Numbered from the stretch's first letter, positions 1-64,000 are shown. The stretch is DNA of 64,000 nucleotides from Halobaculum roseum (GCF_019880245.1 NZ_CP082286.1:1754521-1818520), one strand, 5' to 3'. Made by a program: numbers and translations. The notes: a model not told the origin generated them from the letters alone.

Positions 1-1
1 C

Positions 2-43
2 AGCGACATCCTCGTCACCGAGATCGAACGGCTCGTGGAGTAG
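2..43 (+). CDS. C-terminal fragment of an unidentified protein
   Basis: The window opens inside a reading frame that ends in SDILVTEIERLVE and a TAG stop. Thirteen residues are too few to identify a family. The frame, acidic composition and stop position agree with the tail of a haloarchaeal protein whose body lies upstream of the window. It converges on the SnoaL-like gene. Confidence 0.45.
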   Translation, partial: SDILVTEIERLVE

Positions 44-59
44 CGCTCCGCCCGAAAAT

Positions 60-97
60 CAGCCACCGACCGCCGAAGCAGTCACCGACCGCCGCAG
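60..97. repeat. 19-base tandem repeat between convergent genes
   Basis: Two adjacent 19-base units (60-78 and 79-97) match at 17 of 19 positions around the core CACCGACCGCCG. They lie between the stop codons of two convergent genes. No function is visible; replication slippage or a 3' end signal are both possible. Confidence 0.6.
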
Positions 98-114
98 CGA
101 CCGGACCGGCTACG

Positions 115-522
115 CTACGCGCCGATCGCCTGTTGCCAGGCGGCGGTGTCGGTGTAGTCGACGAACCTGACCAGCCGCCCGTCCCGGAAGTCACACACGT
201 GTGCGAACGGCGCTTCGAGCGACTCGCCCGACGAGCGGACCGTGCCGCGGTCGGTGCCGAGGACGACGATCGTGTCGCCGCCGTCGACGAACCGCTCCGG
301 GACGGCCGCGAACGGGTCCATGTCCTCCATCACCGGCGCGAACACGTTCTCAGTGACCGCGTCGGGGCCGCGATAGGTGCCGGCGTACCGCGATCCTTCG
401 GGTTCGGTCCACTCGATGTCCGGGTCCATGTGCCCGAGCACCGTCTCCACGTCGCCGTCGTTGAACGCGCTGTACATCTCCTGGACGATCTCCAGGTTGG
501 TTCTGGCCGCTGTGCTCGCCAT
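115..522 (-). CDS. SnoaL-like / NTF2-fold protein
   Basis: A 135-residue protein with the layout of the SnoaL-like (ketosteroid-isomerase-like, NTF2-fold) family: an N-terminal helix pair containing VQEMYSAFNDGDVETVLGHM, then the loop DPDIEWTEPEGSRYAGTYRG, and a beta sheet ending in FRDGRLVRFVDYTDTAAW. Family members are cone-shaped small-molecule isomerases, cyclases or hydrolases; the substrate here cannot be told. I chose the ATG at 522, with in-frame GTG at 531 and TTG at 534 as alternatives. A TATA-like box at 557-564 would place transcription start near 530-534, so the leader is very short. The stop is followed by a second TAG five bases on. Confidence 0.8.
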   Translation of the reverse strand: MASTAARTNLEIVQEMYSAFNDGDVETVLGHMDPDIEWTEPEGSRYAGTYRGPDAVTENVFAPVMEDMDPFAAVPERFVDGGDTIVVLGTDRGTVRSSGESLEAPFAHVCDFRDGRLVRFVDYTDTAAWQQAIGA

Positions 523-554
523 TTCTTTCACCAACGATCGTGTATGTCTCGTGA

Positions 555-566
555 GGGTAAATAGAG
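555..566 (-). promoter_or_regulatory. TATA-like box of the SnoaL-like gene
   Basis: Read on the minus strand the site is CTATTTACC, in an otherwise GC-rich spacer and about 26 bases before the expected transcript start. It fits a haloarchaeal TATA element. Confidence 0.5.
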
Positions 567-637
567 GAGTTGCAAGATTCGCACACGATGCGGCCGGATC
601 GTCGCCGTCGGCCGGAAACGGTGGTAAATCCCCGGTT

Positions 638-1579
638 TTACTCCGTTCGCCACCGCAGCGTCGGCGCCGAGATCCGCGGGTCGACGCCGACGCCGATCCC
701 GTGCCCGTCGCCCTCGCGGTAGCGTACCCACGCGACCGTCGCGACCGTGCCGAGCGCGATCGCGCCCGCCCCGAGCAGCCCGGCCTCGGGACCGAACGAC
801 CCCCCGGTCACGATCGTCGGCCCGGTCGGTTCGAGGTCGACGACGGCGGCGTCGATGCCGAGGCCGCTGACGGGGAAGCCGTACAGCAACCCCTGCGCGG
901 CGTTCCAGGAGATGTGGACGCCCACCGGGAACGACAGCCGCCCGGTGAGCACGAACCCGACGCCGAGGAACGCCCCCGCGAGGGTGATCCCGACCGTCGA
1001 GGCGAGTGAGGCGCCGGGGTTGGCCGCGTGCAGCAGGCCGAAGACGGCCGCCGAGACGGCCAACGCGCCCCCGACGGCGACGCGCTCGCCCGCGAAGCGG
1101 AGTCCCTCGGCGACGTTGACCAGCAGGAGTCCGCGCGAGACGAGTTCCTCGTAGAAGCCCACGACGAGGAACACCAGGAGGACGGAGCCGAAGCCGGCCG
1201 CGGTGCCGACGAGTGTGTCGGCGACGCGGAACCACCCGGCGGCGAGGCCGACGCCGGCGACGACCGTCTGGAGTGCGACCCCGAGCGCGAGTCCGGCGCC
1301 CAGGTCCGCGAGCCAGCCGGGCTCGCGGCGCAGTCCCAGATCGGCGAACGTGCGGATATCGACGTATCGAGCGGCCAGCAGCGTCGCTCCGGTCACCGCG
1401 AGCATCGGAAGGACGGTCGACAGCGGGACCGGAAGGCCGAGGACGGCGGCGGCGACCCCGCCGGCGACGAGCGCGACGACGATCACGACGAGGGCTGCCG
1501 CGAGACGAAGCGGCGCGCGCGGGCGGCGCTCGGGGGCGTTCCAGACGGCCGACCGAACGGCGTCGACGACCCCGGTCAT
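638..1579 (-). CDS. CPBP-family intramembrane metalloprotease
   Basis: A 313-residue polytopic membrane protein of the CPBP (CAAX protease and bacteriocin-processing, Abi) family. The family signature is visible: EELVSR with Glu144, Glu145 and Arg149, then FGLLHA with His184, then HISWNA with His222 and Asn226, all in predicted membrane helices. Known members cleave peptide bonds within the membrane; in haloarchaea most substrates are unknown. It starts with ATG overlapping the stop of the upstream 117-residue membrane protein by four bases (ATGA), so the two are almost certainly co-translated, with TBP as first gene of the run. Confidence 0.88.
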   Translation of the reverse strand: MTGVVDAVRSAVWNAPERRPRAPLRLAAALVVIVVALVAGGVAAAVLGLPVPLSTVLPMLAVTGATLLAARYVDIRTFADLGLRREPGWLADLGAGLALGVALQTVVAGVGLAAGWFRVADTLVGTAAGFGSVLLVFLVVGFYEELVSRGLLLVNVAEGLRFAGERVAVGGALAVSAAVFGLLHAANPGASLASTVGITLAGAFLGVGFVLTGRLSFPVGVHISWNAAQGLLYGFPVSGLGIDAAVVDLEPTGPTIVTGGSFGPEAGLLGAGAIALGTVATVAWVRYREGDGHGIGVGVDPRISAPTLRWRTE

Positions 1580-1929
1580 CCGGGAGCAGTCTGGTAGATC
1601 GCGAGAATCTGTTGGATGCCGATGGCCGCCAGGACGGTCAACGCGTAGTGCATCGCGGTGATCATCGCGGTGCCGCGACGGTCCAGCCCGTACGCGAGGC
1701 GCACGACGACGAAGTCGACGACGAGCGCGATGGCGATGACGCCGGCCGTCGGCAACACGGCCGCCGACAGGCCGACGAGCGCCATCGCGACGCCCGGCGG
1801 GACCGCCTGTCTGAGCTCGGCCTCGTCGCCGAGGACGAAGTAGGCGGCGGTGTTCGCCAGCAGCGTCGACAGCACCGCGATGAGGAGGAACCCGGCGAGG
1901 ACGCCGAGCGAGGACTGTTGCAGCAGCAC
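1576..1929 (-). CDS. Small haloarchaeal membrane protein (DUF7473-like)
   Basis: A 117-residue hydrophobic protein with three to four predicted membrane helices (about 9-30, 43-75 and 86-110). It starts with GTG one base after the TBP stop and overlaps the CPBP protease start by four bases. It resembles the short conserved membrane proteins found between TBP and CPBP genes in other haloarchaea, from memory DUF7473. No catalytic motif is visible. A role with the neighbouring protease is only suggested by the tight spacing. Confidence 0.72.
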   Translation of the reverse strand: MLLQQSSLGVLAGFLLIAVLSTLLANTAAYFVLGDEAELRQAVPPGVAMALVGLSAAVLPTAGVIAIALVVDFVVVRLAYGLDRRGTAMITAMHYALTVLAAIGIQQILAIYQTAPG

Positions 1930-1930
1930 G

Positions 1931-2491
1931 CTACCCGAGCAGCCCCAGATCCGAGAGCCGGTCGGAAATGACCTGAACGGCCGCCTCGGCGTCGGCGGGC
2001 TCCGTCCCGCCGGTGATGACGAGCTTGCCGGAGCCGAACAACAGCGCCACGACGTCGGGCTCGTCGATGCGGTAGACGAGGCCGGGGAACTGCTCGGGTT
2101 CGTATTCGATGTTCTCCAGGCCGAGCCCGATCGCGATCGCGTTCAGGTTCAGATCCTTCCCCAGATCGGCGGAGGTGACGATGTTCTGGACGGTGATCTC
2201 GGGGTCCTCCTCGATCGGGATATCCAGCGCGCGCAGTTCGTCGAACACCATGTGGAGCGCCTCGTGGACCGCGTCGGTGCTCTTGGCGCCGGTGCAGACG
2301 ATCTTGCCCGAGCGGAAGATGAGCGCGGCGCTCTTCGGATCGGCAGTCCGATACACCAGCCCCGGAAACTGCTCGGGGTCGTAGTCCGCCCCCTCGAGGT
2401 CCATGGCGACCGTCTGGAGGTCCAACTCCTGCTCGATCCCCGTCGACGCGACGACGTTCTCGATGTTGATCGACTCCGTGGGATCAGGCAT
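1931..2491 (-). CDS. tbp: TATA-box-binding protein
   Basis: A 186-residue general transcription factor that binds TATA boxes and recruits TFB and RNA polymerase. It shows the two-fold internal repeat of the family: residues 1-95 and 96-186 each carry the pattern EQFPGLVYR (41-49 and 133-141) followed by a GSGK/RSGK segment with the conserved strand motif. The length is that of archaeal TBP. The frame stays open far upstream because of high GC, but the ATG giving MPDPTESINIENVVAS is the family start, and a TTTAAA box lies about 20 bases before it. It is first in an apparent operon with the membrane protein and CPBP protease and is divergent from the tRNA methyltransferase gene. Confidence 0.97.
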   Translation of the reverse strand: MPDPTESINIENVVASTGIEQELDLQTVAMDLEGADYDPEQFPGLVYRTADPKSAALIFRSGKIVCTGAKSTDAVHEALHMVFDELRALDIPIEEDPEITVQNIVTSADLGKDLNLNAIAIGLGLENIEYEPEQFPGLVYRIDEPDVVALLFGSGKLVITGGTEPADAEAAVQVISDRLSDLGLLG

Positions 2492-2507
2492 TCTCGTTGG
2501 AACCGAC

Positions 2508-2524
2508 GGTTTAAATGAATAAAG
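2508..2524 (-). promoter_or_regulatory. AT-rich TATA region of tbp
   Basis: The spacer between tbp and the divergent methyltransferase holds a 17-base AT-rich tract containing TTTAAA (2510-2515) and, upstream, TTTATT. Either could be the TATA box for tbp, about 20-28 bases before its ATG. Confidence 0.55.
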
Positions 2525-2630
2525 TACTACCGCCGTGCCCCCATGCGGATTCGCTCCGCGGGAGTCGACGCCGCCCTCGGCGCCGGCGCGAACCCGTGCG
2601 TTCAAGCGCCGCGCCGCCGCACGTCCGTCC

Positions 2631-3650
2631 GTGTACGGGTTGGAGTTCGTCGGCGACGAGGACCGGTTCGCGGCGCTGGAGGCGGGGGTCGCCGCCGCGA
2701 CCGGGATCGAACGCGTCGCCCCGGGACTGGCGGTCGCCGACGCGGTCGACCCCGAGCGCGTGCGCGGGCTGGCGTACACCAGGCGCGCCCTCGACCTGCT
2801 CGGGCGGACGGACGCCGACCCGCGAAGCGCCCGCGCGGCCGTCGAGGCCGCGAGCATCGGGCGGGAGGGCACGGTCGCCGTTCGCGCGCGCGCGCTCCGC
2901 GACAGCGCCGCCGTCTCGACGAGCGAGGTCGAACGCGAGTGCGGGAGCGCGCTCGTCGCGCGCGGCTTCGACGTTGACCTCGACGACCCCGACCACACCC
3001 TCCGCGTGCTGTTCGCCGACGACACCTGCCTCGTCGGCTGGGTCGTCGCCGAGTCCGTCCGCGACTTCTCCGCACGCCGGCCCACGGATCGGCCGTTCTT
3101 CCAGCCCGGGAGCATGGCGCCGATGGACGCCCGCGCGTACGCGAACCTCGCGGGGGCGGGGCCCGGAACCCGGCTCGTCGACCCGATGTGCGGGACCGGC
3201 GGCGTGCTCATCGAGGCGGGGCTCGTCGGCAGCGACGCCGTCGGCAACGACGCCCAGGCGAAGATGGTCCGCGGCGCCCGCGAGAACCTCGCGCACTACC
3301 TCGACGGGGCGGGGTCGCCCGCGGCGCCCGCGACGCTCGGCGGTTCGCCCGGCGGGTTCGACGTGATCCGGGGCGACGCCACCGCGCTCGCACTCCGCGA
3401 CGACGCGGTCGACGGCGTCGTCTTCGACGCGCCCTACGGCCGCCAGTCGAAGATCGCCAGACACAGCCTCGACGACCTCGTGAGCGACGCGCTCACGGAG
3501 GCTGTCCGGGTCGCGCCCCGGGGGGTGCTGGTCGCGGACCGGTCGTGGCGCGATGCCGCAGTCGACGCCGGCTGGCGCGTCACCGACTCCTTCCGGCGGC
3601 GGGTCCACCGCAGTCTCGTCCGACACGTGCACGTGCTGGAGCGGGCGTAG
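2631..3650 (+). CDS. tRNA (guanine(10)-N2)-methyltransferase (Trm-G10 / TIGR01177 family)
   Basis: A 339-residue SAM-dependent methyltransferase predicted to methylate guanosine 10 of tRNA to m2G and m2,2G. The N-terminal half (about 1-150) fits a THUMP-type RNA-binding region. The C-terminal half has the Rossmann motif I DPMCGTGG (184-191) and the catalytic motif IV DAPYG (266-270). I chose the GTG at 2631, giving VYGLEFVGDEDRF, because family members begin with a short strand like this and a TTCAAG box lies 25-30 bases upstream; an ATG at 2535 would add 32 low-complexity residues. It converges on ftsY. Confidence 0.88.
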   Translation: MYGLEFVGDEDRFAALEAGVAAATGIERVAPGLAVADAVDPERVRGLAYTRRALDLLGRTDADPRSARAAVEAASIGREGTVAVRARALRDSAAVSTSEVERECGSALVARGFDVDLDDPDHTLRVLFADDTCLVGWVVAESVRDFSARRPTDRPFFQPGSMAPMDARAYANLAGAGPGTRLVDPMCGTGGVLIEAGLVGSDAVGNDAQAKMVRGARENLAHYLDGAGSPAAPATLGGSPGGFDVIRGDATALALRDDAVDGVVFDAPYGRQSKIARHSLDDLVSDALTEAVRVAPRGVLVADRSWRDAAVDAGWRVTDSFRRRVHRSLVRHVHVLERA

Positions 3651-3755
3651 CGGGCGGGCCTGCCGCGGGGGACGGCGTTCCCGTGACAGCGGTGATCGCT
3701 CTCTCGAACTGAACGAAGGCGACCGGAAAACGACGCGCTACTTCGCGGCGAGCGA

Positions 3756-4880
3756 CTACTTCTCGCCGAGCAGTTCGTCGACCAGCTCCTCGGGGTCGAA
3801 CCGCCGCAGGTCGTCGTACCCCTGGCCGACGCCGAGGAAGAGGATCGGCTTGCCCGTGACGTACGCGATGGAGATGGCGGCGCCGCCGGAGGAGTCGGCG
3901 TCGGCCTTCGTGAGGACCGAGCCGTCGACCGCCGCGGCGTCGTCGAACTCCTGGGCGCGCTTGACGGCGTCCTGGCCGGCGACCGCCTCGTCGACGAACA
4001 GCGTCATGTCGGGGTCGACGACGCGGTCGATCTTCTCCAGTTGCGCCATCAGGTCGTTGCTGGTGTGGAGGCGACCGGCGGTGTCGCCGAGCACCACGTC
4101 GATGTCGTTGGCCTCGGCGTACTCGACGCCGTCGTAAATGACGGCCGCCGGGTCGCCGCCCTGCTCGTGGGCGATGAGCTTCCGGTCGAGCGCTTCCGCG
4201 TGCTCGCGGATCTGCTCGTTCGCGCCCGCGCGGTAGGTGTCGCCGTTCGCCAGCACCGACGAGTAGCCGCGCTCGTCGAGCCACTCGGAGAGCTTCGCGA
4301 TGGTCGTGGTCTTCCCGACGCCGTTGACGCCGGTGAACACGACCGTGACGGGCTTGTCCGCCTCGGCGATCCGCTCCTCGAAGTCGAACTGCCCGACGCT
4401 GATCACGTCCAGCAGCGCGTCGTGGAGCGCCTCGGTGACGAGCTGGTCGGTCGTCTGGACCTGCGCGCGCGTCTCGCCGAGCATCTTCTCGCGGACGGTC
4501 TCGAGGATGCGGTCGGCGACGCTCATCTCGACGTCGCTGGACAACAGCGCGAGTTCCAGGTCCTGAAGGGGCTCCTCGAGGTCCTCCTCCTCGATGATGA
4601 CCTTCCCGGTCGCGAACGCCGCCGCGCGCTTGAGGCGCCCGGGGCCGGCGGACTCGTCGTCGGCCGGCTCGCCCTCGCCGGGGTCGGTCGAGGCTGCCTC
4701 GTCGGCCGCCGGCGCGCCCGACTGCTCGGGCTCGGTCGCGTCGGGGGCCGCCTCGGCGGTCGCGTCCGCCGCGGCGTCGACTTCGGCGGCCTCGGCGTCG
4801 GCCTCCTCGGCCTTCTCCTCGACCTCCTCGGCGGCGTCCTCGCGGAACGAGGAAAGCTTGTCCTTCAGGCCGTCGAACAT
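3756..4880 (-). CDS. ftsY: Signal recognition particle receptor FtsY
   Basis: A 374-residue SRP GTPase that docks SRP-ribosome complexes at the membrane. Residues 1-85 form the acidic, Ala/Glu-rich A domain typical of haloarchaea, followed by the N helical bundle and the G domain. Visible motifs are G1 GVNGVGKTT (184-192), the DTYRAGA element, G3 DTAGR, G4 TKAD and the closing GVGQGYDDLRRFDPEELVDELL. It is the last gene of the L39e-L31e-eIF6-L18Ae-pfdA-ftsY run, starting 3 bases after the prefoldin stop. The order is a classic archaeal arrangement joining ribosome assembly, nascent-chain folding and targeting. Confidence 0.97.
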   Translation of the reverse strand: MFDGLKDKLSSFREDAAEEVEEKAEEADAEAAEVDAAADATAEAAPDATEPEQSGAPAADEAASTDPGEGEPADDESAGPGRLKRAAAFATGKVIIEEEDLEEPLQDLELALLSSDVEMSVADRILETVREKMLGETRAQVQTTDQLVTEALHDALLDVISVGQFDFEERIAEADKPVTVVFTGVNGVGKTTTIAKLSEWLDERGYSSVLANGDTYRAGANEQIREHAEALDRKLIAHEQGGDPAAVIYDGVEYAEANDIDVVLGDTAGRLHTSNDLMAQLEKIDRVVDPDMTLFVDEAVAGQDAVKRAQEFDDAAAVDGSVLTKADADSSGGAAISIAYVTGKPILFLGVGQGYDDLRRFDPEELVDELLGEK

Positions 4881-4883
4881 TCC

Positions 4884-5366
4884 TTACTCGTCCCCGTCGT
4901 CCTCGTCGGCCATCTGCTGCATCTGCTGCATCTGCTGTTGCTGCATCTGCTGTTGCATCTGCTGGGCCTGCTGTTCGAGCTGCTGGCTCTCGGCCTCGAG
5001 GTCGGCCTTCTCGTCGCTGACGGTGTCGATCTGGTCGTCGAGGGCGTCCTTCCGCCCCTCAAGGGCCTCCACGGCGTCGCCCTCCTCCAGTTCGGCGGCG
5101 TAGTCGCCGCCGAGGCTCACGACGATCTCGTCGAGGTCCTGGACCTCGGCGCGGACGTACGCGCCGCCGCCCAGCGGCACCTGGACCGTCGAGCCGGTCT
5201 CGATCTGGCCGACGGCGTCGATGGCGTCGTCGATGTCGCGCTGCTCCTGTCGGAGGTCGTCGATCTCCTCCTCCAGCTCCTCGATCTCCGCCTCGATCGC
5301 CTGGATCTCCTGGGAGATCTGCTGCATCTGCTGCTGGCCGGGACCGCCGCCACCACCGAGGCTCAT
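4884..5366 (-). CDS. pfdA: Prefoldin subunit alpha
   Basis: A 160-residue subunit of the hexameric prefoldin chaperone, which holds unfolded proteins for the thermosome. It shows two long coiled coils (about 8-48 and 85-145) flanking a beta region with VPLGGGAYVRAEV, as in alpha prefoldins. The C-terminal helix is Gln/Met-rich (repeated QQMQQ), which is common in this family. Its ATG overlaps the stop of the L18Ae gene (ATGA), and ftsY follows after three bases. Confidence 0.95.
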   Translation of the reverse strand: MSLGGGGGPGQQQMQQISQEIQAIEAEIEELEEEIDDLRQEQRDIDDAIDAVGQIETGSTVQVPLGGGAYVRAEVQDLDEIVVSLGGDYAAELEEGDAVEALEGRKDALDDQIDTVSDEKADLEAESQQLEQQAQQMQQQMQQQQMQQMQQMADEDDGDE

Positions 5367-5539
5367 TCGGCGACCACCTCGCCGATCTCGATCTGGGTGC
5401 GGTTCAGGTTGTGCTCGGCGCCGAACTTCGAGAGGACGTGCTCGCGCGCCACGTTCTCGTTGACCGCGTCGAGCGAGCGGGTGAACGCCTGCATCCCGTC
5501 TCGGGTCTGGAACTCGCCGCTAACAGTGAACTGGCTCAT
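5363..5539 (-). CDS. rpl18a: 50S ribosomal protein L18Ae (LX)
   Basis: A 58-residue ribosomal protein, beginning MSQFTVSGEFQTRDG and ending QIEIGEVVAE, the normal length for archaeal L18Ae/LX. The mid-region ENVAREHVLSKFGAEHNLNRTQI is the family core. It lies between eIF6 and prefoldin alpha, its standard archaeal place, and its TGA overlaps the pfdA ATG. A 115-base spacer separates it from eif6, so it may have its own promoter, though no clear TATA box is visible. Confidence 0.95.
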   Translation of the reverse strand: MSQFTVSGEFQTRDGMQAFTRSLDAVNENVAREHVLSKFGAEHNLNRTQIEIGEVVAE

Positions 5540-5654
5540 GTGCCCGAAAAACCGCTCGGGAGCGGGAAGTACCTTCCGACTCGGACCCCTTAGCCAGGTC
5601 GACGGCCGCGGCGACGACGAACGTCGGATCGGCCGGTCGTCCGGGCCTCGGAGG

Positions 5655-6320
5655 CTAATCTATGAACCCGAGCGTGTCGTCGATCCGACCCAACTCGGGG
5701 CCGGTCGTGTCCTCGCCGACGGCGTACCCGTCGTCGTTGGCGAGCAGCCCCGAGCCGACCAGCGGGGCGCCGTAGTTCACGGTGCCCAGGTCGGCGTACA
5801 CGTCGAGGTGCTCCTCCAGCGCCTCCAGCTCCGGTTCCTCGCTGTGCGGGTGACAGAGGACGCCGGTGTTGTTGGCGACCGCGGCGGTGCCGACGGTGTT
5901 GACGCCGCCGAGCGAGCCGCGCTTCGTCGGCACGTCGAGCACGTCGGCGACCACGTCGACCGCCTCGTCTGTGAGATCGGGGTGGACGTACGCGCCGTAG
6001 TCGTTCGCGAGCACGACGTTGCCTGCGGCGTTCAGCTTCCCGGGGAGGCGTTCGACTGGGTCGCCGGTCGCCTCGCGGATCGCGTCGATCTCGCGGTCGG
6101 TCGCCTGTCGGGACACGAGCGTTCCGTTCTCGTTGCCCGCGACCAGCGAGCCCACCGTGCCGGAACCGCCGACCGTCGTGGTCAGGACCTCGACGCCGAA
6201 CTCGCTTTCGAGCCGGTCGGCGAGGTCGTCCTCGACGTCGGGCCGCACGACGAGGCAGTCGCTGGCGGCGTGCGCGTAGACTCCGACGTACGACGACCCG
6301 GCGAACGAAACCCGAAGCAC
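5655..6320 (-). CDS. eif6: Translation initiation factor 6 (anti-association factor)
   Basis: A 221-residue aIF6, which binds the large ribosomal subunit and blocks premature joining with the small one. The protein has the five-fold pseudo-repeat of the family; repeated segments ending in NDYG, NNTG, NENG and NDDG are visible, as is the opening [16 protein letters not shown]. It starts with GTG four bases after the L31e stop, so it is translated from the same transcript. C-terminal residues end in DTLGFID. Confidence 0.96.
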
Positions 6321-6324
6321 GCCC

Positions 6325-6600
6325 TTAGGCCGGCTCCGCCTCGACGACGATGTCGCCGTCCTCGTCGAAGCGGGCCGCGCGCAGGCGTACCGAACTCGGC
6401 GGCTTCTGGCGCCCGCGCTCCCAGACGGTCTCGTTGACCGCGGGGTCGAGGCGGACGTCGCCCTCGTCGACCGAGAAGTGTTTCGCCAGGTGCTCGCGGA
6501 CGAGCGACATCGCCCGGTCGCCGCGCTCCTGGGCCGGCGCCTGCTTCGCCTCGCGGAGCGGGACCGTGACGACGCGCTCCTCGAAGTCGTTGGCGCTCAT
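6325..6600 (-). CDS. rpl31e: 50S ribosomal protein L31e
   Basis: A 91-residue ribosomal protein near the exit tunnel. The core [20 protein letters not shown] and the segment [20 protein letters not shown] match L31e (positions about 11-30 and 52-71). It starts directly at the base before the L39e stop codon and is followed by eif6 after four bases. Confidence 0.96.
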
Positions 6601-6753
6601 TTACTCGTCGGTGTCCGAGCGCCGCCAGTGGCGTCGCTTCGGGTTGCGGGTCACTTCCATGTCGGTCTTCATCATCACCCACGCCGGAACGCGGCTGTTC
6701 TGCCGCTCCAGCTTGGCAAGGCGCTTCTTCTTGGCCTTGGATTTCTTGGTCAT
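6601..6753 (-). CDS. rpl39e: 50S ribosomal protein L39e
   Basis: A 50-residue, highly basic ribosomal protein lining the exit tunnel. Its Lys-rich N terminus ([17 protein letters not shown]) and the C-terminal [14 protein letters not shown] are the family signature. It is one of the few basic proteins in the window, as expected. First gene of the translation operon; the stop TAA abuts the L31e ATG. Confidence 0.96.
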
Positions 6754-6851
6754 GGTATCCGGCAGTTTTGCTTCGGGAAGGGAAAACCCTGTCCATCCGG
6801 GTCGCTCCCGTCCCGGAGGCCGGCGAGTTTTTGTCCTCAACCAGACACGAC

Positions 6852-7496
6852 GTGGGCGTGCACAGACGCGACGCGCTCCGCGCGGCCGGCGGCCTCGCCG
6901 CCACGGGACTGGGATCGCTCGCCGGCTGCGTCGTCGGCCGTCGTCCCCCGCCGCCGCTGGCAGACTCCTTCGAGGACGGGATCGACGCATGGACCACCGA
7001 CGCCGCGATCGGGCCGGAGGTGCCCCTCGATGAGTTCGAGTGGTCGATCTCGCCGTCGACGGAGCGGGCGAACACCGGCGCCCGCAGCGTCGAGGTGTTC
7101 ACCGAGGGCGACTACGACGACGGGATCGCCTGGCTGACCCGCCCGATCGACACCAGCGAGGTGGACGCCGACGTGCTCCGGGTGTCGGCGCACGCCTGGA
7201 GCGAGTCGGAGAGCTTCAACGTCCTCCGGAACCTCGCCGTCCGGATCGGCCCCGAGCCGCCCGAGACCGAGGAGGACTTCCCGCCGCCGGAGACGGTCAC
7301 GACGCCCGAGTCGCCGACCGCGGTCGGGGGACTGAGACAGCCGCTCCACCGCGTCGAGGGGTGGGACGAGTACCGCTTCGAGTGGCAACCGAGCGAGGTT
7401 CCGGACGAGCTACACCTCTCGGTGGGCGTCGCGGTCGTCTGGGAGGCGGACGCCACCCACTACATCGACGACGTGCGCGTGGAGGAAGTTCGGTAG
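6852..7496 (+). CDS. Tat-exported lipoprotein of unknown function
   Basis: A protein of about 214 residues with a twin-arginine signal ([17 protein letters not shown]) followed by the lipobox LAGC, so it should be exported folded and anchored by a lipid outside the membrane. The mature part is about 190 residues, acidic, with many aromatic and beta-forming stretches ([17 protein letters not shown] near the start, [10 protein letters not shown] at the end), resembling a carbohydrate-binding-like jelly roll, an inference from the pattern only. Start is GTG at 6852 or 6858; both leave the signal intact. Confidence 0.7.
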
Positions 7497-7555
7497 GCGG
7501 GGGAGCCGGCGGGAGAGCCGTCGGTAGCGGAGCGACCCGGCGGGGAAGCCGTCAG

Positions 7556-8044
7556 TCACAGCCCCGCGAGCGACCCCACCCCGGCGCCGACGGCGGCCGC
7601 GAGCGCGCCGCCGAGCGCGACGCGCACGGCCGTCTCCAGCACGTCGCCGCCGACCAGCCGAACGCGGAGGCCCCCGACGACCGCCAGCTCGGCGGCGACG
7701 ATCCCGACCGCGAGCGGGAACCCCCATCCCATCTCCGCGAGCACCACCAGCGACGGGAGCGCGCCGGCGAGGAACGCCCCGCCGCCGGCCAGGCCCGCCC
7801 GCCGGACCGGGTCGCCGTCGGCGGAGAGTCCGCCGTCGTCGTCCCCCGCGGCCGCGAGGGCCGCATACAGCGCGACGCCGATCGTCGCCGCGAGCCCGAC
7901 GAGCCCGGCGGTCCAGCCGTCGACGGCGACGGCGGCGGCGAACAGCGGCGCGGGAACGACGACGGCGCCGACGGTGAGTCCCGACAGCGCCGGCTCGCTC
8001 ACCCGGTAGCGAACCGTCGTCCTCGTTCGCCCTCGACCGCGCAT
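7556..8044 (-). CDS. Small multi-span membrane protein
   Basis: A 162-residue hydrophobic protein with about five predicted membrane helices (near 18-35, 39-60, 82-100, 105-122 and 138-160) and a short charged loop at 61-80. I do not recognise the family with confidence. I chose the ATG giving MRGRGRTRTT because a strong TATA-like box lies 26-34 bases before it; the frame stays open further up, into the IS element, but that is not part of the gene. The insertion sequence sits about 14 bases beyond the promoter. Confidence 0.65.
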   Translation of the reverse strand: MRGRGRTRTTVRYRVSEPALSGLTVGAVVVPAPLFAAAVAVDGWTAGLVGLAATIGVALYAALAAAGDDDGGLSADGDPVRRAGLAGGGAFLAGALPSLVVLAEMGWGFPLAVGIVAAELAVVGGLRVRLVGGDVLETAVRVALGGALAAAVGAGVGSLAGL

Positions 8045-8068
8045 TCGCACCCGATTTTTCGGCCGACA

Positions 8069-8079
8069 AGATAAATCCG
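8069..8079 (-). promoter_or_regulatory. TATA-like box of the small membrane protein gene
   Basis: Minus-strand GGATTTATC, about 29 bases before the ATG at 8044, fits a leaderless haloarchaeal promoter. It lies between the gene and the left end of the IS element. Confidence 0.6.
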
Positions 8080-8092
8080 CCGCCCGGTTCGG

Positions 8093-8788
8093 GGCGGTGT
8101 TCAGATAAGGATGAAGAGTGAGGCGGAACGATTTTTGAGTGATCAATGCTCGAAATCGCCCGCCTCGACGGAGGTAGCGATTGCTTCGAGTTAGATTTTG
8201 TGGAGCGAGAGGCGACACCCGAGCCGGCGATGAAGCTCGGTATCCGACTCCATTTGGCTGGACTATCACTTTCGGATACCGTTTCAATTCTCGATAGGTT
8301 GGGTGTCGACCGCTGTCGAACGACCGTTCACAACTGGGTTCAGAAGGCCGATCTACAGCCCCTCGATGGCGCCAATCCGGATCACGTCGCGGTTGACGAG
8401 ACCGTGATCCAGCTCAACGACCAACGGTTCTGGCTGTACGCTGCCGTCGATCCCGACACGAATCGTTTGTTGCACGTGAAGCTCTCTCCGACGAGAAATC
8501 AAGCGATTACCGAGATGTTTCTTGCGGAACTCCGCGACAAACATCTCGTCGATGACGCGCTCTTTCTCGTCGATTCCGCACCGTGGCTGCAAGCGGCACT
8601 TCACCGACACGGCCTCGATTACAGATACGAAAAACATGGTAATCGGAATGCCGTTGAACGTGTCTTCAGAGAACTAAAACGACGAACTAACCAGTTCTCA
8701 AACTGTTTTAGCCACGCCGAAGCAGACACCGTCGAAAATTGGCTTCAAGCGTTCGCCTTCGCATGGAACCAGCTTATCTGAACACTAC
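8093..8788 (+). mobile_element. IS6-family insertion sequence
   Basis: A 696-base element with a single transposase. Its ends carry a perfect 13-base inverted repeat, GTGTTCAGATAAG at 8097-8109 and its complement at 8773-8785. The 8-base direct repeat CGGTTCGG flanks it exactly (8085-8092 and 8789-8796), matching the 8-base target duplication usual for IS6. The outermost three to four bases of the two ends differ. Base composition is clearly more AT-rich than the neighbours. The element looks complete, and the intact duplication suggests a fairly recent insertion. Confidence 0.88.
8146..8781 (+). CDS. IS6-family transposase
   Basis: A 211-residue DDE transposase. It has the N-terminal helix-turn-helix region (TVSILDRLGVDRCRTTVHNW), the first Asp in HVAVDETVI, the second in LFLVDSAPW and the Glu in VERVFRELKRRT, with the usual D-D-x(about 34)-E spacing. 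It is full length for haloarchaeal IS6 transposases (about 210 residues) and runs to seven bases from the right end of the element. No frameshift or stop is present, so it should be active unless expression is limiting. Confidence 0.93.
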   Translation: MLEIARLDGGSDCFELDFVEREATPEPAMKLGIRLHLAGLSLSDTVSILDRLGVDRCRTTVHNWVQKADLQPLDGANPDHVAVDETVIQLNDQRFWLYAAVDPDTNRLLHVKLSPTRNQAITEMFLAELRDKHLVDDALFLVDSAPWLQAALHRHGLDYRYEKHGNRNAVERVFRELKRRTNQFSNCFSHAEADTVENWLQAFAFAWNQLI

Positions 8789-8878
8789 CGGTTCGGTGCA
8801 ACGCCTCGGCGCCGACGGGATGAGGCGGGCCGACCGGCGCGGCGAAACCGGCTTACCGGCCGCGCCCGGAGTGCGACC

Positions 8879-10000
8879 ATGGGCTCCGTCGGCGTCGTGC
8901 TCCTCGCGGACTCCATCCCGTTCCTCGCGGATCTCCTCCCGCTCGTCGCCGACGCGCTGGCCCGCGTCGCGCGCATCGCGGTTCTCATCGCCGTCGGGGT
9001 GTTCCTCGCGAACGTCGCCGTGGAGTTCGGCCTCGTCGAGCGGATCGCCGGCTTCTCCCGATATCTCACTGGGCCGGCGAACCTCCCGGACGAGGCCGGC
9101 ACCGCCATCGTCACGACCGCGGCGTCGACGACGGCGGGCTACGGCATGCTCGCGGACTTCCGTGAGTCCGGCCGGCTGTCGGACCGGGCGACGATGGTCG
9201 CCGTCGTCATCAACACGTTCTTCGGCTTCGTGCAGCACCTGTTCACGTTCTACGTCCCCGTCGTCATCCCGATCCTCGGCCGCGAGACGGGCGTGCTGTA
9301 CGTCGGCACGCGCGGCGCCATCGCGCTCGGGATCACCCTGACGGGCGTGCTCGCCGGCGCGCTCCTCCTGCGCGGGGAGGCGGGGAGCCGCCCGGAATCG
9401 GACCCGGAGCCGGACCCCGAGACGCTCCGGGAGGCGACCGACGGCGGGGCGGCCGACGGCGAGGCGGCAGACGGCGGGGCGTCCGGCGAGGCGGCGGATG
9501 GTGGAGCGGACGACCCGGCGGACGCGACGCCCGGGGAGACGGACGACGGAGCGTCGTTGCGCGAGCGCGCCGAGTCGGCCGCCGACTCCACGTGGTCGAC
9601 GCTCCGGCGGATCGTCCCGCGGCTCGCGTTCGTGTACGTGCTCGTCACGGTGCTGGTCGCCCGCGTCGACCTCCGGGCGCTCTCGGAGGTCGCGGGGCCG
9701 CTGGCGGAGGTGGCCGGGCTCCCCGCGGCGGTCGTCCCCGCGATCCTCGTGTTCGTCTTCGACACGACCGCGGGCGTGGCCGCGTTCGCGCCGCTGATCG
9801 GGTCGACGCTGACGCCCGAGCAGGCCGTCGCCGGGATGTTGATCGGCGGGATCGTCTCCTTTGCGTTCTCGACGTTCAAGCGGTCGATCCCGTTCCAGTA
9901 CGGGATCTGGGGGCCGGAGTTCGGCTCGAAGGTGATCGCGGTGAACACCGGGCTGAAGGTCGTGTTCATCTCGGTCGCGCTGGTCGTGTTCCTCGCGTAA
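8879..10000 (+). CDS. Nucleoside-recognition (Gate) domain membrane protein
   Basis: A 373-residue membrane protein with two homologous halves: an N-terminal set of helices (about 5-165) and a C-terminal set (about 240-373), joined by a long acidic Ala/Gly/Asp-rich loop (about 168-235) that must be cytoplasmic or external. The segments TTAASTTAGYGMLADFRESG and FDTTAGVAAFAPLIGSTLT fit the nucleoside-recognition/Gate domain family. Members have been linked to transport or spore maturation; the substrate is not known. It starts 90 bases beyond the IS element. Confidence 0.75.
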   Translation: MGSVGVVLLADSIPFLADLLPLVADALARVARIAVLIAVGVFLANVAVEFGLVERIAGFSRYLTGPANLPDEAGTAIVTTAASTTAGYGMLADFRESGRLSDRATMVAVVINTFFGFVQHLFTFYVPVVIPILGRETGVLYVGTRGAIALGITLTGVLAGALLLRGEAGSRPESDPEPDPETLREATDGGAADGEAADGGASGEAADGGADDPADATPGETDDGASLRERAESAADSTWSTLRRIVPRLAFVYVLVTVLVARVDLRALSEVAGPLAEVAGLPAAVVPAILVFVFDTTAGVAAFAPLIGSTLTPEQAVAGMLIGGIVSFAFSTFKRSIPFQYGIWGPEFGSKVIAVNTGLKVVFISVALVVFLA

Positions 10001-10085
10001 GGTCACGGTCTCGGTGTGAGCGCACCCGGGCCCCTCGCGCGCCGAACCCGACGGATTGAGTAGCCGCCGAGCGCCACCCACGGAC

Positions 10086-11387
10086 ATGACCGACACACTC
10101 GCCGTCACCGACGGGCGCGTCCTCACGCCCGAGTTCGACGTGATCCGAGCGGACGTGCTGATCGACGCCGACGCGGGCGAGATCCTCGACGTGGCCCCCG
10201 ACCTCGCGGGCGACGCCGACGAGACGCTCGACGCGACCGACTCGCTCGTGATGCCGGGGCTCGTGAACGCCCACGGCCACGCGACGATGACGCTGCTGCG
10301 CGGGTACGCCGACGACAAGAACCTCGAAGACTGGCTCCAGGAGGACATCTGGCCCGCGGAGGCGGAGTTGACGCCCGCGGACGTCGGTGTGGGCACCCGG
10401 CTGGCTGCCGTCGAGCTGATCCGGAGCGGCACCACCGCGTTCGCGGACATGTACTTCCACGTCGGCGAGGTCGTCGAGGCGGTCCGCGAGGCCGGCCTCC
10501 GCGCCCGCGTCGGCCACGGCGTCGTCACCGTCGGCAAGGACGAGGCGGCCGCACGGGAGGACTTCGCCGAGTCGGTCGCCGTCGCCGAGGAGTACGACGG
10601 CGCCGCCGACGGCCGGATCCGAACGGCGGTGATGCCCCACGCGCCCCACACCGTCGGCACCGAGTACTTCGAGGAGTTCGTGCCGACGGTCCGCGAGGCG
10701 GGCGTCCCGCTGCACTTCCACCTGAACGAGACGGAGACCTACATCGAGGAGATCGACGCCGAGGCGGGCGTCCGGCCGACCGCGTACGCCGACGACCTCG
10801 GCCTGCTCGCCGAGGACACCTTCGTCGCCCACGGCGTCCACCTCGACGACACAGAGATCGCGACGCTCGCCGAGCGCGACACGAGCGTCGTCCACTGCCC
10901 GGCCTCGAACATGAAGCTCGCGTCCGGGATGGCGCCCGTCCAGGACATGCTCGATGCGGGCGTGACCGTCGCGCTCGGCACCGACGGCGCGGCCTCGAAC
11001 AACGACCTCGACCTCTTCGACGAGCTGCGCGACGCCGCGATGGTCGGCAAGCTCGCCGCGGACGACGCCGCCGCGGTCGACGCCGAGACCGCCGTGCGGA
11101 TGGCGACCGCGGGCGGCGCCGAGGCCCTCGGGTTCGACTCCGGGCGGATCGAGGCGGGCGCGAACGCCGACCTCGCGGTCGTCGACCTCGAATCGGCCCA
11201 CCTCACCCCCGAACACGACCTCGTCTCGCACCTCGCGTACGCCGCCCGCGGCAGCGACGTTCGGCACACGGTGTGTGACGGCGAGGTGTTGATGCGCGAC
11301 CGCGAGGTGCTCGTTCTCGACGAGGAGGACGTGCGTGAACGGGCACAGGAGCACGCGGAGGTGCTCGTCGCGCGCGCTGAGGAGTAA
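10086..11387 (+). CDS. SAH/MTA deaminase (amidohydrolase family)
   Basis: A 433-residue metal-dependent amidohydrolase predicted to deaminate S-adenosylhomocysteine, 5'-methylthioadenosine or 5'-deoxyadenosine. Visible metal and substrate motifs are NAHGHATMTLLRG (His63, His65), HFHLNETETYIEE, FVAHGVHLDD and GTDGAASNNDLD. The length is typical. The ATG at 10086 was chosen because it begins TDTLAVTDGRVLTPEFDVI, the first strand of the amidohydrolase small domain. The next gene is S-adenosylhomocysteinase, which uses one of the same substrates, so the context supports an SAH-related role. Exact specificity (MtaD versus DadD) cannot be read from sequence. Confidence 0.88.
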   Translation: MTDTLAVTDGRVLTPEFDVIRADVLIDADAGEILDVAPDLAGDADETLDATDSLVMPGLVNAHGHATMTLLRGYADDKNLEDWLQEDIWPAEAELTPADVGVGTRLAAVELIRSGTTAFADMYFHVGEVVEAVREAGLRARVGHGVVTVGKDEAAAREDFAESVAVAEEYDGAADGRIRTAVMPHAPHTVGTEYFEEFVPTVREAGVPLHFHLNETETYIEEIDAEAGVRPTAYADDLGLLAEDTFVAHGVHLDDTEIATLAERDTSVVHCPASNMKLASGMAPVQDMLDAGVTVALGTDGAASNNDLDLFDELRDAAMVGKLAADDAAAVDAETAVRMATAGGAEALGFDSGRIEAGANADLAVVDLESAHLTPEHDLVSHLAYAARGSDVRHTVCDGEVLMRDREVLVLDEEDVRERAQEHAEVLVARAEE

Positions 11388-11478
11388 CGCGTTACCTGCG
11401 GTGGCGCGTGCCGGCGGGCCTCCGTGCCCGCCGGACGCGCGCGAGGGATGAGCGAGGGAGCAATAGCGACCGAGCGAA

Positions 11479-11633
11479 TCGGCTGGGGAGGAGGTGGCGA
11501 CGGTGCGGTGCTGTGCGGTCGGGTGGGACTGAAAGGGGCCGCGGGTGTGCGGGAAGGCGGACGACGTAAGCACGCGAGCGAAGCGAGCGCGCGCAACGAG
11601 TCCCCCGAGCGCACAGCCGCGGGGGCTTTCGAG
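11479..11633 (+). repeat. Dispersed repeat element, copy 1
   Basis: Five blocks occur here in the same order as in copy 2 at 57837-58062, which is on the opposite strand: TCGGCTGGGGAGG (11479-11491), a 22-base block containing GTGGGACTGAAAGGGGCC (11520-11541), GACGACGTAAGCAC (11560-11573) and GGGGGCTTTCGAG (11621-11633), plus shared TGGCG/GCGG pieces between. The copies differ in spacer lengths. No open frame is shared, so this is likely a non-coding element, mobile remnant or RNA. Confidence 0.7.
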
Positions 11634-11709
11634 CACTCCTGCTCCGTGGCGTGCTCACCCTCGACTCTTCCATCGTTCACGACCGATCGAACCAACCCGC
11701 ATCCGGCGG

Positions 11710-11717
11710 GATTAAAC
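11710..11717 (+). promoter_or_regulatory. TATA-like box of ahcY
   Basis: GATTAAAC ends about 26 bases before the ahcY ATG in a GC-rich spacer, as expected for a leaderless transcript. Confidence 0.6.
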
Positions 11718-11742
11718 CGCACGCACGCCACCACCGATCATA

Positions 11743-13032
11743 ATGAGTACACAGTCGTACGCACCCGTCACGGACCACCTCGACGACCCCGACTCCGCAC
11801 GCGAGGAGGGCCGCCGCAAGATGGACTGGGCGCTCCAGCACATGCCCATCCTCTCGCACCTGCGCGAGGAGTTCACCGAGACGAACCCCTTCGCCGGCCA
11901 GACGATCGGCATGGCGATGCACGTCGAGGCGAAGACCGCGAACCTCGTCGAGCTGCTCGCCGACGGCGGCGCCGAGGTCGCAATCACCGGCTGCAACCCG
12001 CTCTCCACCCACGACGACGTGAGCGCGGCCCTCGACGCCCACGAGAACATCACCTCCTACGCCGTCCGCGGCGTCGGCGACGAGGACTACTACGCCGCCA
12101 TCGAGTCCGTCATCTCGCACGAGCCGACGATCACCGTCGACGACGGGATGGACATGGTCGCGGCCATCCACGAGGACTACCCCGAGCTCATCGACTCCAT
12201 CGTCGGCGGGGCCGAGGAGACCACCACCGGCGTCCACCGCCTGCGCGCGATGGACGCCGACGGCGAGCTTCACTACCCCGTCTTCGCCGTGAACGACACG
12301 CCGATGAAGCGCCTGTTCGACAACGTCCACGGCACCGGCGAGTCCTCGCTCGCGACCATCGCGATGACGACGAACCTCTCGTTCGCCGGCAAGGACGTCG
12401 TCGTCGCCGGCTTCGGCTACTGCGGCAAGGGCGTCGCCAAGAAGGCCGCCGGCCAGAACGCGAACGTCATCGTCTGCGAGGTCGACTCCCGGAAGGCGCT
12501 GGAGGCGCACATGGAGGGCTACGACGTGATGCCGATGGAGGAAGCCGCGAAGGAGGGTGACGTGTTCATCACGACGACGGGCAACCGCGACGTGATCACC
12601 GAGGAGCACTTCCGGGTCATGCAGGACGGCGTCCTCCTCGCGAACGCGGGCCACTTCGACGTGGAGATCAACCTCGACCAGCTGGACGACCTCGCGGTCG
12701 ACCGCTACGAGGCCCGCGACGGCGTCGAGGCCTACGAGATGGCCGACGGCCGCCGGCTGAACGTGCTCGCGGAGGGGCGCCTCGTCAACCTCGCGGCGCC
12801 CATCGCCCTGGGCCACCCGGTCGAGGTCATGGACCAGTCGTTCGGCGTGCAGGCCGTCTGCGTGCGCGAACTCGTCGAGAACGGCGACGACTACGACGCC
12901 GGCGTCCACGAGGTTCCCGACGACCTCGACCGCGAGGTCGCCGAGGTGAAGCTCGCGGCCGAGGGCGTCGAGTTCGACGACCTCAGCGACGAGCAGCGCG
13001 AGTACATGGGCTCGTGGCAGCACGGGACCTGA
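11743..13032 (+). CDS. ahcY: S-adenosylhomocysteinase
   Basis: A 429-residue NAD-dependent enzyme that hydrolyses S-adenosylhomocysteine to adenosine and homocysteine, relieving product inhibition of methyltransferases. The catalytic domain has HVEAKTANLVELL, ITGCNPLSTHDDV and VFAVNDTPMKRLFDN; the NAD site is GFGYCGKG (223-230); the C-terminal NAGHFDVEI and GHPVEVMDQSF are also conserved. It follows the SAH/MTA deaminase gene, separated by the repeat-bearing spacer, and seems to have its own promoter. Confidence 0.96.
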   Translation: MSTQSYAPVTDHLDDPDSAREEGRRKMDWALQHMPILSHLREEFTETNPFAGQTIGMAMHVEAKTANLVELLADGGAEVAITGCNPLSTHDDVSAALDAHENITSYAVRGVGDEDYYAAIESVISHEPTITVDDGMDMVAAIHEDYPELIDSIVGGAEETTTGVHRLRAMDADGELHYPVFAVNDTPMKRLFDNVHGTGESSLATIAMTTNLSFAGKDVVVAGFGYCGKGVAKKAAGQNANVIVCEVDSRKALEAHMEGYDVMPMEEAAKEGDVFITTTGNRDVITEEHFRVMQDGVLLANAGHFDVEINLDQLDDLAVDRYEARDGVEAYEMADGRRLNVLAEGRLVNLAAPIALGHPVEVMDQSFGVQAVCVRELVENGDDYDAGVHEVPDDLDREVAEVKLAAEGVEFDDLSDEQREYMGSWQHGT

Positions 13033-13063
13033 GCCAGCGAATCGACCGACCGGCCGCACGCAG

Positions 13064-13930
13064 TCACGGCTCGCCCTCGACGGTCCCGAGGACGAAGCCG
13101 TACTTGAGCAGGGCGACGAAGACCGCGCCGCCGCCGACGTTGCCGGCGGTGGTCAGCGCCATAAACCGGACGTACTCGGCCACGCCGATGTCGGGATCGG
13201 CCAGCGTCGCCGCCAGGACCTCGACGTTGCCGGCGATCGAGTGCGGGAGGTGCGCGAAGCCGATGGCCCCGGTGACGAGCACGACGAAGACGACCCGGGC
13301 GATGGTGGAGTCGGCGGCGGCGACGAGCCACGCGAGCAGTCCCATCATCCATCCCGTGAGCACGGCCCCCGCGAACAGGACCGCCGTCGGCTGGTCGAGG
13401 AATGGCTCGGCGAGCTCGGCGAACGACGCCGTGCTCGCGAGGCCGTAGGCGGGCGCGAACCAGACGACGAAGACGGCGAAGGCGACCCCGCCGACGACGT
13501 TGCCGGCGTACACGAGCGACCAGAGCCGCCCGAGGTCGCCGAGGCCGGCGCGGTCGTCGAGCACGGGGACGACGGCGAGGGAGGTGTGTTCGGTGAACAG
13601 CTCCGAGCCGCCGAGGACGACGAACACGAACCCCACCGAGTACGCCGCGCCGACGTACAGGCGGTCGACCACGGGGTCGCCCCCCGCCACCGTCAGCGTC
13701 GTCACGACCGCGACCAACAGCGGCCCGAAGCCGATGTCGAGCCCGGCCGAGAGCGCGGACAGGAACAGTGCCGGCGCTCCGCGGTCCATCTCGTCGACGC
13801 CGGTCTCGGCCAGCCGATCGATGACCGTCTCGTTCGAGGCGGGGATCTCCCCCTCGCGTTCGGCCTCCCGTTCGTGTCCGACGCCGGCGTCCCCGCCGTC
13901 CCCGCCGTCCGCGCCGTCGTCCGCGACCAT
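13064..13930 (-). CDS. Formate/nitrite transporter family channel
   Basis: A 288-residue FNT-family protein with six predicted membrane helices between about 50 and 280 and an acidic 45-residue N-terminal extension. The motifs GSELFTEHTSL, LVYAGNVVGGVAF and LTTAGNVGGGAVFVALL fit the FNT half-repeat pattern, closest in type to the YfdC-like branch. FNT pores conduct small monovalent anions such as formate, nitrite, lactate or hydrosulfide; which one applies here is unknown. It converges on ahcY with 31 bases between stops. Confidence 0.85.
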   Translation of the reverse strand: MVADDGADGGDGGDAGVGHEREAEREGEIPASNETVIDRLAETGVDEMDRGAPALFLSALSAGLDIGFGPLLVAVVTTLTVAGGDPVVDRLYVGAAYSVGFVFVVLGGSELFTEHTSLAVVPVLDDRAGLGDLGRLWSLVYAGNVVGGVAFAVFVVWFAPAYGLASTASFAELAEPFLDQPTAVLFAGAVLTGWMMGLLAWLVAAADSTIARVVFVVLVTGAIGFAHLPHSIAGNVEVLAATLADPDIGVAEYVRFMALTTAGNVGGGAVFVALLKYGFVLGTVEGEP

Positions 13931-13992
13931 GCCCCACGGTTCGATGCGGCGGCCGATGAACCCCGGTGCCGTCGCCAGGGCCGCTGGAGCGG

Positions 13993-14553
13993 CTACAGCG
14001 ACACCCGCGTCCGCGTCTCGTACACGGGTCCGCCCTCGGTCAGCGTCGATTCCGTGAGCCGGATCTCGTCCACCTCGAACCGCCCCACCGTGGGGTCCTC
14101 GTCGAGGTAGTCGAGTACCCTGTCCTTCCCGCGGGCGTCGTCCATCCGCGCGAGGGTGAAATGCGGCGTGAACTCGTGATCCGACTCCTCGAACCCTCGG
14201 TCGACCGTCTCGCGCTCGACGGCCTCAGCGAGCCGCGTCAGCTCGTCGGCGCCGTGACCCTCCCGGACGCCGGCCCAGATCACGCTGATGTACTCCCGCG
14301 AGGGGAAGACGCCGAGGTCGCCGACCTCGACCTCGAACGGGTCGACGGCGGCCGAGTCCACCGCCGACTCCAGCGCCTCGACCACGTCGCCGACGCGCGA
14401 GTCGTCGGTGTCGCCGAGGAACTTCACCGTACAGTGCGCCTGCTCGGGGTCGGTGAAGCGCAGGCTCTCGATGTCACGAAGCGGGTCCTGGACGGCGGCG
14501 AACTCGTCCGCGAGCCGGTCCGGCAGGTCGACGGAGACGAACAGTCGCGGCAT
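13993..14553 (-). CDS. thpR: RNA 2',3'-cyclic phosphodiesterase (2H family)
   Basis: A 186-residue 2H phosphoesterase that opens 2',3'-cyclic phosphates to 2'-phosphates. The two catalytic HxTx motifs are present: HCTV (His40) and HFTL (His131). The opening MPRLFVSVDLPDRL is typical of ThpR/LigT. Start is supported by an A6 tract on the plus strand (TATA-like TTTTTTGA on the minus strand) centred 27 bases upstream. It is divergent from the TPR gene across a spacer with two tandem palindromes. Confidence 0.92.
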   Translation of the reverse strand: MPRLFVSVDLPDRLADEFAAVQDPLRDIESLRFTDPEQAHCTVKFLGDTDDSRVGDVVEALESAVDSAAVDPFEVEVGDLGVFPSREYISVIWAGVREGHGADELTRLAEAVERETVDRGFEESDHEFTPHFTLARMDDARGKDRVLDYLDEDPTVGRFEVDEIRLTESTLTEGGPVYETRTRVSL

Positions 14554-14587
14554 ACGGGAGTCTCGTCGGCGGAGATCAAAAAACCGC

Positions 14588-14623
14588 GGCGACTCTCGGA
14601 GTCGCGGCGACTCTCCGAGTCGC
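14588..14623. repeat. Two tandem 18-base palindromic repeats
   Basis: Units 14588-14605 and 14606-14623 match at 17 of 18 positions. Each contains a perfect hairpin GCGACTC-loop-GAGTCGC with a three-base loop. They lie between the TATA-like box of thpR and the start of the TPR gene, so they could be an operator or RNA stem-loops in the TPR leader. Confidence 0.65.
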
Positions 14624-14664
14624 ACGCGCAACATACATCCGTCCACGCGGTCGAGACACCGGTA

Positions 14665-15573
14665 ATGAGCGACGACGAGCCCGAACGCCGACCGCACCAG
14701 TTCTCCGAGGGGCAGGGCCTCGACGAGGACTACGAGGAGTTCACGCTCGACCCCGAGGAGCTGAACGCCGACCCCTCGCAGGTCGACCCCGTCGACACGC
14801 GCGTCATCACCGACCTGCTCGACGAGCGCAACATCCCGAAGGACCGCGTCGACGTGGAGAGCCTCATGGACGTGGGGCTGTCGTACATGGGGATCAACCG
14901 CTTCGAGGAGGCGACCGAGACGTTCGAGCGCGCCGCCCAGTTCGCCGACGAGGACTCCCTCGCCGAGCAGGAGGCGTGGGTGAACAAGGGGGCCGCCCAC
15001 GCCCAGCTGGAGGAGTGGGACGAGGCGATCGGCTCGTATCGGGAGGCGCTGCGCATCGACGACGACTCCGAGCACGCCGCCAGCGCCGAGACGAACCTCG
15101 CGTACGCGCTCCACGAGAACGGCCAGGGCGAGCAGGCGCTGGAACACGCCGAGAAGGCCGTCGAGATCGACCCGCGCTTCCCGCAGGCGTGGTACAACCG
15201 CGGCTTCTTCCTCGTCGAGCGCGGTCTGCTGGAGGACGCGGTGAACGCCTTCGACAACGCGATCCGACTGGGGATGCGCAACGCCGAGGTGCTCGAGGAG
15301 AAGGCCCGCGCGCTCGACGAGCTCGGCCGCGAGGACGAGGCCGAGGAGGCCGCCGAGCGCGCCGAGGAGATCCGCGAGGAGGCCGAACAGCGGATGGTCG
15401 AGGAGCACGCGGAGGGAGGCGCGGGAGCGGCCGGCGCCGGAGCGACCGGCGGGATGGACGGCGAGCGGGGCGGCAGAAGAGGCGGCGACGCCGGCGGAGC
15501 GGGCGGCGCCCCGGGCGGTCTCGGGGACCGCTCCGGCGACGGCGACGACGACCTCGACCTCGGGGGCCTGTAG
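14665..15573 (+). CDS. Tetratricopeptide-repeat protein
   Basis: A 302-residue soluble protein. TPR units run from about 68 to 220 and are recognisable from AWVNKGAAHAQLEEWDEAIGSYREALRI, LAYALHENGQGEQALEHAEKAVEIDP and AWYNRGFFLVERGLLEDAVNAFDNAI patterns (given here in pieces; each about 34 residues). The C terminus is a Gly/Ala/Arg-rich disordered tail ending DDDLDLGGL. TPR proteins are binding scaffolds; the partner is unknown. I chose the ATG at 14665, which gives MSDDEPERRPHQ. The DUF424 gene starts on the very next base after its TAG. Confidence 0.85.
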   Translation: MSDDEPERRPHQFSEGQGLDEDYEEFTLDPEELNADPSQVDPVDTRVITDLLDERNIPKDRVDVESLMDVGLSYMGINRFEEATETFERAAQFADEDSLAEQEAWVNKGAAHAQLEEWDEAIGSYREALRIDDDSEHAASAETNLAYALHENGQGEQALEHAEKAVEIDPRFPQAWYNRGFFLVERGLLEDAVNAFDNAIRLGMRNAEVLEEKARALDELGREDEAEEAAERAEEIREEAEQRMVEEHAEGGAGAAGAGATGGMDGERGGRRGGDAGGAGGAPGGLGDRSGDGDDDLDLGGL

Positions 15574-16005
15574 ATGCCCGAGGACGGCGCGGGCGAGGGG
15601 ACGGACCTCGGCGCGACCGACGGCGCCGCGGCGGACGGGACGGGAGACGACGCGACCGACTCGAGCGACGCGACCCCCGCCGACGCCGACCCGTCCGACG
15701 CCGAATTCCTGCTCACGCGCCGCGAGACGCCCGAAGGAACGCTCGTCGCCGTCTGCGACGCGGACGTGCTCGGCGAGACCTTCGAGGACGACGACGTTTC
15801 GCTTGAGGTGACCGAGGAGTTCTACGGCGGCGACGAGGCCGAGCCGGCCGACGCCGACGCCGTCGTCGAGGGCCTGTACGACGCCGACACCGCGAACCTC
15901 GTGGGTGAGGGCTGCGTCGGCGTCGCCGTCGACGCCGGCGTCATCGACGCCGACCGCGTGCTGGCGGTCGGCGACACCCTGCACGCGCAGTTGCTCTGGC
16001 TGTAA
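15574..16005 (+). CDS. DUF424 family protein
   Basis: A 143-residue protein. After an acidic, Asp/Ala-rich N-terminal stretch of about 42 residues comes a compact archaeal DUF424 domain beginning FLLTRRETPEGTLVAVCD and containing LGETFEDDDVSLEVTEEFY and NLVGEGCVGVAV. The family is conserved in archaea and has no established function. It directly abuts the TPR gene and is likely co-translated with it. Confidence 0.85.
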   Translation: MPEDGAGEGTDLGATDGAAADGTGDDATDSSDATPADADPSDAEFLLTRRETPEGTLVAVCDADVLGETFEDDDVSLEVTEEFYGGDEAEPADADAVVEGLYDADTANLVGEGCVGVAVDAGVIDADRVLAVGDTLHAQLLWL

Positions 16006-16120
16006 GCCCCCGAACTCGGACCGCGACGGGACACGTGTCCGGCGAAATGTATCCGGTTTCGGTTACTGTTCTCCCGGCTGACCGAAGGGATGTTACCCCT
16101 CCGACCCCTCGTACCCGGTA

Positions 16121-17404
16121 ATGGAAGCGCCTGAGCAGGAACCGTACCCGCTCGACGTCGAGGCCGTCCGGGCGGACTTCCCCGTCCTCGACCGGAAGGT
16201 CGGCGGCGACGTGACCGTCCCCGGCGAGAGCGAGGGGGACACGAAGCCGCTCGTGTACCTCGACAACGCGGCCACGAGCCACACGCCCGATCGGGTGGTC
16301 GACACGATCGCGGACTACTACCGCTCGTACAACTCCAACGTCCACCGCGGGATCCACCAGTTGAGTCAGGAGGCCAGCACCGCCTACGAGGACGCCCACG
16401 ACCGCGTCGCCGAGTTCATCGGCGCCGACGGGCGCGAGGAGGTCGTCTTCACGAAGAACACGACCGAGGCAGAGAACCTCGTCGCGTACGCGTGGGGGCT
16501 GAACGAGCTCGGCCCCGGGGACAACGTCGTCCTCACCGAGATGGAACACCACGCGTCGCTGGTCACGTGGCAGCAGATCGGAAAGAAGACCGGCGCCGAC
16601 GTGCGGTTCATCCGCGTCGACGAGGACGGCCGCCTCGACATGGACCACGCCCGCGAACTGATCGACGACGACACCGCGATGGCGAACGTCGTCCACGTCT
16701 CCAACACCCTCGGGACGGTGAACCCCGTCGCCGAACTCGCGGATCTGGTCCACGACCACGACGGGCTGATCTTCGTCGACGGCGCGCAGTCGGTGCCGCA
16801 CATGCCCGTCGACGTGGGCGACATCGACGCGGACTTCTTCGCCTTCTCGGGCCACAAGATGTGCGGCCCCACCGGGATCGGCGTGCTGTACGGCAAGGAG
16901 CACCTCCTGGAGGAGATGCAGCCGTACCTCTACGGCGGGGAGATGATACGGAAGGTCACCTTCGAGGACAGCGAGTGGGAGGTCCTCCCGTGGAAGTTCG
17001 AGGCCGGCACGCCCGTCATCGAGCAGGGGATCGCCCTGCACGCGGCCATCGACTACCTGGAGGACCTGGGCATGGAGAACGTCCACGCCCACGAGGGGCT
17101 ACTCGCGGAGTACGCGTACGACCGGCTGACGGAGTACGACGACGTGGACATCTACGGCCCGCCGGGCGACGATCGCGCGGGACTGGTCGCGTTCAACGTC
17201 GACGGCGTCCACGCCCACGACCTCTCCAGCATCCTCAACGACCACGGCGTCGCGGTCCGCGCCGGCGACCACTGCACCCAGCCGCTGCACGACAAGCTCG
17301 GGATCGCCGCCAGCGCCCGCGCGTCCTTCTACATCTACAACACGCGCGAGGAGATCGACACGCTGGTCGAGGCGGTCGACGACGCGCGACAGCTGTTCGC
17401 GTAA
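16121..17404 (+). CDS. sufS: Cysteine desulfurase, SufS type
   Basis: A 427-residue PLP enzyme that removes sulfur from cysteine for Fe-S cluster assembly. Key residues are visible: the PLP lysine in SGHKMCGP (Lys246), the stacking histidine in EHHASL (His144), Asp220 in FVDGAQ, and the persulfide cysteine in GDHCTQPLH (Cys385), typical of group II (SufS) enzymes. A sulfur acceptor SufU gene follows 418 bases downstream. SufB, SufC and SufD are not in the window. The stop region GCTGTTCGCGTA is repeated just after the stop. Confidence 0.93.
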   Translation: MEAPEQEPYPLDVEAVRADFPVLDRKVGGDVTVPGESEGDTKPLVYLDNAATSHTPDRVVDTIADYYRSYNSNVHRGIHQLSQEASTAYEDAHDRVAEFIGADGREEVVFTKNTTEAENLVAYAWGLNELGPGDNVVLTEMEHHASLVTWQQIGKKTGADVRFIRVDEDGRLDMDHARELIDDDTAMANVVHVSNTLGTVNPVAELADLVHDHDGLIFVDGAQSVPHMPVDVGDIDADFFAFSGHKMCGPTGIGVLYGKEHLLEEMQPYLYGGEMIRKVTFEDSEWEVLPWKFEAGTPVIEQGIALHAAIDYLEDLGMENVHAHEGLLAEYAYDRLTEYDDVDIYGPPGDDRAGLVAFNVDGVHAHDLSSILNDHGVAVRAGDHCTQPLHDKLGIAASARASFYIYNTREEIDTLVEAVDDARQLFA

Positions 17405-17430
17405 CTGCGGCTGTTCGCGTAGGGCCCGTC

Positions 17431-17489
17431 CGCCGCACACCGTAGCGCCGCACGCCGTACCCCCGCACACCGGAGCGCCGATCCGGCGT
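17431..17489. repeat. 15-base tandem repeat, four imperfect copies
   Basis: Units at 17431-17445, 17446-17460 and 17461-17475 share the pattern CGCCGCACACCGTAG with one to three changes; a fourth at 17476-17489 (CGCCGATCCGGCGTA, one base short) is more diverged. Located just after sufS. Confidence 0.6.
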
Positions 17490-17788
17490 ACATACCCCCG
17501 ATGACGGGTTCCGCGGCTTCTCGACGAATACCCCGAAAGAACTCGACCGACGGTGCGGCGGCGGCGTGCGGTTCGTGGTGAATGTCAGTTCGAGTCGGAA
17601 CCGGAAGCCCGTCCGCCGGCGCACCTCGACACCTACATGTGAGGTATGAAAGTTAACTTTTCTGCATTCTTCCCTGAAAATGTAATCGTATTTCGTAACT
17701 TCTCCGCGAGGGCAACTGCCGTCGAACTCGGGAGGTCGGTCGCCGTCCCCTCCCGAACTCCCCCGCCGGTCGCCGCGCTCCCCAGAAC

Positions 17789-17796
17789 CCTTAACC
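17789..17796 (+). promoter_or_regulatory. TATA-like box of sufU
   Basis: CCTTAACC lies about 30 bases before the chosen sufU ATG, favouring that start over the in-frame ATG at 17646. Confidence 0.5.
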
Positions 17797-17822
17797 GACG
17801 CACTCGCCAATTCCCGCCAACA

Positions 17823-18251
17823 ATGGGCATTGGCGGCGGCTCCGACATGTATCGCCAGCAGATCCTGGATCACTACAAGAACCCGCGCAACTACGGCGAA
17901 CTCGACGACGCCACGTTCTCCCACACCGGCGAGAACCCCTCCTGCGGCGACACGATCACCGTCGACGTGCGCCTGGAGGACGACGGCGAGACGATCGAGT
18001 ACGTCGCGTTCTCGGGCGACGGCTGCGCCATCTCGCAGGCGTCCGCCTCGATGCTCTCCGAGCGCCTGCGGGGGATGACCCTCGACGAGCTGGAGGCGAT
18101 GGACACCGACGACATCACCGAGATGCTCGGCGTCGACATCTCCCCGATGCGGATCAAGTGCGCCGTGCTCGCTCGCCAGGTCGCACAGGACGGCGCGAAG
18201 CTCCACGAGGGCGAGATCGACGACCTCGACGTGACGAAGACCGAGGACTGA
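17823..18251 (+). CDS. sufU: SufU-like Fe-S assembly scaffold / sulfur acceptor
   Basis: A 142-residue IscU/SufU-fold protein. The zinc/cluster ligands are visible: Cys41 with Asp43 (SCGD), Cys68 (GDGCAISQASASML) and Cys113 (IKCAVLA). The insertion between the second and third cysteines and the partnership with a SufS enzyme favour SufU, a zinc-dependent sulfurtransferase to SufB, over a classic IscU. Start ATG at 17823 was chosen by the upstream TATA-like box; MYRQQILDHYKNPRNYG is the family N terminus. Confidence 0.92.
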   Translation: MGIGGGSDMYRQQILDHYKNPRNYGELDDATFSHTGENPSCGDTITVDVRLEDDGETIEYVAFSGDGCAISQASASMLSERLRGMTLDELEAMDTDDITEMLGVDISPMRIKCAVLARQVAQDGAKLHEGEIDDLDVTKTED

Positions 18252-18308
18252 GCCGCCGGTCGGCCGCCTCGGATACCCCCCGGGCAACCGAGCACCTCCG
18301 GGCCGGCG

Positions 18309-19244
18309 CTACGGCACCCGCCCGAACAGGTCCCTGTTCTCCGCGACGTACCGCAACTCGCCGCGCGCCAGCTGCGCCTCGCGCGTCTCCCGCCAGTCGG
18401 CCAGCGTCCGGTCCGGCACCGCCCCCGATTCCTCGACGGACGCGACCACCGTGTCGAGGACGACCCGCAGGAACGTCGCCTCGTCGGCCGGGTAGCCGCC
18501 GGTTCCGTCCCCCTCCACCACCCAGTCGGCGCGGGCGTCGACCGCCGGCGGCGACCCCGCCTCCCGGAACCGCTCGGAAAGCAGCGTCGCCGCCCGGCCG
18601 CGGTTTCGCATCGTCCCGTGGAACGCCTCGATCACGGCGTCGTCGGCCGGGTGTGACGGCGAGAACCGCGTCTCGCCGTCGAAGGTGAGCGGGAGGTGGT
18701 ACCAGCCGTCCGGCGCGGCCGCACGGAGCAGCGCGAGCACGTCGTCGGGCGCCAACAGGTCGGCGAACGACCGCGCGACGACGCCGTCGAAGTCGCCCCC
18801 GCGGTCGGCGGCGACCTCGCGGGCGTCGCCGACCGCGAGTCGGACGCGAAGCGTCGCGTCACCGTCGGGCCTGTCGAGGCGGAGCTCCGACCCCTCGGTT
18901 TCGACTCCGTATCCGGCTTCGCGTGCCTCCGCGCGCAGCCGGTCGCGACCCGCGGACAGCACCCGCCCGTCGGTGTCGACGGCGACCCACTCGCCCGTCG
19001 GGAGCGCGCCGTCGGACAACAGCCGGCGGAGCAGCCCGCAGGTGCCGGCGCCGGCTTCGAGGACGCGGACGCCCTCCTCATCGCCGTCGTCCTCACCGTC
19101 GTCACCGCCGTCACCGCCGTCACCGCCGTCCCCGCGACCTCTCCCTCGCAGCGCAGCCCTGAAGGCCGCGCTCGCGGCGTCGCTGTGGGCGCGGTCGTCG
19201 ACGGTGCGCGCCGCCTCCAGGTACGCCACGTCGTCACCCTCCAT
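18309..19244 (-). CDS. Class I SAM-dependent methyltransferase (pterin-cluster member)
   Basis: A 311-residue methyltransferase. Motif I is VRVLEAGAGTCGLLRRLL (about 58-75), followed by VAVDTDGRVL; the rest fits a Rossmann methyltransferase with an extra C-terminal helical region. A Gly/Asp tract (GDGGDGGDGGDD, about 37-48) interrupts the N-terminal part and is encoded by a GTCACCGCC-type microsatellite. Its start overlaps the glycosyltransferase stop by 11 bases, and that gene overlaps the PTPS gene, so the three form one tight operon. The methyl acceptor is unknown. Confidence 0.82.
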   Translation of the reverse strand: MEGDDVAYLEAARTVDDRAHSDAASAAFRAALRGRGRGDGGDGGDGGDDGEDDGDEEGVRVLEAGAGTCGLLRRLLSDGALPTGEWVAVDTDGRVLSAGRDRLRAEAREAGYGVETEGSELRLDRPDGDATLRVRLAVGDAREVAADRGGDFDGVVARSFADLLAPDDVLALLRAAAPDGWYHLPLTFDGETRFSPSHPADDAVIEAFHGTMRNRGRAATLLSERFREAGSPPAVDARADWVVEGDGTGGYPADEATFLRVVLDTVVASVEESGAVPDRTLADWRETREAQLARGELRYVAENRDLFGRVP

Positions 19245-20337
19245 CGGCCACCTCCCGCGTCTCCGCGAGGAAGTCGCGGACCCCGGCGACGGTGTCGCTC
19301 CACTCGGGGTGGCGCTCGAACCGCCGGAGCGCGCTTTGCCCCATTCGGGCCAGACGGTCGCGGTCGCCCGCGAGCGCCGCGAGCGCGCGCTCGACCCCCG
19401 TAACGTCGCCGGGATCGATGAGGAAACCGTTCTCGCCGTCGGCGACGACCGAGGACGCCCCGCCGGCCGCGGAGGCGACCGCCGGGAGGCCGAAGCCCAT
19501 CCCCTCCAGGTACGCCATCCCGAAGCCCTCGTACGCCGAGGGGACCGCGAGGACGTGCGACTTCCGGAGGACGCCCGCGAGGTCGGCCGTCGCCAGTTCC
19601 CCGTGAAACGACACGCGGTCGGCGACCGAGAGGTCGTCTGCCAGCGTCCGCACCGCGCGGGCGTGTTCCGGCTCGGGCTCGGGGCCGACGACCGCGACCT
19701 CCCAGTCGGCGTCGACGCCGGCGACCGCCCGCAACAGTGTCGGGTGTCCCTTCCGGGGGACGAGCGACCCCAGCGAGACGACCCGCAGCGGCGACTCCCC
19801 CGCGCGCCGGTCCACGTCGGCCGGCGTCACCGCCGGGTCGAACTGGTCGGCGGGCGGCGGGGCGACGTGCGTGGCGATCCTCCCGACCAGGTCGAGCACG
19901 TCGCGTTCGGTCGTCTCGCTGACGCAGATCGCGGCCGAGCAGCTCCGAAGGAATCGTCGCTCCAGCAGTGTCGCGACCGGCGCGAGACGACCGCCCTCGG
20001 CGCGTCGGAGGTGGTGAACCAGCCCGACGACCGGCGTGCCGCCGCGGCGGAGCCGACTGGCGAGTCCCGCCGTGCCGGGATGGGCGAGCTCGTCGACGAC
20101 GACCACGTCGGCCCCGCGCAGGCCCGCCGGGATCCCGGTCGCGAGTCCGGGGGTGTCGAACACGCCGAGCGGGTACCGCCGCCACGGCACCGAGAACACA
20201 CGGACGGACGCGCCGGTCGCTCGCAGCCCGGCGACGAGCCTGCGGTCGTAGCGGAACCCGCCCGAGGTGGTTTCGGGGTCGCCCGCGACGACGAGCGCGA
20301 CCGCGAGGTCGCGGTCGGCGGACGCGTCCTCACCCAT
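19234..20337 (-). CDS. GT4-type glycosyltransferase (pterin-cluster member)
   Basis: A 367-residue GT-B glycosyltransferase. The C-terminal half has the GT4 pattern: SLGSLVPRKGHPTLLRA, VVGPEPEPEHAR, VSFHGELATADL and the nucleotide-sugar motif PSAYEGFGMAYLEGMGFGLP, with the E(x7)E arrangement. The N-terminal acceptor half begins AVALVVAGDPETTSGGFRYD. It overlaps the PTPS gene at its start (ATG 20337; GTG at 20340 is an alternative) and the methyltransferase at its end. It could glycosylate a small molecule rather than a cell-wall polymer, given its partners; this is inference. Confidence 0.85.
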   Translation of the reverse strand: MGEDASADRDLAVALVVAGDPETTSGGFRYDRRLVAGLRATGASVRVFSVPWRRYPLGVFDTPGLATGIPAGLRGADVVVVDELAHPGTAGLASRLRRGGTPVVGLVHHLRRAEGGRLAPVATLLERRFLRSCSAAICVSETTERDVLDLVGRIATHVAPPPADQFDPAVTPADVDRRAGESPLRVVSLGSLVPRKGHPTLLRAVAGVDADWEVAVVGPEPEPEHARAVRTLADDLSVADRVSFHGELATADLAGVLRKSHVLAVPSAYEGFGMAYLEGMGFGLPAVASAAGGASSVVADGENGFLIDPGDVTGVERALAALAGDRDRLARMGQSALRRFERHPEWSDTVAGVRDFLAETREVADGG

Positions 20338-20740
20338 CACCGCGGTTCGCTCCCGCCGCCTCGACCGGTCCCTCGTAGCCGGCGGCGGCCTCGTCGTCCT
20401 CCCACACGGTCACGCGGAGCGTCTCGGCCGGGTCGCCGGCGGCGGCCGGGGCGAGGCGCTCGTGGATGACGCGCGCGAACCGCTCGACGCTTGGGTTGTA
20501 CCCCTCGAACTCGGGCAGGTCGTTCAGCGTCGCGTCGCGGTAGCGGTCCTCGACGTCGTCGAGCGCCGCGCGCACGTCGTCGATGTCGACGAGGTAGTCG
20601 TACTCGTTCAGCGACGGGCCGGCGAAGGTCGCCTCGACCGAGAACACGTGCGAGTGACGCTCCCCCTCGGGACCCGGGTCGGGAACGGTGAGAAAGTGCT
20701 GTGCGACGAACTGACGCGTGACGGTCGTTCGGTATGTCAT
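20330..20740 (-). CDS. 6-pyruvoyl-tetrahydropterin synthase / QueD-family protein, atypical
   Basis: A 136-residue member of the PTPS/QueD (COG0720) fold. Zinc-binding histidines are visible as His15 (FVAQHFLTVP) and the pair His29/His31 in RHSHVFSVE. In canonical PTPS and QueD a catalytic Cys stands four residues before the first His of HGH; here that place is Glu25 and the motif is HSH. Glu in this position is known from the PTPS-III group, which makes 6-hydroxymethyl-dihydropterin for folate. It heads an overlapping operon with a glycosyltransferase and a methyltransferase and is not next to QueC/QueE, so archaeosine synthesis is not supported by context. Confidence 0.85.
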   Translation of the reverse strand: MTYRTTVTRQFVAQHFLTVPDPGPEGERHSHVFSVEATFAGPSLNEYDYLVDIDDVRAALDDVEDRYRDATLNDLPEFEGYNPSVERFARVIHERLAPAAAGDPAETLRVTVWEDDEAAAGYEGPVEAAGANRGDG

Positions 20741-20921
20741 CGGAGTCGTGTGGGCGTGCCGACCGCGGCTCGATCCGCTCGGACCCGCCCCCCTCGACGC
20801 GGCGGGATGAGTCGTCCGGGTCGAGGCGGCCGATCTGATGGCCGATCCCAACGGCTCCGGCACACTAAACGTGTCGTAGGCCCCCGACGGCGCGTACGGT
20901 CCCGACGGCGACGTGGGATGC

Positions 20922-21476
20922 TCATCCGACCAACTCCTCGACGACCGGGGGGAGCCGGCGACGGACGGCGGCGTACGCGACGCCGAGGCCGACGCAGGCG
21001 GCCGCGACCGCCGGGAGCGGCGCGGGGTAGAACGCGACGACCGGCGCCGCGAGCGCCGCCGTCGCGACGGCGTCCTCCGGGGCGCCGTCGTAGCGGATCC
21101 AGTAACGCGCCCGGATCCACCGGCCGTGGAGGTGGTCGTAGACGGCCTCCGAGGAGGTGCGTTCCCACGGGCGGATCTCGTCGCCGGCGCCGAGGGCGTC
21201 GGTGCCGGCGTGGACGGCGAACGAGACGCATCCCACCGCCGCCGCGACGGTGACCTCCGTCGGCGCCAGCGTCGCGAGCGCGGTCGCCGGGAGCGCCAGC
21301 GCCCACCCCAGCACCGGGAAGTGCAGCGTCCGCCGGTGGCGACCGACGAACAGGTCGACATCGGGGACGAGCCCGCCGACGATCCCCGCGAGGGCTGCCG
21401 GAACCGCCAACTCGGGCGCGAACGCGACCACGGGCGCCGCCAGCACCGCGCCGGCGAGGGCGTGGGTGAACGCCAT
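20922..21476 (-). CDS. Membrane-bound metal-dependent hydrolase-like protein (DUF457/YdjM type)
   Basis: A 184-residue protein with about four membrane helices. The early FTHALAGAVLAAP and the acidic/His segment GIVGGLVPDVDLFVGRHRRTLHF, then FAVHAGTDALG, are the conserved His/Asp residues of the DUF457 (YdjM, LexA-regulated hydrolase-like) family. The catalytic activity of this family is not firmly established. Start is ATG 21476 or the adjoining GTG 21479. It follows the 125-residue membrane protein after six bases, likely in one operon. Confidence 0.8.
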   Translation of the reverse strand: MAFTHALAGAVLAAPVVAFAPELAVPAALAGIVGGLVPDVDLFVGRHRRTLHFPVLGWALALPATALATLAPTEVTVAAAVGCVSFAVHAGTDALGAGDEIRPWERTSSEAVYDHLHGRWIRARYWIRYDGAPEDAVATAALAAPVVAFYPAPLPAVAAACVGLGVAYAAVRRRLPPVVEELVG

Positions 21477-21482
21477 CACGGC

Positions 21483-21860
21483 CTACGACTCGCGTCGGTA
21501 GAGGACCGCGAGGACGACGATGAGGACCACCTGCACCACCTTGTCCGCGATGCCGGTCGCGCCGAAGTTCGGGGCGTTCACGACGTACCAGATCGGTATC
21601 TGACCGGCCGTGAAGGGGATGCCGAGCACGTACAACAGGCGCCGTCGGTAATCGAGCAACACCGCCGCGACGCCCCCGAAGAAGCCGACCGCGGCGATCA
21701 GGAAGGCGACGGCCAGCGCGGTCTCGTCCGCGCGGAAGGCGTACGCGAGCCACAGGTGGATCACGCCGGTGATCGTCGCGAGCGCGACGCCGAGCCAGTG
21801 CAGTCCGGTCATCGACTCCGTGTGGAGGGCGAACCCTCCGGACGCCGTTTCGGTGCTCAT
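21483..21860 (-). CDS. Small four-helix membrane protein (DUF7475-like)
   Basis: A 125-residue protein with four predicted membrane helices (about 18-40, 46-66, 76-95 and 104-121). It looks like the haloarchaeal DUF7475 family from memory; function unknown. Start ATG 21860 was chosen because a TATA-like GTTTTTAAC (21885-21893 on the minus strand) lies about 29 bases upstream; an in-frame upstream start would lie beyond the TATA box. Confidence 0.7.
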   Translation of the reverse strand: MSTETASGGFALHTESMTGLHWLGVALATITGVIHLWLAYAFRADETALAVAFLIAAVGFFGGVAAVLLDYRRRLLYVLGIPFTAGQIPIWYVVNAPNFGATGIADKVVQVVLIVVLAVLYRRES

Positions 21861-21883
21861 ACCCGTACGCAGGGCGCGAACTG

Positions 21884-21894
21884 TGTTAAAAACT
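21884..21894 (-). promoter_or_regulatory. TATA-like box of the small membrane protein gene
   Basis: Minus-strand GTTTTTAAC, about 29 bases before ATG 21860; a clear AT-rich element in a GC-rich spacer. Confidence 0.6.
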
Positions 21895-21958
21895 CTCACG
21901 GATTCGCCAGGCACTCGTCGCCGACCCGGTAGCTGTCACGGGCCGGACGGCGGGTGGT

Positions 21959-22990
21959 CTACTCCGGCTTGAGACCGCCGTCCTGGACGCGCATCACGGC
22001 CTCGCCGTCCGCCAGGTTCGGCGCGTCGACGAGCCGCACGATCCGCTTGTCGCCCTTCGACTTGCGGAGGTAGATGCGGAACGTCGAGGTGTGACCCAGG
22101 ATGTTGCCGCCGATCGGCTGGGTCGGGTCGCCGAAGTAGGAGTCGGGGTTGGAGGCGACCTGGTTCGTCACGAGCACGACGCAGTTGTAGAGGTCGCCGA
22201 TGCGCATCAGGTCGTGGAGGTGCTTGTTGAGCTTCTGCTGGCGCTCGGCGAGCTCGCCGCGGCCGACGTACTCGGCGCGGAAGTGGGCAGTCAGCGAGTC
22301 GACGGTGAGCATCCGGACGGGCCAGTCGGTGTCCTCGTGCTCGCTCGCGAGCTCCTTCGCCTTCTCGGCCAGGAGGATCTGGTGGTTGGAGTTGAACGCC
22401 TTCGCGACGTGGATGTGGTCGAGGAAGTCCTCGACGAGCGTCCGCATGTCGTCGTCGTTGTCCGGCGATCCCTCGATCTCGCGGCGCTCGAACTCCCGTT
22501 CGAGGATCTCGTCGTCCAGCCCGCGGACCATGTCGTCGATCCGCTCGGGGCGGAACGTGTCCTCGGAGTCGACGAAGATCGCCGCGCCGTCGAGCCCGCC
22601 GTCGTCCTTGGAGAGCTGGACGTTGACGGACATCTGGTGGGTCACCTGCGACTTGCCGGCGCCGAACTCGCCGTACACCTCGGTGATCGACTGGGTCTCC
22701 AGGCCGCCGCCGAGCAGGTCGTCGGCCTCGTCGATCTGCCAGGAGAGCTTGCCGATCTGCTCGCGTCGCTCCAACACCTGCGCGCCCGACTCGAAGCCGC
22801 CCACGTCGGCCGCCTTGCGGGCGCCCTGGATGATGTCGTTCGCCGTCGAGTCGCCGATGTCGGCCGTGTTGCCCAGCTCGGCGGGGCTCGCGACCGCGAT
22901 GCTCTGGTAGCTGTCGAAGCCGGCCTCGACGAGCTTGTCTGCGGTCGCGGGGCCGACGCCGGGGAGTTCCTGAAGGTCGTCTTCTGCCAT
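21959..22990 (-). CDS. radA: DNA repair and recombination protein RadA
   Basis: A 343-residue archaeal recombinase (RecA/Rad51 family) that forms filaments on single-stranded DNA for strand exchange. An N-terminal helix-hairpin-helix region ([19 protein letters not shown], about 9-27) precedes the ATPase core with Walker A GEFGAGKS (107-114), Walker [12 protein letters not shown], and the DNA-binding loop region [12 protein letters not shown]. No intein is present. Start ATG 22990 ([11 protein letters not shown]) is the family start, supported by a TATA-like box about 31 bases upstream. Confidence 0.97.
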
Positions 22991-23016
22991 CGTACCCCGT
23001 CCTTGCCCGGCTCCCC

Positions 23017-23026
23017 TCATAAACCC
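23017..23026 (-). promoter_or_regulatory. TATA-like box of radA
   Basis: Minus-strand GGGTTTATG, centred about 31 bases before the radA ATG, consistent with a leaderless transcript. Confidence 0.55.
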
Positions 23027-23246
23027 TCGTTAACAGTAGAGTGAAAGTGAAACTGCGGTACGCCGACGGGTCGATCACGAACGGTGTCCGAGGGTTCAGA
23101 AGCGATGGGGAGTCGAACGCGGTGCGGCCGTGGCGGTCCGGCTGTCGGGATGGACGGTCGAGGCGGCCGGGATTGCCGGAGTGTGCGGGGTGTAGGAGGT
23201 GAACGGGGCGTAGGGGTGGACGGGGAGGGCGGTGAGTCGACCGGGG

Positions 23247-23861
23247 CTACTCCCAGGGGTGGCCGTTCGGGACGCTCGGCCACAGCGGGTACCAGTACTC
23301 CTTGTCCGACTCGATGCCGAGTTCGCCGTCGAGCACCGATTCGAGCTTGAACTCCAGCTTGGAGTCGCGCTCGCTGGTCGACTCGGGGGCGAACGGGTAG
23401 TACGCGCCTCGGCGGAACGAATAGATCCAGTAGGCGTGCCGGTCGGCGTCACCGCCGTCCACGAAGCCGAAGAGGGCCGCCAGCAGCCGCGAGCCGTAGC
23501 CCCGCTCGACGAACTCGTCGGCAGCGAAGTGGACGGACGTGACGAGGTCCTCCGGGTCGTCGTCGGCGAGGACGACCCAGTGGTAGCCGTGGTCGTCCTC
23601 GTGGCGGCGGAACGTCGTCCCCGTCTCCTCGCTGCCCGCGTCGAGGATCGACTCCACGGCGTCGACCGTGTCGGCGAAGTCGGTCGAGTCGACCGACGAG
23701 AAACACAGCGCGGCCTCGCCGACGGGGTCGAACCCCAGGTCCGCCTCCATCGTGACGTAGGCGGTGCTCATGCCGAACAGGTCCTCGGGGTCGGCGTCGC
23801 TGACGGCGTCGGCTTCCGCGCGCGAGCCGAGCACGGATCTGAGTGTGTCGAGAATCCCCAT
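23247..23861 (-). CDS. pspAB: PspA-associated protein PspAB-like
   Basis: A 204-residue protein opening MGILDTLRSVLGSRAEADAV and containing DPEDLFGMSTAYVTMEADLGF, which I recognise as the haloarchaeal PspAB family associated with the PspA membrane-stress protein. The C-terminal part (SKLEFKLESVLDGELGIESDKEYWYPLWP) is also conserved in the family. Molecular function is not established. The nearby membrane protease gene htpX, on the same strand, fits a membrane-stress theme and is a common neighbour. Confidence 0.82.
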   Translation of the reverse strand: MGILDTLRSVLGSRAEADAVSDADPEDLFGMSTAYVTMEADLGFDPVGEAALCFSSVDSTDFADTVDAVESILDAGSEETGTTFRRHEDDHGYHWVVLADDDPEDLVTSVHFAADEFVERGYGSRLLAALFGFVDGGDADRHAYWIYSFRRGAYYPFAPESTSERDSKLEFKLESVLDGELGIESDKEYWYPLWPSVPNGHPWE

Positions 23862-23951
23862 TGGCGCTGTCGGTACTGCGAGGGGAGCCGTGTTCAAGCC
23901 GTCGCTCGCGCGCGTACGCTTCCGCGTCGGAACAGCGGGTCGTCGGCGCCG

Positions 23952-24530
23952 TCAGTTCCCCTGGATCGCGTCGATCACCATCGCGGCGGCGACGACCGCC
24001 TCCTTCGGCACACCAGTCGCGTCGTCGATGGTGATCTCGTAGGTATCCGCCAGCGAGAACTTCCCGGCGATCGTGCCGACGTGGGCGCCGTTCGCGTCGG
24101 TGATCTCGTACCGGTGGGGGATCAGCTCGCCGAACGGGAGGACGTTCCGTGCGATCGTCGTCACGGCGCCGCGGGAGTCGATCCGCGCGATCGCCGCCTC
24201 CGTCTCGGCGTCGCGGATCGTCCACGTGTCCTGCAGGATCGAGTAGTCGTTGTCGAGGATCACGAGCTCCTCGCCCGTTCGCGAGTCGGCGAGGACGTAG
24301 TTGCCGGCGACGTCGAGCATCCCCGCCGCCTTCACGGTGAACACCTCGTTCCCGTCGGCGTCGACGAACGGGAACTCCTCCTTCAGCTTGAACATCTTCT
24401 GTTTGCCCCGGAGGACGACGTCGCCGGCGGCGTCGACCGCGCGGTACTTGTTGCGCACGAGGCTCTGGACGACGGTGTAGGTGTCGTCGGTGAGCTCGAT
24501 CCCGGAGATGTCGTACGTGCGGTCGCTCAT
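23952..24530 (-). CDS. LURP-one-related (tubby-like) protein
   Basis: A 192-residue protein with the repeated beta-strand pattern of LURP-one-related/phospholipid-scramblase-like folds: YTVVQSLVRNKYRAVDAAGDVVLRGKQ split over the first 45 residues, then ELVILDNDYSILQDTWTIRD, and VGTIAGKFSLADTYEITID near the end. Members form a closed beta barrel around a hydrophobic helix (here KEAVVAAAMVIDAI). Cellular role in archaea is unknown. It lies between htpX and pspAB and may belong to the same membrane-stress group. Confidence 0.78.
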   Translation of the reverse strand: MSDRTYDISGIELTDDTYTVVQSLVRNKYRAVDAAGDVVLRGKQKMFKLKEEFPFVDADGNEVFTVKAAGMLDVAGNYVLADSRTGEELVILDNDYSILQDTWTIRDAETEAAIARIDSRGAVTTIARNVLPFGELIPHRYEITDANGAHVGTIAGKFSLADTYEITIDDATGVPKEAVVAAAMVIDAIQGN

Positions 24531-24618
24531 ACGCGTCCGTTCCGCGGGTTCGTATTTCAAGCTTCACACCGGCCGGGAGAATCCGTCCCGATCCGCGGAA
24601 CGCGAACCTCGGGCCCGA

Positions 24619-25494
24619 TCAGGCCGTCTCGAACTGCCGTTCGAGTTCCTGCAGCCGGTCGACGCGCTTCTCGGTGCTCGGGTGCGTCGAGAACAGCTTC
24701 CCGACGAACCCGGACCGGATCGGGATGACGAAGAAGGCGTTCATCTCGGCGGTGTCGCGCAGGTCCTCCTGGGGGACCCGTTCCATCCCGCTGTCGATGG
24801 TCATCAGCGCCGAGGCGAGCGCGCCCGGCTTGCCGGTGATGGCCGCGCCGCCGCGGTCGGCCGCGAACTCGCGGTACCGCGAGAGCGCGCGGATGAGCAG
24901 GAACGAGATCACCCACACGACCAACGAGACGAGGATGGCGACCAGCACCGGCGCCTGGTTGCCGCCGCGACCCTCGCCGCCGCCGAACAGCCAGCCCCAG
25001 CGTACGACGATGAACGCCAGCGTCGAGAGGAACGACGCGATGGTCATCACCATCACGTCGCGGTTCTTGACGTGTGCCAGCTCGTGGGCGAGCACGCCCT
25101 CGAGCTCCTCGTCGTCGAGGGTCCGCAGGAGGCCGGTCGTCACGCAGACGGTCGAGTTCTTCTGGGAGCGACCCGCGGCGAAGGCGTTCGGGACGCGCGT
25201 GTCCGCGACCGCGACCGTCGGCTTCGGGAGGTCGGCTTGCTGGGATAATCGGGTGATCTTCCGGTGAAGTTCGGGATACTCCTGCTCCGACACCTCCTTC
25301 GCGCCCATCGAGTACAACGCGAGCTTGTCGCTGAAGAAGAACTGCCCCAGCGAGAACAGCCCCATCACCAACACGATGCCGAGCAGTCCCACGTACTGGG
25401 ACAACACCGCGATGAACACGATGTAGAGGGCGAACAGCAGGAACCCGGTCAGGACCATCCGGCCCCGCAGGCCCCAGTCTGTCTTCCATTCCAT
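24619..25494 (-). CDS. htpX: Membrane zinc metalloprotease HtpX
   Basis: A 291-residue M48-family protease that degrades misfolded membrane proteins. The zinc motif HELAH (137-141) is followed by the third ligand Glu in YREFAADRGGA; two N-terminal membrane helices (about 13-55) and a pair around 148-200 match HtpX. The final THPSTEKRVDRLQEL is the family tail. ATG 25494 is supported by a TATA-like GTTTAAGC 25-30 bases upstream. It is divergent from the phosphate transporter. Confidence 0.94.
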   Translation of the reverse strand: MEWKTDWGLRGRMVLTGFLLFALYIVFIAVLSQYVGLLGIVLVMGLFSLGQFFFSDKLALYSMGAKEVSEQEYPELHRKITRLSQQADLPKPTVAVADTRVPNAFAAGRSQKNSTVCVTTGLLRTLDDEELEGVLAHELAHVKNRDVMVMTIASFLSTLAFIVVRWGWLFGGGEGRGGNQAPVLVAILVSLVVWVISFLLIRALSRYREFAADRGGAAITGKPGALASALMTIDSGMERVPQEDLRDTAEMNAFFVIPIRSGFVGKLFSTHPSTEKRVDRLQELERQFETA

Positions 25495-25515
25495 ACCCCA
25501 CAGTACCGGACCCAC

Positions 25516-25525
25516 GGCTTAAACG
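25516..25525 (-). promoter_or_regulatory. TATA-like box of htpX
   Basis: Minus-strand GTTTAAGCC about 26 bases before the htpX ATG. The divergent PiT gene has its own box at 25555-25560. Confidence 0.55.
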
Positions 25526-25554
25526 CTGTCGCGGACCGGCGAAAATCGACCGGA

Positions 25555-25560
25555 CTTATA
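25555..25560 (+). promoter_or_regulatory. TATA box of the PiT gene, deciding its start
   Basis: CTTATA lies 24-29 bases before GTG 25584. The in-frame ATG at 25560 overlaps this box, so it cannot be the start of a transcript initiated from it. Confidence 0.6.
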
Positions 25561-25583
25561 TGCCGACGGCGAGGAGTGCACGT

Positions 25584-26783
25584 GTGGTCGAGGCACTGTT
25601 GGTCGTCGGGGTGGTCGTCGCGGTGTTCGTCGGCTTCAACATCGGCGGGTCGTCGACCGGGGTCTCCTTCGGCCCCGCGGTCGGCAGCGGCACCCTCTCG
25701 AAGACGGCCGCGGCTGCGCTCATGTCCGCGTTCGCGCTCGCGGGCGGGTGGACGGTCGGCCGCAACGTCATCGAGACGATGGGCGGGGAGATCGTCCCGT
25801 CGTCGGCGTTCACGCTCGCGGCGAGCGTCGGCGTCCTCTTCTTCGTCGGGGTGGCGCTGTTGATCTCCAACACGTTCGGCGTCCCCGCCTCCACGTCGAT
25901 GACGGCCGTCGGCGCGATCGCGGGCCTCGGCGCGGCGACGGGGACGCTCAACGCCGACGTGATGCTCCGGATCGTCGGCTGGTGGCTCGTCGCGCCGGTC
26001 GTCGCGTTCTGGATCTGTGCGGTCGTCGGCCGGTACTTCTACCCGTATCTCGACGCCGCCTTCGCGATCGACCGATCGGCCGGCGGCGTCGTCGAGTTCG
26101 ACGGCGTGCGACCCGGGATCGCGCCCGGGGCGACCGGCCGCGAGGTCGTCGGCACGGCCGCCGTCCTCGTCATCGCCTGTTACATGGCGTTCTCGGCGGG
26201 CGCCTCCAACGTCGCCAACGCGGTCGCGCCGCTTGTGGGCAACGGCTCGGTGTCCGCGGGCCAGGGCGTGCTGCTGGCGGGCGCGGCGATCGCCGTCGGC
26301 GCGTTCACCATCGCCCGCCGGACGCTCGACACCGTCGGCAACGACCTCACCGACCTCCCGCTGCTGGCGGCGCTCATCGTCGAGGTGGTCTCGGCGAGCC
26401 TGATCACCTTCCTCTCGGCGATCGGGATCCCGGCCTCGCTGGCCGTCTCGGCGACGATGTCCATCGTCGGGCTCGGCTGGGGTCGCGCGACCCGGACGAC
26501 GACGCTCGGCGACGCGGTCAGCGGCGCCGTCGGCGGCGCGCTCGGCGGCGACGGGGACCGGACCGACCGGCAGCGTCCCGAGGTGTCCGTCGACGCGCTC
26601 GCGGCCGAGCGCCCCGACGCCGCCGACGGCGTCCCCGGAATGGGCGAGGAGCGCGGGGAGGAGCTCCTCGCCGAGGACCTGTTCGACGCCGGAACGACCG
26701 GCCGTGTCGTCTCCTTCTGGATCTTCACCCCGACGGTCTCGTTCGTCTGCTCGTACGCGCTGTTCGCGCTCACGCCGGTGTGA
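25584..26783 (+). CDS. Inorganic phosphate transporter, PiT family
   Basis: A 399-residue sodium- or proton-coupled phosphate transporter with about ten membrane helices. The PiT signature occurs twice, as expected from its inverted duplication: GFNIGGSSTGVSFGPAVG near the N terminus and AFSAGASNVANAVAPLVGNG in the middle. A cytoplasmic acidic loop (about 325-375) precedes the last helix. I prefer GTG 25584 because the upstream ATG falls inside the TATA box. Its divergent neighbour is htpX. Confidence 0.88.
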   Translation: MVEALLVVGVVVAVFVGFNIGGSSTGVSFGPAVGSGTLSKTAAAALMSAFALAGGWTVGRNVIETMGGEIVPSSAFTLAASVGVLFFVGVALLISNTFGVPASTSMTAVGAIAGLGAATGTLNADVMLRIVGWWLVAPVVAFWICAVVGRYFYPYLDAAFAIDRSAGGVVEFDGVRPGIAPGATGREVVGTAAVLVIACYMAFSAGASNVANAVAPLVGNGSVSAGQGVLLAGAAIAVGAFTIARRTLDTVGNDLTDLPLLAALIVEVVSASLITFLSAIGIPASLAVSATMSIVGLGWGRATRTTTLGDAVSGAVGGALGGDGDRTDRQRPEVSVDALAAERPDAADGVPGMGEERGEELLAEDLFDAGTTGRVVSFWIFTPTVSFVCSYALFALTPV

Positions 26784-26943
26784 CCTCCGACGCCGCGGTT
26801 CGAACCCTGACGAACGTGCCGTTCGATCGCGATCGTCGGGACCCCCGGATCGTCGGTTTTGGCGTCCCTAAAGCCGTCTGGGCCTCGATATCTCCTACGA
26901 GATAGCAACAACTAATGGTGCGGCCGGCGAAACGCGGGACGAA

Positions 26944-27333
26944 ATGCCCACGGTCGAATACCTTAACTACGAAGTGCTGGACGACAACGGCTGGGACCTC
27001 GACGACGACGACCTCTTCGACAACGCCGCCGACGCGGGGCTGGACGCCGAAGACTACGGCGAGCTCGACGTCAACGAGGGCGAGTACATCCTCGAGGCCG
27101 CCGAGGCCCAGGGGTACGACTGGCCGTTCTCGTGTCGCGCCGGCGCCTGCGCCAACTGCGCGGCCATCGTGAAGGAGGGCGAGATCGAGATGGACATGCA
27201 GCAGATCCTCTCCGACGAGGAGGTCGAGGACAAGAACGTCCGCCTGACGTGCATCGGTTCGCCGCAGGCCGACGAGATCAAGATCGTCTACAACGCGAAG
27301 CACCTCGACTACCTCCAGAACCGCGTCATCTGA
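26944..27333 (+). CDS. Plant-type 2Fe-2S ferredoxin, halophilic
   Basis: A 129-residue electron carrier. Cluster ligands are Cys64, Cys69 and Cys72 ([10 protein letters not shown]) and Cys103 (RLTCIGSP). Residues 12-40 are the acidic insertion known from halobacterial ferredoxins. It is the likely electron acceptor for oxoacid:ferredoxin and aldehyde:ferredoxin oxidoreductases, one of which is encoded at 32.5 kb in this window. Confidence 0.96.
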
Positions 27334-27470
27334 GCGCGGCGACCGCCCCGACGTTCTCCGTTTATCCTCCCGTCAGCGACGCGTCCGCCGCCGACACACC
27401 GGCGACGGCGCGTTTTCACGCCCGAGACCTGGACGGCAACGCCTAACTCGTCGGGCGCGCGCGACGGGGT

Positions 27471-28583
27471 ATGAACGTGCTCGGCGTCGCCACCGCGGCC
27501 GACCTCCTCCGGCTGCTCGTGATCCCGGGGTTCGCGTGGGCCGCCTACCGCGACATCCGCACCCGCCGCGTCGCGAGCTCCCTCTGGCTACCGCTGCTCG
27601 CGATCGGCGCGCTGGCGCTCGTCATCGACGCGACGGCGGCGTTCCCGTTCGACGGCTACGCCGGGCGGCTGTTCCTCGTCCGGGTCGGGTTCTCGATCCT
27701 CTTTCTGGTCCCCTTCTCGGTGCTCGCCTACCGGATGGCCGCCTTCGGCGGCGCCGACATGAAGGCGCTCGTCGTGCTCGCGGTCGCGTTCCCGACGACG
27801 CCGGCGTACGTCGTTCCGCTGTGGATCCTCCCGGACGTGACGTGGCTGCACACCGTCGGCTTCCCGGCGTCTCCCTCGGCGCTCGGCGTCACGGCGATGT
27901 CGGCGCTGACGAACGCGGTGCTGTTCGGCGCCGGCTACGTCGCCCTGCTGTTCGCGTCGAACCTCGCCGCCGGGCGGTTCTCGCCGGCGATGGTCGTCGG
28001 CCGGTGGACCGGCGTCGAGGACCTCCCGGAGGTGCACGGGCAGCTCATCCGCGTCGACGGGCTGCGCCCCGAGCGCGGCCTCGACCTCGACGCCCTCCGG
28101 ATGTACCTCCGCTGGCGGGGCAGCACCCTCGCGGCCGTCCGGGACGACCCGGACCGCCACCGCGACCCGGCCTCGGTCGGCGAGACGCGGCCGCCGACCG
28201 ACGGCGCGGTCCACGACGGCCCGCGGACGGACGGGGGCGTCGACGACGGCGGGTTCGAGTTCCCCGAGTCGGACGCGGAGTCGCCCGCTACTGACGCCGC
28301 CGCCGACGATCGGACCGCCGACGCGGGAGCCGAGACGGACGCCGCCGCCGGCGACACCGACGACCCGTGGGCCGCCGAGCGGTTCCTCGACGAGATCGAT
28401 GGAAGCGCCTACGGCACGACGCCCGAGACGCTGCGCGAGGGGCTCGACCGCGTCACGACCGAGGACGCGCTGTGGGTGTCGCCGGGGCTCCCGTTCCTCG
28501 TCCCGCTGTTCGGCGGGCTCGTGCTCGCGCTCACCTACGGCGACGTGCTCACGGTCGCGCTCGGGGCGCTGGGGCTGGTGTGA
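27471..28583 (+). CDS. pibD: Archaeal type IV prepilin / prearchaellin peptidase (A24 family)
   Basis: A 370-residue membrane aspartic protease. The two catalytic aspartates are visible: Asp28 in [10 protein letters not shown] and Asp96 in FGGADMKAL, matching the GxGD-type pattern. Six to seven helices surround them; the last helices are at about 340-370 after a long acidic cytoplasmic region (about 230-310) that is a haloarchaeal addition. It removes class III signal peptides from archaellins and pilins and would process the archaellins at 61.9-63.1 kb. A TATA-like CCTAACTC lies about 27 bases upstream of the ATG. Confidence 0.87.
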
Positions 28584-28666
28584 GTCGCGACGGACCGACC
28601 CGACACACGCGGTCCGCGGCGGACCACGCACAAGACCTATCCGCGACTGCACCGACCTCACGGGCG

Positions 28667-29062
28667 ATGAGTGATTCCCAGACCGCCGCCGGGAGCGACG
28701 ACGGCGTGGCGGTCGACTTCGGCGACGACGGGCTCGTCCCCGCGGTCGCACAGGACGCCGACTCCGGCGAGGTGTTGATGCTCGCGTACGTGAACGAGGA
28801 GGCGCTCGACCGGACGCGCGAGACGGGCCGCGCGCACTACTACTCGCGCTCGCGCGAGGAGCTGTGGGAGAAGGGCGCCACCAGCGGGCACACCCAGGCG
28901 GTCCGCGAGGTCCGCGTCGACTGCGACGCCGACGCCCTGCTGTACCTCGTCGAGCAGACCGGCGGCGCCTGCCACACCGGGCACCGGTCGTGCTTCCATC
29001 GAACGGTCGACGGCGAGCACGTCGGCGAGCGCGTGTTCGACCCCGACGCGGTGTACGAGTGA
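28667..29062 (+). CDS. hisI: Phosphoribosyl-AMP cyclohydrolase
   Basis: A 131-residue enzyme for the third step of histidine synthesis, opening the adenine ring of PR-AMP. Visible family motifs are [34 protein letters not shown] (in two parts), the metal site [10 protein letters not shown] and CHTGHRSCF with its zinc cysteines. There is no fused HisE domain. A TATA-like ACCTATCC lies about 28 bases before the ATG. Other his genes are not in the window. Confidence 0.96.
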
Positions 29063-29065
29063 GGG

Positions 29066-30286
29066 ATGGCACGCGACACAGCCGGCGACGCCGGTAACTC
29101 CGGAACGTCGGGACGCTCCGGCGCGGCCGGCGACACCGCGGACCGCCCCGACCCGCTGCCCGAGGCCGAGCGCGACGCCGCCGACCTCGCCGCCGAACTC
29201 CGGGAGGCCCGCGAGCGCCGCGACGACGCGGTCGCCGCCGTCGAGGAGCACGGCGAGTCGACGCTCGCGACCGTCCGCGACGCCCTCCGGCGCGCCGACC
29301 GCCTGCTGGACCGCTACGTCGACTCGGCGACCGGCACCGGCGATTTCCAGGCGTACGTCGAGTTCCAGGGCGAGTTCGCGGCCGTCGTCGAGGACCTCGA
29401 CGAGGACGTCCCCGGCCACGACGCCTTCGAGCAGGCCAACGAGGCCGTCGACGGCCGGCGGCTCTCGGAGTCCGACTTCGAGCGCGCCCGCGAGGCGCTC
29501 TCGCCCGCCCGCGAGCTCGCCCACCGGCTGGCCGAGCGCGAGGACGCCGAGGAGGCGGTCCACGAGGCGACGCGGGAGGCGAACCGGCGACTCGGCGCGC
29601 TCGACGACCGCATCGACGAGCTGGAGCGGCTGGTCGAGCTGGGCGAGGCGGACCCGACCGCGCCGACCGAGGAACTCCGCGAGCCGATCGCCGCCTACAA
29701 CGACGCCGTCCGCGACGCGTTCGCCGAGTTCCGTCGGGAAGCGCCGGCCCGCGAGCTGCTGGCGTTCGTCGCCGACGCCGCCGAGTCGCCGTTCGTCGAC
29801 TACGCCGCGCCGCCGTCGGAGCTGCTCGCCTTCCTCGACTCGTCGCCGGCGGACGGGGCGTCGCTGCCGGACCTGCTCGACTACGCCGACTACTCCGCCT
29901 CGAAGCTGGACCACTACGTCGAGGACCCGGGGACGTTCACCGCGCGGGTGCGACCCCACCGCACGTACCTCGAACGGCTGTCCGCGGAGCCGCTGACGGT
30001 CGACTGGCCCCCGCCGTCGGCCGAAACACTGCGGTTCCGGCGCGAGGAGCTCGTCTCGGTCGTCGCCAAGTTCGCGCCCGAGGGGACCGTCGCCCGCGCC
30101 CGCGAGCTGCGCGAGGTCGCCGACCACTCCGACTACGCGCGGCTCCGCCGCGCCGCCGAGTCCGAGACCGAGCTGTCCGACGCGGAGGTCGAGCGCGTCG
30201 CCTCGGGCGAGGCGGCCGCCGAGCTGGTCGAGGCGCGCGAGCGACGTGAGTTGCTGGCGGACACGCTCGACGAGCCGGACGCGTGA
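29066..30286 (+). CDS. Coiled-coil haloarchaeal protein (DUF7118-like)
   Basis: A 406-residue, Glu/Ala/Arg-rich protein with long predicted coiled coils (about 30-75, 130-210 and 310-395) and no membrane segment or signal peptide. The segment DYADYSASKLDHYVEDP is a distinctive conserved-looking part. It resembles the haloarchaeal DUF7118 family. It starts three bases after the hisI stop, but nothing links it to histidine synthesis except position. Function unknown. Confidence 0.75.
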   Translation: MARDTAGDAGNSGTSGRSGAAGDTADRPDPLPEAERDAADLAAELREARERRDDAVAAVEEHGESTLATVRDALRRADRLLDRYVDSATGTGDFQAYVEFQGEFAAVVEDLDEDVPGHDAFEQANEAVDGRRLSESDFERAREALSPARELAHRLAEREDAEEAVHEATREANRRLGALDDRIDELERLVELGEADPTAPTEELREPIAAYNDAVRDAFAEFRREAPARELLAFVADAAESPFVDYAAPPSELLAFLDSSPADGASLPDLLDYADYSASKLDHYVEDPGTFTARVRPHRTYLERLSAEPLTVDWPPPSAETLRFRREELVSVVAKFAPEGTVARARELREVADHSDYARLRRAAESETELSDAEVERVASGEAAAELVEARERRELLADTLDEPDA

Positions 30287-30328
30287 GGACGGTCGGGGGC
30301 GCCCCCCCGGCAGTCGGCTCGGTTCAGT

Positions 30329-30853
30329 TCACAGCGGCCGCGCGTACACCGCCGTCGGGTACGACTCCCCGCCCACCTCGAACGCCGACGCGCCGATCCG
30401 CTCGAACCCGCGCGCCTCGTAGAACTCGCGTGCGGCGCGGTTCTCCGTGAACGTCTCCAGCACCAGCCGCGAGCACGCGTCCGGGACGCGGTCGACCGCG
30501 GCCTCCAGCAGCGCCGAGCCGACGCCCGCGCCCTGCGCGTCGGGGTCGACGTAGATCGCCCGCAGCTCCGCGTCGTCGCGCTCGCAGAACGCCTTGCGCC
30601 CGTCGCCGACCACCGCGTCTGCGAACCCGACGACCGCCCCCGGCTTTCGGTCGACGGCGACGAGGAATCTCCGGCCGTCGCCGGTCGCGCGGTCGTACCG
30701 GTCCTGTAGATCGACGCCCTCGGGGACCGTCATCGCCTCCAGCCGCTCGGCGGGGAGGATGTCGGCGTAGGCGTCGCGCCAGGCGGCGCGGTTGACGACC
30801 AGCGCCGCCCGGAACTCCGTCGGCGAGGCGACCGGCCGAACCTCGATGTCCAT
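30329..30853 (-). CDS. GNAT-family N-acetyltransferase
   Basis: A 174-residue GNAT enzyme. The acetyl-CoA site is in motif A: AIYVDPDAQGAGVGSALLEAA (residues about 103-123, shown in pieces here as IYVDPDAQGAGVGSALL). The C-terminal motif B is ENRAAREFYEARGFERIG. The N-terminal RPVASPTEFRAALVVNRAAW and DAYADIL are typical of small-molecule or protein N-acetyltransferases. Acceptor unknown. It converges on the coiled-coil gene. Confidence 0.88.
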   Translation of the reverse strand: MDIEVRPVASPTEFRAALVVNRAAWRDAYADILPAERLEAMTVPEGVDLQDRYDRATGDGRRFLVAVDRKPGAVVGFADAVVGDGRKAFCERDDAELRAIYVDPDAQGAGVGSALLEAAVDRVPDACSRLVLETFTENRAAREFYEARGFERIGASAFEVGGESYPTAVYARPL

Positions 30854-30982
30854 ACGCGAGACTCGGGGTCGGCGGGAGGAAAGGGTTCGGGGGGTGTGCC
30901 GGGGGTCCTCGCCGGGGACGCCCGGGGCACGGCGTCGCCGGCGACGCGGTCGTCGGTCGGCTATTCCGGGGTCGTCGGCCGG

Positions 30983-32359
30983 CTACGCCGCGGCGTCGGC
31001 CTTCGCCGCTTCGAGGGCCTCCCGGACATCCCGCGCCAGCGACGCGGCGCGCTCGGGGTCGGCGGACTCGGCGTACACGCGCACCTTCGGCTCCGTTCCG
31101 GAGGGTCGCACGAGCACCCACGCGTCGCCGTAGTCGAGCCGGTAGCCGTCCTTCGTGTCGGGCTCGGCGTCGGCGTCGGCCGCGTACGCCTCGGCGGCCT
31201 CCAACATCGCGTCCAGTTGGTCGTCGGAGTCGTACGAGAGGTTCTCGCGGACGTTCGTGTAGTCCTCGTACGGGGCGACGATCTCGCCCACCGTGGCGTC
31301 GCGCTCGGCCAGCAGCTCGAGGAACTTCGCGGCGATGAACGCGCCGTCGCGCACGAGCCGGTAGTCGGGGAAGAACACCCCGCCGTTGCCCTCGCCGGCG
31401 ATGGGGACGGACTCGCCCTCGCGCCACAGCTCCTTGATCCGGGTGATGATGTTCGTCGAGCCGATGGGCGTGAGTTCGAGGTTCGCGCCGGCGGCCTCGC
31501 ACACGTCGACGAGCCGCTGGGAGACGTTGACGGCGGCGACGGTGGTGTCGCCCTCGCCCAGATCGCGGGCGGCGAGCGCCGCCAGCGAGGCGTCGCCCTC
31601 GACGTACTCGCCGGCCTCGTCGAAGAAGATGGCGCGGTCGGCGTCGCCGTCGTGGGCGATCCCCACGTCGGCGTCCGCGGCGCGCACGAGCCGCCCGAGG
31701 TCGTCGAGGTTCGCCTCGACGGGCTCGGGGTCGCGGCCGGGGAAGTGGCCGTCCGGCTGGGCGTTGACCGTCACCACGTCACAGCCGAGTTCGCGGAAGA
31801 ACTCCGGCGAGGTGAGCGCGCCGGCGCCGTGGCCGGGGTCGAGCGCGACCGTGAGATCGGCGTCGGCGACGGCGTCGCGGTCGATCGCCTCGAGCATCTC
31901 CGCGACGTACTCGTCGTTGGCGTCGGGCACGCGGCGGGAGTCGCCCATCCGGTCCCACGACACCGTCGTCGGCTCCTCGGCCAGGAGGCGCTCCTCGACG
32001 ACCTCGAGTCGGTTCACCGGGAGTTCGATCCCGTCGTCGCCGACGAGCTTGACGCCGTTGAACTCCGGGGGGTTGTGCGACGCGGTGATCATCACGCCGG
32101 GCACCGCCTCGACCTCGCAGTAGCGGACGAGGCTCGGCGTGGGGACGACGCCGAGCCGCTCCACGTCGACGCCGGCGGCGGTGACGCCGGCGGCGGCGGC
32201 GTCGGCGAACGTCCGCCCGGAGGTGCGGGTGTCGCGGCCGAGGGCGACGCGCTCGGCGTCCCACGTCGCGGCGGCGGCCGCGGCGACCCGGGAGACGAAC
32301 TCCGGGGTGAACTCCTCGCCGACGACCCCGCGGGTGCCGCTCGATCCGAAGACCTTCAT
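30983..32359 (-). CDS. glmM: Phosphoglucosamine mutase / phosphohexomutase
   Basis: A 458-residue alpha-D-phosphohexomutase. Opening FGSSGTRGVVG, the phosphoserine loop TASHNPPEFNG (Ser94), the metal loop DGDADRA, the sugar loop EGNGG and the phosphate loop RPSGTEPKVRVY are all present. In archaea such genes are annotated as GlmM for UDP-GlcNAc synthesis or as bifunctional phosphoglucomutases; sequence alone does not separate these. Divergent from the aldehyde ferredoxin oxidoreductase. Confidence 0.92.
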   Translation of the reverse strand: MKVFGSSGTRGVVGEEFTPEFVSRVAAAAAATWDAERVALGRDTRTSGRTFADAAAAGVTAAGVDVERLGVVPTPSLVRYCEVEAVPGVMITASHNPPEFNGVKLVGDDGIELPVNRLEVVEERLLAEEPTTVSWDRMGDSRRVPDANDEYVAEMLEAIDRDAVADADLTVALDPGHGAGALTSPEFFRELGCDVVTVNAQPDGHFPGRDPEPVEANLDDLGRLVRAADADVGIAHDGDADRAIFFDEAGEYVEGDASLAALAARDLGEGDTTVAAVNVSQRLVDVCEAAGANLELTPIGSTNIITRIKELWREGESVPIAGEGNGGVFFPDYRLVRDGAFIAAKFLELLAERDATVGEIVAPYEDYTNVRENLSYDSDDQLDAMLEAAEAYAADADAEPDTKDGYRLDYGDAWVLVRPSGTEPKVRVYAESADPERAASLARDVREALEAAKADAAA

Positions 32360-32513
32360 TCGGTTCGTGGGTCCGACGGCCGGCGGGATAGTGGTTCCGA
32401 ACCGAAGCGTGGCGGGCTGGCCCGCGAATACCACCGATGACGGCGACACACGGCGGTCTGTGACACGCCAACCGACAGCGGGATTTACCACCTCCGCGGG
32501 ACAACCCGTGGGC

Positions 32514-34208
32514 ATGATCCACGCGACCGGTCCGCTGCTGTCGGTCGACCTCGACGCCCGCGAGACGACCACGGAGGAGATCGACGACGCCCTCGGCGAC
32601 TTCGTCGGCGGCCGCGGCCTCGCCACGAAGCTGGCGTTCGACCGCGTTCCGTTCGACGTCGACCCGCTCGGCCCGGAGAACCGCCTCTACCTCTCGACGG
32701 GCCCGCTGCAGCACTCGCGGATGAGCTTCACCGGCCGGATGAACATGACGAGCGTCTCGCCGCTGACCGACGGGCTCGCCTCCTCGAACGCCGGCGGCTT
32801 CCTCTCGCGCAACTTCACCGCGACCGGCTACGCCGCCGTCGAACTCCGCGGCGCCGCCGACACGCCGCTTGCGGTCCACATCCGCGACGACGGGGTCGAG
32901 TTCGAGGAGGTACCCGATCTCGCGGGCGCGGAGGTGCCCGCGGTGTCCGAGTGGGCGGCCGAGGCGCACGATCTGGACCCCGAGCATCTCGCGTGCATCG
33001 GCCCCGCCGGCGAGAACCTCGTTCGCTACGCGTGCGTGATGACCAGCGAGTCGCGCGCGTTCGGCCGCACCGGACTCGGCGCTGTCCTCGGCAGCAAGAA
33101 CGTGAAGGTGCTCACGTTCGACGGCGACAGCGAAGCCGACGTGGAGATCGATCCGATCCAGACGGACGTACACCGCGAGGCGGCCACCTCGGACCACGTG
33201 ATGAAGCGGCAGGGCACCACCAGCGTCACCGAGTACGCCAACGCCGTGGAGGCGCTGCCGACGGAGTACTTCGCCCGCACCTCCTTCGAGGGGGCGGAGG
33301 GAATCTCGGGGGACGCCGTGGAGTCGAAGAAGTACCGGAAGGGCACCTGTTCGCAGTGTGCGTTCGCCTGCAAGCTCCCCACCCGCGACGAGGAGGCCGG
33401 CGTCGAGACGGAGGGGCCGGAGTTCGAGACGGTGATGGCGTGGGGGTCGAACCAGCTCGTCGACGACGTGGTCGAGGTGATGAAGGCCAACGACCTGTGT
33501 GACCGCCTCGGCGTCGACACCATCTCAGCGGGCGACACGATGGCCGCCTACCTGAAGAGCGAGGACGACCTCGCGAACCCCGAGCGCGCCCGCGAACTGC
33601 TCCGGAAGGCCGCCTACCGCGAGGGCGAGGTCGGCGACCTGCTCGCGGAGGGCGTCCACCGCGCCGCCCCAGAGCTGGGCGTCCAGGACTGGTCGGTGAA
33701 GAGACTGGAGTTCGCGGCCCACGACGGTCGGACACTCAACGGGCAGGGCCTCTCGTTCGCGACCTCGAACCGCGGCGCCGACCACATGTACGCCAGCTTC
33801 TACTCGAAGGAGTACCCCCTCGTCGACAAGGAACAGGCGGTCGACAAGCGCGGGCTCGACGGCAAGGCGCCGATGGTCGCCGACGCGGAGAACCACAACG
33901 CGGTCCTCGACTCGGCGGTCGCCTGCAAGTTCAGCCGCGACTTCATGACCGAGGAGCGGCTCGGGAGCCTGCTCGACGCCGACTACGACGACCTGCTGGC
34001 GGTGGGCGCGCGCGTGGTCGAACTGGAGCGAGCGTTCAACAACCGCCGCGGCTTCGACCGCGCGGACGACGCGCTCCCGTACGACATCGAGGGGTTCGAG
34101 GAGGCGCTCGACGAGTACTACGACGCGCGCGGCTGGCGCGAGGACGGCGTCGTCCCCGGGCTGGGCGAGGCCGACGCGGGGGTCGACGCCGCGAGCGCCG
34201 ACGACTGA
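32514..34208 (+). CDS. Aldehyde ferredoxin oxidoreductase (tungstopterin family)
   Basis: A 564-residue AOR-family enzyme that oxidises aldehydes to acids and reduces ferredoxin, using a tungsten or molybdenum pterin and a 4Fe-4S cluster. The N-terminal beta domain has LSVDLDARETTTEEI and GGRGLATKLAFD; the cluster ligands are Cys279, Cys282 and Cys286 (CSQCAFACK) with a fourth in SAVACKFS. ATG 32514 begins MIHATGPLLSVDLD, the family start, and a TATA-like ATTTACC lies 25-31 bases before it. The FAD oxidoreductase gene starts six bases after its stop. Confidence 0.92.
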   Translation: MIHATGPLLSVDLDARETTTEEIDDALGDFVGGRGLATKLAFDRVPFDVDPLGPENRLYLSTGPLQHSRMSFTGRMNMTSVSPLTDGLASSNAGGFLSRNFTATGYAAVELRGAADTPLAVHIRDDGVEFEEVPDLAGAEVPAVSEWAAEAHDLDPEHLACIGPAGENLVRYACVMTSESRAFGRTGLGAVLGSKNVKVLTFDGDSEADVEIDPIQTDVHREAATSDHVMKRQGTTSVTEYANAVEALPTEYFARTSFEGAEGISGDAVESKKYRKGTCSQCAFACKLPTRDEEAGVETEGPEFETVMAWGSNQLVDDVVEVMKANDLCDRLGVDTISAGDTMAAYLKSEDDLANPERARELLRKAAYREGEVGDLLAEGVHRAAPELGVQDWSVKRLEFAAHDGRTLNGQGLSFATSNRGADHMYASFYSKEYPLVDKEQAVDKRGLDGKAPMVADAENHNAVLDSAVACKFSRDFMTEERLGSLLDADYDDLLAVGARVVELERAFNNRRGFDRADDALPYDIEGFEEALDEYYDARGWREDGVVPGLGEADAGVDAASADD

Positions 34209-34214
34209 GGCGCG

Positions 34215-35543
34215 ATGTCCGACGCTCCCGCGTCCGACTCGTCCGTGGCCGACCGATCCGCCGGCGACCGGGACCCCGTCGCCGACCGTGCGGACCGGAC
34301 GGAGCGCACCGATGTCGCCGTCGTCGGCTGCGGTCCCGGCGGCGCCGTCCTCTCGTATCTGCTGGCGCGCAGCGGCGTCGACGTGACGCTCGTGGAGCGG
34401 GCGGGCACCTTCGAGCGCGAGTACCGCGGGTTCGGCTGGAATCCCGGTGTCGTCCGCCTGTTCGACGGAATGGACGTGCTCGACGACGTTCTCGACCTGG
34501 CCCACGAGACGGTCACCGAGGGGACGTTCTCGCTGTACGGCGAGCGGGTTCCCGTCCTGAACCTCGAGCTGCTCGACGCCGACTACCCGTACGTCCTGAT
34601 GATGGAGCAGCCGGCGCTGCTGGAGCACCTCGTCGACCGCGCCGGCGTCCACGACGGCTTCTCGTTTCGCCCGGCCACGACCGTCACCGGCCTCCTGACC
34701 GACGACGCCGGCGCCGTCCGCGGCGTGACCGCCCGCGACCGGACGGCAGACGAGACGGTCGCGATCGAGGCGCGCTGCGTCGTCGGCGCGGACGGCCGCT
34801 ACTCGACGGTCCGCGAGGAGGCCGGGATCGACCCCGGATTGTTCGACTCGCCGCTCGATCTGGTCTGGTTCAAGCTCCCGGCCGGCGCGGTCGAGACGGA
34901 CGCGCAGGGGCAGATCGCCCGCGAGGGAATCCTCGTCCAGTTCGGCCTCGGGGGCGGCGAGCTTCAGGTCGGCTACCTCCTCCGGGACGGCGAGTGGCCG
35001 ACGGTCCGGGAGGCCGGCTTCGACGCCTTCCGCGAGCGCGTCGCCGCCGTCGACCCCGAGGTCGCCGCGGCCGTCGGCGAGCACCTCGACGGCTTCGCCG
35101 ACACGACGCTGCTGGACGTCTCGCCCGGGATCGCCGACACCTGGACCCGCGACGGCCTCCTGATCCTCGGCGACGCCGCACACGTCGCGAGCCCCATCGG
35201 CGCGCAGGGCAACCCCCTCGCCGTCGAGGACGCGGTCGTCGCTCACGACCGGCTCGTCCGGGCGCTCGCGTACTCGGAGGGGATCGTTCCGCGGTCCCGG
35301 CTCCGCGCGTTCGAGCTACGCCGGCGTCCGACGGTCGAGCGCGTGATCGCGCTCCAGCGGCGCGCCGCCGCGAACTTCGCGTTCTGGCTCGATCACGGCG
35401 GGCGCGTTCCCCCCTCGCTCGTCCGCGCGGCGGCGGTGGTCGGCCGCGGCGTGGCGCGCTCCCGGCTCGCCCGCCGGGCGGTCGAGCCGTTCGCCCTCGG
35501 CGACCGCTCCGTCACGGTCGTGCGCTCGCACTTCACGGAGTGA
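34215..35543 (+). CDS. FAD-dependent monooxygenase (PHBH/UbiH-like)
   Basis: A 442-residue flavoprotein of the p-hydroxybenzoate-hydroxylase-like group. The dinucleotide fold is VAVVGCGPGGAV (34-45), the second FAD motif is VVGADGRYSTVR and the third is LLILGDAAHVASPIGAQG. After an acidic 30-residue lead the domain order is normal. A C-terminal basic/hydrophobic helix region may touch the membrane. Spacing of six bases suggests co-transcription with the aldehyde ferredoxin oxidoreductase gene. Substrate is unknown; relatives hydroxylate aromatic rings or saturate isoprenoids. The stop region is duplicated (35526-35544 and 35549-35567). Confidence 0.85.
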   Translation: MSDAPASDSSVADRSAGDRDPVADRADRTERTDVAVVGCGPGGAVLSYLLARSGVDVTLVERAGTFEREYRGFGWNPGVVRLFDGMDVLDDVLDLAHETVTEGTFSLYGERVPVLNLELLDADYPYVLMMEQPALLEHLVDRAGVHDGFSFRPATTVTGLLTDDAGAVRGVTARDRTADETVAIEARCVVGADGRYSTVREEAGIDPGLFDSPLDLVWFKLPAGAVETDAQGQIAREGILVQFGLGGGELQVGYLLRDGEWPTVREAGFDAFRERVAAVDPEVAAAVGEHLDGFADTTLLDVSPGIADTWTRDGLLILGDAAHVASPIGAQGNPLAVEDAVVAHDRLVRALAYSEGIVPRSRLRAFELRRRPTVERVIALQRRAAANFAFWLDHGGRVPPSLVRAAAVVGRGVARSRLARRAVEPFALGDRSVTVVRSHFTE

Positions 35544-35640
35544 CGTGGTCGCACTTCGTGGAGTGACCCGCGGGTCCGCCCGCCCGCGACCTCGTTCGTT
35601 CGTTCGTCCGCGACCCCCGCCCCCGTCAGCTCCCCCCGAC

Positions 35641-35646
35641 TTTTTC
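35641..35646 (+). terminator. Possible T-tract terminator after the FAD oxidoreductase gene
   Basis: TTTTTC follows a C-rich stretch about 100 bases after the stop. T-rich tracts can end archaeal transcription; five T residues in such a GC-rich spacer are notable but short. Confidence 0.3.
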
Positions 35647-35673
35647 AGCCCTGATAGGCGGGAGCGAACGGTT

Positions 35674-35793
35674 ATGCGTCGCCTGAGCCGGATTCCCGAC
35701 ATGAACATGAAGCGGATGTCGACGCTCTCGGTCGGCATGCTGTGCGTGCTGGCGCTGGGGGCCGCGGCGTTGGTCGCCGTTCAGGTGATCTGA
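35674..35793 (+). CDS. 39-residue single-span membrane peptide, putative
   Basis: A short frame encoding MRRLSRIPDMNMKRMSTLS, followed by one hydrophobic helix (VGMLCVLALGAAALVAVQVI) and the stop. The pattern of basic N terminus plus one membrane helix, and the T-rich box about 30 bases upstream (35641-35645, also noted as a possible terminator), support a real small protein. It ends 70 bases before the beta-CASP nuclease gene. An inner ATG at 35701 would give a 30-residue version. Function unknown. Confidence 0.45.
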   Translation: MRRLSRIPDMNMKRMSTLSVGMLCVLALGAAALVAVQVI

Positions 35794-35863
35794 GGGCGTC
35801 CCGGCGCGACGCCGCCGCGGCGAACCGACGGACCCAACCCCGCCGAGCCCCTGATATCTCCCG

Positions 35864-37102
35864 ATGGAGATACGGTTCCTCGGCGGCGCCCGCGAGGTGG
35901 GCCGCTCGTCGGTCCTCGTCGACGACGCGCTCCTGCTCGACTACGGGACGCTGACCGGGGAGCCGCCGCAGTACCCCGTCGGCCGGCCCGAGCCGGACGC
36001 CGTCGTCGTCAGCCACGGCCACCTCGACCACGTCGGGCAGGTTCCGGCGCTCCTCCGGGGCGACCGCCGGCCGCCGATCCACTGGACGCCGCCGACCGGC
36101 GAGCTGGCGCGGGTGCTCGCACGTGACACGCTCAAGCTTCGAGGATACGACTGCACCTTCACCGAGAGCCACGTGCAGCGACTCGGCGAGGTCGAGGAAC
36201 GCCACGGGTACGACGAGCCCTTCACGGTCCGCGCCGGCGGCACTGAGTACGAGGTCACCTTCTACGACGCGGGCCACATCCCGGGGAGCGCGCACGTCCT
36301 CGTCGACGACGGCGACACCCGGCTGCTGTACACCGCGGACTTCCACACCGACGACACCCGCCTGCTGTCCGGGTCGACGGCGCGCCCCGACGCCGACGCG
36401 GTGATCTGTGAGAGCACCTACTCGGACGTGACCCACGAGGACCGCACCCGCGTCGAGGAGCGGTTCGTCGAGACGGTGCGAACCACCCGATACGAGGGCG
36501 GGACCGCGCTGATCCCGGCGTTCGCCATCGGGCGGACCCAGGAGGTGCTGACGGTGCTGGAGGACACCGAGATCCGCCCGTACCTCGACGGGATGGGCCA
36601 ACGCGTCACCGACATCGTCCGGCGGTACCCTGAGTACGTCCGCGACCCCGAGGCGCTCCGGCGGGCGAAATCCGGCGCCAGATACGTCACGGGGAAGGAC
36701 GGCCAGCGCGAGCGCATCGCCGCCGACAACGAGGCGATCGTCACCACCTCCGGGATGCTCTCGGGCGGTCCCGTGATGCGCTACCTCCCGATGTTGCGCT
36801 CGGACCCCACCAACCGCGTCTGTCTCACCGGCTACCAGGTCGAGGGGACGAACGGCCGCCGACTGCTCGAACACGGCCGCTGCGACCTCGACGGCGGCGT
36901 CGTCCCGGTCGCGGCCCGCGTCGAACTGTTCGATTTCTCGGCGCACGCCGACCGCGACGGGCTCCGCTCGTTCCTCGACGACTACCGCGGCGCGACGGTG
37001 CTCGTCAACCACGGCGACCGCTGCCCGGCGTTCGCCGAGGAACTCCGGGCCGACGGCTACGACGCGAGCGCGCCGGAACTGGGCGGGACGGTCGTGGTCT
37101 GA
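35864..37102 (+). CDS. Beta-CASP metallo-beta-lactamase nuclease (aCPSF2-like)
   Basis: A 412-residue MBL-fold RNase. Motif 2 is SHGHLDHVG (His51, His53, Asp55, His56), motif 3 lies in DAGHIPGSAH, motif 4 in YTADFHTDD, and the beta-CASP signature region includes IPAFAIGRTQEVL, TTSGMLSGGPV and FSAHADRDG. There is no N-terminal KH region, so it is the aCPSF2/RNase J-like type rather than aCPSF1/FttA. Such enzymes cut or trim RNA ends. Its stop region is followed by a tandem 22-base duplicate. Confidence 0.9.
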   Translation: MEIRFLGGAREVGRSSVLVDDALLLDYGTLTGEPPQYPVGRPEPDAVVVSHGHLDHVGQVPALLRGDRRPPIHWTPPTGELARVLARDTLKLRGYDCTFTESHVQRLGEVEERHGYDEPFTVRAGGTEYEVTFYDAGHIPGSAHVLVDDGDTRLLYTADFHTDDTRLLSGSTARPDADAVICESTYSDVTHEDRTRVEERFVETVRTTRYEGGTALIPAFAIGRTQEVLTVLEDTEIRPYLDGMGQRVTDIVRRYPEYVRDPEALRRAKSGARYVTGKDGQRERIAADNEAIVTTSGMLSGGPVMRYLPMLRSDPTNRVCLTGYQVEGTNGRRLLEHGRCDLDGGVVPVAARVELFDFSAHADRDGLRSFLDDYRGATVLVNHGDRCPAFAEELRADGYDASAPELGGTVVV

Positions 37103-37226
37103 TCCCGGGACGGTCGAGGTCCGATCCGTGGTCCGGGATCGCCAGTCCCTCGCGGGCGGGCGATGCGTTCCACTCGCGTGCGAACCGACGACGGCTATTC
37201 CCCGTTGGGATGCCCGATCGTCTCCC

Positions 37227-38654
37227 ATGAACGACAGCGACCGGAACGACTCCGCCGACGGCCGCGCGGCCGACGGCAGCACGGCCGACCGCCGCGCGTT
37301 CCTCGGCCGGGTCGGCGCCGCCGGCGCGTTCGCGACGACGCTCGCGGGCTGTGTGGGCGCGCCCGGCGGCGGGCAGGCGACCGGTGCGACCGACACGTCC
37401 GGCACGACCGCCGGAACCGACACCGGGGACCCGACCGACACGACCGAGGAGACGGCCACCGACGAGGAGCCCGCCGGTCCCGACTCGCTGGCGACCGAGC
37501 CCGTCGCCGAGGGGTTCGACTCGCCGCTTGGACTGGAGGCGCCCGCCGGCGTCGACGGCCGCCTGTACGTCGTCGACCAGGGCGGAACGATCGCCGTCGT
37601 CGCCGGCGAGGAGCGGTCGACGTTCCTCGACGTGACCGACCGCCTGTCCCGGGCGGGCGGCGAGATGGGACTGCTCGGACTCGCGTTCCATCCCGAGTTC
37701 CCCGAGGAGGATCGCGTGTACGTCCGCTACAGCGGTTCGCTTCGCGACGACATGCCGAGCGACTACAGCCACGCGTTCGTGCTTTCGGAGTTCCGTGCGA
37801 CGCCGGACGCCGCCGAGTCCGACAGCGAGCGCGTCCTCCTCGAGATCGCGGAGCCGCAGCCCAACCACAACGCCGGATCGGTCGCGTTCGGCCCGGACGG
37901 ACTGCTGTACGTCGGCGTCGGCGACGGCGGCGGGTCCGGCGATCAGGGGACCGGCCACGTCGAGGACTGGTACGACGCCGTCGACGGCGGCAACGGGCAG
38001 GACGTGACCGAGAACCTCCTCGGGAGCGTCCTCCGGATCGACCCGCTCGGCGGCGACGACGTGGGCGTCGGCGGCGACGGAGATCCCTACGGGATCCCCG
38101 ACGACAACCCGCTCGTCGACGGCGAGGGGCTCCCGGAGCAGTACGCGTGGGGTTTCCGAAACCCGTGGCGGTTCAGCTTCGACCGCGAGACGGGCGACTT
38201 CCTGGTCGCCGACGTGGGCCAAAGCGACTGGGAGGAGGTGAACCGCGTCGAGGCCGGCGGCAACTACGGCTGGAACGTCCGCGAGGGCTTCCATCCGTTC
38301 GACGCCGAGGAGGCGCCGACGGAGACGCCCGAGGGCGAGCCCCTGCTCGACCCGGTGTTGGAGTACCCCCACGGCGACGCAGAGGTGTCTGGCATCTCGG
38401 TCATCGGCGGCTACGTGTACCGCGGCGACGCCGTCGCCGACCTCGCGGGGACGTACGTGTTCGGCGACTACCGCCCCGGCGGCGACCTGTTCCTGGCCGA
38501 GCCGCGGGAGTCGGGTCGGTGGCCCACTCGGGCGGTCGCCACCGACGGGCTCGGCGAGGGGCTGCTCTCGTTCGGCGAGGGCCCCGACGGGGAGCTGTAC
38601 GTCTGCACCGTCGGCGAGGAGGGTGGGTCGGTGCGACGGATCGTGAGCGCGTGA
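37227..38654 (+). CDS. Exported PQQ-dependent sugar dehydrogenase-like lipoprotein
   Basis: A 475-residue protein with a twin-arginine signal and lipobox (DRRAFLGRVGAAGAFATTLAGC, Cys42), then a Thr/Asp-rich linker to about 80. The body is a six-bladed soluble glucose dehydrogenase-like propeller: MGLLGLAFHPEF, AEPQPNHNAGSVAFGPDG, LLYVGVGDGG, GSVLRIDPLGG, YAWGFRNPWRFSFD and GNYGWNVREG are all family segments, including the catalytic-type His in NHNAG. Likely oxidises sugars at the cell surface; whether the host makes PQQ is unknown. Confidence 0.87.
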   Translation: MNDSDRNDSADGRAADGSTADRRAFLGRVGAAGAFATTLAGCVGAPGGGQATGATDTSGTTAGTDTGDPTDTTEETATDEEPAGPDSLATEPVAEGFDSPLGLEAPAGVDGRLYVVDQGGTIAVVAGEERSTFLDVTDRLSRAGGEMGLLGLAFHPEFPEEDRVYVRYSGSLRDDMPSDYSHAFVLSEFRATPDAAESDSERVLLEIAEPQPNHNAGSVAFGPDGLLYVGVGDGGGSGDQGTGHVEDWYDAVDGGNGQDVTENLLGSVLRIDPLGGDDVGVGGDGDPYGIPDDNPLVDGEGLPEQYAWGFRNPWRFSFDRETGDFLVADVGQSDWEEVNRVEAGGNYGWNVREGFHPFDAEEAPTETPEGEPLLDPVLEYPHGDAEVSGISVIGGYVYRGDAVADLAGTYVFGDYRPGGDLFLAEPRESGRWPTRAVATDGLGEGLLSFGEGPDGELYVCTVGEEGGSVRRIVSA

Positions 38655-38681
38655 CGCGCCCCCTGGCGCCCAAGCGATCGC

Positions 38682-39704
38682 TCACAGCCAGCCCTCGCGC
38701 CGGAAGTACGCGACGAGCACGAGCGCGATGCCCCCCATCCCGAGCATCGTCGCGTAGTAGGCGTACGGCCACCCGAGCTCCGGCATCGACTCGAAGTTCA
38801 TCCCGAACACGCCGGCGACGAACGTGAGGGGAAGGACGATCGTCGCGACGACGGTGAGCCGGCGCATCACCTCGTTGGTGGACTGCGAGAGCGTGTTGAG
38901 GTAGATGTCGCGCGCGCCCGCGGTGAGGTCGCGGTACGTCTCGGTCAACTCGACCACCTGCACGAGGTGGTCGTACACGTCGCGGTAGTACTTCTCGGTC
39001 GCCTCGCCGACCTGGTCGGCGTCGCCCCGCGAGAGCGCGTTCACCGCGTCGCGCGTGGGCCACACGACCCGCCTGACCGACAGCAGCTCCCGCCGGAGCT
39101 CGTTGATCGCCGCGAGGGTGTCGGGGTCGGGCGCCTCGATGACGCGCTCCTCGACGGTCTCGATGTCGTTCTCCAGCTCGTCCAGCAGGTGGAAGTACCC
39201 GTCGACGACGCGGTCGACGACGAGGTAGCCCGCGAAGTCGGGCCCCCGCGCGAGCGCCCGCCTGTCGGCCCCGGCGAGCCGGTCCCACACCGCCTCGACG
39301 GCGTCGTCGCCGTCGGTCGTCACCGTCACGAGCCAGTCGTCGCCGACGAACACGCCCACCGGGCGCGTGCGGATCTCCTCCAGGAACGTCGTCTCGCCGA
39401 CGCGAAAGCGCGCGGCCTTCACGAGCAGGAACGCGTACTCCTCCAGCAGCTCGGACTTGGGACGGGCGTCGCCGAGCACGTCCTCGACGTGCAGCGGGTG
39501 GATGTCGAACCGCTCGGTCACCGTCGCGAGCTCGCCCGTCGGCCGTGGGACCCGCCCCGCGGCGGCGTCCCCGTCGCGTTCGAGCATCGCCTCCCCGTCG
39601 GTCGCCTCGACCCAGATCCACGTCGTTCCGGGCGCCTCCGCGGCGGCGGTCACCTCCTCGAAGGTGGCGGCCTCGCCGGTCGTGTACGACATCGCGCGGA
39701 TCAT
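38682..39704 (-). CDS. corA: CorA-type magnesium/metal ion transporter
   Basis: A 340-residue pentameric divalent-cation channel. The long soluble domain precedes two C-terminal membrane helices; the first ends in the selectivity motif GMN (in VFGMNFESMPEL), and the last helix ends FRREGWL. The start ATG overlaps the stop of the upstream 76-residue membrane protein by four bases; an inner ATG at 39692 (MSYTTGE) is an alternative. Confidence 0.94.
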   Translation of the reverse strand: MIRAMSYTTGEAATFEEVTAAAEAPGTTWIWVEATDGEAMLERDGDAAAGRVPRPTGELATVTERFDIHPLHVEDVLGDARPKSELLEEYAFLLVKAARFRVGETTFLEEIRTRPVGVFVGDDWLVTVTTDGDDAVEAVWDRLAGADRRALARGPDFAGYLVVDRVVDGYFHLLDELENDIETVEERVIEAPDPDTLAAINELRRELLSVRRVVWPTRDAVNALSRGDADQVGEATEKYYRDVYDHLVQVVELTETYRDLTAGARDIYLNTLSQSTNEVMRRLTVVATIVLPLTFVAGVFGMNFESMPELGWPYAYYATMLGMGGIALVLVAYFRREGWL

Positions 39705-39931
39705 CGCGACTCGCCTCCGTCGCGCGGCACGTGCTCGGTCGCGGCCGACCCCGCCTCGCCCTCGGCGGATCCTGCCCCGTTCCGACGGTACGTAACGGCC
39801 GCGAGCGTCACGCCGACGAGCAGCCCCGCGATGGCCGCCTCCCGACCGGGGTACGGCTCGACGGTTCCGACGGCGTAGCCGGCCAGCGATAACAGCGTCA
39901 GCGTCGCCGCCGCGAGGAACGGCCCGTTCAT
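39701..39931 (-). CDS. Two-span small membrane protein upstream of corA
   Basis: A 76-residue protein with two hydrophobic helices (about 4-24 and 30-46) and a 28-residue acidic tail. It overlaps corA by ATGA, so the two are co-translated. A TATA-like GGTTAGGG lies about 28 bases upstream. I do not recognise the family; it could be an accessory or merely a co-transcribed protein. Confidence 0.65.
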   Translation of the reverse strand: MNGPFLAAATLTLLSLAGYAVGTVEPYPGREAAIAGLLVGVTLAAVTYRRNGAGSAEGEAGSAATEHVPRDGGESR

Positions 39932-40008
39932 GCGACGGCCCTCGGCGTCGGGCACCCTAACCGTTCGGGCGCGCAAAGCCCTTGAGGCGTGGTACCGTAG
40001 CTCAATGC

Positions 40009-40428
40009 ATGTCCGTCGACGAGCCGACCCCGTCCGTCCCCGACCTGACGGCCGACGAGCGAGCCGCGCTGCACTCGATCCAGCTCGGGATCGAGCACGC
40101 ACACCGGGCGTACGCCGACCTGCTCGGGTGTCACCACCGTACCGGCCACGCGATGGATCGCTTCGCGGAGGCGGAGGAACTCCTCCGGGCCGCCGGCCAC
40201 GACGCGTACGCCGACGAGCTCCGCGACCGGCTGCTCCCCGCCGGGGTCGTCGAGGACCGCTGGACGTACGAGCTGGTGACGGCCTACCGGAGCAACCTCC
40301 TGAACGAGCTGGACGCCTTCGAGACGGCCGTCCGCGAGGACGTCGCCGACGGCGTCGACCACGTCGCCGAGCGCGCACAGCAGCGCGCCTGGCGGGAACG
40401 CGCGGAGTCGGAGAAGTGGACGGAGTAG
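40009..40428 (+). CDS. Conserved helical protein of unknown function
   Basis: A 139-residue all-helical, soluble, acidic protein. LHSIQLGIEHAHRAYADLLGCHHRTGHAMDRFAEAEELL (about residues 23-61, in parts) suggests a helical bundle with clustered histidines (His24, His32, His34 region and CHH), which might bind a metal, an inference only. I chose the ATG giving MSVDEPTPSVPDL. It is divergent from the corA pair and converges on the DUF5808 gene. Confidence 0.68.
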   Translation: MSVDEPTPSVPDLTADERAALHSIQLGIEHAHRAYADLLGCHHRTGHAMDRFAEAEELLRAAGHDAYADELRDRLLPAGVVEDRWTYELVTAYRSNLLNELDAFETAVREDVADGVDHVAERAQQRAWRERAESEKWTE

Positions 40429-40444
40429 GCGTCGAGCCCGACGC

Positions 40445-40726
40445 TCAGTCGTCGTCGACGATGACCTCGACGGGCTCGGACGCCTCGTCGTCGTCGGCGT
40501 CGCCGTCGCGGCCCGAACGCTCCTGGTACAGCAGCGCGCCCGCGACGACGAGCACCATCCACGAGCGCCAGTTCGCGAGGTTGAGCGTGTAGCCGATGCC
40601 GAACGGCTTCTCCACCAGCATGCCCTTGCCGGGCTTCCAGTACGAGGACAGGAGGCGACCGACGCTCGGCCGCTCGAAGTTGTACGGGATCCCGAAGAGC
40701 TCCCCGGTCTGGGGTTTGTCTGCCAT
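40445..40726 (-). CDS. DUF5808 family protein
   Basis: A 93-residue protein with the sequence GELFGIPYNFERPSVGRLLSSYW and the segment PKPFGIGYTLNLAN-like VEKPFGIGYTLNLANWRSW characteristic of DUF5808 (short, WNP-like N-terminal domain found in haloarchaea and some bacteria). One membrane helix follows (SWMVLVVAGALLY), then an acidic tail. Function unknown. Confidence 0.85.
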   Translation of the reverse strand: MADKPQTGELFGIPYNFERPSVGRLLSSYWKPGKGMLVEKPFGIGYTLNLANWRSWMVLVVAGALLYQERSGRDGDADDDEASEPVEVIVDDD

Positions 40727-41028
40727 GTCCCCGACAACGACGCCCCGCGATAAATCGTTTTGGCTCGCGTCCGACAGTTCGGCGGCGAACGTTCATCAGC
40801 GATGACGACCCAGCCACCCCGATGCGTTGAGCACCGACGCGCGCCGGGCAGCGGGTGCGAGGCCGACCGAACGGAGGCCTCGATGCGAACGGCGTCAGCC
40901 GTGAACGCGTGCGGCCCGACGGCGCGTGAGCGGCGGCCGATCGACGACGCTCGGTCGGCCGCCCCGTCCCGAACACGGCCGCCTGTTCGCCCCACCGTCA
41001 CCGCCTGGTCACCCCGCCGGCGACGACG
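40727..41028. other. 302-base spacer with the DUF5808 promoter
   Basis: A TATA-like CGATTTATC on the minus strand at 40749-40757 lies about 27 bases before the DUF5808 start. The remaining 270 bases before the end of kae1-bud32 show no convincing frame with a start, no RNA-like fold and no repeat. Confidence 0.55.
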
Positions 41029-42699
41029 CTACTGGTAGCGACCGCGCCCCTCGACGCCGCGGAGCCGCTCCAGCACCGCCGGGTCGCCGACCGCGCGGTA
41101 GCCGTCCTCGACGGCCGCCACGAGCGTGTCGGGGTCGCTCGCGGTGCCCTCGATCGACTGCTCGAACACGTGCAGGTCCATCGCGTAGTCCTCGACGTGG
41201 TCGGAACTGAAGCCGAGGCCGAAGTCGATGCAAAACAGCCGGCCGTCCTCGGGCGCGTCCCCGCGCCCGACCCGGACGTTGCGCGTCGTCGGGTCGCCGT
41301 GGACGATCCCGGCGTCGTGGAGACGCGCGAGGTGCTCGCCGACCGTCCGGGCGCGGTCGGCCGTCAGCGCCGCCGCCAGGTCGCACTCGCCGACGAACTG
41401 CATCGCGAGCGTCGCCGCCGGCACGTCCACGTCGCGTACGAGCGGCGTCGGCACGCCGGCCTCGCGAGCGCCCGCGAGCAGCCGCGCCTCCGCGACGGTG
41501 CGGTCGCGCCGTAGCGTCGCGTCCAACTCGGGATGGCGGTACCCCTTCGGGAGCCGCCGCTTCACGACCCCGTCGCCGCGGACCTCGACGGTCGCCTCCG
41601 CGCCGCGGAGGTCGGCGTCGTCGCGGTCGTTCTCTCCGTCGTCCCCCGGACCGGCCGCGCCCGAACCGGTCGCGGTCGGCACGCGCGCGACCGACTCGCC
41701 CGAGCGCCACGTCACGGGCACCTCGTCGGGCCGGAAGTCGGGGTCGATCGCCGAGTCGGCCACGGCGACGGTGTCGCCGGCGGCGGCCATCTTCGCGCCG
41801 AGCACCGCGATCATGCCGGCGTTGTCCCGGAGGAACCGCGGCTCGGGCGCGTGGAAGTCGGCGCCGCGCTCGGCGCACATCTCCGCGAGCATCTCCCGGA
41901 GGCGCGCGTTCTGGCCGACGCCGCCGCCCAGCACCAGCTCGTCGGTGCCCGTCAGCGACAGCGCCCGCTCGCTCACCTCGGTGAGCATGGCGAAGACGTG
42001 CTCCTGCAGCGAGAAACACACGTCCTCGACGGGGACGCCGTCGTCGTAGGCGGCCTTCGCGGCGGACATGATTCCAGAGAACGAGAAGTCCATCCCCTTG
42101 ACGACGTAGGGGAGCTCGACGAACTCCCCGTCTCTCGCGTGGTCCTCGATCTTCGGGCCGCCGGGGTGGCTCCAGCCGACGTGGCGGGTGAACTTGTCGA
42201 GGGCGTTGCCGACGCCGGTGTCCATCGTCTCGCCGAGCACCCGGTAGCGGCCGTCGTGAAAGCCCAGCAGGTGGGCGTTCGCCCCCGAGGCGTTCAGGCA
42301 GACGGGGGAGTCGAAGCCGGCGCGGTGGCGGCCGATCTCCAGGTGCGCGACCATGTGGTTGACGCCGACCAGCGGCACGTCGAGCGTTCGCGCCAGCGAT
42401 CTGGCCGCGGTGGCGACGATGCGCAGGCACGGGCCCAGCCCGGGGCCGCGGGAGAAGGCGACGGCGTCGACGGGCGGGTCGTCGGCCGCGCGGTCGTCGT
42501 ACTCCTCGCGGGCGTGTTCGAGGGCGATCTCGATCACGCGCGGGATCGCATCGCCCATGTGCTCTGCGGCCTCGCGCGGATGAATGCCGCCGCTGTCGGG
42601 TTCGTACGGGTCGGATTCGATACACACGGAGTCGGTCTCGGCGTCGAACACCGCGGCGCTGGCGCACCAGGCCGTGCCCTCGACGCCGAGGACGCGCAT
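41029..42699 (-). CDS. Kae1-Bud32 fusion: tRNA threonylcarbamoyladenosine synthase with atypical kinase
   Basis: A 556-residue KEOPS fusion. The Kae1 domain (1 to about 330) transfers threonylcarbamoyl to A37 of ANN-decoding tRNAs; it opens MRVLGVEGTAWCASAAVFD and has the metal site HMVAHLE (His115, His119), then GGGVGQNARLREML. After an acidic linker, the Bud32 kinase/ATPase domain (about 345-556) shows VKRRLPKGYRHPELD, GIVHGDPTTRNVRV and the DFG-like CIDFGLGF. The fusion is common in euryarchaea. It starts six bases after the S24e stop. Confidence 0.96.
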   Translation of the reverse strand: MRVLGVEGTAWCASAAVFDAETDSVCIESDPYEPDSGGIHPREAAEHMGDAIPRVIEIALEHAREEYDDRAADDPPVDAVAFSRGPGLGPCLRIVATAARSLARTLDVPLVGVNHMVAHLEIGRHRAGFDSPVCLNASGANAHLLGFHDGRYRVLGETMDTGVGNALDKFTRHVGWSHPGGPKIEDHARDGEFVELPYVVKGMDFSFSGIMSAAKAAYDDGVPVEDVCFSLQEHVFAMLTEVSERALSLTGTDELVLGGGVGQNARLREMLAEMCAERGADFHAPEPRFLRDNAGMIAVLGAKMAAAGDTVAVADSAIDPDFRPDEVPVTWRSGESVARVPTATGSGAAGPGDDGENDRDDADLRGAEATVEVRGDGVVKRRLPKGYRHPELDATLRRDRTVAEARLLAGAREAGVPTPLVRDVDVPAATLAMQFVGECDLAAALTADRARTVGEHLARLHDAGIVHGDPTTRNVRVGRGDAPEDGRLFCIDFGLGFSSDHVEDYAMDLHVFEQSIEGTASDPDTLVAAVEDGYRAVGDPAVLERLRGVEGRGRYQ

Positions 42700-42705
42700 C
42701 CGGCG

Positions 42706-43014
42706 TTAGGCTTCCTCTGCCTCGGCGTCCTCGTCGCCGGCGATGGCGTTCCGCTCGAGGACGTAGTCCTGCTCCACGTCGGCGGCGTGATCGGCCGACT
42801 CGTACACCTTCGCGTAGCCGACGGTCTTGCGCATGCCGAACTTGGTGTCGAGCTCCTGGATGACGACCTCGTCGGAGCCCTTGTCGATCTTGGCGGCCAG
42901 CGAGTCGCGGACCTGCAGTCGCGCGGGCGTTGCCTCGTCGTGTCGCACCTCGAACCGGACGTCCGTCCGGTGGAGCATGGGGTTCTCCTCCTCGGAGATG
43001 ATGTCGATGTCCAT
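42706..43014 (-). CDS. rps24e: 30S ribosomal protein S24e
   Basis: A 102-residue ribosomal protein. DIDIISEEENPMLHRTDVRFEV is split between the first beta strands and VQELDTKFGMRK-like IQELDTKFGMRKTVGYAKVYES is the family C-terminal core. It precedes kae1-bud32, a usual neighbour in archaea. S27ae, which often lies between the two, has no room here (six-base gap). Confidence 0.96.
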   Translation of the reverse strand: MDIDIISEEENPMLHRTDVRFEVRHDEATPARLQVRDSLAAKIDKGSDEVVIQELDTKFGMRKTVGYAKVYESADHAADVEQDYVLERNAIAGDEDAEAEEA

Positions 43015-43115
43015 GGTTCAGTTGTCAGTGAGTGCGCCCGAGAGGCGGAAAAGGATTTCGAAGGGGCTGTACCCCGATTCAGCGGCCGCGAGCGGACCGT
43101 CGGTGCGTGGATCGG

Positions 43116-43655
43116 CTACCCGTCGAGACCCAGCGCCGCGAGCGCCGCCGCGGCGTCGCCGTCGAGTTTCCCCAACAGTTCGCGCGCCTCGCGCTTCGAA
43201 TCCGGGGTCACGTTCACGAGCACCATCCCCTCGTCGGGCTGGCCGTAGACGACGCTCGCGCCCTCGGGGGCCGCGACGATCGCGGGCACCGCCGCGAGGT
43301 CCTCCTCGCCGGCGACGTGGACCACGACCGGATCGTCGCTCGCGAGCGCCTCGACCAGCGCCGAGAGCAGGTCGCGCGAGAGCGTCGCCGGCGCGTTCTC
43401 CGCCTCGATCCGGCGGTTCTCGCCGTCCAGGACGGCGGCGATCTCCTCGCCGACGGCCTCGCGCTTCGTCTTCCCGTCGATCACGGCCACGTCGGGGTCG
43501 CGGCCGGCGACGCGGAGGTGGTAGGTGACGACGTCGCCGACGGCGACGATCGGGTCGCCGGCAGCCGAGAGCAGCCGCTCGGTGTCGGTGTAGACGGGGC
43601 CCATGGGCTCTTTGAACGCGCCGCGGAGGTCGTCGGGGAGCGTGAGAAGGGTCAT
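43116..43655 (-). CDS. GTP-dependent dephospho-CoA kinase (DUF359 family)
   Basis: A 179-residue archaeal enzyme for the last step of CoA synthesis, using GTP and unrelated to bacterial CoaE. Family features are the start LTLPDDLRGAFKEPMGPVY, VGDVVTYHL, the metal/substrate segment VAVIDGKTKRE and the DEGMVLV segment late in the chain. It lies 25 bases after spt4 and before rps24e, its usual archaeal context. Confidence 0.92.
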   Translation of the reverse strand: MTLLTLPDDLRGAFKEPMGPVYTDTERLLSAAGDPIVAVGDVVTYHLRVAGRDPDVAVIDGKTKREAVGEEIAAVLDGENRRIEAENAPATLSRDLLSALVEALASDDPVVVHVAGEEDLAAVPAIVAAPEGASVVYGQPDEGMVLVNVTPDSKREARELLGKLDGDAAAALAALGLDG

Positions 43656-43680
43656 CCGGGTCGGCGGCCGACTCGCGCGG

Positions 43681-43878
43681 TCACCGGACCTTCAGCGCGT
43701 AGCTGCCCGGCTCGCTCACGTTCATCTCCGGGGCGATCTCGGAGTCCTCGGGGTGGGTGATGATGACGTAGCCGGCCCAGTCCTCCGTCAGCGACGAGGA
43801 GCCGCAGTTCTCGCACGTCTGGGCGTCGGGGTCGTTGACGAAGTGGCACTCGCGACAGGCGAGGCGGTCCTCCGCCAT
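43681..43878 (-). CDS. spt4: Transcription elongation factor Spt4 (RNA polymerase subunit E'')
   Basis: A 65-residue zinc-ribbon protein that pairs with Spt5 to promote RNA polymerase processivity. The four zinc ligands are Cys8, Cys11, Cys22 and Cys25. ATG overlaps the rpo7 stop by one base (TGATG). Gene order rpo7-spt4 is universal in archaea. Confidence 0.96.
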   Translation of the reverse strand: MAEDRLACRECHFVNDPDAQTCENCGSSSLTEDWAGYVIITHPEDSEIAPEMNVSEPGSYALKVR

Positions 43879-44456
43879 CAGTTACCCTCCGCGGGCGCCC
43901 CCTCGGCGCGGCGCCGAACGTCGGCCTCCAGCCACTCGTGTTTGCCGAGACCGGGCTGTTTGGCGGTGAGGCCGATCTTCGAGTCGCGCGGGTTGCGCTC
44001 GTCGATCGACTTCGTGACGACGCGCACCCGGACGGGGTCGTCGACGCCGAGCGTCCGGTCGGACTCCGTCGAGGCGAGCTGCTGGTTCTCGCCGTCGTAC
44101 GCGAGGTACTCGTCGGAGATCTGCGAGACGTGCAGCAGGCCGTCCACGGGGCCGATGCCGACGAAGGCGCCGAACTCGACGACCTCGACGACGTTCCCGT
44201 CGACGACCTCCTGCATGTCCGGATCGAAGGTAACGGCGTCGAACTCCGCCTTGTAGTAAACGCCCGGTCTGTTCGGGAGGACGGCGCCGTCGCCGATCTC
44301 TTGGACCTCGATGACGCTGACAACGCTGCCGACGTCCTCGTCCATGCGTCCCTCCAACTTGTCCTGCAAGAGCTTGCGGACGCGGTCGCGGCTCACGTCC
44401 GCCAGATGCTCCGGCGGGACCTCGACCGTGTCCTTGAGTCGTACCCGTTTGTACAT
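43878..44456 (-). CDS. rpo7: DNA-directed RNA polymerase subunit Rpo7 (E')
   Basis: A 192-residue stalk subunit that binds nascent RNA with Rpo4. The N-terminal tip domain (MYKRVRLKDTVEVPPE, KLEGRMDEDVGSVVSV) is followed by an S1 domain around 80-165 (VVEVVEFGAFVGIGPVDGLLHVSQISDEY in parts). It begins one base downstream of the stop of the PIN gene and ends overlapping spt4. Confidence 0.96.
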   Translation of the reverse strand: MYKRVRLKDTVEVPPEHLADVSRDRVRKLLQDKLEGRMDEDVGSVVSVIEVQEIGDGAVLPNRPGVYYKAEFDAVTFDPDMQEVVDGNVVEVVEFGAFVGIGPVDGLLHVSQISDEYLAYDGENQQLASTESDRTLGVDDPVRVRVVTKSIDERNPRDSKIGLTAKQPGLGKHEWLEADVRRRAEGAPAEGN

Positions 44457-44457
44457 G

Positions 44458-44862
44458 CTATGGTTGTGTTATCGCGAGTGTGTTCGCGCCCCTTAAACCG
44501 ATTACGCGTACGCCCCGAGCGAGGAGGCGCTCGCGCAGGGGGCGGTCGTTCGTGACGACGTAGCCGTCGAAGCCCGTGTCGGCGTCGGCGCCGGAACCGG
44601 CGCCGCCCGCCGCGAGTTCGACGACCGCGTCGTCGGCGTACTGCTGTGCCGTCTCGACCACTCGACACCGCTCGGCGAGGTCGCGGCCGACCGACGCGGC
44701 GGTGGCCTCCTCGCCGGCGCCCGCCGCGAGCGTCTCCAGCTCGGCGACGACCGCCTCCGGGGTGACGAGCTCGGGGTCGTCCACGAGACGGTCGAGCTCC
44801 TCGAACACGCGAACGCCGCACTCGACCGGCATCATGAGCGCGTTCGTGTCGAGGACGACCAT
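44458..44862 (-). CDS. PIN-domain ribonuclease-like protein
   Basis: A 134-residue PIN domain protein. Acidic active-site residues are visible in VVLDTNALMMP (Asp5), PEAVVAELETL (Glu) and VTNDRPLRERLL (Asp). This Fcf1/Utp24-like archaeal protein is regularly encoded between eIF2 gamma and Rpo7 and may process rRNA; that role is inferred. I chose ATG 44862, with GTG 44868 as an alternative. Confidence 0.88.
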   Translation of the reverse strand: MVVLDTNALMMPVECGVRVFEELDRLVDDPELVTPEAVVAELETLAAGAGEEATAASVGRDLAERCRVVETAQQYADDAVVELAAGGAGSGADADTGFDGYVVTNDRPLRERLLARGVRVIGLRGANTLAITQP

Positions 44863-44876
44863 CGTCACCGGCCCCG

Positions 44877-46106
44877 TTACTCCGTGAGGGTCCCGACGCC
44901 GATGAGGCGCCAGCGGGCGCCCATCCGTCGGTTGATCGCGATCTTCGCGCCCTCCTCGGCGCAGACGGGTCGCTTGAGGTTGACCTCGCACTCGCCCGTC
45001 CGGGCGCTGGTCACCGCGCCGACCGTGGTGGCGGTGCCGACGGTGAGCATCAGCGGCTCGCCGGTGGAGATCTCCTCGACGGCGCCCTCGCCGACGACGC
45101 GGTCGAGCAGCTCGACCTCCATCTCGAAGGCGTTTCGCGTCGGCGGGAGCGTCCCGGGCTCGCCGGCGACCTGGCCCGCGAGCGCGTCGCCCTTCGTCAG
45201 GCTGGGGTCCAGTCCGGTGCCGACGCCGAGCAGGCCGCCCGGGCCGACCGTCTCCTGGGACTGCCCGCCCGCCTGCAGCGACCGCACCGACGTCTCGATC
45301 GAGTGGTACTCCGAGGAGCCGCCCTCCTCGACCTCGCGCCCGGGACGGAGCTCGATCTCGTCGTCGACCTCCAGGGTCCCCTGCGCGAGCGACCCGCCGA
45401 TGACGCCGCCCAGCAGGTCCTTCGCCTTCGTGCCGGGGCGGTTGATGTCGAACGAGCGGGCGGTGTACATCCGCGCCGAGAGCGACTCGTCGCGCTCGGG
45501 CGTCGGAATGTGCTCCTCCAGCGCCGAGATGACCAGGTCCACGTTGACGCCCTGCTGGGCGCTGACGGGGACGATGGGCGCGTCCTCGGCGACGGTGCCC
45601 TCGACGAACGCTTTGATCTGCTCGTAGTTCTCGCGGGCGCGCTCGTCGTCGACGAGGTCGACCTTGTTCTGGGCGATGACGATGTTCTCGATGCCGATGA
45701 TGTCCAGCGCCATCAGGTGCTCCTCGGTTTGCGCCTGCGGCACGTCCTCGGTGGCGCTCACCACCAGCACCGCGCCGTCCATGATCGACGCTCCGGAGAG
45801 CATCGTCGCCATCAGCGTCTCGTGGCCCGGGGCGTCGACGAACGAGACCGTCCGCAGGATCTCGGTGTCGACGTCGTGCTCCGGGCACGTCTCCTCGACG
45901 GTGTAACACTCGGGCTCGGCACAGTCCGGGCATCGACGCAGCGTCGCGTCGGCGTAGCCCAGACGGATGGAGATCCCGCGCTTCATCTCCTCGCTGTGCT
46001 GGTCGGTCCAGTCGCCCGACAACGCTTGCACTAGCGTCGTCTTTCCGTGGTCGACGTGACCGACGAGTCCGATGTTCACCTCCGGTTGTGTTTGCTCCGT
46101 CACCAT
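44877..46106 (-). CDS. eif2g: Translation initiation factor 2 subunit gamma
   Basis: A 409-residue GTPase that carries initiator tRNA with the alpha and beta subunits. G1 is GHVDHGKT (16-23), the switch region [14 protein letters not shown] follows, the zinc ribbon uses Cys59, Cys62, Cys67 and Cys74, G3 is DAPGHE and G4 NKVD. Domains 2 and 3 follow at normal length. A TATA-like GATAAAGG region (46149-46158) lies about 48 bases upstream, so the transcript may have a short leader. Confidence 0.97.
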
Positions 46107-46390
46107 GGGCCTCCGAGAGTAATCTCGTTGGAACTTCGCCGCGTGCGACTGATAAAGGTGCTGTTACGGCGATGGCGACTCCGCGTGCGTGTCTCTCTGT
46201 TTCAGGGCCGCCCCGCGGGTGTCGTTTCCGGTGGAACCGACGCCCCGGTCGCAGCGTCGTCGCCGCCGAGCACGCATGCGCCCTCGACGCCTTCAGCCGC
46301 TTCCGCGACACCGCGAAACCCACACGAGAACTCCCGAGAACCGAACGAACGGGCTTATACGCCGTCGTCGTCAACTCCCGGCAACTGACT

Positions 46391-47359
46391 ATGACATTCG
46401 AAGACCTCCCCACCACACCCCGCGCGGAGGAACTCCTCGACAAGGCGTTCTCCCGCGCGTCCCGGACCGGCCGCGCGAAGGACGGGTGGGACGCCCAGGA
46501 GTCGATGCTGATCACCGCCGCGAACATCCTCTCGGACAACCTCGCCAACGTCTCCACCTCCTGGCCCGACTTCGAGTTCGAGGTCGAGCCGTTCTACTAC
46601 GAACTCGCGGACGCCGTCGTCGACGTGGACGAACTCCGGCAGGCGCTCTCGGAGGTGAACTGGGCCTCCCGACGGATCGACGAACTCCGCTCGGAGTACC
46701 AGGCGAAGATGCGCAAGTCCGGCGTCGAGACCGCCCGCAAGCACCGCAAGCAGGCGTTCGCCCGGATGGCCGACATCATGGACGAGATCGAGGACGACCT
46801 CCTCACGGTCGGGGAGGCCCGCGACGCGCTGAAGACGCTGCCGGACATCCGCCCCGACGAGCCCGCGATCGTCGTCGCCGGCTACCCCAACGTCGGCAAG
46901 TCGTCGTTCGTCAACCGCGTCACCCGCGCCTCCAACGAGATCGCGTCGTACCCGTTCACCACCAAGGCCGTCCAGATCGGCCACTTCGAGCGCGATCGCA
47001 TCCGCTATCAGATCATCGACACCCCCGGCCTGCTCGACCGCCCCGAGGAGGACCGCAACGGCATCGAGCGCCAGGCCGTCTCCGCGCTCACCCACCTCGC
47101 CGACGCCGTCGTCTTCGTCCTCGACGCCTCCGGCGACTGCGGCTACCCCCTGGAGTCGCAGCTGGAACTGCTCGCGGAGGTCGAGGAGCGGTTCGACGCC
47201 CCGGTGCTCGTCGTCTGCAACAAGAGCGACCGATCGACCGACGTGGAGGCCGACGCGTACATGAGCGTCACCGAGGACGAGAACGTCGACGCCGTCCTCG
47301 ACATGGCCGTCGAGGCCGTCGACTTCGAGCCGGACCTGCCCTCGCGCGGCGAGAACTGA
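46391..47359 (+). CDS. Nog1-like GTPase
   Basis: A 322-residue Obg-superfamily GTPase related to eukaryotic Nog1, which acts in large-subunit ribosome assembly. A helical N-terminal domain (to about 155) precedes G1 GYPNVGKSS (about 165-173), the switch SYPFTTKAVQIG, G3 DTPGLLDRP and G4 NKSD. CTTATA lies about 32 bases before the ATG. Divergent from eif2g. Its stop region is tandemly duplicated (47345-47360 and 47366-47381). Confidence 0.93.
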   Translation: MTFEDLPTTPRAEELLDKAFSRASRTGRAKDGWDAQESMLITAANILSDNLANVSTSWPDFEFEVEPFYYELADAVVDVDELRQALSEVNWASRRIDELRSEYQAKMRKSGVETARKHRKQAFARMADIMDEIEDDLLTVGEARDALKTLPDIRPDEPAIVVAGYPNVGKSSFVNRVTRASNEIASYPFTTKAVQIGHFERDRIRYQIIDTPGLLDRPEEDRNGIERQAVSALTHLADAVVFVLDASGDCGYPLESQLELLAEVEERFDAPVLVVCNKSDRSTDVEADAYMSVTEDENVDAVLDMAVEAVDFEPDLPSRGEN

Positions 47360-47385
47360 GTCCGTCGCGGCGAGAGCTGAGCCCG

Positions 47386-47802
47386 CTATTCGGTCTCCCG
47401 TTCCCGCTCCCGCACCCGCTCGCGAGCGTCGTCCCCGTGTTCGCCCGCCTCGATCCGGCTGTCCGCGTCGAGCAGCCGGTCGATCCGCCGTTCGAACTCC
47501 TCGTCGGAGACCTCGCCGTCGGCGTAGCGGCGCTTCAGGCGCTCGATCGGGTCGTCCTCGGGGTCCGGGTTCGGCCCGGCGCTCATGGTGGCGCCGGTCC
47601 CGCGCGTCCTGCGCAGCCGATCCCACCGGACGGCGATCCACAGCAGGAACACCGACAGGATCGCGGCCGAGACCCCGGCTGCCGTCGCGGCGGGGACCGC
47701 GCCGACGTACCACAGCGCGGCGACGATCAGGATCGTGTCCGCGCCGAACGCGAGGAACATGCCCAGCATCGTCCCGGTGACGACGCGGTCGGAGTCGCTC
47801 AC
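47386..47802 (-). CDS. SHOCT-domain membrane protein
   Basis: A 138-residue protein with two membrane helices (about 8-30 and 38-60) and a C-terminal SHOCT domain, DPIERLKRRYADGEVSDEEFERRIDRLL (about 82-109, in parts). SHOCT motifs are short oligomerisation modules common in haloarchaeal membrane proteins. It starts with GTG. Function unknown. Confidence 0.85.
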   Translation of the reverse strand: MSDSDRVVTGTMLGMFLAFGADTILIVAALWYVGAVPAATAAGVSAAILSVFLLWIAVRWDRLRRTRGTGATMSAGPNPDPEDDPIERLKRRYADGEVSDEEFERRIDRLLDADSRIEAGEHGDDARERVRERERETE

Positions 47803-47870
47803 GGCGTGGTGTCGGCCGGTGACTCACTTGGTCGTTCCGGGCGTGACGCCGGCGCGGGGTCGGTTCCGGC

Positions 47871-48614
47871 CTACTCCATCTCGTACGTCACCGTCACCGA
47901 CGCCGACACCGTCACCGGGCCGGGGTCGAACGAGGTGGACGCGCCGGCGTCGCCCGCGGTCTCGTAGACGACCCGGGAGTCGTACGGCGAGACGCCAGCG
48001 GAGCCGACACGCATCGACAGCTCGGTTCCGACCGAGCGGTCGGCGGCGCCGGCGGCCGTCTCGGCGGTCGCGCGCGCGTCGGTCACGGCGGCCGCGAGCG
48101 CCTCCTCGCGCAGTTCCGCGCGGCGCTCGTCGCTCAGCGTGAAGCGGACGTCCTGCACGGCGGTGGCGCCGTTGTCGACGGCGAGGTCGACGGCGCTCCC
48201 GGCGTCGTCGGGGGTCGTCTCGAACGCGAGCGCGTGGTACGCGCGGTAGCCGACCAGCTCGCGCTCGTCGCTTCGGTGGTCGTACTCCGGCGACAGCCGG
48301 AAGTCGACCGTGCGCACCTCGTAGCCGGCCTCGGTCAGCGCCCCGCGGAGCCGCTCGATGTCGCCGGCGACCTGCGAGCGGGCCGCGCTGGCGTTGTCGG
48401 CGGTCGCCTCGACGGCGACGGTGATCTCGGCGAGGTCGGGCGAGGCGCTCACGGTCGCGGAGCCGTCGGCGGTGATGCTGTTCACGTCCGTCGCGTTCGC
48501 GCCCGTCGCGGCCGCGGCCGCGTCGGTGGCGCTCGATCCGGTCGTCCCGGCACAGCCCGCGAGCACGAGCATGGCCGCGACGAGCAACGTCGGGAGGGTT
48601 CTGGTTCGGTTCAC
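47871..48614 (-). CDS. SIMPL (DUF541) domain lipoprotein
   Basis: A 247-residue exported protein with a Sec-type lipoprotein signal (LVAAMLVLAGC, Cys21). The mature domain opens ITADGSATVSASPDLAEITVAVEA and contains YRAYHALAFE and the LREEALAAAVTDARATAETAA helix, all typical of the SIMPL/DUF541 (BP26-like) family, which forms ring-shaped outer-surface proteins of unclear role. It starts with GTG; a TATA-like GCTTAAC lies about 30 bases before it. Confidence 0.87.
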   Translation of the reverse strand: MNRTRTLPTLLVAAMLVLAGCAGTTGSSATDAAAAATGANATDVNSITADGSATVSASPDLAEITVAVEATADNASAARSQVAGDIERLRGALTEAGYEVRTVDFRLSPEYDHRSDERELVGYRAYHALAFETTPDDAGSAVDLAVDNGATAVQDVRFTLSDERRAELREEALAAAVTDARATAETAAGAADRSVGTELSMRVGSAGVSPYDSRVVYETAGDAGASTSFDPGPVTVSASVTVTYEME

Positions 48615-48708
48615 GCCCGTGTGAACGCTCGCGCCGACCGTTAAGCTACCTTACACACAAATGCCCGTTTGTCTCACGCTTCGTGTCACGCCCGCGCTCG
48701 TGTCCGTC

Positions 48709-50037
48709 TCACGCCGGGTCCGCGCCCGTACGTGACTCCTCGACGGGAACGTACCGCACCGACACGTCGACGGTCGCGCGCTCGCCGACCCCCAGCGGCG
48801 CCTCGACGTCGTCCGTCAGCCGCGTCGCGAGCGCGTTGCCGATCCGCGGCGGCGTCGTCCCCGGCTGATGACCGACCGTCACCGTCACCGCGGTCGGCTG
48901 TCGGAAGGGGAACCCGCCGTACGTCACCGCCACGTCGAGCACGCGCGCGTCGCCGTCGAGCAGGGCGTCGGCCTCCTCGTGGGCGGCCGTCTCGAACTGC
49001 GCGCTCTGGTAGGAGGCGACCGTCACCCCGGCGAGCACGGCCGTCGACAGCAGGATGGCGACGCCGAGCACGCCGACCCGGCGAAGCGTCGTCGTCCGCG
49101 TCTCGTCGAGGCGCCAGAACGACTCCGGGCGATACCCCTTGTACCACAGCGTCGCGATCGCGGCGAAGTTGATCGCGGCGAAGTTGACGACGACGAGCAG
49201 CGCCGCCCCGGCGACGGTGCCGGGTCGTCCCCACGCGATCCCGATGCCGACGACGGCCGTCGGCGGGACCAGCGCCGCCGCGATCATGACGCCCACGAGC
49301 GCCGAGGACACGCCCGAGGCGAGCGACAGCGCGCCGGCGACGCCCGACCCGAGCGCGATCGGCAGCGAGAGCACGTCCGGCGCGAGCCGTTCGCGCACCT
49401 CCGCGATGGAGAACACCTCCTCGACGCCGAACGGGACGACCCGTCCGTATCTGAGCAGCGCCGCGAACGCGGCCGCGCTCGTCACCGCGAGGACGCCGCC
49501 GAACACCTGCAGCTTCACGCCCCGGACGAACAGCTCGTCGTCGTCGAGCACGGTGCCGACGCTGGCGGCCATCGCCGGCCCGATCAGCGGCGCGATAACC
49601 ATCGAGCCGACGACGACCGCCGCCGAGTCGAGCAGCAGCCCCGCGGTGGCGACGACGGTGCTGATCACCGTCATCGTCACGAACGCGCCCAGTCGGGGCG
49701 ACATCTCCGTCGCCCGCGCGTCAAGCTCCTCGCGGGCGATCCGGTCGCCGTTTCCCTCCTCGTCCTCCGCGTACCGCTCCTCCAGCTCCTCGAAGCGCTT
49801 CGAGACGACCGTCTCGGCGTTGAGGACGACCGTGTAGGCGTCGCGTTCGAGCCCGGCCTCGCGAAGCTCCGCGAGCACCGGCTCGACGGCCTCCGTCGGC
49901 AGCGGGAACGAGACGACCGCCGTGTACTCCCGGCCGCTGGTCTCGTCGGAGAGGACGTAGTCGATGCCCTCGTCGTCGAGCACCGAGAGGACGGTCTCCC
50001 GCTTGCCCGCCGGCACCATCACCTGAACGAGTCGCAC
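48709..50037 (-). CDS. DUF389 / TIGR00341 family membrane protein
   Basis: A 442-residue protein. Residues 1-85 form a ferredoxin-like regulatory domain (MRLVQVMVPAGKRETVLSVLDDEGIDY in parts), followed by the DUF389 membrane core with about six helices (SPRLGAFVTMTVISTVVATAG, GSMVIAPLIGPAMAASVG, ALVGVMIAAALVPPTAVVGIGIAWG in parts) and a C-terminal soluble domain. Function is unknown. It starts with GTG, and a GCTTAAC box lies about 27 bases upstream. Confidence 0.88.
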   Translation of the reverse strand: MRLVQVMVPAGKRETVLSVLDDEGIDYVLSDETSGREYTAVVSFPLPTEAVEPVLAELREAGLERDAYTVVLNAETVVSKRFEELEERYAEDEEGNGDRIAREELDARATEMSPRLGAFVTMTVISTVVATAGLLLDSAAVVVGSMVIAPLIGPAMAASVGTVLDDDELFVRGVKLQVFGGVLAVTSAAAFAALLRYGRVVPFGVEEVFSIAEVRERLAPDVLSLPIALGSGVAGALSLASGVSSALVGVMIAAALVPPTAVVGIGIAWGRPGTVAGAALLVVVNFAAINFAAIATLWYKGYRPESFWRLDETRTTTLRRVGVLGVAILLSTAVLAGVTVASYQSAQFETAAHEEADALLDGDARVLDVAVTYGGFPFRQPTAVTVTVGHQPGTTPPRIGNALATRLTDDVEAPLGVGERATVDVSVRYVPVEESRTGADPA

Positions 50038-50121
50038 GCCGGTGCTACAGGAGGCGGTGAGTTAAGCGAAGGGGGATGGAAAGCCGATATGGTCCGGATC
50101 GGCGGGGGAATCGTCCGCGAA

Positions 50122-50622
50122 CTATACCTCGGGTGTGGGTAGTTCCGGCTCGGTCCGGTACGCCGCGACGTGCCAACGGTCCCTGAGCGATCCGTACACC
50201 GATTCGGTCAGGGATTGAGCGTCTCCGACTAACGACCGAACGTTCTCCGCCGGGAGGTCGCCCCGGTCCCCGGAGACGGAGACGATGTGGAGCCTGTTAA
50301 TGTAGTCGTAGAGCCCGTATAGATCCGACAGCTCTCGCTGTTCATCGTCGGTGAGATCGAACCGCAATTTCGGCGTTCGCGTCTCCAGTCTGTCCCGTGC
50401 CGTCGTTCGAAGTCCGTTGTGAATGACTCCGTCCCACGAGTCGCCACGGGTTCGGTCCGAGATCTTCTGTAGACTTCGGTAGTTCCGTCGTAGTTCGGTT
50501 AGGACCGAGTACTTGCTGCGCTGTCGTTCGATGGTGTTCGCGACGAGGTGATAGACGGCAGCGCCGGCCAGTGCGGACCCCGTGGATGATAGGAGTATCT
50601 GTGTGATACTGAACGTCGCCAT
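50122..50622 (-). CDS. Membrane-anchored helical protein of an AT-rich cassette
   Basis: A 166-residue protein with one N-terminal membrane helix (ITQILLSSTGSALAGAAVYHLV, about 5-26, in parts) followed by a soluble helical domain with coiled-coil character (RQRSKYSVLTELRRNYRSL) and a conserved-looking DLTDDEQRELSDLYGLYDYIN region. Codon use and base composition are much less GC-rich than in neighbours, which suggests transfer. I chose ATG 50622, four bases after the stop of the 96-residue partner; the frame upstream overlaps that gene. I do not recognise the family. Confidence 0.65.
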   Translation of the reverse strand: MATFSITQILLSSTGSALAGAAVYHLVANTIERQRSKYSVLTELRRNYRSLQKISDRTRGDSWDGVIHNGLRTTARDRLETRTPKLRFDLTDDEQRELSDLYGLYDYINRLHIVSVSGDRGDLPAENVRSLVGDAQSLTESVYGSLRDRWHVAAYRTEPELPTPEV

Positions 50623-50626
50623 TCGT

Positions 50627-50917
50627 TCACCCGATCTCCGATTCGATGTCGTCGAGGGTATCCCCGATCTCGTCGATATTGTCCCGTATCTCTCGGAGTA
50701 CTTGCGTGATGGGTGACAGCGATCCACTTCCCCCGGAACCACCGGATCCAGATCCTCCCATACCCGTCGATCCATCGTCGTCATTTCCGGGGAACGGTAC
50801 GACCTGATCTTGGTCAATTACGACGACGGGGTCCGCGTGGGCGAACAAACTGAGGATCTCCTCCTGCCGCTCTTCGATGCGATCGACTCTCTTCTCTAGT
50901 GGCTCGTCTGTCCCCAT
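50627..50917 (-). CDS. Small linker-rich coiled-coil protein of an AT-rich cassette
   Basis: A 96-residue protein: a charged helix (PLEKRVDRIEERQEEILSLF, about 6-25), a short segment with PVVVIDQDQVVPFPG, a Gly/Ser linker (about 52-68), and a second amphipathic helix (ITQVLREIRDNIDEIGDTLD). It has no membrane segment. It directly precedes the membrane-anchored protein, with four bases between, and the two most likely work together. Composition is AT-rich for this genome. The GTG at 50923 is an alternative start. Function unknown. Confidence 0.65.
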   Translation of the reverse strand: MGTDEPLEKRVDRIEERQEEILSLFAHADPVVVIDQDQVVPFPGNDDDGSTGMGGSGSGGSGGSGSLSPITQVLREIRDNIDEIGDTLDDIESEIG

Positions 50918-50923
50918 ACACAC

Positions 50924-50953
50924 AAATATAATAATTATTACACATAAATTTTT
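50924..50953 (-). promoter_or_regulatory. AT-rich promoter of the two-gene cassette
   Basis: About 30 bases with almost only A and T, including ATTATATTTG and AATTTATG on the minus strand, directly upstream of the 96-residue gene. It is the most AT-rich stretch in this part of the window and must include the cassette's TATA box. Confidence 0.6.
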
Positions 50954-50992
50954 GCTCCGATCGTTCCGTGATCGGTGTTCCTGGTCGAATAC

Positions 50993-51718
50993 TTAGTCCA
51001 TCGGCGCGAGTCGACGCAACACCGGGATCGACTCCAGCTTCCCGGCCGGCAGCGCGTCCCAGTCGACGCCGTCGGGTCGCGCGGGCGGGTCGCCGTCGCG
51101 GGCGTCCGCCGTCCGGATCGTCCGCTCGGGGGTGCAGATCAGGTCCAGCGGTACGTCGTGGGGCCCGAGGTCGACCTCCTCGTCGACGACCTGCATCCCG
51201 TGGACCGTCGTCGCCACCGCGGTCGCGTCGTCGACGGCGCCCAGCTCCGACAGCACGGCGAACTCCAGGTCGGCGAACCCCTCGCCCTTCCCGACCCGGC
51301 CGCCGGCCTCCGTGACGGCGACGCTCCCGGAGACGATCAGGTCGACGTGCGGGACCTCGTCGGGGCCGACGGGGACGCCGTGGGTCGAGGAGCCCGAGAC
51401 GGTCGTCGCCTCGTCGATGTCCGGCACCTCGTCGGGAGCGAGCCGGAGGAACGGCTCCTCCTCCCGGAGCCGCGGCACCGCCATGTAGACCGTCTTGCCC
51501 GCGCGCAGGGCCGCACGGCGGACCGGGAGCTGCGGCGCGTCCGGGTTCGCCTTGACCGCGTCGGCGTCGGCCCACTCCCCGGTCGCCGTGAGGCGATCGC
51601 GGGCGTCGTCGGCCCCCGCGAAGTTCGGGATCCGGCCGTGGGGCGGGAACGGGAACCGGGCCTCGCCCGACGCCTCCAAGTCGTCCCAGATCCGCTCGCG
51701 GAGGGGCTGTTTCTCCAT
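50993..51718 (-). CDS. 5-formyltetrahydrofolate cyclo-ligase
   Basis: A 241-residue MTHFS-family enzyme that converts 5-formyl-THF to 5,10-methenyl-THF with ATP. The N terminus is LRERIWDDLEASGEARFPFPPHGRIPNF, split across the first helices; GKTVYMAVPRLREEEPFL and the late VSGSVAVTEAGGRVGKGEGFADLE with the glycine loop are the family core. ATG 51718 is supported by a TATA-like GTTTTATC at 51743-51750. Divergent from the BMP lipoprotein. Confidence 0.88.
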   Translation of the reverse strand: MEKQPLRERIWDDLEASGEARFPFPPHGRIPNFAGADDARDRLTATGEWADADAVKANPDAPQLPVRRAALRAGKTVYMAVPRLREEEPFLRLAPDEVPDIDEATTVSGSSTHGVPVGPDEVPHVDLIVSGSVAVTEAGGRVGKGEGFADLEFAVLSELGAVDDATAVATTVHGMQVVDEEVDLGPHDVPLDLICTPERTIRTADARDGDPPARPDGVDWDALPAGKLESIPVLRRLAPMD

Positions 51719-51741
51719 GGTCGTGTGGGATGGCCCTCGCC

Positions 51742-51751
51742 TGATAAAACG
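51742..51751 (-). promoter_or_regulatory. TATA-like box of the cyclo-ligase gene
   Basis: Minus-strand CGTTTTATC, about 28 bases before the ATG, fits a leaderless promoter. Confidence 0.55.
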
Positions 51752-51926
51752 TCGCGCTCGACGCTGTGTGGCAAGGCTTGACCCGAGCCGAGCCGTCCCC
51801 CTGTCGCTGTCGCTCTCGCTCCGTCCGTCCCGCATGGGAAGGTACCGACTGCCCTCCCCGCGTAACCGGCAATTGATCCAACCTGTAGTAATGTTTTTGT
51901 GTAGGTTGCATGATCGTTCACCAGAG

Positions 51927-53165
51927 ATGAGAAATCCCGACGGTGACACCACGGACGACGTATCGCGTTCCGAGCCCTCCCGCCGTTCGGTCGACCGCCG
52001 CACCCTCCTCTCGTCGGGCGCGGCAGTCCTCGGCGGGACGGTCCTCGCCGGCTGTACGGGCGGCGGCGGGAACGGCGACGACGGAAACGGCGACGACGGA
52101 AACGGCGACGGCGGCGGGAGCGGTGACGGCGGCGGGAACGGCGACGACGGCGGCAACGGCGGCGACGATGGGGGCGACGGCGGCGACAATGGAGGCGAGA
52201 CGACGAACGTCGCCATCGTCTCCAGCCCGGCGGGGTTCGACGACAACGCGTTCAACGACCTCGCGCTGGAGGGGCTCCAGTCCGCCGCCGAGGAGTACGA
52301 CATCGAGATCAACGAGGTCGAGGAGACCGAGCAGGCCCAGTACCAGTCGACGCAGTCGGAACTGGCCGCCAGCGGCGACTACGACCTCATCGTGCTGGTG
52401 TCGTACAACCACACGGAGGCGCTCACCCAGAACGCCGTCGACTACCCCGACCAGAACTGGATGCTGATCAACGACCACGTCGACGAGCCGAACGTGGCCG
52501 GCTACACGTGGGCCAACCACGAGATGTCGTACCTCGCGGGCGTGCTCGGCGGGACGATGACGACCGAGGAGCTCTCACACGAGGGGAGCGAGACGAGCCC
52601 CGATTCCGCCCAGATCGGCTTCGTCGGCGGGGTCGACGGGTCGCTCATCAACGCCTTCGAGCGCTCGTACGTCGCCGGCGCCGAGTGGGTCAACTCCGAC
52701 GTCGAGGTCAACGTCGGCTACATCGGCGACTACACCGACACCGACACCGCGGCCGACATCGCCAGCTCGCAGTACGACGACGGCGCCGACATCGTCTACC
52801 ACGCCGCCGCCGCCGCGGGCCGGGGGGTCTTCGAGGCCGCCCAGAGCAACGGCCGCTTCGCCATCGGCGTCGACGCCGACCAGTCCGTGACGCTCCCGGA
52901 CTTCCAGGACGTCATCATCGGCTCGGCGGTCAAGTACATCAACGAGGGGACCCGCGAGGTCGCCGTCGCCGTCGCGGAGGGGAACTTCGAGTCGGTCACC
53001 GGTCCGAACACACTCGGGCTGGAGGAGGAGGGCGTCGACTGCGTCATCGGCCAGGCGTTCGAGGGCGAGCTTCCCGACGCCGTCTCGCAGAACCTCGACG
53101 AGGCCAAGCAGGGAATCGTCGACGGCGACATCGACGTTCCCTGTACCGCCTCCGGCTGCAACTGA
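51927..53165 (+). CDS. BMP-family substrate-binding lipoprotein of an ABC importer
   Basis: A 412-residue exported binding protein. Tat-type signal with lipobox DRRTLLSSGAAVLGGTVLAGC (Cys43, in parts), then a 45-residue Gly/Asn/Asp linker, typical of haloarchaeal lipoproteins. The body from about 92 (TTNVAIVSSPAGFDDNAFND) to the end is the BMP/PnrA-like type I fold, with IGFVGGVDGSLINAFERSYV and DIVYHAAAAAGRGVFEAA. Relatives bind purine nucleosides. It is first in the operon with the ATPase and two permeases. Confidence 0.93.
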   Translation: MRNPDGDTTDDVSRSEPSRRSVDRRTLLSSGAAVLGGTVLAGCTGGGGNGDDGNGDDGNGDGGGSGDGGGNGDDGGNGGDDGGDGGDNGGETTNVAIVSSPAGFDDNAFNDLALEGLQSAAEEYDIEINEVEETEQAQYQSTQSELAASGDYDLIVLVSYNHTEALTQNAVDYPDQNWMLINDHVDEPNVAGYTWANHEMSYLAGVLGGTMTTEELSHEGSETSPDSAQIGFVGGVDGSLINAFERSYVAGAEWVNSDVEVNVGYIGDYTDTDTAADIASSQYDDGADIVYHAAAAAGRGVFEAAQSNGRFAIGVDADQSVTLPDFQDVIIGSAVKYINEGTREVAVAVAEGNFESVTGPNTLGLEEEGVDCVIGQAFEGELPDAVSQNLDEAKQGIVDGDIDVPCTASGCN

Positions 53166-53223
53166 CCCGAACGCGTCGGGTTCTCCCACGATCGAGACTT
53201 CTCTATGACTCCCCTACTCCACC

Positions 53224-54903
53224 ATGACCGATAACGCGGGACCGCCCGCCGTCCGGCTCGACGGCATCACGAAACGCTTCGGCGACGTCGTCGCCAACGA
53301 CGGGGTCGACTTCACGCTCGAACGGGGCTCTGTTCACGCGCTCCTCGGCGAGAACGGCTCGGGCAAGACGACGCTGATGAGCGTCCTCTACGGGCTGTAC
53401 GACCAGGACGAGGGGACCATTGTCGTCGACGGCGAGGAACGGACGTTCGACTCCCCGCGGGACGCGATGGACGCCGGTGTCGGCATGATCCACCAGCACT
53501 TCCAGCTCGTGGGGCCGATGACCGTCCTCCAGAACGTGATCCTCGGCCACGAGCCGACCGAGAACGGCTTCGTCGACGAGTCGGACGCGCGCGAGGACAT
53601 CGAGGCGATCTGCGACCGGTACGGCTTCGACGTCGACGAACACCTCGACGAGCGCGTCGTCGACCTCGACCTCGGCGTGCGCCAGCGCGTCGAGATCGTC
53701 AAGAGCCTCTACCGGGGCGCGGAGATCCTCGTCCTCGACGAGCCGACGGCGGTGCTCACGCCCCAGGAGGTCGAGGGCCTCGTCGACGTGATGACCGACC
53801 TCGCCGCCGACGGCCGGTCGCTCGTGTTCATCACGCACAAGCTCGACGAGGCGCTGTCGGTCGCCGACGAGGTCACGGTCCTGCGCGACGGCGAGGCCGT
53901 CGGCACCGTCGACGCGGCCACCACGACCGAGCAGGAACTCGCCCGGATGATGGTCGGGCGCGAGGTGCTGTTCGACCGTCGCCCCCGCGAGACGGCGCCC
54001 GGCGACCCGATCCTCCGGACCGAGGGGCTCCGGGTCACGGGCGACCGCGGGCTCGAACAGGTGACCGACGTCGACCTCACGGTCCGCGAGGGCGAAGTCC
54101 TCGGGATCGCCGGGGTTCAGGGCAATGGCCAGACGGAACTGGTCGAGGCGATCACCGGGCTCCGGTCGGTCGACTCGGGAACCGTCAGCTTCGACGGCGA
54201 GGACGTCACCGGGCTGAGCCGCCGCGAGCGCATCCGCTCGGGGATCGTCTACATCCCGGAGGACCGCCAGACGGAGGGGCTGGTCCAGGACTACGACCTC
54301 GTTCGGAACGCGCTGCTGGGCAACCAGACCGTCGAGCCGTACGTCGAGCGAGGATTCATCGACTGGCCGGCGGTCCGCGAGCACGCGGCCGACATCGTCG
54401 ACGAGTACGACGTCCAGCCGCCGACCGTCGAGTCGGAGGCCGCGTCGCTGTCGGGCGGCAACCAGCAGAAGTTCATCGTCGGTCGCGAGATCGAACACGA
54501 CCCCGATGTCATCGTCGCCTCCCATCCGACCCGCGGCGTCGACATCGGCTCGATCGAGTTCATCCACGACCGACTGCTCGACCGCCGCGAGGAGGGGCTC
54601 GCGGTGCTGCTCGTCTCCTCGAAGCTGGAGGAGATACGGAAGTTATCGGACCGCATCGCGGTGATGTACGAGGGCGAGTTCATCGACACCGTCGACCCCG
54701 AGACCGTGACCGAGGAGGAACTCGGCCTGCTGATGGCCGGGCGTCGCCTCGACGGTGCCGACGCCGCCGACGGCGTGGGCGACGAGGGCGGCGCGGGCGA
54801 CGCCGACGACACGAGCGACGCCGGTAGCCCGGACGCGACGGCCGAGGCCGGGGAGTCCGACGACGGGTCCGCGACCGCTTCGGACTCCGAGGTGGAACGG
54901 TGA
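53224..54903 (+). CDS. ABC transporter ATP-binding protein, two-domain (nucleoside importer)
   Basis: A 559-residue protein with two ABC domains, like RbsA. First domain: Walker A GENGSGKTT (42-50), Walker B ILVLDEPTAVL, signature region LGVRQRVEI. Second domain: degenerate Walker A GVQGNGQTE, signature LSGGNQQK and Walker B-like VIVASHPTRGVD, as usual in BMP-linked importers where only one site hydrolyses ATP well. The last 50 residues are an acidic disordered tail. The stop overlaps the next gene's GTG start by three bases. Confidence 0.94.
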   Translation: MTDNAGPPAVRLDGITKRFGDVVANDGVDFTLERGSVHALLGENGSGKTTLMSVLYGLYDQDEGTIVVDGEERTFDSPRDAMDAGVGMIHQHFQLVGPMTVLQNVILGHEPTENGFVDESDAREDIEAICDRYGFDVDEHLDERVVDLDLGVRQRVEIVKSLYRGAEILVLDEPTAVLTPQEVEGLVDVMTDLAADGRSLVFITHKLDEALSVADEVTVLRDGEAVGTVDAATTTEQELARMMVGREVLFDRRPRETAPGDPILRTEGLRVTGDRGLEQVTDVDLTVREGEVLGIAGVQGNGQTELVEAITGLRSVDSGTVSFDGEDVTGLSRRERIRSGIVYIPEDRQTEGLVQDYDLVRNALLGNQTVEPYVERGFIDWPAVREHAADIVDEYDVQPPTVESEAASLSGGNQQKFIVGREIEHDPDVIVASHPTRGVDIGSIEFIHDRLLDRREEGLAVLLVSSKLEEIRKLSDRIAVMYEGEFIDTVDPETVTEEELGLLMAGRRLDGADAADGVGDEGGAGDADDTSDAGSPDATAEAGESDDGSATASDSEVER

Positions 54904-56033
54904 GCGATGACGGCCCGGGTCGGGCCCGCGCCCTGCTCGACGACGCCGCCGTCCGGATGCTGGAGGCGACCGCGCTCCAGCGGCTCGGCATCGCGATGGC
55001 CTCGACCGCGCTCGCGCTGGCGATCGGGCTGGTCGTCGTCGCCGCCGCGGGATACGACCCCGTGACGTTCCTCGCGGACGTGTTCGAGGGCGCCTTCGGC
55101 GACGAGAACTCGATCGGGCGGACGCTGAAGTTCACGACGATGTTCGTTCTCGTCGGCGTCGCCGTCGCGGTCGCGTTCCGCGCGGGCGTGTTCAACATCG
55201 GCGTTCAGGGGCAGTTCATCGTCGGCGGCTTCGCCACCGTCGTCTCCATCCTCTGGCTCGCGCCGCTGCTCCCCGCCGGCACCGTCGGCGGCATCGCGCT
55301 GCTCGTGCTCGGAACGCTCGCGGGCGTCGTCGCCGGCGGCCTCTACGCCGCGATCCCGGGCGCACTGAAGGCGTACGGCGACGCCAACGAGATCATCACG
55401 ACGATCATGCTGAACTTCATCGCGGTCGGCGTCGTCGGCTACCTCGTCGAGGGGCCGCTCCGCGGCGAGGGGAACCGTGCGCCCAACACCGCCCGCATCC
55501 CGGAGTACGTGTCGCTCCCGTCGGTCGTCTTCGACAGCCCCGACTTCTCGCTCGTGGGCCTCGCGGTCGCGCTCGTGGTCGTCGGGGTCGTCTCGGTCGT
55601 CATGATCCGCACGCGGGTCGGGTACGACATGGTGACGAGCGGCCACCAGGAGGCGGCCGCGACGTTCTCCGGCGTCGACGCCGGGCGGACCGTCGTCACG
55701 ACGATGGCGTTCTCGGGGATGGTCGCCGGCGTCGCCGGCGCGGTCTTCGCGATCATGATCCAGGGCTACTACAGCGACCCGGGCGGCGTCGCGACGTACG
55801 GCTTCGACGCCATCGCGGTCAGCCTGCTCGCGGCGAACAACCCGCTGGGCGTCGTCCCCGCCGCCCTGCTGTTCGGCGGGCTCGACTCGGCGGGGACCCA
55901 CATCGGCATCAACAGCGACGTACCCCCGCAGCTGATCGACGGGATCGTCGGGCTCGTCGTCCTGTTCGTGGCCGCCCCGGAGCTGTTTCGGATGGCCGCC
56001 CGGCGGACGGGCCTCGGGGGTGAGCGCCGATGA
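54900..56033 (+). CDS. ABC transporter permease 1 (BMP/nucleoside family)
   Basis: A 377-residue permease of the branched-chain amino acid/nucleoside permease family (BPD_transp_2) with about nine membrane helices. The characteristic VFNIGVQGQFIVGGF, IPGALKAYGDANEIITTIMLNFIA (in parts) and YGFDAIAVSLLAANNPLGVV segments are present. GTG start overlaps the ATPase stop; its stop overlaps permease 2 by four bases. Confidence 0.92.
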   Translation: MSDDGPGRARALLDDAAVRMLEATALQRLGIAMASTALALAIGLVVVAAAGYDPVTFLADVFEGAFGDENSIGRTLKFTTMFVLVGVAVAVAFRAGVFNIGVQGQFIVGGFATVVSILWLAPLLPAGTVGGIALLVLGTLAGVVAGGLYAAIPGALKAYGDANEIITTIMLNFIAVGVVGYLVEGPLRGEGNRAPNTARIPEYVSLPSVVFDSPDFSLVGLAVALVVVGVVSVVMIRTRVGYDMVTSGHQEAAATFSGVDAGRTVVTTMAFSGMVAGVAGAVFAIMIQGYYSDPGGVATYGFDAIAVSLLAANNPLGVVPAALLFGGLDSAGTHIGINSDVPPQLIDGIVGLVVLFVAAPELFRMAARRTGLGGERR

Positions 56034-57079
56034 GCGTCGCCGGCTACGTCGAGCGCAACCGGCTCGGGATCGGCGGCGCCGTCGCGACGATCCTGGCGGC
56101 GCTGGCACTGGCGGTCGCGTTCGACCTGCCGGTCGAGAGCATCGTGACGGTCGGGTTCGTCGAGCGGTCGCTCCAGGCGGCCACGCCCATCGCGCTGGCG
56201 GCCATCGGCGGGCTGTACGCCGAGAAGAGCGGCGTGTTCAACATCGGCCTCGAGGGGTTCATGATCCTCGGGGCGGCGAACGCGGCGGCGTTCGTCTGGC
56301 TCATCGGCGGCGAGTCGCCGACGCAGGGCGACCTCTGGCTCGCCATCGTCGCCGCGGTCCTGGTGAGCCTGGTGTACACGCTGCTGTTCGCCGTGCTGCT
56401 CGTCCGGTACCGGGCCGACCAGATCGTCGCCGGGCTCGCCGTCTGGTTCATCGGGCTCGGGTTCGGGCCGTTCTCGGCGGTGCTGATCTGGGGCAACCGG
56501 AACAGCCCCGGGCTGGTGAGCGTGAACGACCTGACGGTGCCGGTGCTCGCGGACGTGCCGGTTCTCGGGCCGATCCTCTTCGATACCTCGCCGCTGGTGC
56601 TCGCCACGGCCGTCGTCGCCGTCGTCGCCTGGGTGTTCCTGTACCGGACCCGGTACGGCTACTGGATCCAGGCCGCCGGCGAGAACCCCGAGGCGCTGGA
56701 CACCGCCGGGGTGAACGTCAGGCGCGTGCGTTACGCGTCGGTGCTGTTCTCCGGGGCGATGGCCGGCCTCGCCGGCGCGGTGCTGTTCGCCCACGCGGGG
56801 TCGTTTACCGGCACCGGCGACACGATGGTCAACGGCCGCGGCTGGATCGGCATCGTCGCGTACCTGTTCGGCAACTACAACCCCGTCGGCGCGGCCGCGG
56901 CCGCGCTGCTGTTCGGCGGGCTGGACATGCTGCAGATCCAGTTCCAGACGGCCGGGATCGAGCTGCCGAACCGGCTCGTGAACCTGTTCCCGTACGTGGC
57001 GGTCGTGATCGTGTTGACCGTCTGGGGCTCCACGCGGATGCCCTCGGCGGTCGGCGAGTCCTACGAGACGGAGGAGTGA
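56030..57079 (+). CDS. ABC transporter permease 2 (BMP/nucleoside family)
   Basis: A 349-residue partner permease with about nine helices. VFNIGLEGFMILGAANAAAF and GWIGIVAYLFGNYNPVGAAAAALLFG (in parts) match the second subunit of BMP-type importers. Together with the lipoprotein and the ATPase it makes a complete importer. The stop codon lies in the left arm of a strong hairpin. Confidence 0.92.
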   Translation: MSVAGYVERNRLGIGGAVATILAALALAVAFDLPVESIVTVGFVERSLQAATPIALAAIGGLYAEKSGVFNIGLEGFMILGAANAAAFVWLIGGESPTQGDLWLAIVAAVLVSLVYTLLFAVLLVRYRADQIVAGLAVWFIGLGFGPFSAVLIWGNRNSPGLVSVNDLTVPVLADVPVLGPILFDTSPLVLATAVVAVVAWVFLYRTRYGYWIQAAGENPEALDTAGVNVRRVRYASVLFSGAMAGLAGAVLFAHAGSFTGTGDTMVNGRGWIGIVAYLFGNYNPVGAAAAALLFGGLDMLQIQFQTAGIELPNRLVNLFPYVAVVIVLTVWGSTRMPSAVGESYETEE

Positions 57080-57101
57080 CGCCCCTCCGTCGGGGCGTCA
57101 C
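57076..57101 (+). terminator. Perfect 10-base-pair hairpin at the end of the ABC operon
   Basis: GTGACGCCCC (57076-57085) pairs perfectly with 57092-57101 around a six-base loop. The stem includes the stop codon of permease 2. No T-tract follows, so it may act as an RNA 3' end or stability element rather than an intrinsic terminator. Confidence 0.55.
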
Positions 57102-57107
57102 CCGCGG

Positions 57108-57117
57108 CGCTTAACCG
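57108..57117 (+). promoter_or_regulatory. TATA-like box of engB
   Basis: GCTTAACC, about 27 bases before the engB ATG and a few bases after the hairpin, gives a leaderless promoter. Confidence 0.55.
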
Positions 57118-57139
57118 GCGCGGCGGTCCACCAACGGAC

Positions 57140-57772
57140 ATGACCTTCGAGGGGCGGCCGAACCGGGACGCCGAGGTGGTGCTCGTCGGGCGCTCGAACG
57201 TCGGCAAGTCGACGCTGATGCGCGAGCTGACCGGCCACGACGTGTCCACGGGCAAGAAGCCGGGCGTCACGCGCCGGCCGAACCACTTCGACTGGACCGG
57301 CCAGTCGTTCATGTTCACCGACCTGCCCGGCTTCGGGTTCATGTCCGGCGTCGAGGAGGAGCAACGGGAGGCGATCAAGACGGACGTGGTCCGCTACGTC
57401 GAGGACAACGCCGACTCGATCATCGCGGGCGTGCTCGTCGTCGACGGGAAGTCGGTGATCGACATCATCGACCGCCACAGCGACACGGGCGAGATCCCCC
57501 ACGACGTGGAGCTGTTCGGGTTCCTGCAGGACGTGGACGTGGCGCCGGTCGTCGCGGTGAACAAGATGGACAAGGTGGACGACCGCGACGAGCGCCTGAA
57601 CGAGCTGTGCGACCGGCTGGGGCTGTACCCGCCGTGGCAGCAGTGGTCGGGCGAGGGCGGCACGATCGCGCCGATCACCGCCAAGAACGGGAGCATCGAG
57701 CCGCTGAAGGAGGCGCTGCGCGGGCACTTCCGGGAGGCGAAGCGCGACGACCTGCTGCAGTTCGTGAAGTAG
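57140..57772 (+). CDS. engB: EngB-type GTP-binding protein
   Basis: A 210-residue TrmE-Era-EngA-EngB-Septin GTPase. G1 is GRSNVGKS (17-24), the switch contains [15 protein letters not shown]3 DLPGFGF and G4 NKMD. In bacteria EngB assists 50S assembly; the archaeal role is likely similar. It starts 60 bases after the ABC operon. Confidence 0.92.
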
Positions 57773-57836
57773 TATAGTCGGTCGGATTCGAGGACTCGAC
57801 AGTCGGACTTGTCGATGGTGGCTCTGTGCCGTAGCA

Positions 57837-58062
57837 CTCGAAAGCCCCCGGGGCGCTGGACTCCCGCGACTCGCTGTCGTTCGAAAGACCGGCTCCGCCG
57901 GTCTTTCGTGATGACGAGACGGCGAAGCCGTCTCGAACCACGCTCCTCGGTCGCTCACTCCGTTCGTTCCCTGCGGTGCTTGCGTCGTCGGGGTTCGTGC
58001 AGCGCCCCGGCCCCTTTCAGTCCCACCCGCCGGCCGCTCCGCGCCATGCCCTCCCCAGCCGA
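57837..58062 (-). repeat. Dispersed repeat element, copy 2
   Basis: On the minus strand this carries the same ordered blocks as copy 1: TCGGCTGGGGAGG (58050-58062), the 22-base block containing GTGGGACTGAAAGGGGCC (58008-58029), GACGACGCAAGCAC (57976-57989) and GGGGGCTTTCGAG (57837-57849). The gap between the last two blocks is 126 bases here and 47 in copy 1; the extra length includes two perfect hairpins. Confidence 0.7.
57882..57935. repeat. Two adjacent perfect hairpins inside repeat copy 2
   Basis: Hairpin 1 has a 12-base-pair stem (57882-57893 with 57897-57908; CGAAAGACCGGC) and a three-base loop. Hairpin 2 has a 9-base-pair stem (57915-57923 with 57927-57935; CGAGACGGC) and the loop GAA. 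Both read the same on either strand and are absent from copy 1. Confidence 0.65.
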
Positions 58063-58219
58063 CTGCGGTGCTCGGCTCGCCTCGCGAGCCTGCGCTCCTC
58101 GCCCCTCGCGCGCTCCCGGCCGCGACGGAGCGCGGCCGGCACGCGCCGACGACTCTTCCCCTTCGACCCCGACAGAGTACGAGCGTTTATCCCGCAGAAC
58201 GCCTCACCTCCCCACAGCA

Positions 58220-59689
58220 ATGGCGAGCGCCGACGGAGACGCGGAGGCGTCCGAGCAGGACAGCGACGAGTTCCCCGTCCCCGAACTCCGCGAACGCGCC
58301 GAGGCGTGCGCCGCCCGACTGCGCGAGGCCGGCGAGTTCCTCCTGTGCTCGCACATCGACGCCGACGGGCTCACCAGCGCCGCGGTCGCGACGGCGGCGT
58401 TCGAGCGCGCCGGCTTCGACTTCGAGACGGCGTTCTTCAAGCAGCTCGACGCCGACGCGGTCGCCTCCATCGCCGCCACCGACTACGACGTGGTCTGTTT
58501 CACCGACTTCGGCAGCGGGCAACTCGACGTGATCGCGCCCCACGAGGAGGCGGGCGAGTTCGTCCCCGTCATCGCGGATCACCACCAGCCCGCGGACGCG
58601 GAGACCGAGTTCCACCTCAACCCCCTCCTCGAAGGGCTCGACGGCGCGAGCGAACTGTCTGGCGCCGGGGCGTCGTACCTCCTCGCGCGCGCGCTCGGCG
58701 ACGCGGCCGACACCGACAACCGCGACCTCGCCGCCCTCGCGGTCGTGGGCGCCGTCGGCGACATGCAGGACGGCGACGGCGGACTCTCGGGCGCCAACGA
58801 GGGGCTCGTCGCCGACGCGGTCGCCGCCGGCGCGCTGGAGGAGGTGACCGACCTGGCGCTGTACGGCCGCCAGACCCGCCCCCTTCCGAAACTCCTGGAG
58901 TACGCCAGCGACGCCCGGATCCCGGGCATCTCGAACGACCAGGCCGGCGCCGTCGAGTTCCTCTCGGAGCTCGACGTGCCGATGAAGGACGCCGACGGCG
59001 AGTGGCGCCGGTGGGTCGACCTGGACGCCGACGAGCGCCGGACGGTCGCCAGCGCGCTCATCCGCCGCGCCGTCTCCTCGGGCGTCCCCAGCGAGCGCGT
59101 CGACTCGCTCGTCGCCACCACCTACGTCCTCGCCGACGAGGAGCCCGGAACAGAGTTGCGAGACGTGAGCGAGTTCTCCACGTTGCTCAACGCGACTGCC
59201 CGGTACGAGCGCGCCGACGTGGGACTCGCCGTCTGTCTCGGCGACCGCGACGAGGCCCTCGACCGGGCGCGAACCCTGCTTCGGAACCACCGCCGGAACC
59301 TCTCGGAGGGGCTCCAGTGGGTGACCAACGAGGGGGTCGAGCGCGAGGAGCACGTCCAGTGGTTCGACGCCGGCACCCGGATCCGAGAGACGATCGTCGG
59401 CATCGTCGCCGGGATGGCCGTCGGCGCCGACGGCGTCTCCGCGCGCAAGCCGATCGTCGCGTTCGCCGACAAGGGCGACGGCGAGACGAAGGTCTCCGCC
59501 AGGGGGAGCGGCTTCCTCGTTCGTGAAGGACTGGATCTCTCGGCGGTGATGCGCGAGGCCAGCCGCGCGGTCGGCGGCGACGGCGGCGGGCACGACGTGG
59601 CCGCGGGCGCGACGATCCCCGCCGACGAACGCGAGGCGTTCATCGCGGCGGTCGACGAGCTCGTCGGCGAGCAGATCTCCGGCGAGTGA
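58220..59689 (+). CDS. DHH-family phosphoesterase / RecJ-like nuclease
   Basis: A 489-residue archaeal RecJ/DHH protein. The first metal motif is SHIDADGLTSAA (Asp47, Asp49), the second is CFTDFGSGQ, and the namesake IADHHQP follows, with GAVGDMQDGDGG; the C-terminal DHHA1-like end has GGDGGGHDVAAGATIP. Relatives are exonucleases acting with GINS/Cdc45-type complexes or RNA turnover. I chose ATG 58220 (MASADGDAEASEQ), supported by GTTTAT about 30 bases upstream. Confidence 0.88.
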   Translation: MASADGDAEASEQDSDEFPVPELRERAEACAARLREAGEFLLCSHIDADGLTSAAVATAAFERAGFDFETAFFKQLDADAVASIAATDYDVVCFTDFGSGQLDVIAPHEEAGEFVPVIADHHQPADAETEFHLNPLLEGLDGASELSGAGASYLLARALGDAADTDNRDLAALAVVGAVGDMQDGDGGLSGANEGLVADAVAAGALEEVTDLALYGRQTRPLPKLLEYASDARIPGISNDQAGAVEFLSELDVPMKDADGEWRRWVDLDADERRTVASALIRRAVSSGVPSERVDSLVATTYVLADEEPGTELRDVSEFSTLLNATARYERADVGLAVCLGDRDEALDRARTLLRNHRRNLSEGLQWVTNEGVEREEHVQWFDAGTRIRETIVGIVAGMAVGADGVSARKPIVAFADKGDGETKVSARGSGFLVREGLDLSAVMREASRAVGGDGGGHDVAAGATIPADEREAFIAAVDELVGEQISGE

Positions 59690-59728
59690 ACGCGCGGGCG
59701 CCCCGAGGGGGCGAGGACGGCTCCGGCG

Positions 59729-60307
59729 TCAGGCCGACTCGGACGTGGACGACGTGCCGAGGTCGCGAAACAGCATTCGGTAGTCTTCCGGCGAGAACGC
59801 GGACGCGAGGTCCTCCATCTCCGACTGTAGCGACTCGATCCGGTCGAGCAGGTTCTCGTACTCCGGCGAGGAGCGGAGTTCGGCCGGGGTCCGCTCGGCC
59901 TCGAGCACCGCCCGTTTCGTGACCAGCGAGGCGGTCTGCTGGAGGGTGTCGTCGTACTGCGCGCGCGTTCCCAGGCGTTCGACGGCCGACTGAATGTCGT
60001 CCCTGGTGGCGGGTTTCACGAGATACAGGTCGAACCCCATCTCGACGATGTCCACGTCCGGCTCGACGGCGGTCACCATCGCGACCCGACAGTCGAGGCC
60101 GCGCTCGCGGATCGACGCGAGCACGTCGGCGCCGGAGGTGTCCGGGAGCCGTCGATCGAGGAGCACCGCGTCGGTCGTGTCGTCGACGATGTCGAGTGCC
60201 TCAGCGCCCGTGTTCGCGACCGTGACGTCGTAGGTTCCCGAGAGGTATCCGCGATACAGATCGGCCACCTCGGGTTCGTCTTCGACGATGAGCACGCTCC
60301 GTGTCAC
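59729..60307 (-). CDS. HalX-domain response regulator
   Basis: A 192-residue response regulator: a receiver domain (1-110) with Asp9/Asp10 acid pocket (VEDEPEV), phospho-acceptor Asp51 (VLLDRRLPD), Thr79 and Lys98, then a HalX domain (about 115-185, rich in charged helices, TKRAVLEAERTPAELRSS and LFRDLGTSS). HalX regulators are a haloarchaeal type usually controlled by a sensor kinase; none is encoded in the window. GTG start. It is divergent from the KaiC-like gene and near the archaellins, so motility control is possible. Confidence 0.9.
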   Translation of the reverse strand: MTRSVLIVEDEPEVADLYRGYLSGTYDVTVANTGAEALDIVDDTTDAVLLDRRLPDTSGADVLASIRERGLDCRVAMVTAVEPDVDIVEMGFDLYLVKPATRDDIQSAVERLGTRAQYDDTLQQTASLVTKRAVLEAERTPAELRSSPEYENLLDRIESLQSEMEDLASAFSPEDYRMLFRDLGTSSTSESA

Positions 60308-60521
60308 CGCGACCGCCCCCCGACGTGCTCGACCCCGCCGTCAGTCATGTTCGTCAACCGGATGTGTTTGTGCTTAAAGCTATCGCACACCGATCCGGCC
60401 GTAGAAAGCTGTTGGAGAGTCTATATGAACGATCGACGCCCGACTTTCCGGGCTCCGATCGCGGTCGTGGTCCCGACACACGGCGGAACCGTTTTCATTT
60501 GTGAGGACGGCGGATACCTAT

Positions 60522-61253
60522 ATGGTAGCCACTGTTCCGACCGGAATCGACGGGCTCGACTCCGTCCTCAACGGCGGTCTCGTCGAGAACGCGACGGTGC
60601 TCGTGAGCGGAAACCCCGGGACGGGAAAGTCCCTCTTCGGGATCCAGTACCTCTACAACGGCGTCATCGACCACGACGAACACGGGATCTACATCTCCTT
60701 CGAGGAGAACGCCGAGGACATCCGGCAGGCGGCCGAGTCGATCGGCTTCGACCGCTGGGGCGACCTCGTCGACGACGGGTCGATCAAGGTGTACGACAAA
60801 CAGCACATGCTGCGGGAGGGCGACTTCTCGTCGGCGCTCGACACGCTGCTCGAGGACTTCGCGAACGCCTCCTACGACCGGCTGGTGCTCGACTCGCTGA
60901 CGATGTTCTCGCTGTTCTTCGAGGACGAGAAGGAGAAGCGCACGTACCTCCTGAAGTTCTCGGACATCCTCAAGCAGAACGGCCTCACCTCGCTGCTCAT
61001 CAACGAGCAGGGGGCGGTGTTCCCCGAGACGGAGATCGGCCTGGAGAACTTCCTCACCGACGGGAACATCTACTTCATCCAGACGCCGACCGACTCCGGC
61101 GTCAACCGCTACGTCTGGGTGGCGAAGATGCGCAAGCAGGACATCGACACCGACATCTTCCCGATGGAGATCGACGACGGAGGGATCAAGGTGTACGAGC
61201 GCGCGGGCGGGTTCTCGATGATGGGTCGCGACGGCCCGGACGCCGGGTTCTGA
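60522..61253 (+). CDS. KaiC-like single-domain RecA-fold ATPase
   Basis: A 243-residue KaiC-type ATPase. It opens VPTGIDGLDSVLNGGLVENATVLVSG (in parts), Walker A is GNPGTGKS (30-37), the Walker B region is RLVLDSLTMFSLFF and a late KVYERAGGFS is typical of archaeal KaiC-like proteins. It is related to ArlH of the archaellum motor but keeps the KaiC GxxxGKS and catalytic Glu pair (SFEENAED), so it is more likely a signalling ATPase. T-rich GTTTTCATT lies about 27 bases upstream. Confidence 0.85.
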   Translation: MVATVPTGIDGLDSVLNGGLVENATVLVSGNPGTGKSLFGIQYLYNGVIDHDEHGIYISFEENAEDIRQAAESIGFDRWGDLVDDGSIKVYDKQHMLREGDFSSALDTLLEDFANASYDRLVLDSLTMFSLFFEDEKEKRTYLLKFSDILKQNGLTSLLINEQGAVFPETEIGLENFLTDGNIYFIQTPTDSGVNRYVWVAKMRKQDIDTDIFPMEIDDGGIKVYERAGGFSMMGRDGPDAGF

Positions 61254-61311
61254 GCGCGGGATCCGTATTCGACCGTGGCGATCGCAACTCGCGATCGCGG
61301 TTCGGGTCCGA

Positions 61312-61653
61312 TCAGCCGTCGGTCATCGTCCGCCACACGTCGTCGAGCTTGTTCTTCACCTCGGATCGCTCCTCCAATTCGACGGTCAGCCCGTCCCGGA
61401 ACGTCACGTTCACGCCGTCGACGCACCGACGGTACACCTTGATCCGGCGGTGTTCGTCCGAGAGCGGTCGGTCGTGCAGCTCCAACAGTTCGGTGTCCTC
61501 CAACTCGTTGATGCGGCGGTAACAGGTGGCGATCGGCACGTCGAGCTGATCCGAGAGCTCCTGTGCCGACTTCGGCTCGCCCGCCGCGTCGAGGATCTCG
61601 GGGTTGTACTTGTTCCCCAGCACCTCGATGATCTCCTCGTCGTCCGCAGACAT
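61312..61653 (-). CDS. Winged-helix transcriptional regulator
   Basis: A 113-residue DNA-binding protein. The HTH is [35 protein letters not shown] (about residues 24-58, in parts), an ArsR/TrmB-like winged helix, followed by a beta wing and a short C-terminal helix. ATG 61653 ([25 protein letters not shown], first half shown) is backed by a TATA-like GCTTATCA 25-32 bases upstream. It is divergent from the archaellin pair and a good candidate for their regulator. Confidence 0.85.
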
Positions 61654-61676
61654 GGCTCTCAATACTGATTGTGTGT

Positions 61677-61686
61677 GTGATAAGCG
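61677..61686 (-). promoter_or_regulatory. TATA-like box of the winged-helix regulator
   Basis: Minus-strand CGCTTATCAC about 28 bases before the ATG. Confidence 0.55.
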
Positions 61687-61749
61687 TACCGCCTTCATTC
61701 CGGCTCCCTCGCGTGAATTCGGGCCCCCCTCCCCGATACTATCGCCGTC

Positions 61750-61782
61750 GATATCCTCGGCTCAGATATCTTTTCTGATATA
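61750..61782. promoter_or_regulatory. Three GATAT blocks upstream of the archaellin promoter
   Basis: GATATC at 61750-61755 and 61765-61770 and GATATA at 61777-61782 lie just before the archaellin TATA-like box (61793-61802). Repeated palindromic hexamers at this place look like a regulator binding region, perhaps for the divergent winged-helix protein; this is inference. Confidence 0.45.
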
Positions 61783-61792
61783 CAGCGCCGTA

Positions 61793-61802
61793 GGTTTAAT
61801 AG
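61793..61802 (+). promoter_or_regulatory. TATA-like box of the archaellin operon
   Basis: GGTTTAATAG lies about 66 bases before the first archaellin ATG, so the transcript should carry a leader of about 40 bases, unlike the leaderless genes elsewhere. GAGAG just before the ATG may aid ribosome binding. Confidence 0.55.
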
Positions 61803-61867
61803 TCGATTCCGAGTCGTCGGCGCCACTGCCCGGCCCACGGTGGGTCAGGGACCGAGAGAACCACACA

Positions 61868-62455
61868 ATGTTCGAATTCATCACCGAGGAGGAAGAGCGC
61901 GGCCAGGTCGGTATCGGGACGCTCATCGTGTTCATCGCGATGGTGCTGGTGGCGGCGATCGCCGCCGGCGTCCTGATCAACACCGCCGGCTTCCTCCAGA
62001 GCAAGTCACAGGAAACGGGTCAACAGAGCAGTAAACAGGTCAGTGACCGCCTCCAGGAGGTCGTGACCGTCGGGCAGGTGTCCGGCAACGAGGTCACCGC
62101 GGTGAACGTGACGGTGACGCAGGCGCCCGGCGCCGGCGAGATCGACCTGGAGAACGCGACGATCAACTGGATCGGGCCGTCCGGCACGGAGACGTTGACC
62201 CACCAGCGGGCCTCCGGCACCGACTGGCAGTTCAACACCACGGCGGTGAAGAACACCGACGACTCGACAACGGTGCTCAACGACCCGGACGACCGGTTCA
62301 ACATCGACTTCGACCTCGACGCCACTGACGGGCCCGGCAATCTGCAGGAGGGGCAGTCGGTGACGATCAAGATCAACACGATGTCCGGCGCGACCACGAG
62401 CATCCGCTTCACGGTGCCCGAGTCGCTCGGACAGAAGAGCGCGGTCGAGCTGTAA
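61868..62455 (+). CDS. Archaellin 1
   Basis: A 195-residue archaellum filament protein. The class III signal peptide [12 protein letters not shown] would be cut before [25 protein letters not shown], the hydrophobic polymerisation helix. N-glycosylation sequons are visible (NVT, NAT, NTT). The rest is the beta-rich outer domain ending [18 protein letters not shown]-like [14 protein letters not shown]. The second archaellin starts two bases after its stop, and the leading parts are nearly identical in DNA. Confidence 0.95.
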
Positions 62456-62457
62456 CC

Positions 62458-63057
62458 ATGTTCGAGTTCATCACCGAGGAGGAAGAGCGCGGGCAGGTCG
62501 GGATCGGGACGCTCATCGTGTTCATCGCGATGGTGCTGGTGGCGGCGATCGCCGCCGGCGTCCTGATCAACACCGCCGGCTTCCTCCAGAGCAAGTCACA
62601 GGAAACCGGACAGCAGTCCAGCAAGCAGGTCAGCAATCGCCTCCAGGAGGTCGTCACGACCGGCACGGTCGACCAGACGAACAACACGATCACCGCGGTG
62701 AACGTGACGGTGACGCAGGCGCCCGGCGCCGGCGAGATCGACCTGGAGAACGCGACGATCACCTGGATCGGTCCGGACGGCACGTTCATCCTCAACCACG
62801 AGAACGCGAGCACGCAGGTCGACGACTCGTTCACCACGTCGGTCGTGAAGAACGCGGAGGGCTCGCCCACCGTGCTCAACGATCCGGACGACCGGTTCGA
62901 CATCAACTTCGACCTGTCCGAGGGGAGCGACGACCCGAGCCTCCTCTCGGAGGGTGACGAGGTGACGATCAAGATCAACACGATGGCCGGCGCGACGACG
63001 ACGATCCGCTTCACCGTGCCCGAATCGCTCGGGCAGAAGGAAGGCGTCGAGCTGTAA
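62458..63057 (+). CDS. Archaellin 2
   Basis: A 199-residue second archaellin, with the same signal peptide and helix as archaellin 1 and a related outer domain. Sequons NNT, NVT, NAT and NAS are visible. DNA identity to archaellin 1 is complete over 104 bases (62503-62606 versus 61913-62016) and over about 70 bases in the middle, while the variable outer loop differs. Likely products of duplication kept similar by gene conversion. Co-transcribed with archaellin 1. Confidence 0.95.
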
Positions 63058-63082
63058 GCCGGCCGCATCGAACGCGACTACA

Positions 63083-63090
63083 CTTTTTAC
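63083..63090 (+). promoter_or_regulatory. TATA-like or T-tract between archaellin 2 and the next gene
   Basis: CTTTTTAC lies 25-31 bases before ATG 63114 and 25 bases after archaellin 2. It could be the promoter of the downstream gene, and the T5 run could also end the archaellin transcript. Confidence 0.5.
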
Positions 63091-63113
63091 CGCCCGCGAC
63101 AGAACACCGAACC

Positions 63114-64000
63114 ATGAGCGACGACGCGCCGCGCGGAAACCCCGGCGTCGACCCGGACGACCTCGACATCTCGAAAAGCGAGTACGTCCGCGAGCTGGGC
63201 GACGACCGGTACGTCGTCTCGCCCGGGCGTCGTCAGCCGCAGCAGCCGCCGGAGGAGGGTCGAACCGAGGAGTCGTCGAACGACGCGGGCGGCGACGCCG
63301 ATGCCGGTACGGACGCGGCGGAGGACCCCGATGTCGCGTCGACGGCCGAATCGGTCCGCCGAGGGCTCTCGCGGACGGACGGCCCCGGCGCCGTCGACGC
63401 GCCGGCGGACGCGGCGCAGTCGTCCCCGTCGTCTCCGTCCGGGTCGCCGCCCGCGAACTCTTCCCAGGGTGTCGGGGACGCGACGCGGCGATCCGACGAC
63501 CCGGCCCGCGGCGACGACGGGCTTCCGGGCGATCCGACGACGGACGACCGGCCGACGGCGAATGACCGACCGTCGGCCGACGACCGCGCCGAATCCGGTG
63601 GTGGGTCGGGTGGCGAGTCGGGTGCCGAATCCGGCCCCCGGGATCGCCCGGCATCACACGTCCGTCGGGGCGCCCCGCGGGGGGAAGCGCCCGCTTCGTC
63701 GGCCGACCTCGACGCCGGGGCGGTCGGGGAGTGGCTCGCCGCCTCGCTCGCTGACACCGAGTTCGCGTACGGCTTCGACGCGACGCTCTCGCTCGACGGC
63801 CGCACGGCGCGCCACCGGATGGCCTCCGACGACGTGGGCGAGACCTTCGAGACGCTCGTGACCTGGTTCGCGGACGCCGCCGGCGGCGACACGCCGACGG
63901 AGGACGCGCTCGGGATCCTCCTGGCCGGGATGGACACCGGCCCGCGACTCTCGCCCAACGCCGTCCGCTCGGCGCTGGCCGGACTGGGCGTCTCCCGCGG
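63114..64000 (+). CDS. DUF7500-like archaellum-cluster protein, truncated by the window end
   Basis: The frame from ATG 63114 stays open for 295 codons to the window edge. It opens MSDDAPRGNPGVDPDDLDIS and KSEYVRELGDDRYVVSPG, the kind of N terminus found in the haloarchaeal DUF7500 family near archaellum genes; then a long Asp/Gly/Ser/Pro-rich disordered stretch (about 40-195), and a folded C-terminal part from about 200 (GAVGEWLAASLADTEFAYGFDATLSLDG, in parts). Function unknown; the C terminus is not seen. Confidence 0.72.
   Translation, partial: MSDDAPRGNPGVDPDDLDISKSEYVRELGDDRYVVSPGRRQPQQPPEEGRTEESSNDAGGDADAGTDAAEDPDVASTAESVRRGLSRTDGPGAVDAPADAAQSSPSSPSGSPPANSSQGVGDATRRSDDPARGDDGLPGDPTTDDRPTANDRPSADDRAESGGGSGGESGAESGPRDRPASHVRRGAPRGEAPASSADLDAGAVGEWLAASLADTEFAYGFDATLSLDGRTARHRMASDDVGETFETLVTWFADAAGGDTPTEDALGILLAGMDTGPRLSPNAVRSALAGLGVSR

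What the first reader, a model, noticed from the sequence alone, without database searches (positions are those of the whole stretch)
18309..20740. PTPS-glycosyltransferase-methyltransferase operon: candidate pathway for a modified pterin
Seen: three genes with start/stop overlaps, PTPS-family enzyme first, GT4 glycosyltransferase second, SAM methyltransferase third. Established: PTPS/QueD enzymes act on dihydroneopterin triphosphate, and cyanobacteria attach sugars to biopterin with a dedicated glycosyltransferase; halophilic archaea are known to hold unusual pterins (halopterin type). Inference: the operon may make a glycosylated, methylated pterin or deazapurine. It has no link here to archaeosine (QueC/QueE) or folate genes. 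This is the best candidate in the window for an undescribed system.
Basis: partly seen in the sequence, partly recalled or inferred. Interest (0 to 1): 0.65.

Follow-up and report, generated by a model that had tools for sequence, protein, structure and literature searches.

The report
Conserved unexplained GTP-derived pathway in haloarchaea
The three overlapping genes are one fragment of a biosynthetic pathway that salt-loving archaea and several groups of bacteria share, which probably converts GTP into a methylated, often sugar-bearing and perhaps lipid-anchored compound that nobody appears to have identified.

Summary
In detail: a PTPS-fold gene (20330-20740), a GT4 glycosyltransferase (19234-20340) and a class I methyltransferase (18309-19244) overlap on the minus strand of a Halobaculum genome. 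The trio is part of a larger pathway. In 80 haloarchaeal loci the neighbours are a zinc-free MDR dehydrogenase (72), GTP cyclohydrolase III/ArfA (41), a CDP-alcohol phosphatidyltransferase (38) and an Idh-AKR oxidoreductase (34). Over 40 genomes PTPS, MDR, methyltransferase and phosphatidyltransferase are kept or lost together (30 with, 10 without) even when unlinked. The same MDR-PTPS-GT4-MT order occurs in Streptomyces, Agrobacterium, Methylosinus and Thiodictyon plasmids, variously beside RibA, a RibD-type reductase and a CDP-alcohol phosphatidyltransferase. The PTPS lacks the catalytic Cys and Asp-His of PTPS/QueD; its nearest solved structure is the orphan SCO6650 (3D7J). The linked cyclohydrolases are riboflavin-type, and ArfA is often a dedicated second copy. 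So the substrate is probably a formylamino- or diaminopyrimidine from GTP, not dihydroneopterin triphosphate, and the product may be joined to a lipid. Pathway membership is strongly supported; product chemistry is inference. I found no description of this pathway.

The parts
20330..20740 (-). PTPS-fold (COG0720) enzyme, archaeal relative of the PTPS-IV/SCO6650 branch; His15/His29/His31 zinc site kept, Glu25 at the catalytic-Cys position, Glu114 pterin-anchor kept, Asp-His dyad lost
19234..20340 (-). GT4 glycosyltransferase (GT-B, EX7E motif EGFGMAYLE); start GTG 20340 or ATG 20337; overlaps the PTPS gene
   Evidence: EX7E read directly from P0002
18309..19244 (-). class I SAM methyltransferase with a conserved C-terminal region; overlaps the GT gene; homologous over its full length to the methyltransferase of the bacterial clusters

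Best explanation
The trio is one of several dispersed pieces of a single biosynthetic pathway shared by Halobacteria, some other archaea, and Actinobacteria and Proteobacteria. Proposed route: a riboflavin-type GTP cyclohydrolase (ArfA, often a dedicated second copy; RibA elsewhere) opens GTP to a formylamino- or diaminopyrimidine nucleotide. A RibD/ArfC-type reductase may reduce its ribosyl group (the gene is in the bacterial clusters; haloarchaea would use the housekeeping ArfC). The PTPS-fold protein binds the 2-amino-4-oxopyrimidine ring through Glu114 and, with Glu25 and its zinc in archaea, rearranges or closes it into a pterin-like ring. The MDR dehydrogenase then changes the side chain's oxidation state, as sepiapterin reductase follows PTPS in biopterin synthesis. 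The methyltransferase methylates the product, the GT4 adds a sugar in those lineages that have it, and the CDP-alcohol phosphatidyltransferase joins it or its sugar or polyol to a phospholipid. SHOWN here: the gene set, its cross-domain conservation, co-occurrence, coupling and residue states. INFERRED: substrate, order of steps, ring type and lipid attachment.
For: One pathway: over 40 relatives PTPS-A, MDR, MT and CDPAP are present in 30/29/28/28 and all absent in the same 10 genomes, including one of the same genus (Fisher 1e-8 to 8e-8, 1e-5 to 7e-5 after collapsing the genus and low-quality genomes). This holds although the genes are often unlinked: in this genome MDR is at C1:2322233-2323363, Idh-AKR + CDPAP at C1:2724604-2727443, ArfA at C1:604711. 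Nine of nine genomes whose PTPS locus lacks MT have MT elsewhere, in six of them beside CDPAP. Gene order ArfA-MDR-PTPS-GT-MT with overlaps. Riboflavin-type entry: ArfA in 41 of 80 loci; in 10 of 12 genomes with ArfA in the cluster there is a second copy elsewhere, while no PTPS-less relative has two; in other archaea RibA takes its place (L136, L112), once in one open frame with MDR (L141, 577 aa). Bacterial clusters MDR-PTPS-GT4-MT carry RibA, RibD_C, CDPAP and flippase genes in various subsets. Homology across domains: MT E 1.6e-30, CDPAP E 5.7e-22, PTPS to SCO6650 E 1.6e-13 and best fold match.
Against: No product, substrate or activity has been measured. ArfA also serves riboflavin and F420, so its proximity alone is weak where it is the only copy (Haloferax, Halohasta). 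CDPAP is missing from two PTPS-positive relatives (G029, G030) and from the Natrinema genome G426, so it may not be essential, or a paralogue may replace it. GT4 is absent from about a quarter of the PTPS loci. The bacterial PTPS-IV has lost one zinc ligand (HGA instead of HGH), so a zinc-dependent step cannot be common to all members. CDP-alcohol transferases can also join non-lipid groups. Co-occurrence counts are not corrected for phylogeny beyond collapsing one genus.
Confidence: 0.5

Rival explanations
1. One reading: a soluble glycosylated, methylated pterin (halopterin type) made from dihydroneopterin triphosphate by a PTPS-like step, with GT4 and MT as tailoring enzymes.
For: PTPS fold with zinc site and pterin-anchoring Glu kept; GT4 and MT in the operon; pterin glycosides are known from cyanobacteria with dedicated glycosyltransferases and from Sulfolobus (solfapterin), as cited in PMC3546692; halopterins of Haloarcula and Haloferax are recalled from memory only, not found in the library.
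Against: Catalytic Cys and Asp-His dyad absent in 81 of 81 sequences; linked cyclohydrolases are ArfA/RibA, none of the pterin type seen in the clusters; obligate CDP-alcohol phosphatidyltransferase unexplained.
Confidence: 0.25
2. Auxiliary branch of riboflavin or F420 metabolism: the PTPS-fold protein replaces or assists an early step such as deformylation, and the neighbours are co-regulated.
For: ArfA adjacency; Zallot et al. mention unpublished F420 involvement for the related PTPS-IV (PMC5041015); pathway gaps remain in haloarchaeal riboflavin synthesis (PMC8305020).
Against: PTPS-less haloarchaea keep ArfA and presumably make riboflavin; dedicated extra ArfA copies; GT4, MT and CDPAP have no role in riboflavin synthesis; bacteria, which have their own riboflavin genes, carry the cluster too.
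Confidence: 0.1
3. Surface-glycan or membrane-glycolipid pathway in which the PTPS-fold protein has been recruited for a non-pterin role.
For: GT4, MT, CDP-alcohol phosphatidyltransferase, flippase and alkaline-phosphatase-superfamily genes are typical of glycolipid loci; the GT4 varies more than the PTPS within this genus.
Against: Frequent presence of a GTP cyclohydrolase of one of two unrelated families, an ArfA second copy, and in bacteria RibD_C reductases; Glu114, which anchors the 2-amino-oxopyrimidine ring in PTPS/QueD, conserved.
Confidence: 0.15

Closest known systems
SCO6650 of Streptomyces coelicolor (PDB 3D7J), PTPS-IV subfamily of COG0720
   Same: Best sequence-profile match (E 1.6e-13) and best fold match (E 3.0e-9, TM 0.80) in the PDB; relatives have the same neighbours MDR, GT4, MT, GTP cyclohydrolase, CDP-alcohol phosphatidyltransferase.
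   Different: Archaeal proteins keep the third His ligand (HSH/HGH) and have an invariant Glu at the Cys position; bacterial PTPS-IV has FGPAQxxHGA. Halobacteria pair it with ArfA instead of RibA. About 30% identity.
[quoted passage not shown]
   Same: T-fold, zinc-binding histidines, pterin-anchoring Glu.
   Different: No CxxxHGH, CxxxxxHGH or ExxHGH signature (motifs from PMC5041015); no Asp-His dyad; separate clade; the genome has its own QueD.
Early archaeal riboflavin/F420 pathway (ArfA, ArfB, ArfC)
   Same: Shares the GTP cyclohydrolase III step; bacterial clusters add RibA, RibD_C and sometimes creatininase (ArfB-type) genes.
   Different: The pathway then continues with PTPS, MDR, MT, GT4 and CDPAP, none of which belong to riboflavin or F420 synthesis.
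Cyanobacterial pterin glycosides (PgtA, BH4 glucosyltransferase)
   Same: A pterin-type ring enzyme, a dehydrogenase and a dedicated glycosyltransferase.
   Different: Uses FolE-derived dihydroneopterin triphosphate and a different reductase; no methyltransferase or phosphatidyltransferase known to me.

Membership tests
PTPS-I/II/III (QueD, PTPS, folate PTPS) | Catalytic Cys (or Glu for PTPS-III) in CxxxHGH / CxxxxxHGH / ExxHGH | tested here: not met
   ExxxHSH, E25 in 81/81; the spacing differs from PTPS-III by one residue (motifs)
PTPS-I/II/III (QueD, PTPS, folate PTPS) | Asp-His pair of the catalytic triad | tested here: not met
   LDHHYLND of E. coli QueD aligns with YRDATLND
PTPS-I/II/III (QueD, PTPS, folate PTPS) | Three-His zinc site and pterin-anchoring Glu | tested here: met
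   H15 81/81, H29 79/81, H31 81/81, E114 80/81
PTPS-IV (SCO6650 branch) | FGPAQ signature | tested here: not met
   Halobacteria PGPEG, other archaea FGPET, bacteria FGPAQ
PTPS-IV (SCO6650 branch) | Closest homology to SCO6650 and exclusion from QueD | tested here: met
   tree split from QueD 96/84, midpoint-rooted with long branches
PTPS-IV (SCO6650 branch) | Neighbourhood with GTP cyclohydrolase II (PF00925) | tested here: met
   Met in archaeal L112, L136, L141 and in four bacterial plasmids (L153, L156, L157, L163); Halobacteria, this genome included, use ArfA instead
GT4 retaining glycosyltransferase | GT-B domains and EX7E motif | tested here: met
   Pfam PF00534/PF13439; EGFGMAYLE read in P0002
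CDP-alcohol phosphatidyltransferase | DxxDGxxAR..G..xDxxxD motif | tested here: met
   PF01066 E 3.7e-15; motif LDKLDGTVARTVGEQTQLGTRLDMAFDT
Halopterin (glycosylated neopterin) biosynthesis | Product is a glycosylated neopterin | not testable with these tools
   Needs metabolite analysis of mutants
Folate/methanopterin bypass (PTPS-III role) | Replaces the dihydroneopterin aldolase, so complementary to MptD | tested here: not met
   MptD in 40/40 relatives with or without PTPS-A

The most novel reading that the evidence does not exclude
Haloarchaea and diverse bacteria make a lipid-anchored, methylated and often glycosylated pterin- or pyrimidine-type compound from GTP through a dedicated riboflavin-type cyclohydrolase, a PTPS-fold enzyme without the PTPS triad and a CDP-alcohol phosphatidyltransferase: a new class of membrane cofactor, pigment or signal.
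Probability: 0.33. Interest if true: 0.88.

Novelty: new variant of a known kind. Interest (0 to 1): 0.72.

Why it matters
It would give a function to an orphan enzyme branch (PTPS-IV, SCO6650) whose structure has been in the PDB since 2008. It would also connect many proteins now annotated as 6-carboxytetrahydropterin synthase to one pathway across two domains of life. The phylogenetic profile names a small set of genes whose knock-outs in Haloferax or Streptomyces should reveal the compound. If the product is lipid-linked, it would be an unrecognised class of GTP-derived membrane molecule.

Tried and rejected
Folate bypass (PTPS-III role) rejected: MptD universal in relatives. QueD/archaeosine role rejected: separate QueD-QueE locus and different motif. 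F420/riboflavin auxiliary role judged weak. Methyltransferase fold search gave only generic class I matches, so no substrate hint. NCBIfam gave no equivalog for any of the three window proteins. Paper searches for halopterins, HVO_1281-1284, SCO6650/SCO6655 and for the gene combination found no description of the pathway; Phillips 2012 and Lin & White 1988 are not held. A Tyr-to-Met change in RibA that would stop it at the formylated intermediate (recalled from work on SCO6655) was looked for: the archaeal RibAs L136 and L141 keep Tyr, so they probably make the deformylated product.

Full report
WHAT IS THERE. On the minus strand of a Halobaculum chromosome (the genus is named through the relatives) three genes overlap: a PTPS-fold gene (20330-20740), a GT4 glycosyltransferase (19234-20340, or 20337 from the ATG) and a class I SAM methyltransferase (18309-19244). 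The overlaps are 11 or 8 and 11 bases. The flanks, SufS/SufU-type genes on one side and a YdjM-like gene, DUF7475 and RadA on the other, are not part of the conserved unit: they are neighbours only in Halobaculum and a few other loci.

THE TRIO IS CONSERVED. Searching 40 relatives and then a named genome collection (193 matches, 80 loci kept) showed the PTPS gene in many haloarchaeal genera. Around it, in 80 loci of about 35 genera, lie an MDR dehydrogenase (72), GT4 (57), MT (57), ArfA (GTP cyclohydrolase III, 41), a CDP-alcohol phosphatidyltransferase, CDPAP (38), a fused Gfo/Idh-AKR oxidoreductase (34) and a sulfatase-superfamily protein (20). The typical order is ArfA-MDR-PTPS-GT-MT or MDR-PTPS-GT-MT-ArfA, with median overlaps of 8 bases (PTPS-GT) and 4 bases (GT-MT and PTPS-MT) and a 3-base gap for ArfA-MDR. 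The dehydrogenase has no catalytic Cys-zinc motif (SAISxGTE, YGYAAVG) and is distantly BchC-like.

THE PIECES BEHAVE AS ONE PATHWAY. Over 40 relatives the PTPS is in 30 genomes. MDR is in 29 of those (the 30th has only weak matches), MT in 28 and CDPAP in 28. None of the three is in the 10 PTPS-less genomes, one of which is of the same genus (Fisher tests, 1e-8 to 8e-8; 1e-5 to 7e-5 after collapsing the genus and dropping incomplete genomes). The genes need not be adjacent. In this genome MDR is at contig 1 position 2.322 Mb, Idh-AKR with CDPAP at 2.725-2.727 Mb and ArfA at 0.605 Mb. In Haloferax and other genera MT and CDPAP sit as a convergent pair away from ArfA-MDR-PTPS-GT. Nine of nine genomes whose PTPS locus lacks MT have it elsewhere.

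THE ENTRY POINT. ArfA is needed for riboflavin and is nearly universal, so adjacency alone would be weak evidence. But 10 of 12 genomes with ArfA in the cluster hold a second copy elsewhere, three of the 40 relatives do too (G029, G030, G032, one copy beside the PTPS each), and no PTPS-less relative has more than one. A divergent ArfA clade is made up of cluster copies only, though it includes long branches. In archaeal loci outside or at the edge of Halobacteria (L136, L141, L112) the neighbour is instead RibA, GTP cyclohydrolase II, and in L141 RibA and MDR share one 577-residue open frame. Two unrelated cyclohydrolases of the riboflavin type thus occupy the same place, which points to a formylamino- or diaminopyrimidine as the first intermediate. 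The RibA of L136 and L141 keeps the tyrosine associated, from memory, with full deformylation.

THE SAME CLUSTER IN BACTERIA. The nearest solved structure, by profile (E 1.6e-13) and by fold (E 3.0e-9), is SCO6650 of Streptomyces coelicolor, 3D7J. Its relatives on plasmids of Streptomyces fungicidicus, Thiodictyon, Methylosinus, Peteryoungia, Neorhizobium, Agrobacterium and Microbacterium stand in the order MDR-PTPS-GT4-MT (in Methylosinus and Neorhizobium the fourth gene is annotated hypothetical but aligns with the MTs; Palleronia and Rhodobacteraceae SC52 lack the GT4 in that place). They lie variously beside RibA, RibD_C reductase, creatininase, CDPAP, cytochrome b and a flippase-type protein. 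Two other Streptomyces plasmid copies lack these neighbours. The archaeal and bacterial MTs are homologous over their whole length (hhalign E 1.6e-30), as are the CDPAPs over their core (E 5.7e-22). The published PTPS-IV subfamily (FGPAQ) belongs here. Its neighbour PF00925, called FolE2 in PMC5445326, is GTP cyclohydrolase II in Pfam.

THE PTPS ITSELF. In 81 haloarchaeal sequences Glu25 stands at the catalytic-Cys position without exception. His15, His29 and His31 are kept in 79-81 of 81, and Glu114, the residue that anchors the 2-amino-4-oxopyrimidine ring in PTPS and QueD (from memory), in 80 of 81. The Asp-His dyad is gone. Bacterial members have lost the third His (HGA). So the protein is built to bind a pterin- or guanine-like ring, but not to do PTPS or QueD chemistry by the known mechanism.

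MOST LIKELY WORKING. GTP is opened by ArfA or RibA, perhaps reduced by an ArfC/RibD-type enzyme, rearranged or closed by the PTPS-fold enzyme, changed in oxidation state by MDR, methylated, glycosylated where GT4 exists, and joined through CDPAP to a phospholipid. Membership of the genes in one pathway is shown (my confidence about 0.95). The riboflavin-type entry is well supported (about 0.7). Lipid attachment rests on CDPAP plus flippase-type genes (about 0.4-0.5). Ring type and order of steps are inference.

COMPARED WITH WHAT IS KNOWN. It is not QueD, PTPS-II, PTPS-III or a folate bypass. It is related to, but differs from, bacterial PTPS-IV. Zallot et al. 2016 (PMC5041015) assign PTPS-IV to F420 from unpublished data and leave PTPS-V unclear; I could not read the source paper to see which name covers the haloarchaeal group. 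No held paper describes the combined pathway. I rate it a new variant of a known kind (GTP-derived heterocycle biosynthesis) rather than categorically new, because the product is unknown and the bacterial PTPS-IV branch had been noticed, though not explained.

LIMITS. The tests for co-occurrence are only roughly corrected for phylogeny. No biochemical data exist here. The bacterial sample comes from plasmids only.

Noticed in passing
G000:C1:2720500-2731500 (L178:3985-6947): The window's own genome has a second piece of the pathway, Idh-AKR fusion next to CDP-alcohol phosphatidyltransferase, almost 1 Mb from the trio.
   Followed up: yes
L141:1990-3720: RibA (GTP cyclohydrolase II) and the MDR dehydrogenase lie in one open frame of 577 codons, an apparent natural fusion.
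   Followed up: partly
L112 (CAKZLV010000214.1): Contig labelled as an uncultured Bacteroidetes bin carries an archaeal-type cluster with RibA and RibD_C; probably misbinned.
   Followed up: no
L071-L079, L061, L065 (Haloferax), from about base 8400 to 8758: Haloferax GT4 matches begin about 375 bases after the PTPS end, so its N-terminal part is divergent or an extra small gene lies between.
   Followed up: no
G019:C1:555042-555959, G419:C18:508470-509408, G423:C21:13511-14158: MT or CDPAP copies with a single in-frame stop, possibly decaying genes or sequencing errors.
   Followed up: no
window 20922-21479 and L158:1162-1641: A small YdjM-like membrane protein lies upstream of the PTPS here, and a membrane protein of similar look lies near the cluster in 13 of 80 haloarchaeal loci; may be chance or an accessory.
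   Followed up: partly
L156:12055-12582, L154:11528-12085, L163:11011-11544: A cytochrome b gene recurs in proteobacterial versions of the cluster, hinting at a membrane redox role.
   Followed up: no
L046, L057, L068, L069, L081, L094 and similar loci: A GT-less subtype (often Idh-AKR, CDPAP, sometimes ArfA, then MDR-PTPS-MT on one strand) has a divergent MT and, where present, a divergent dedicated ArfA; may make a different product.
   Followed up: partly
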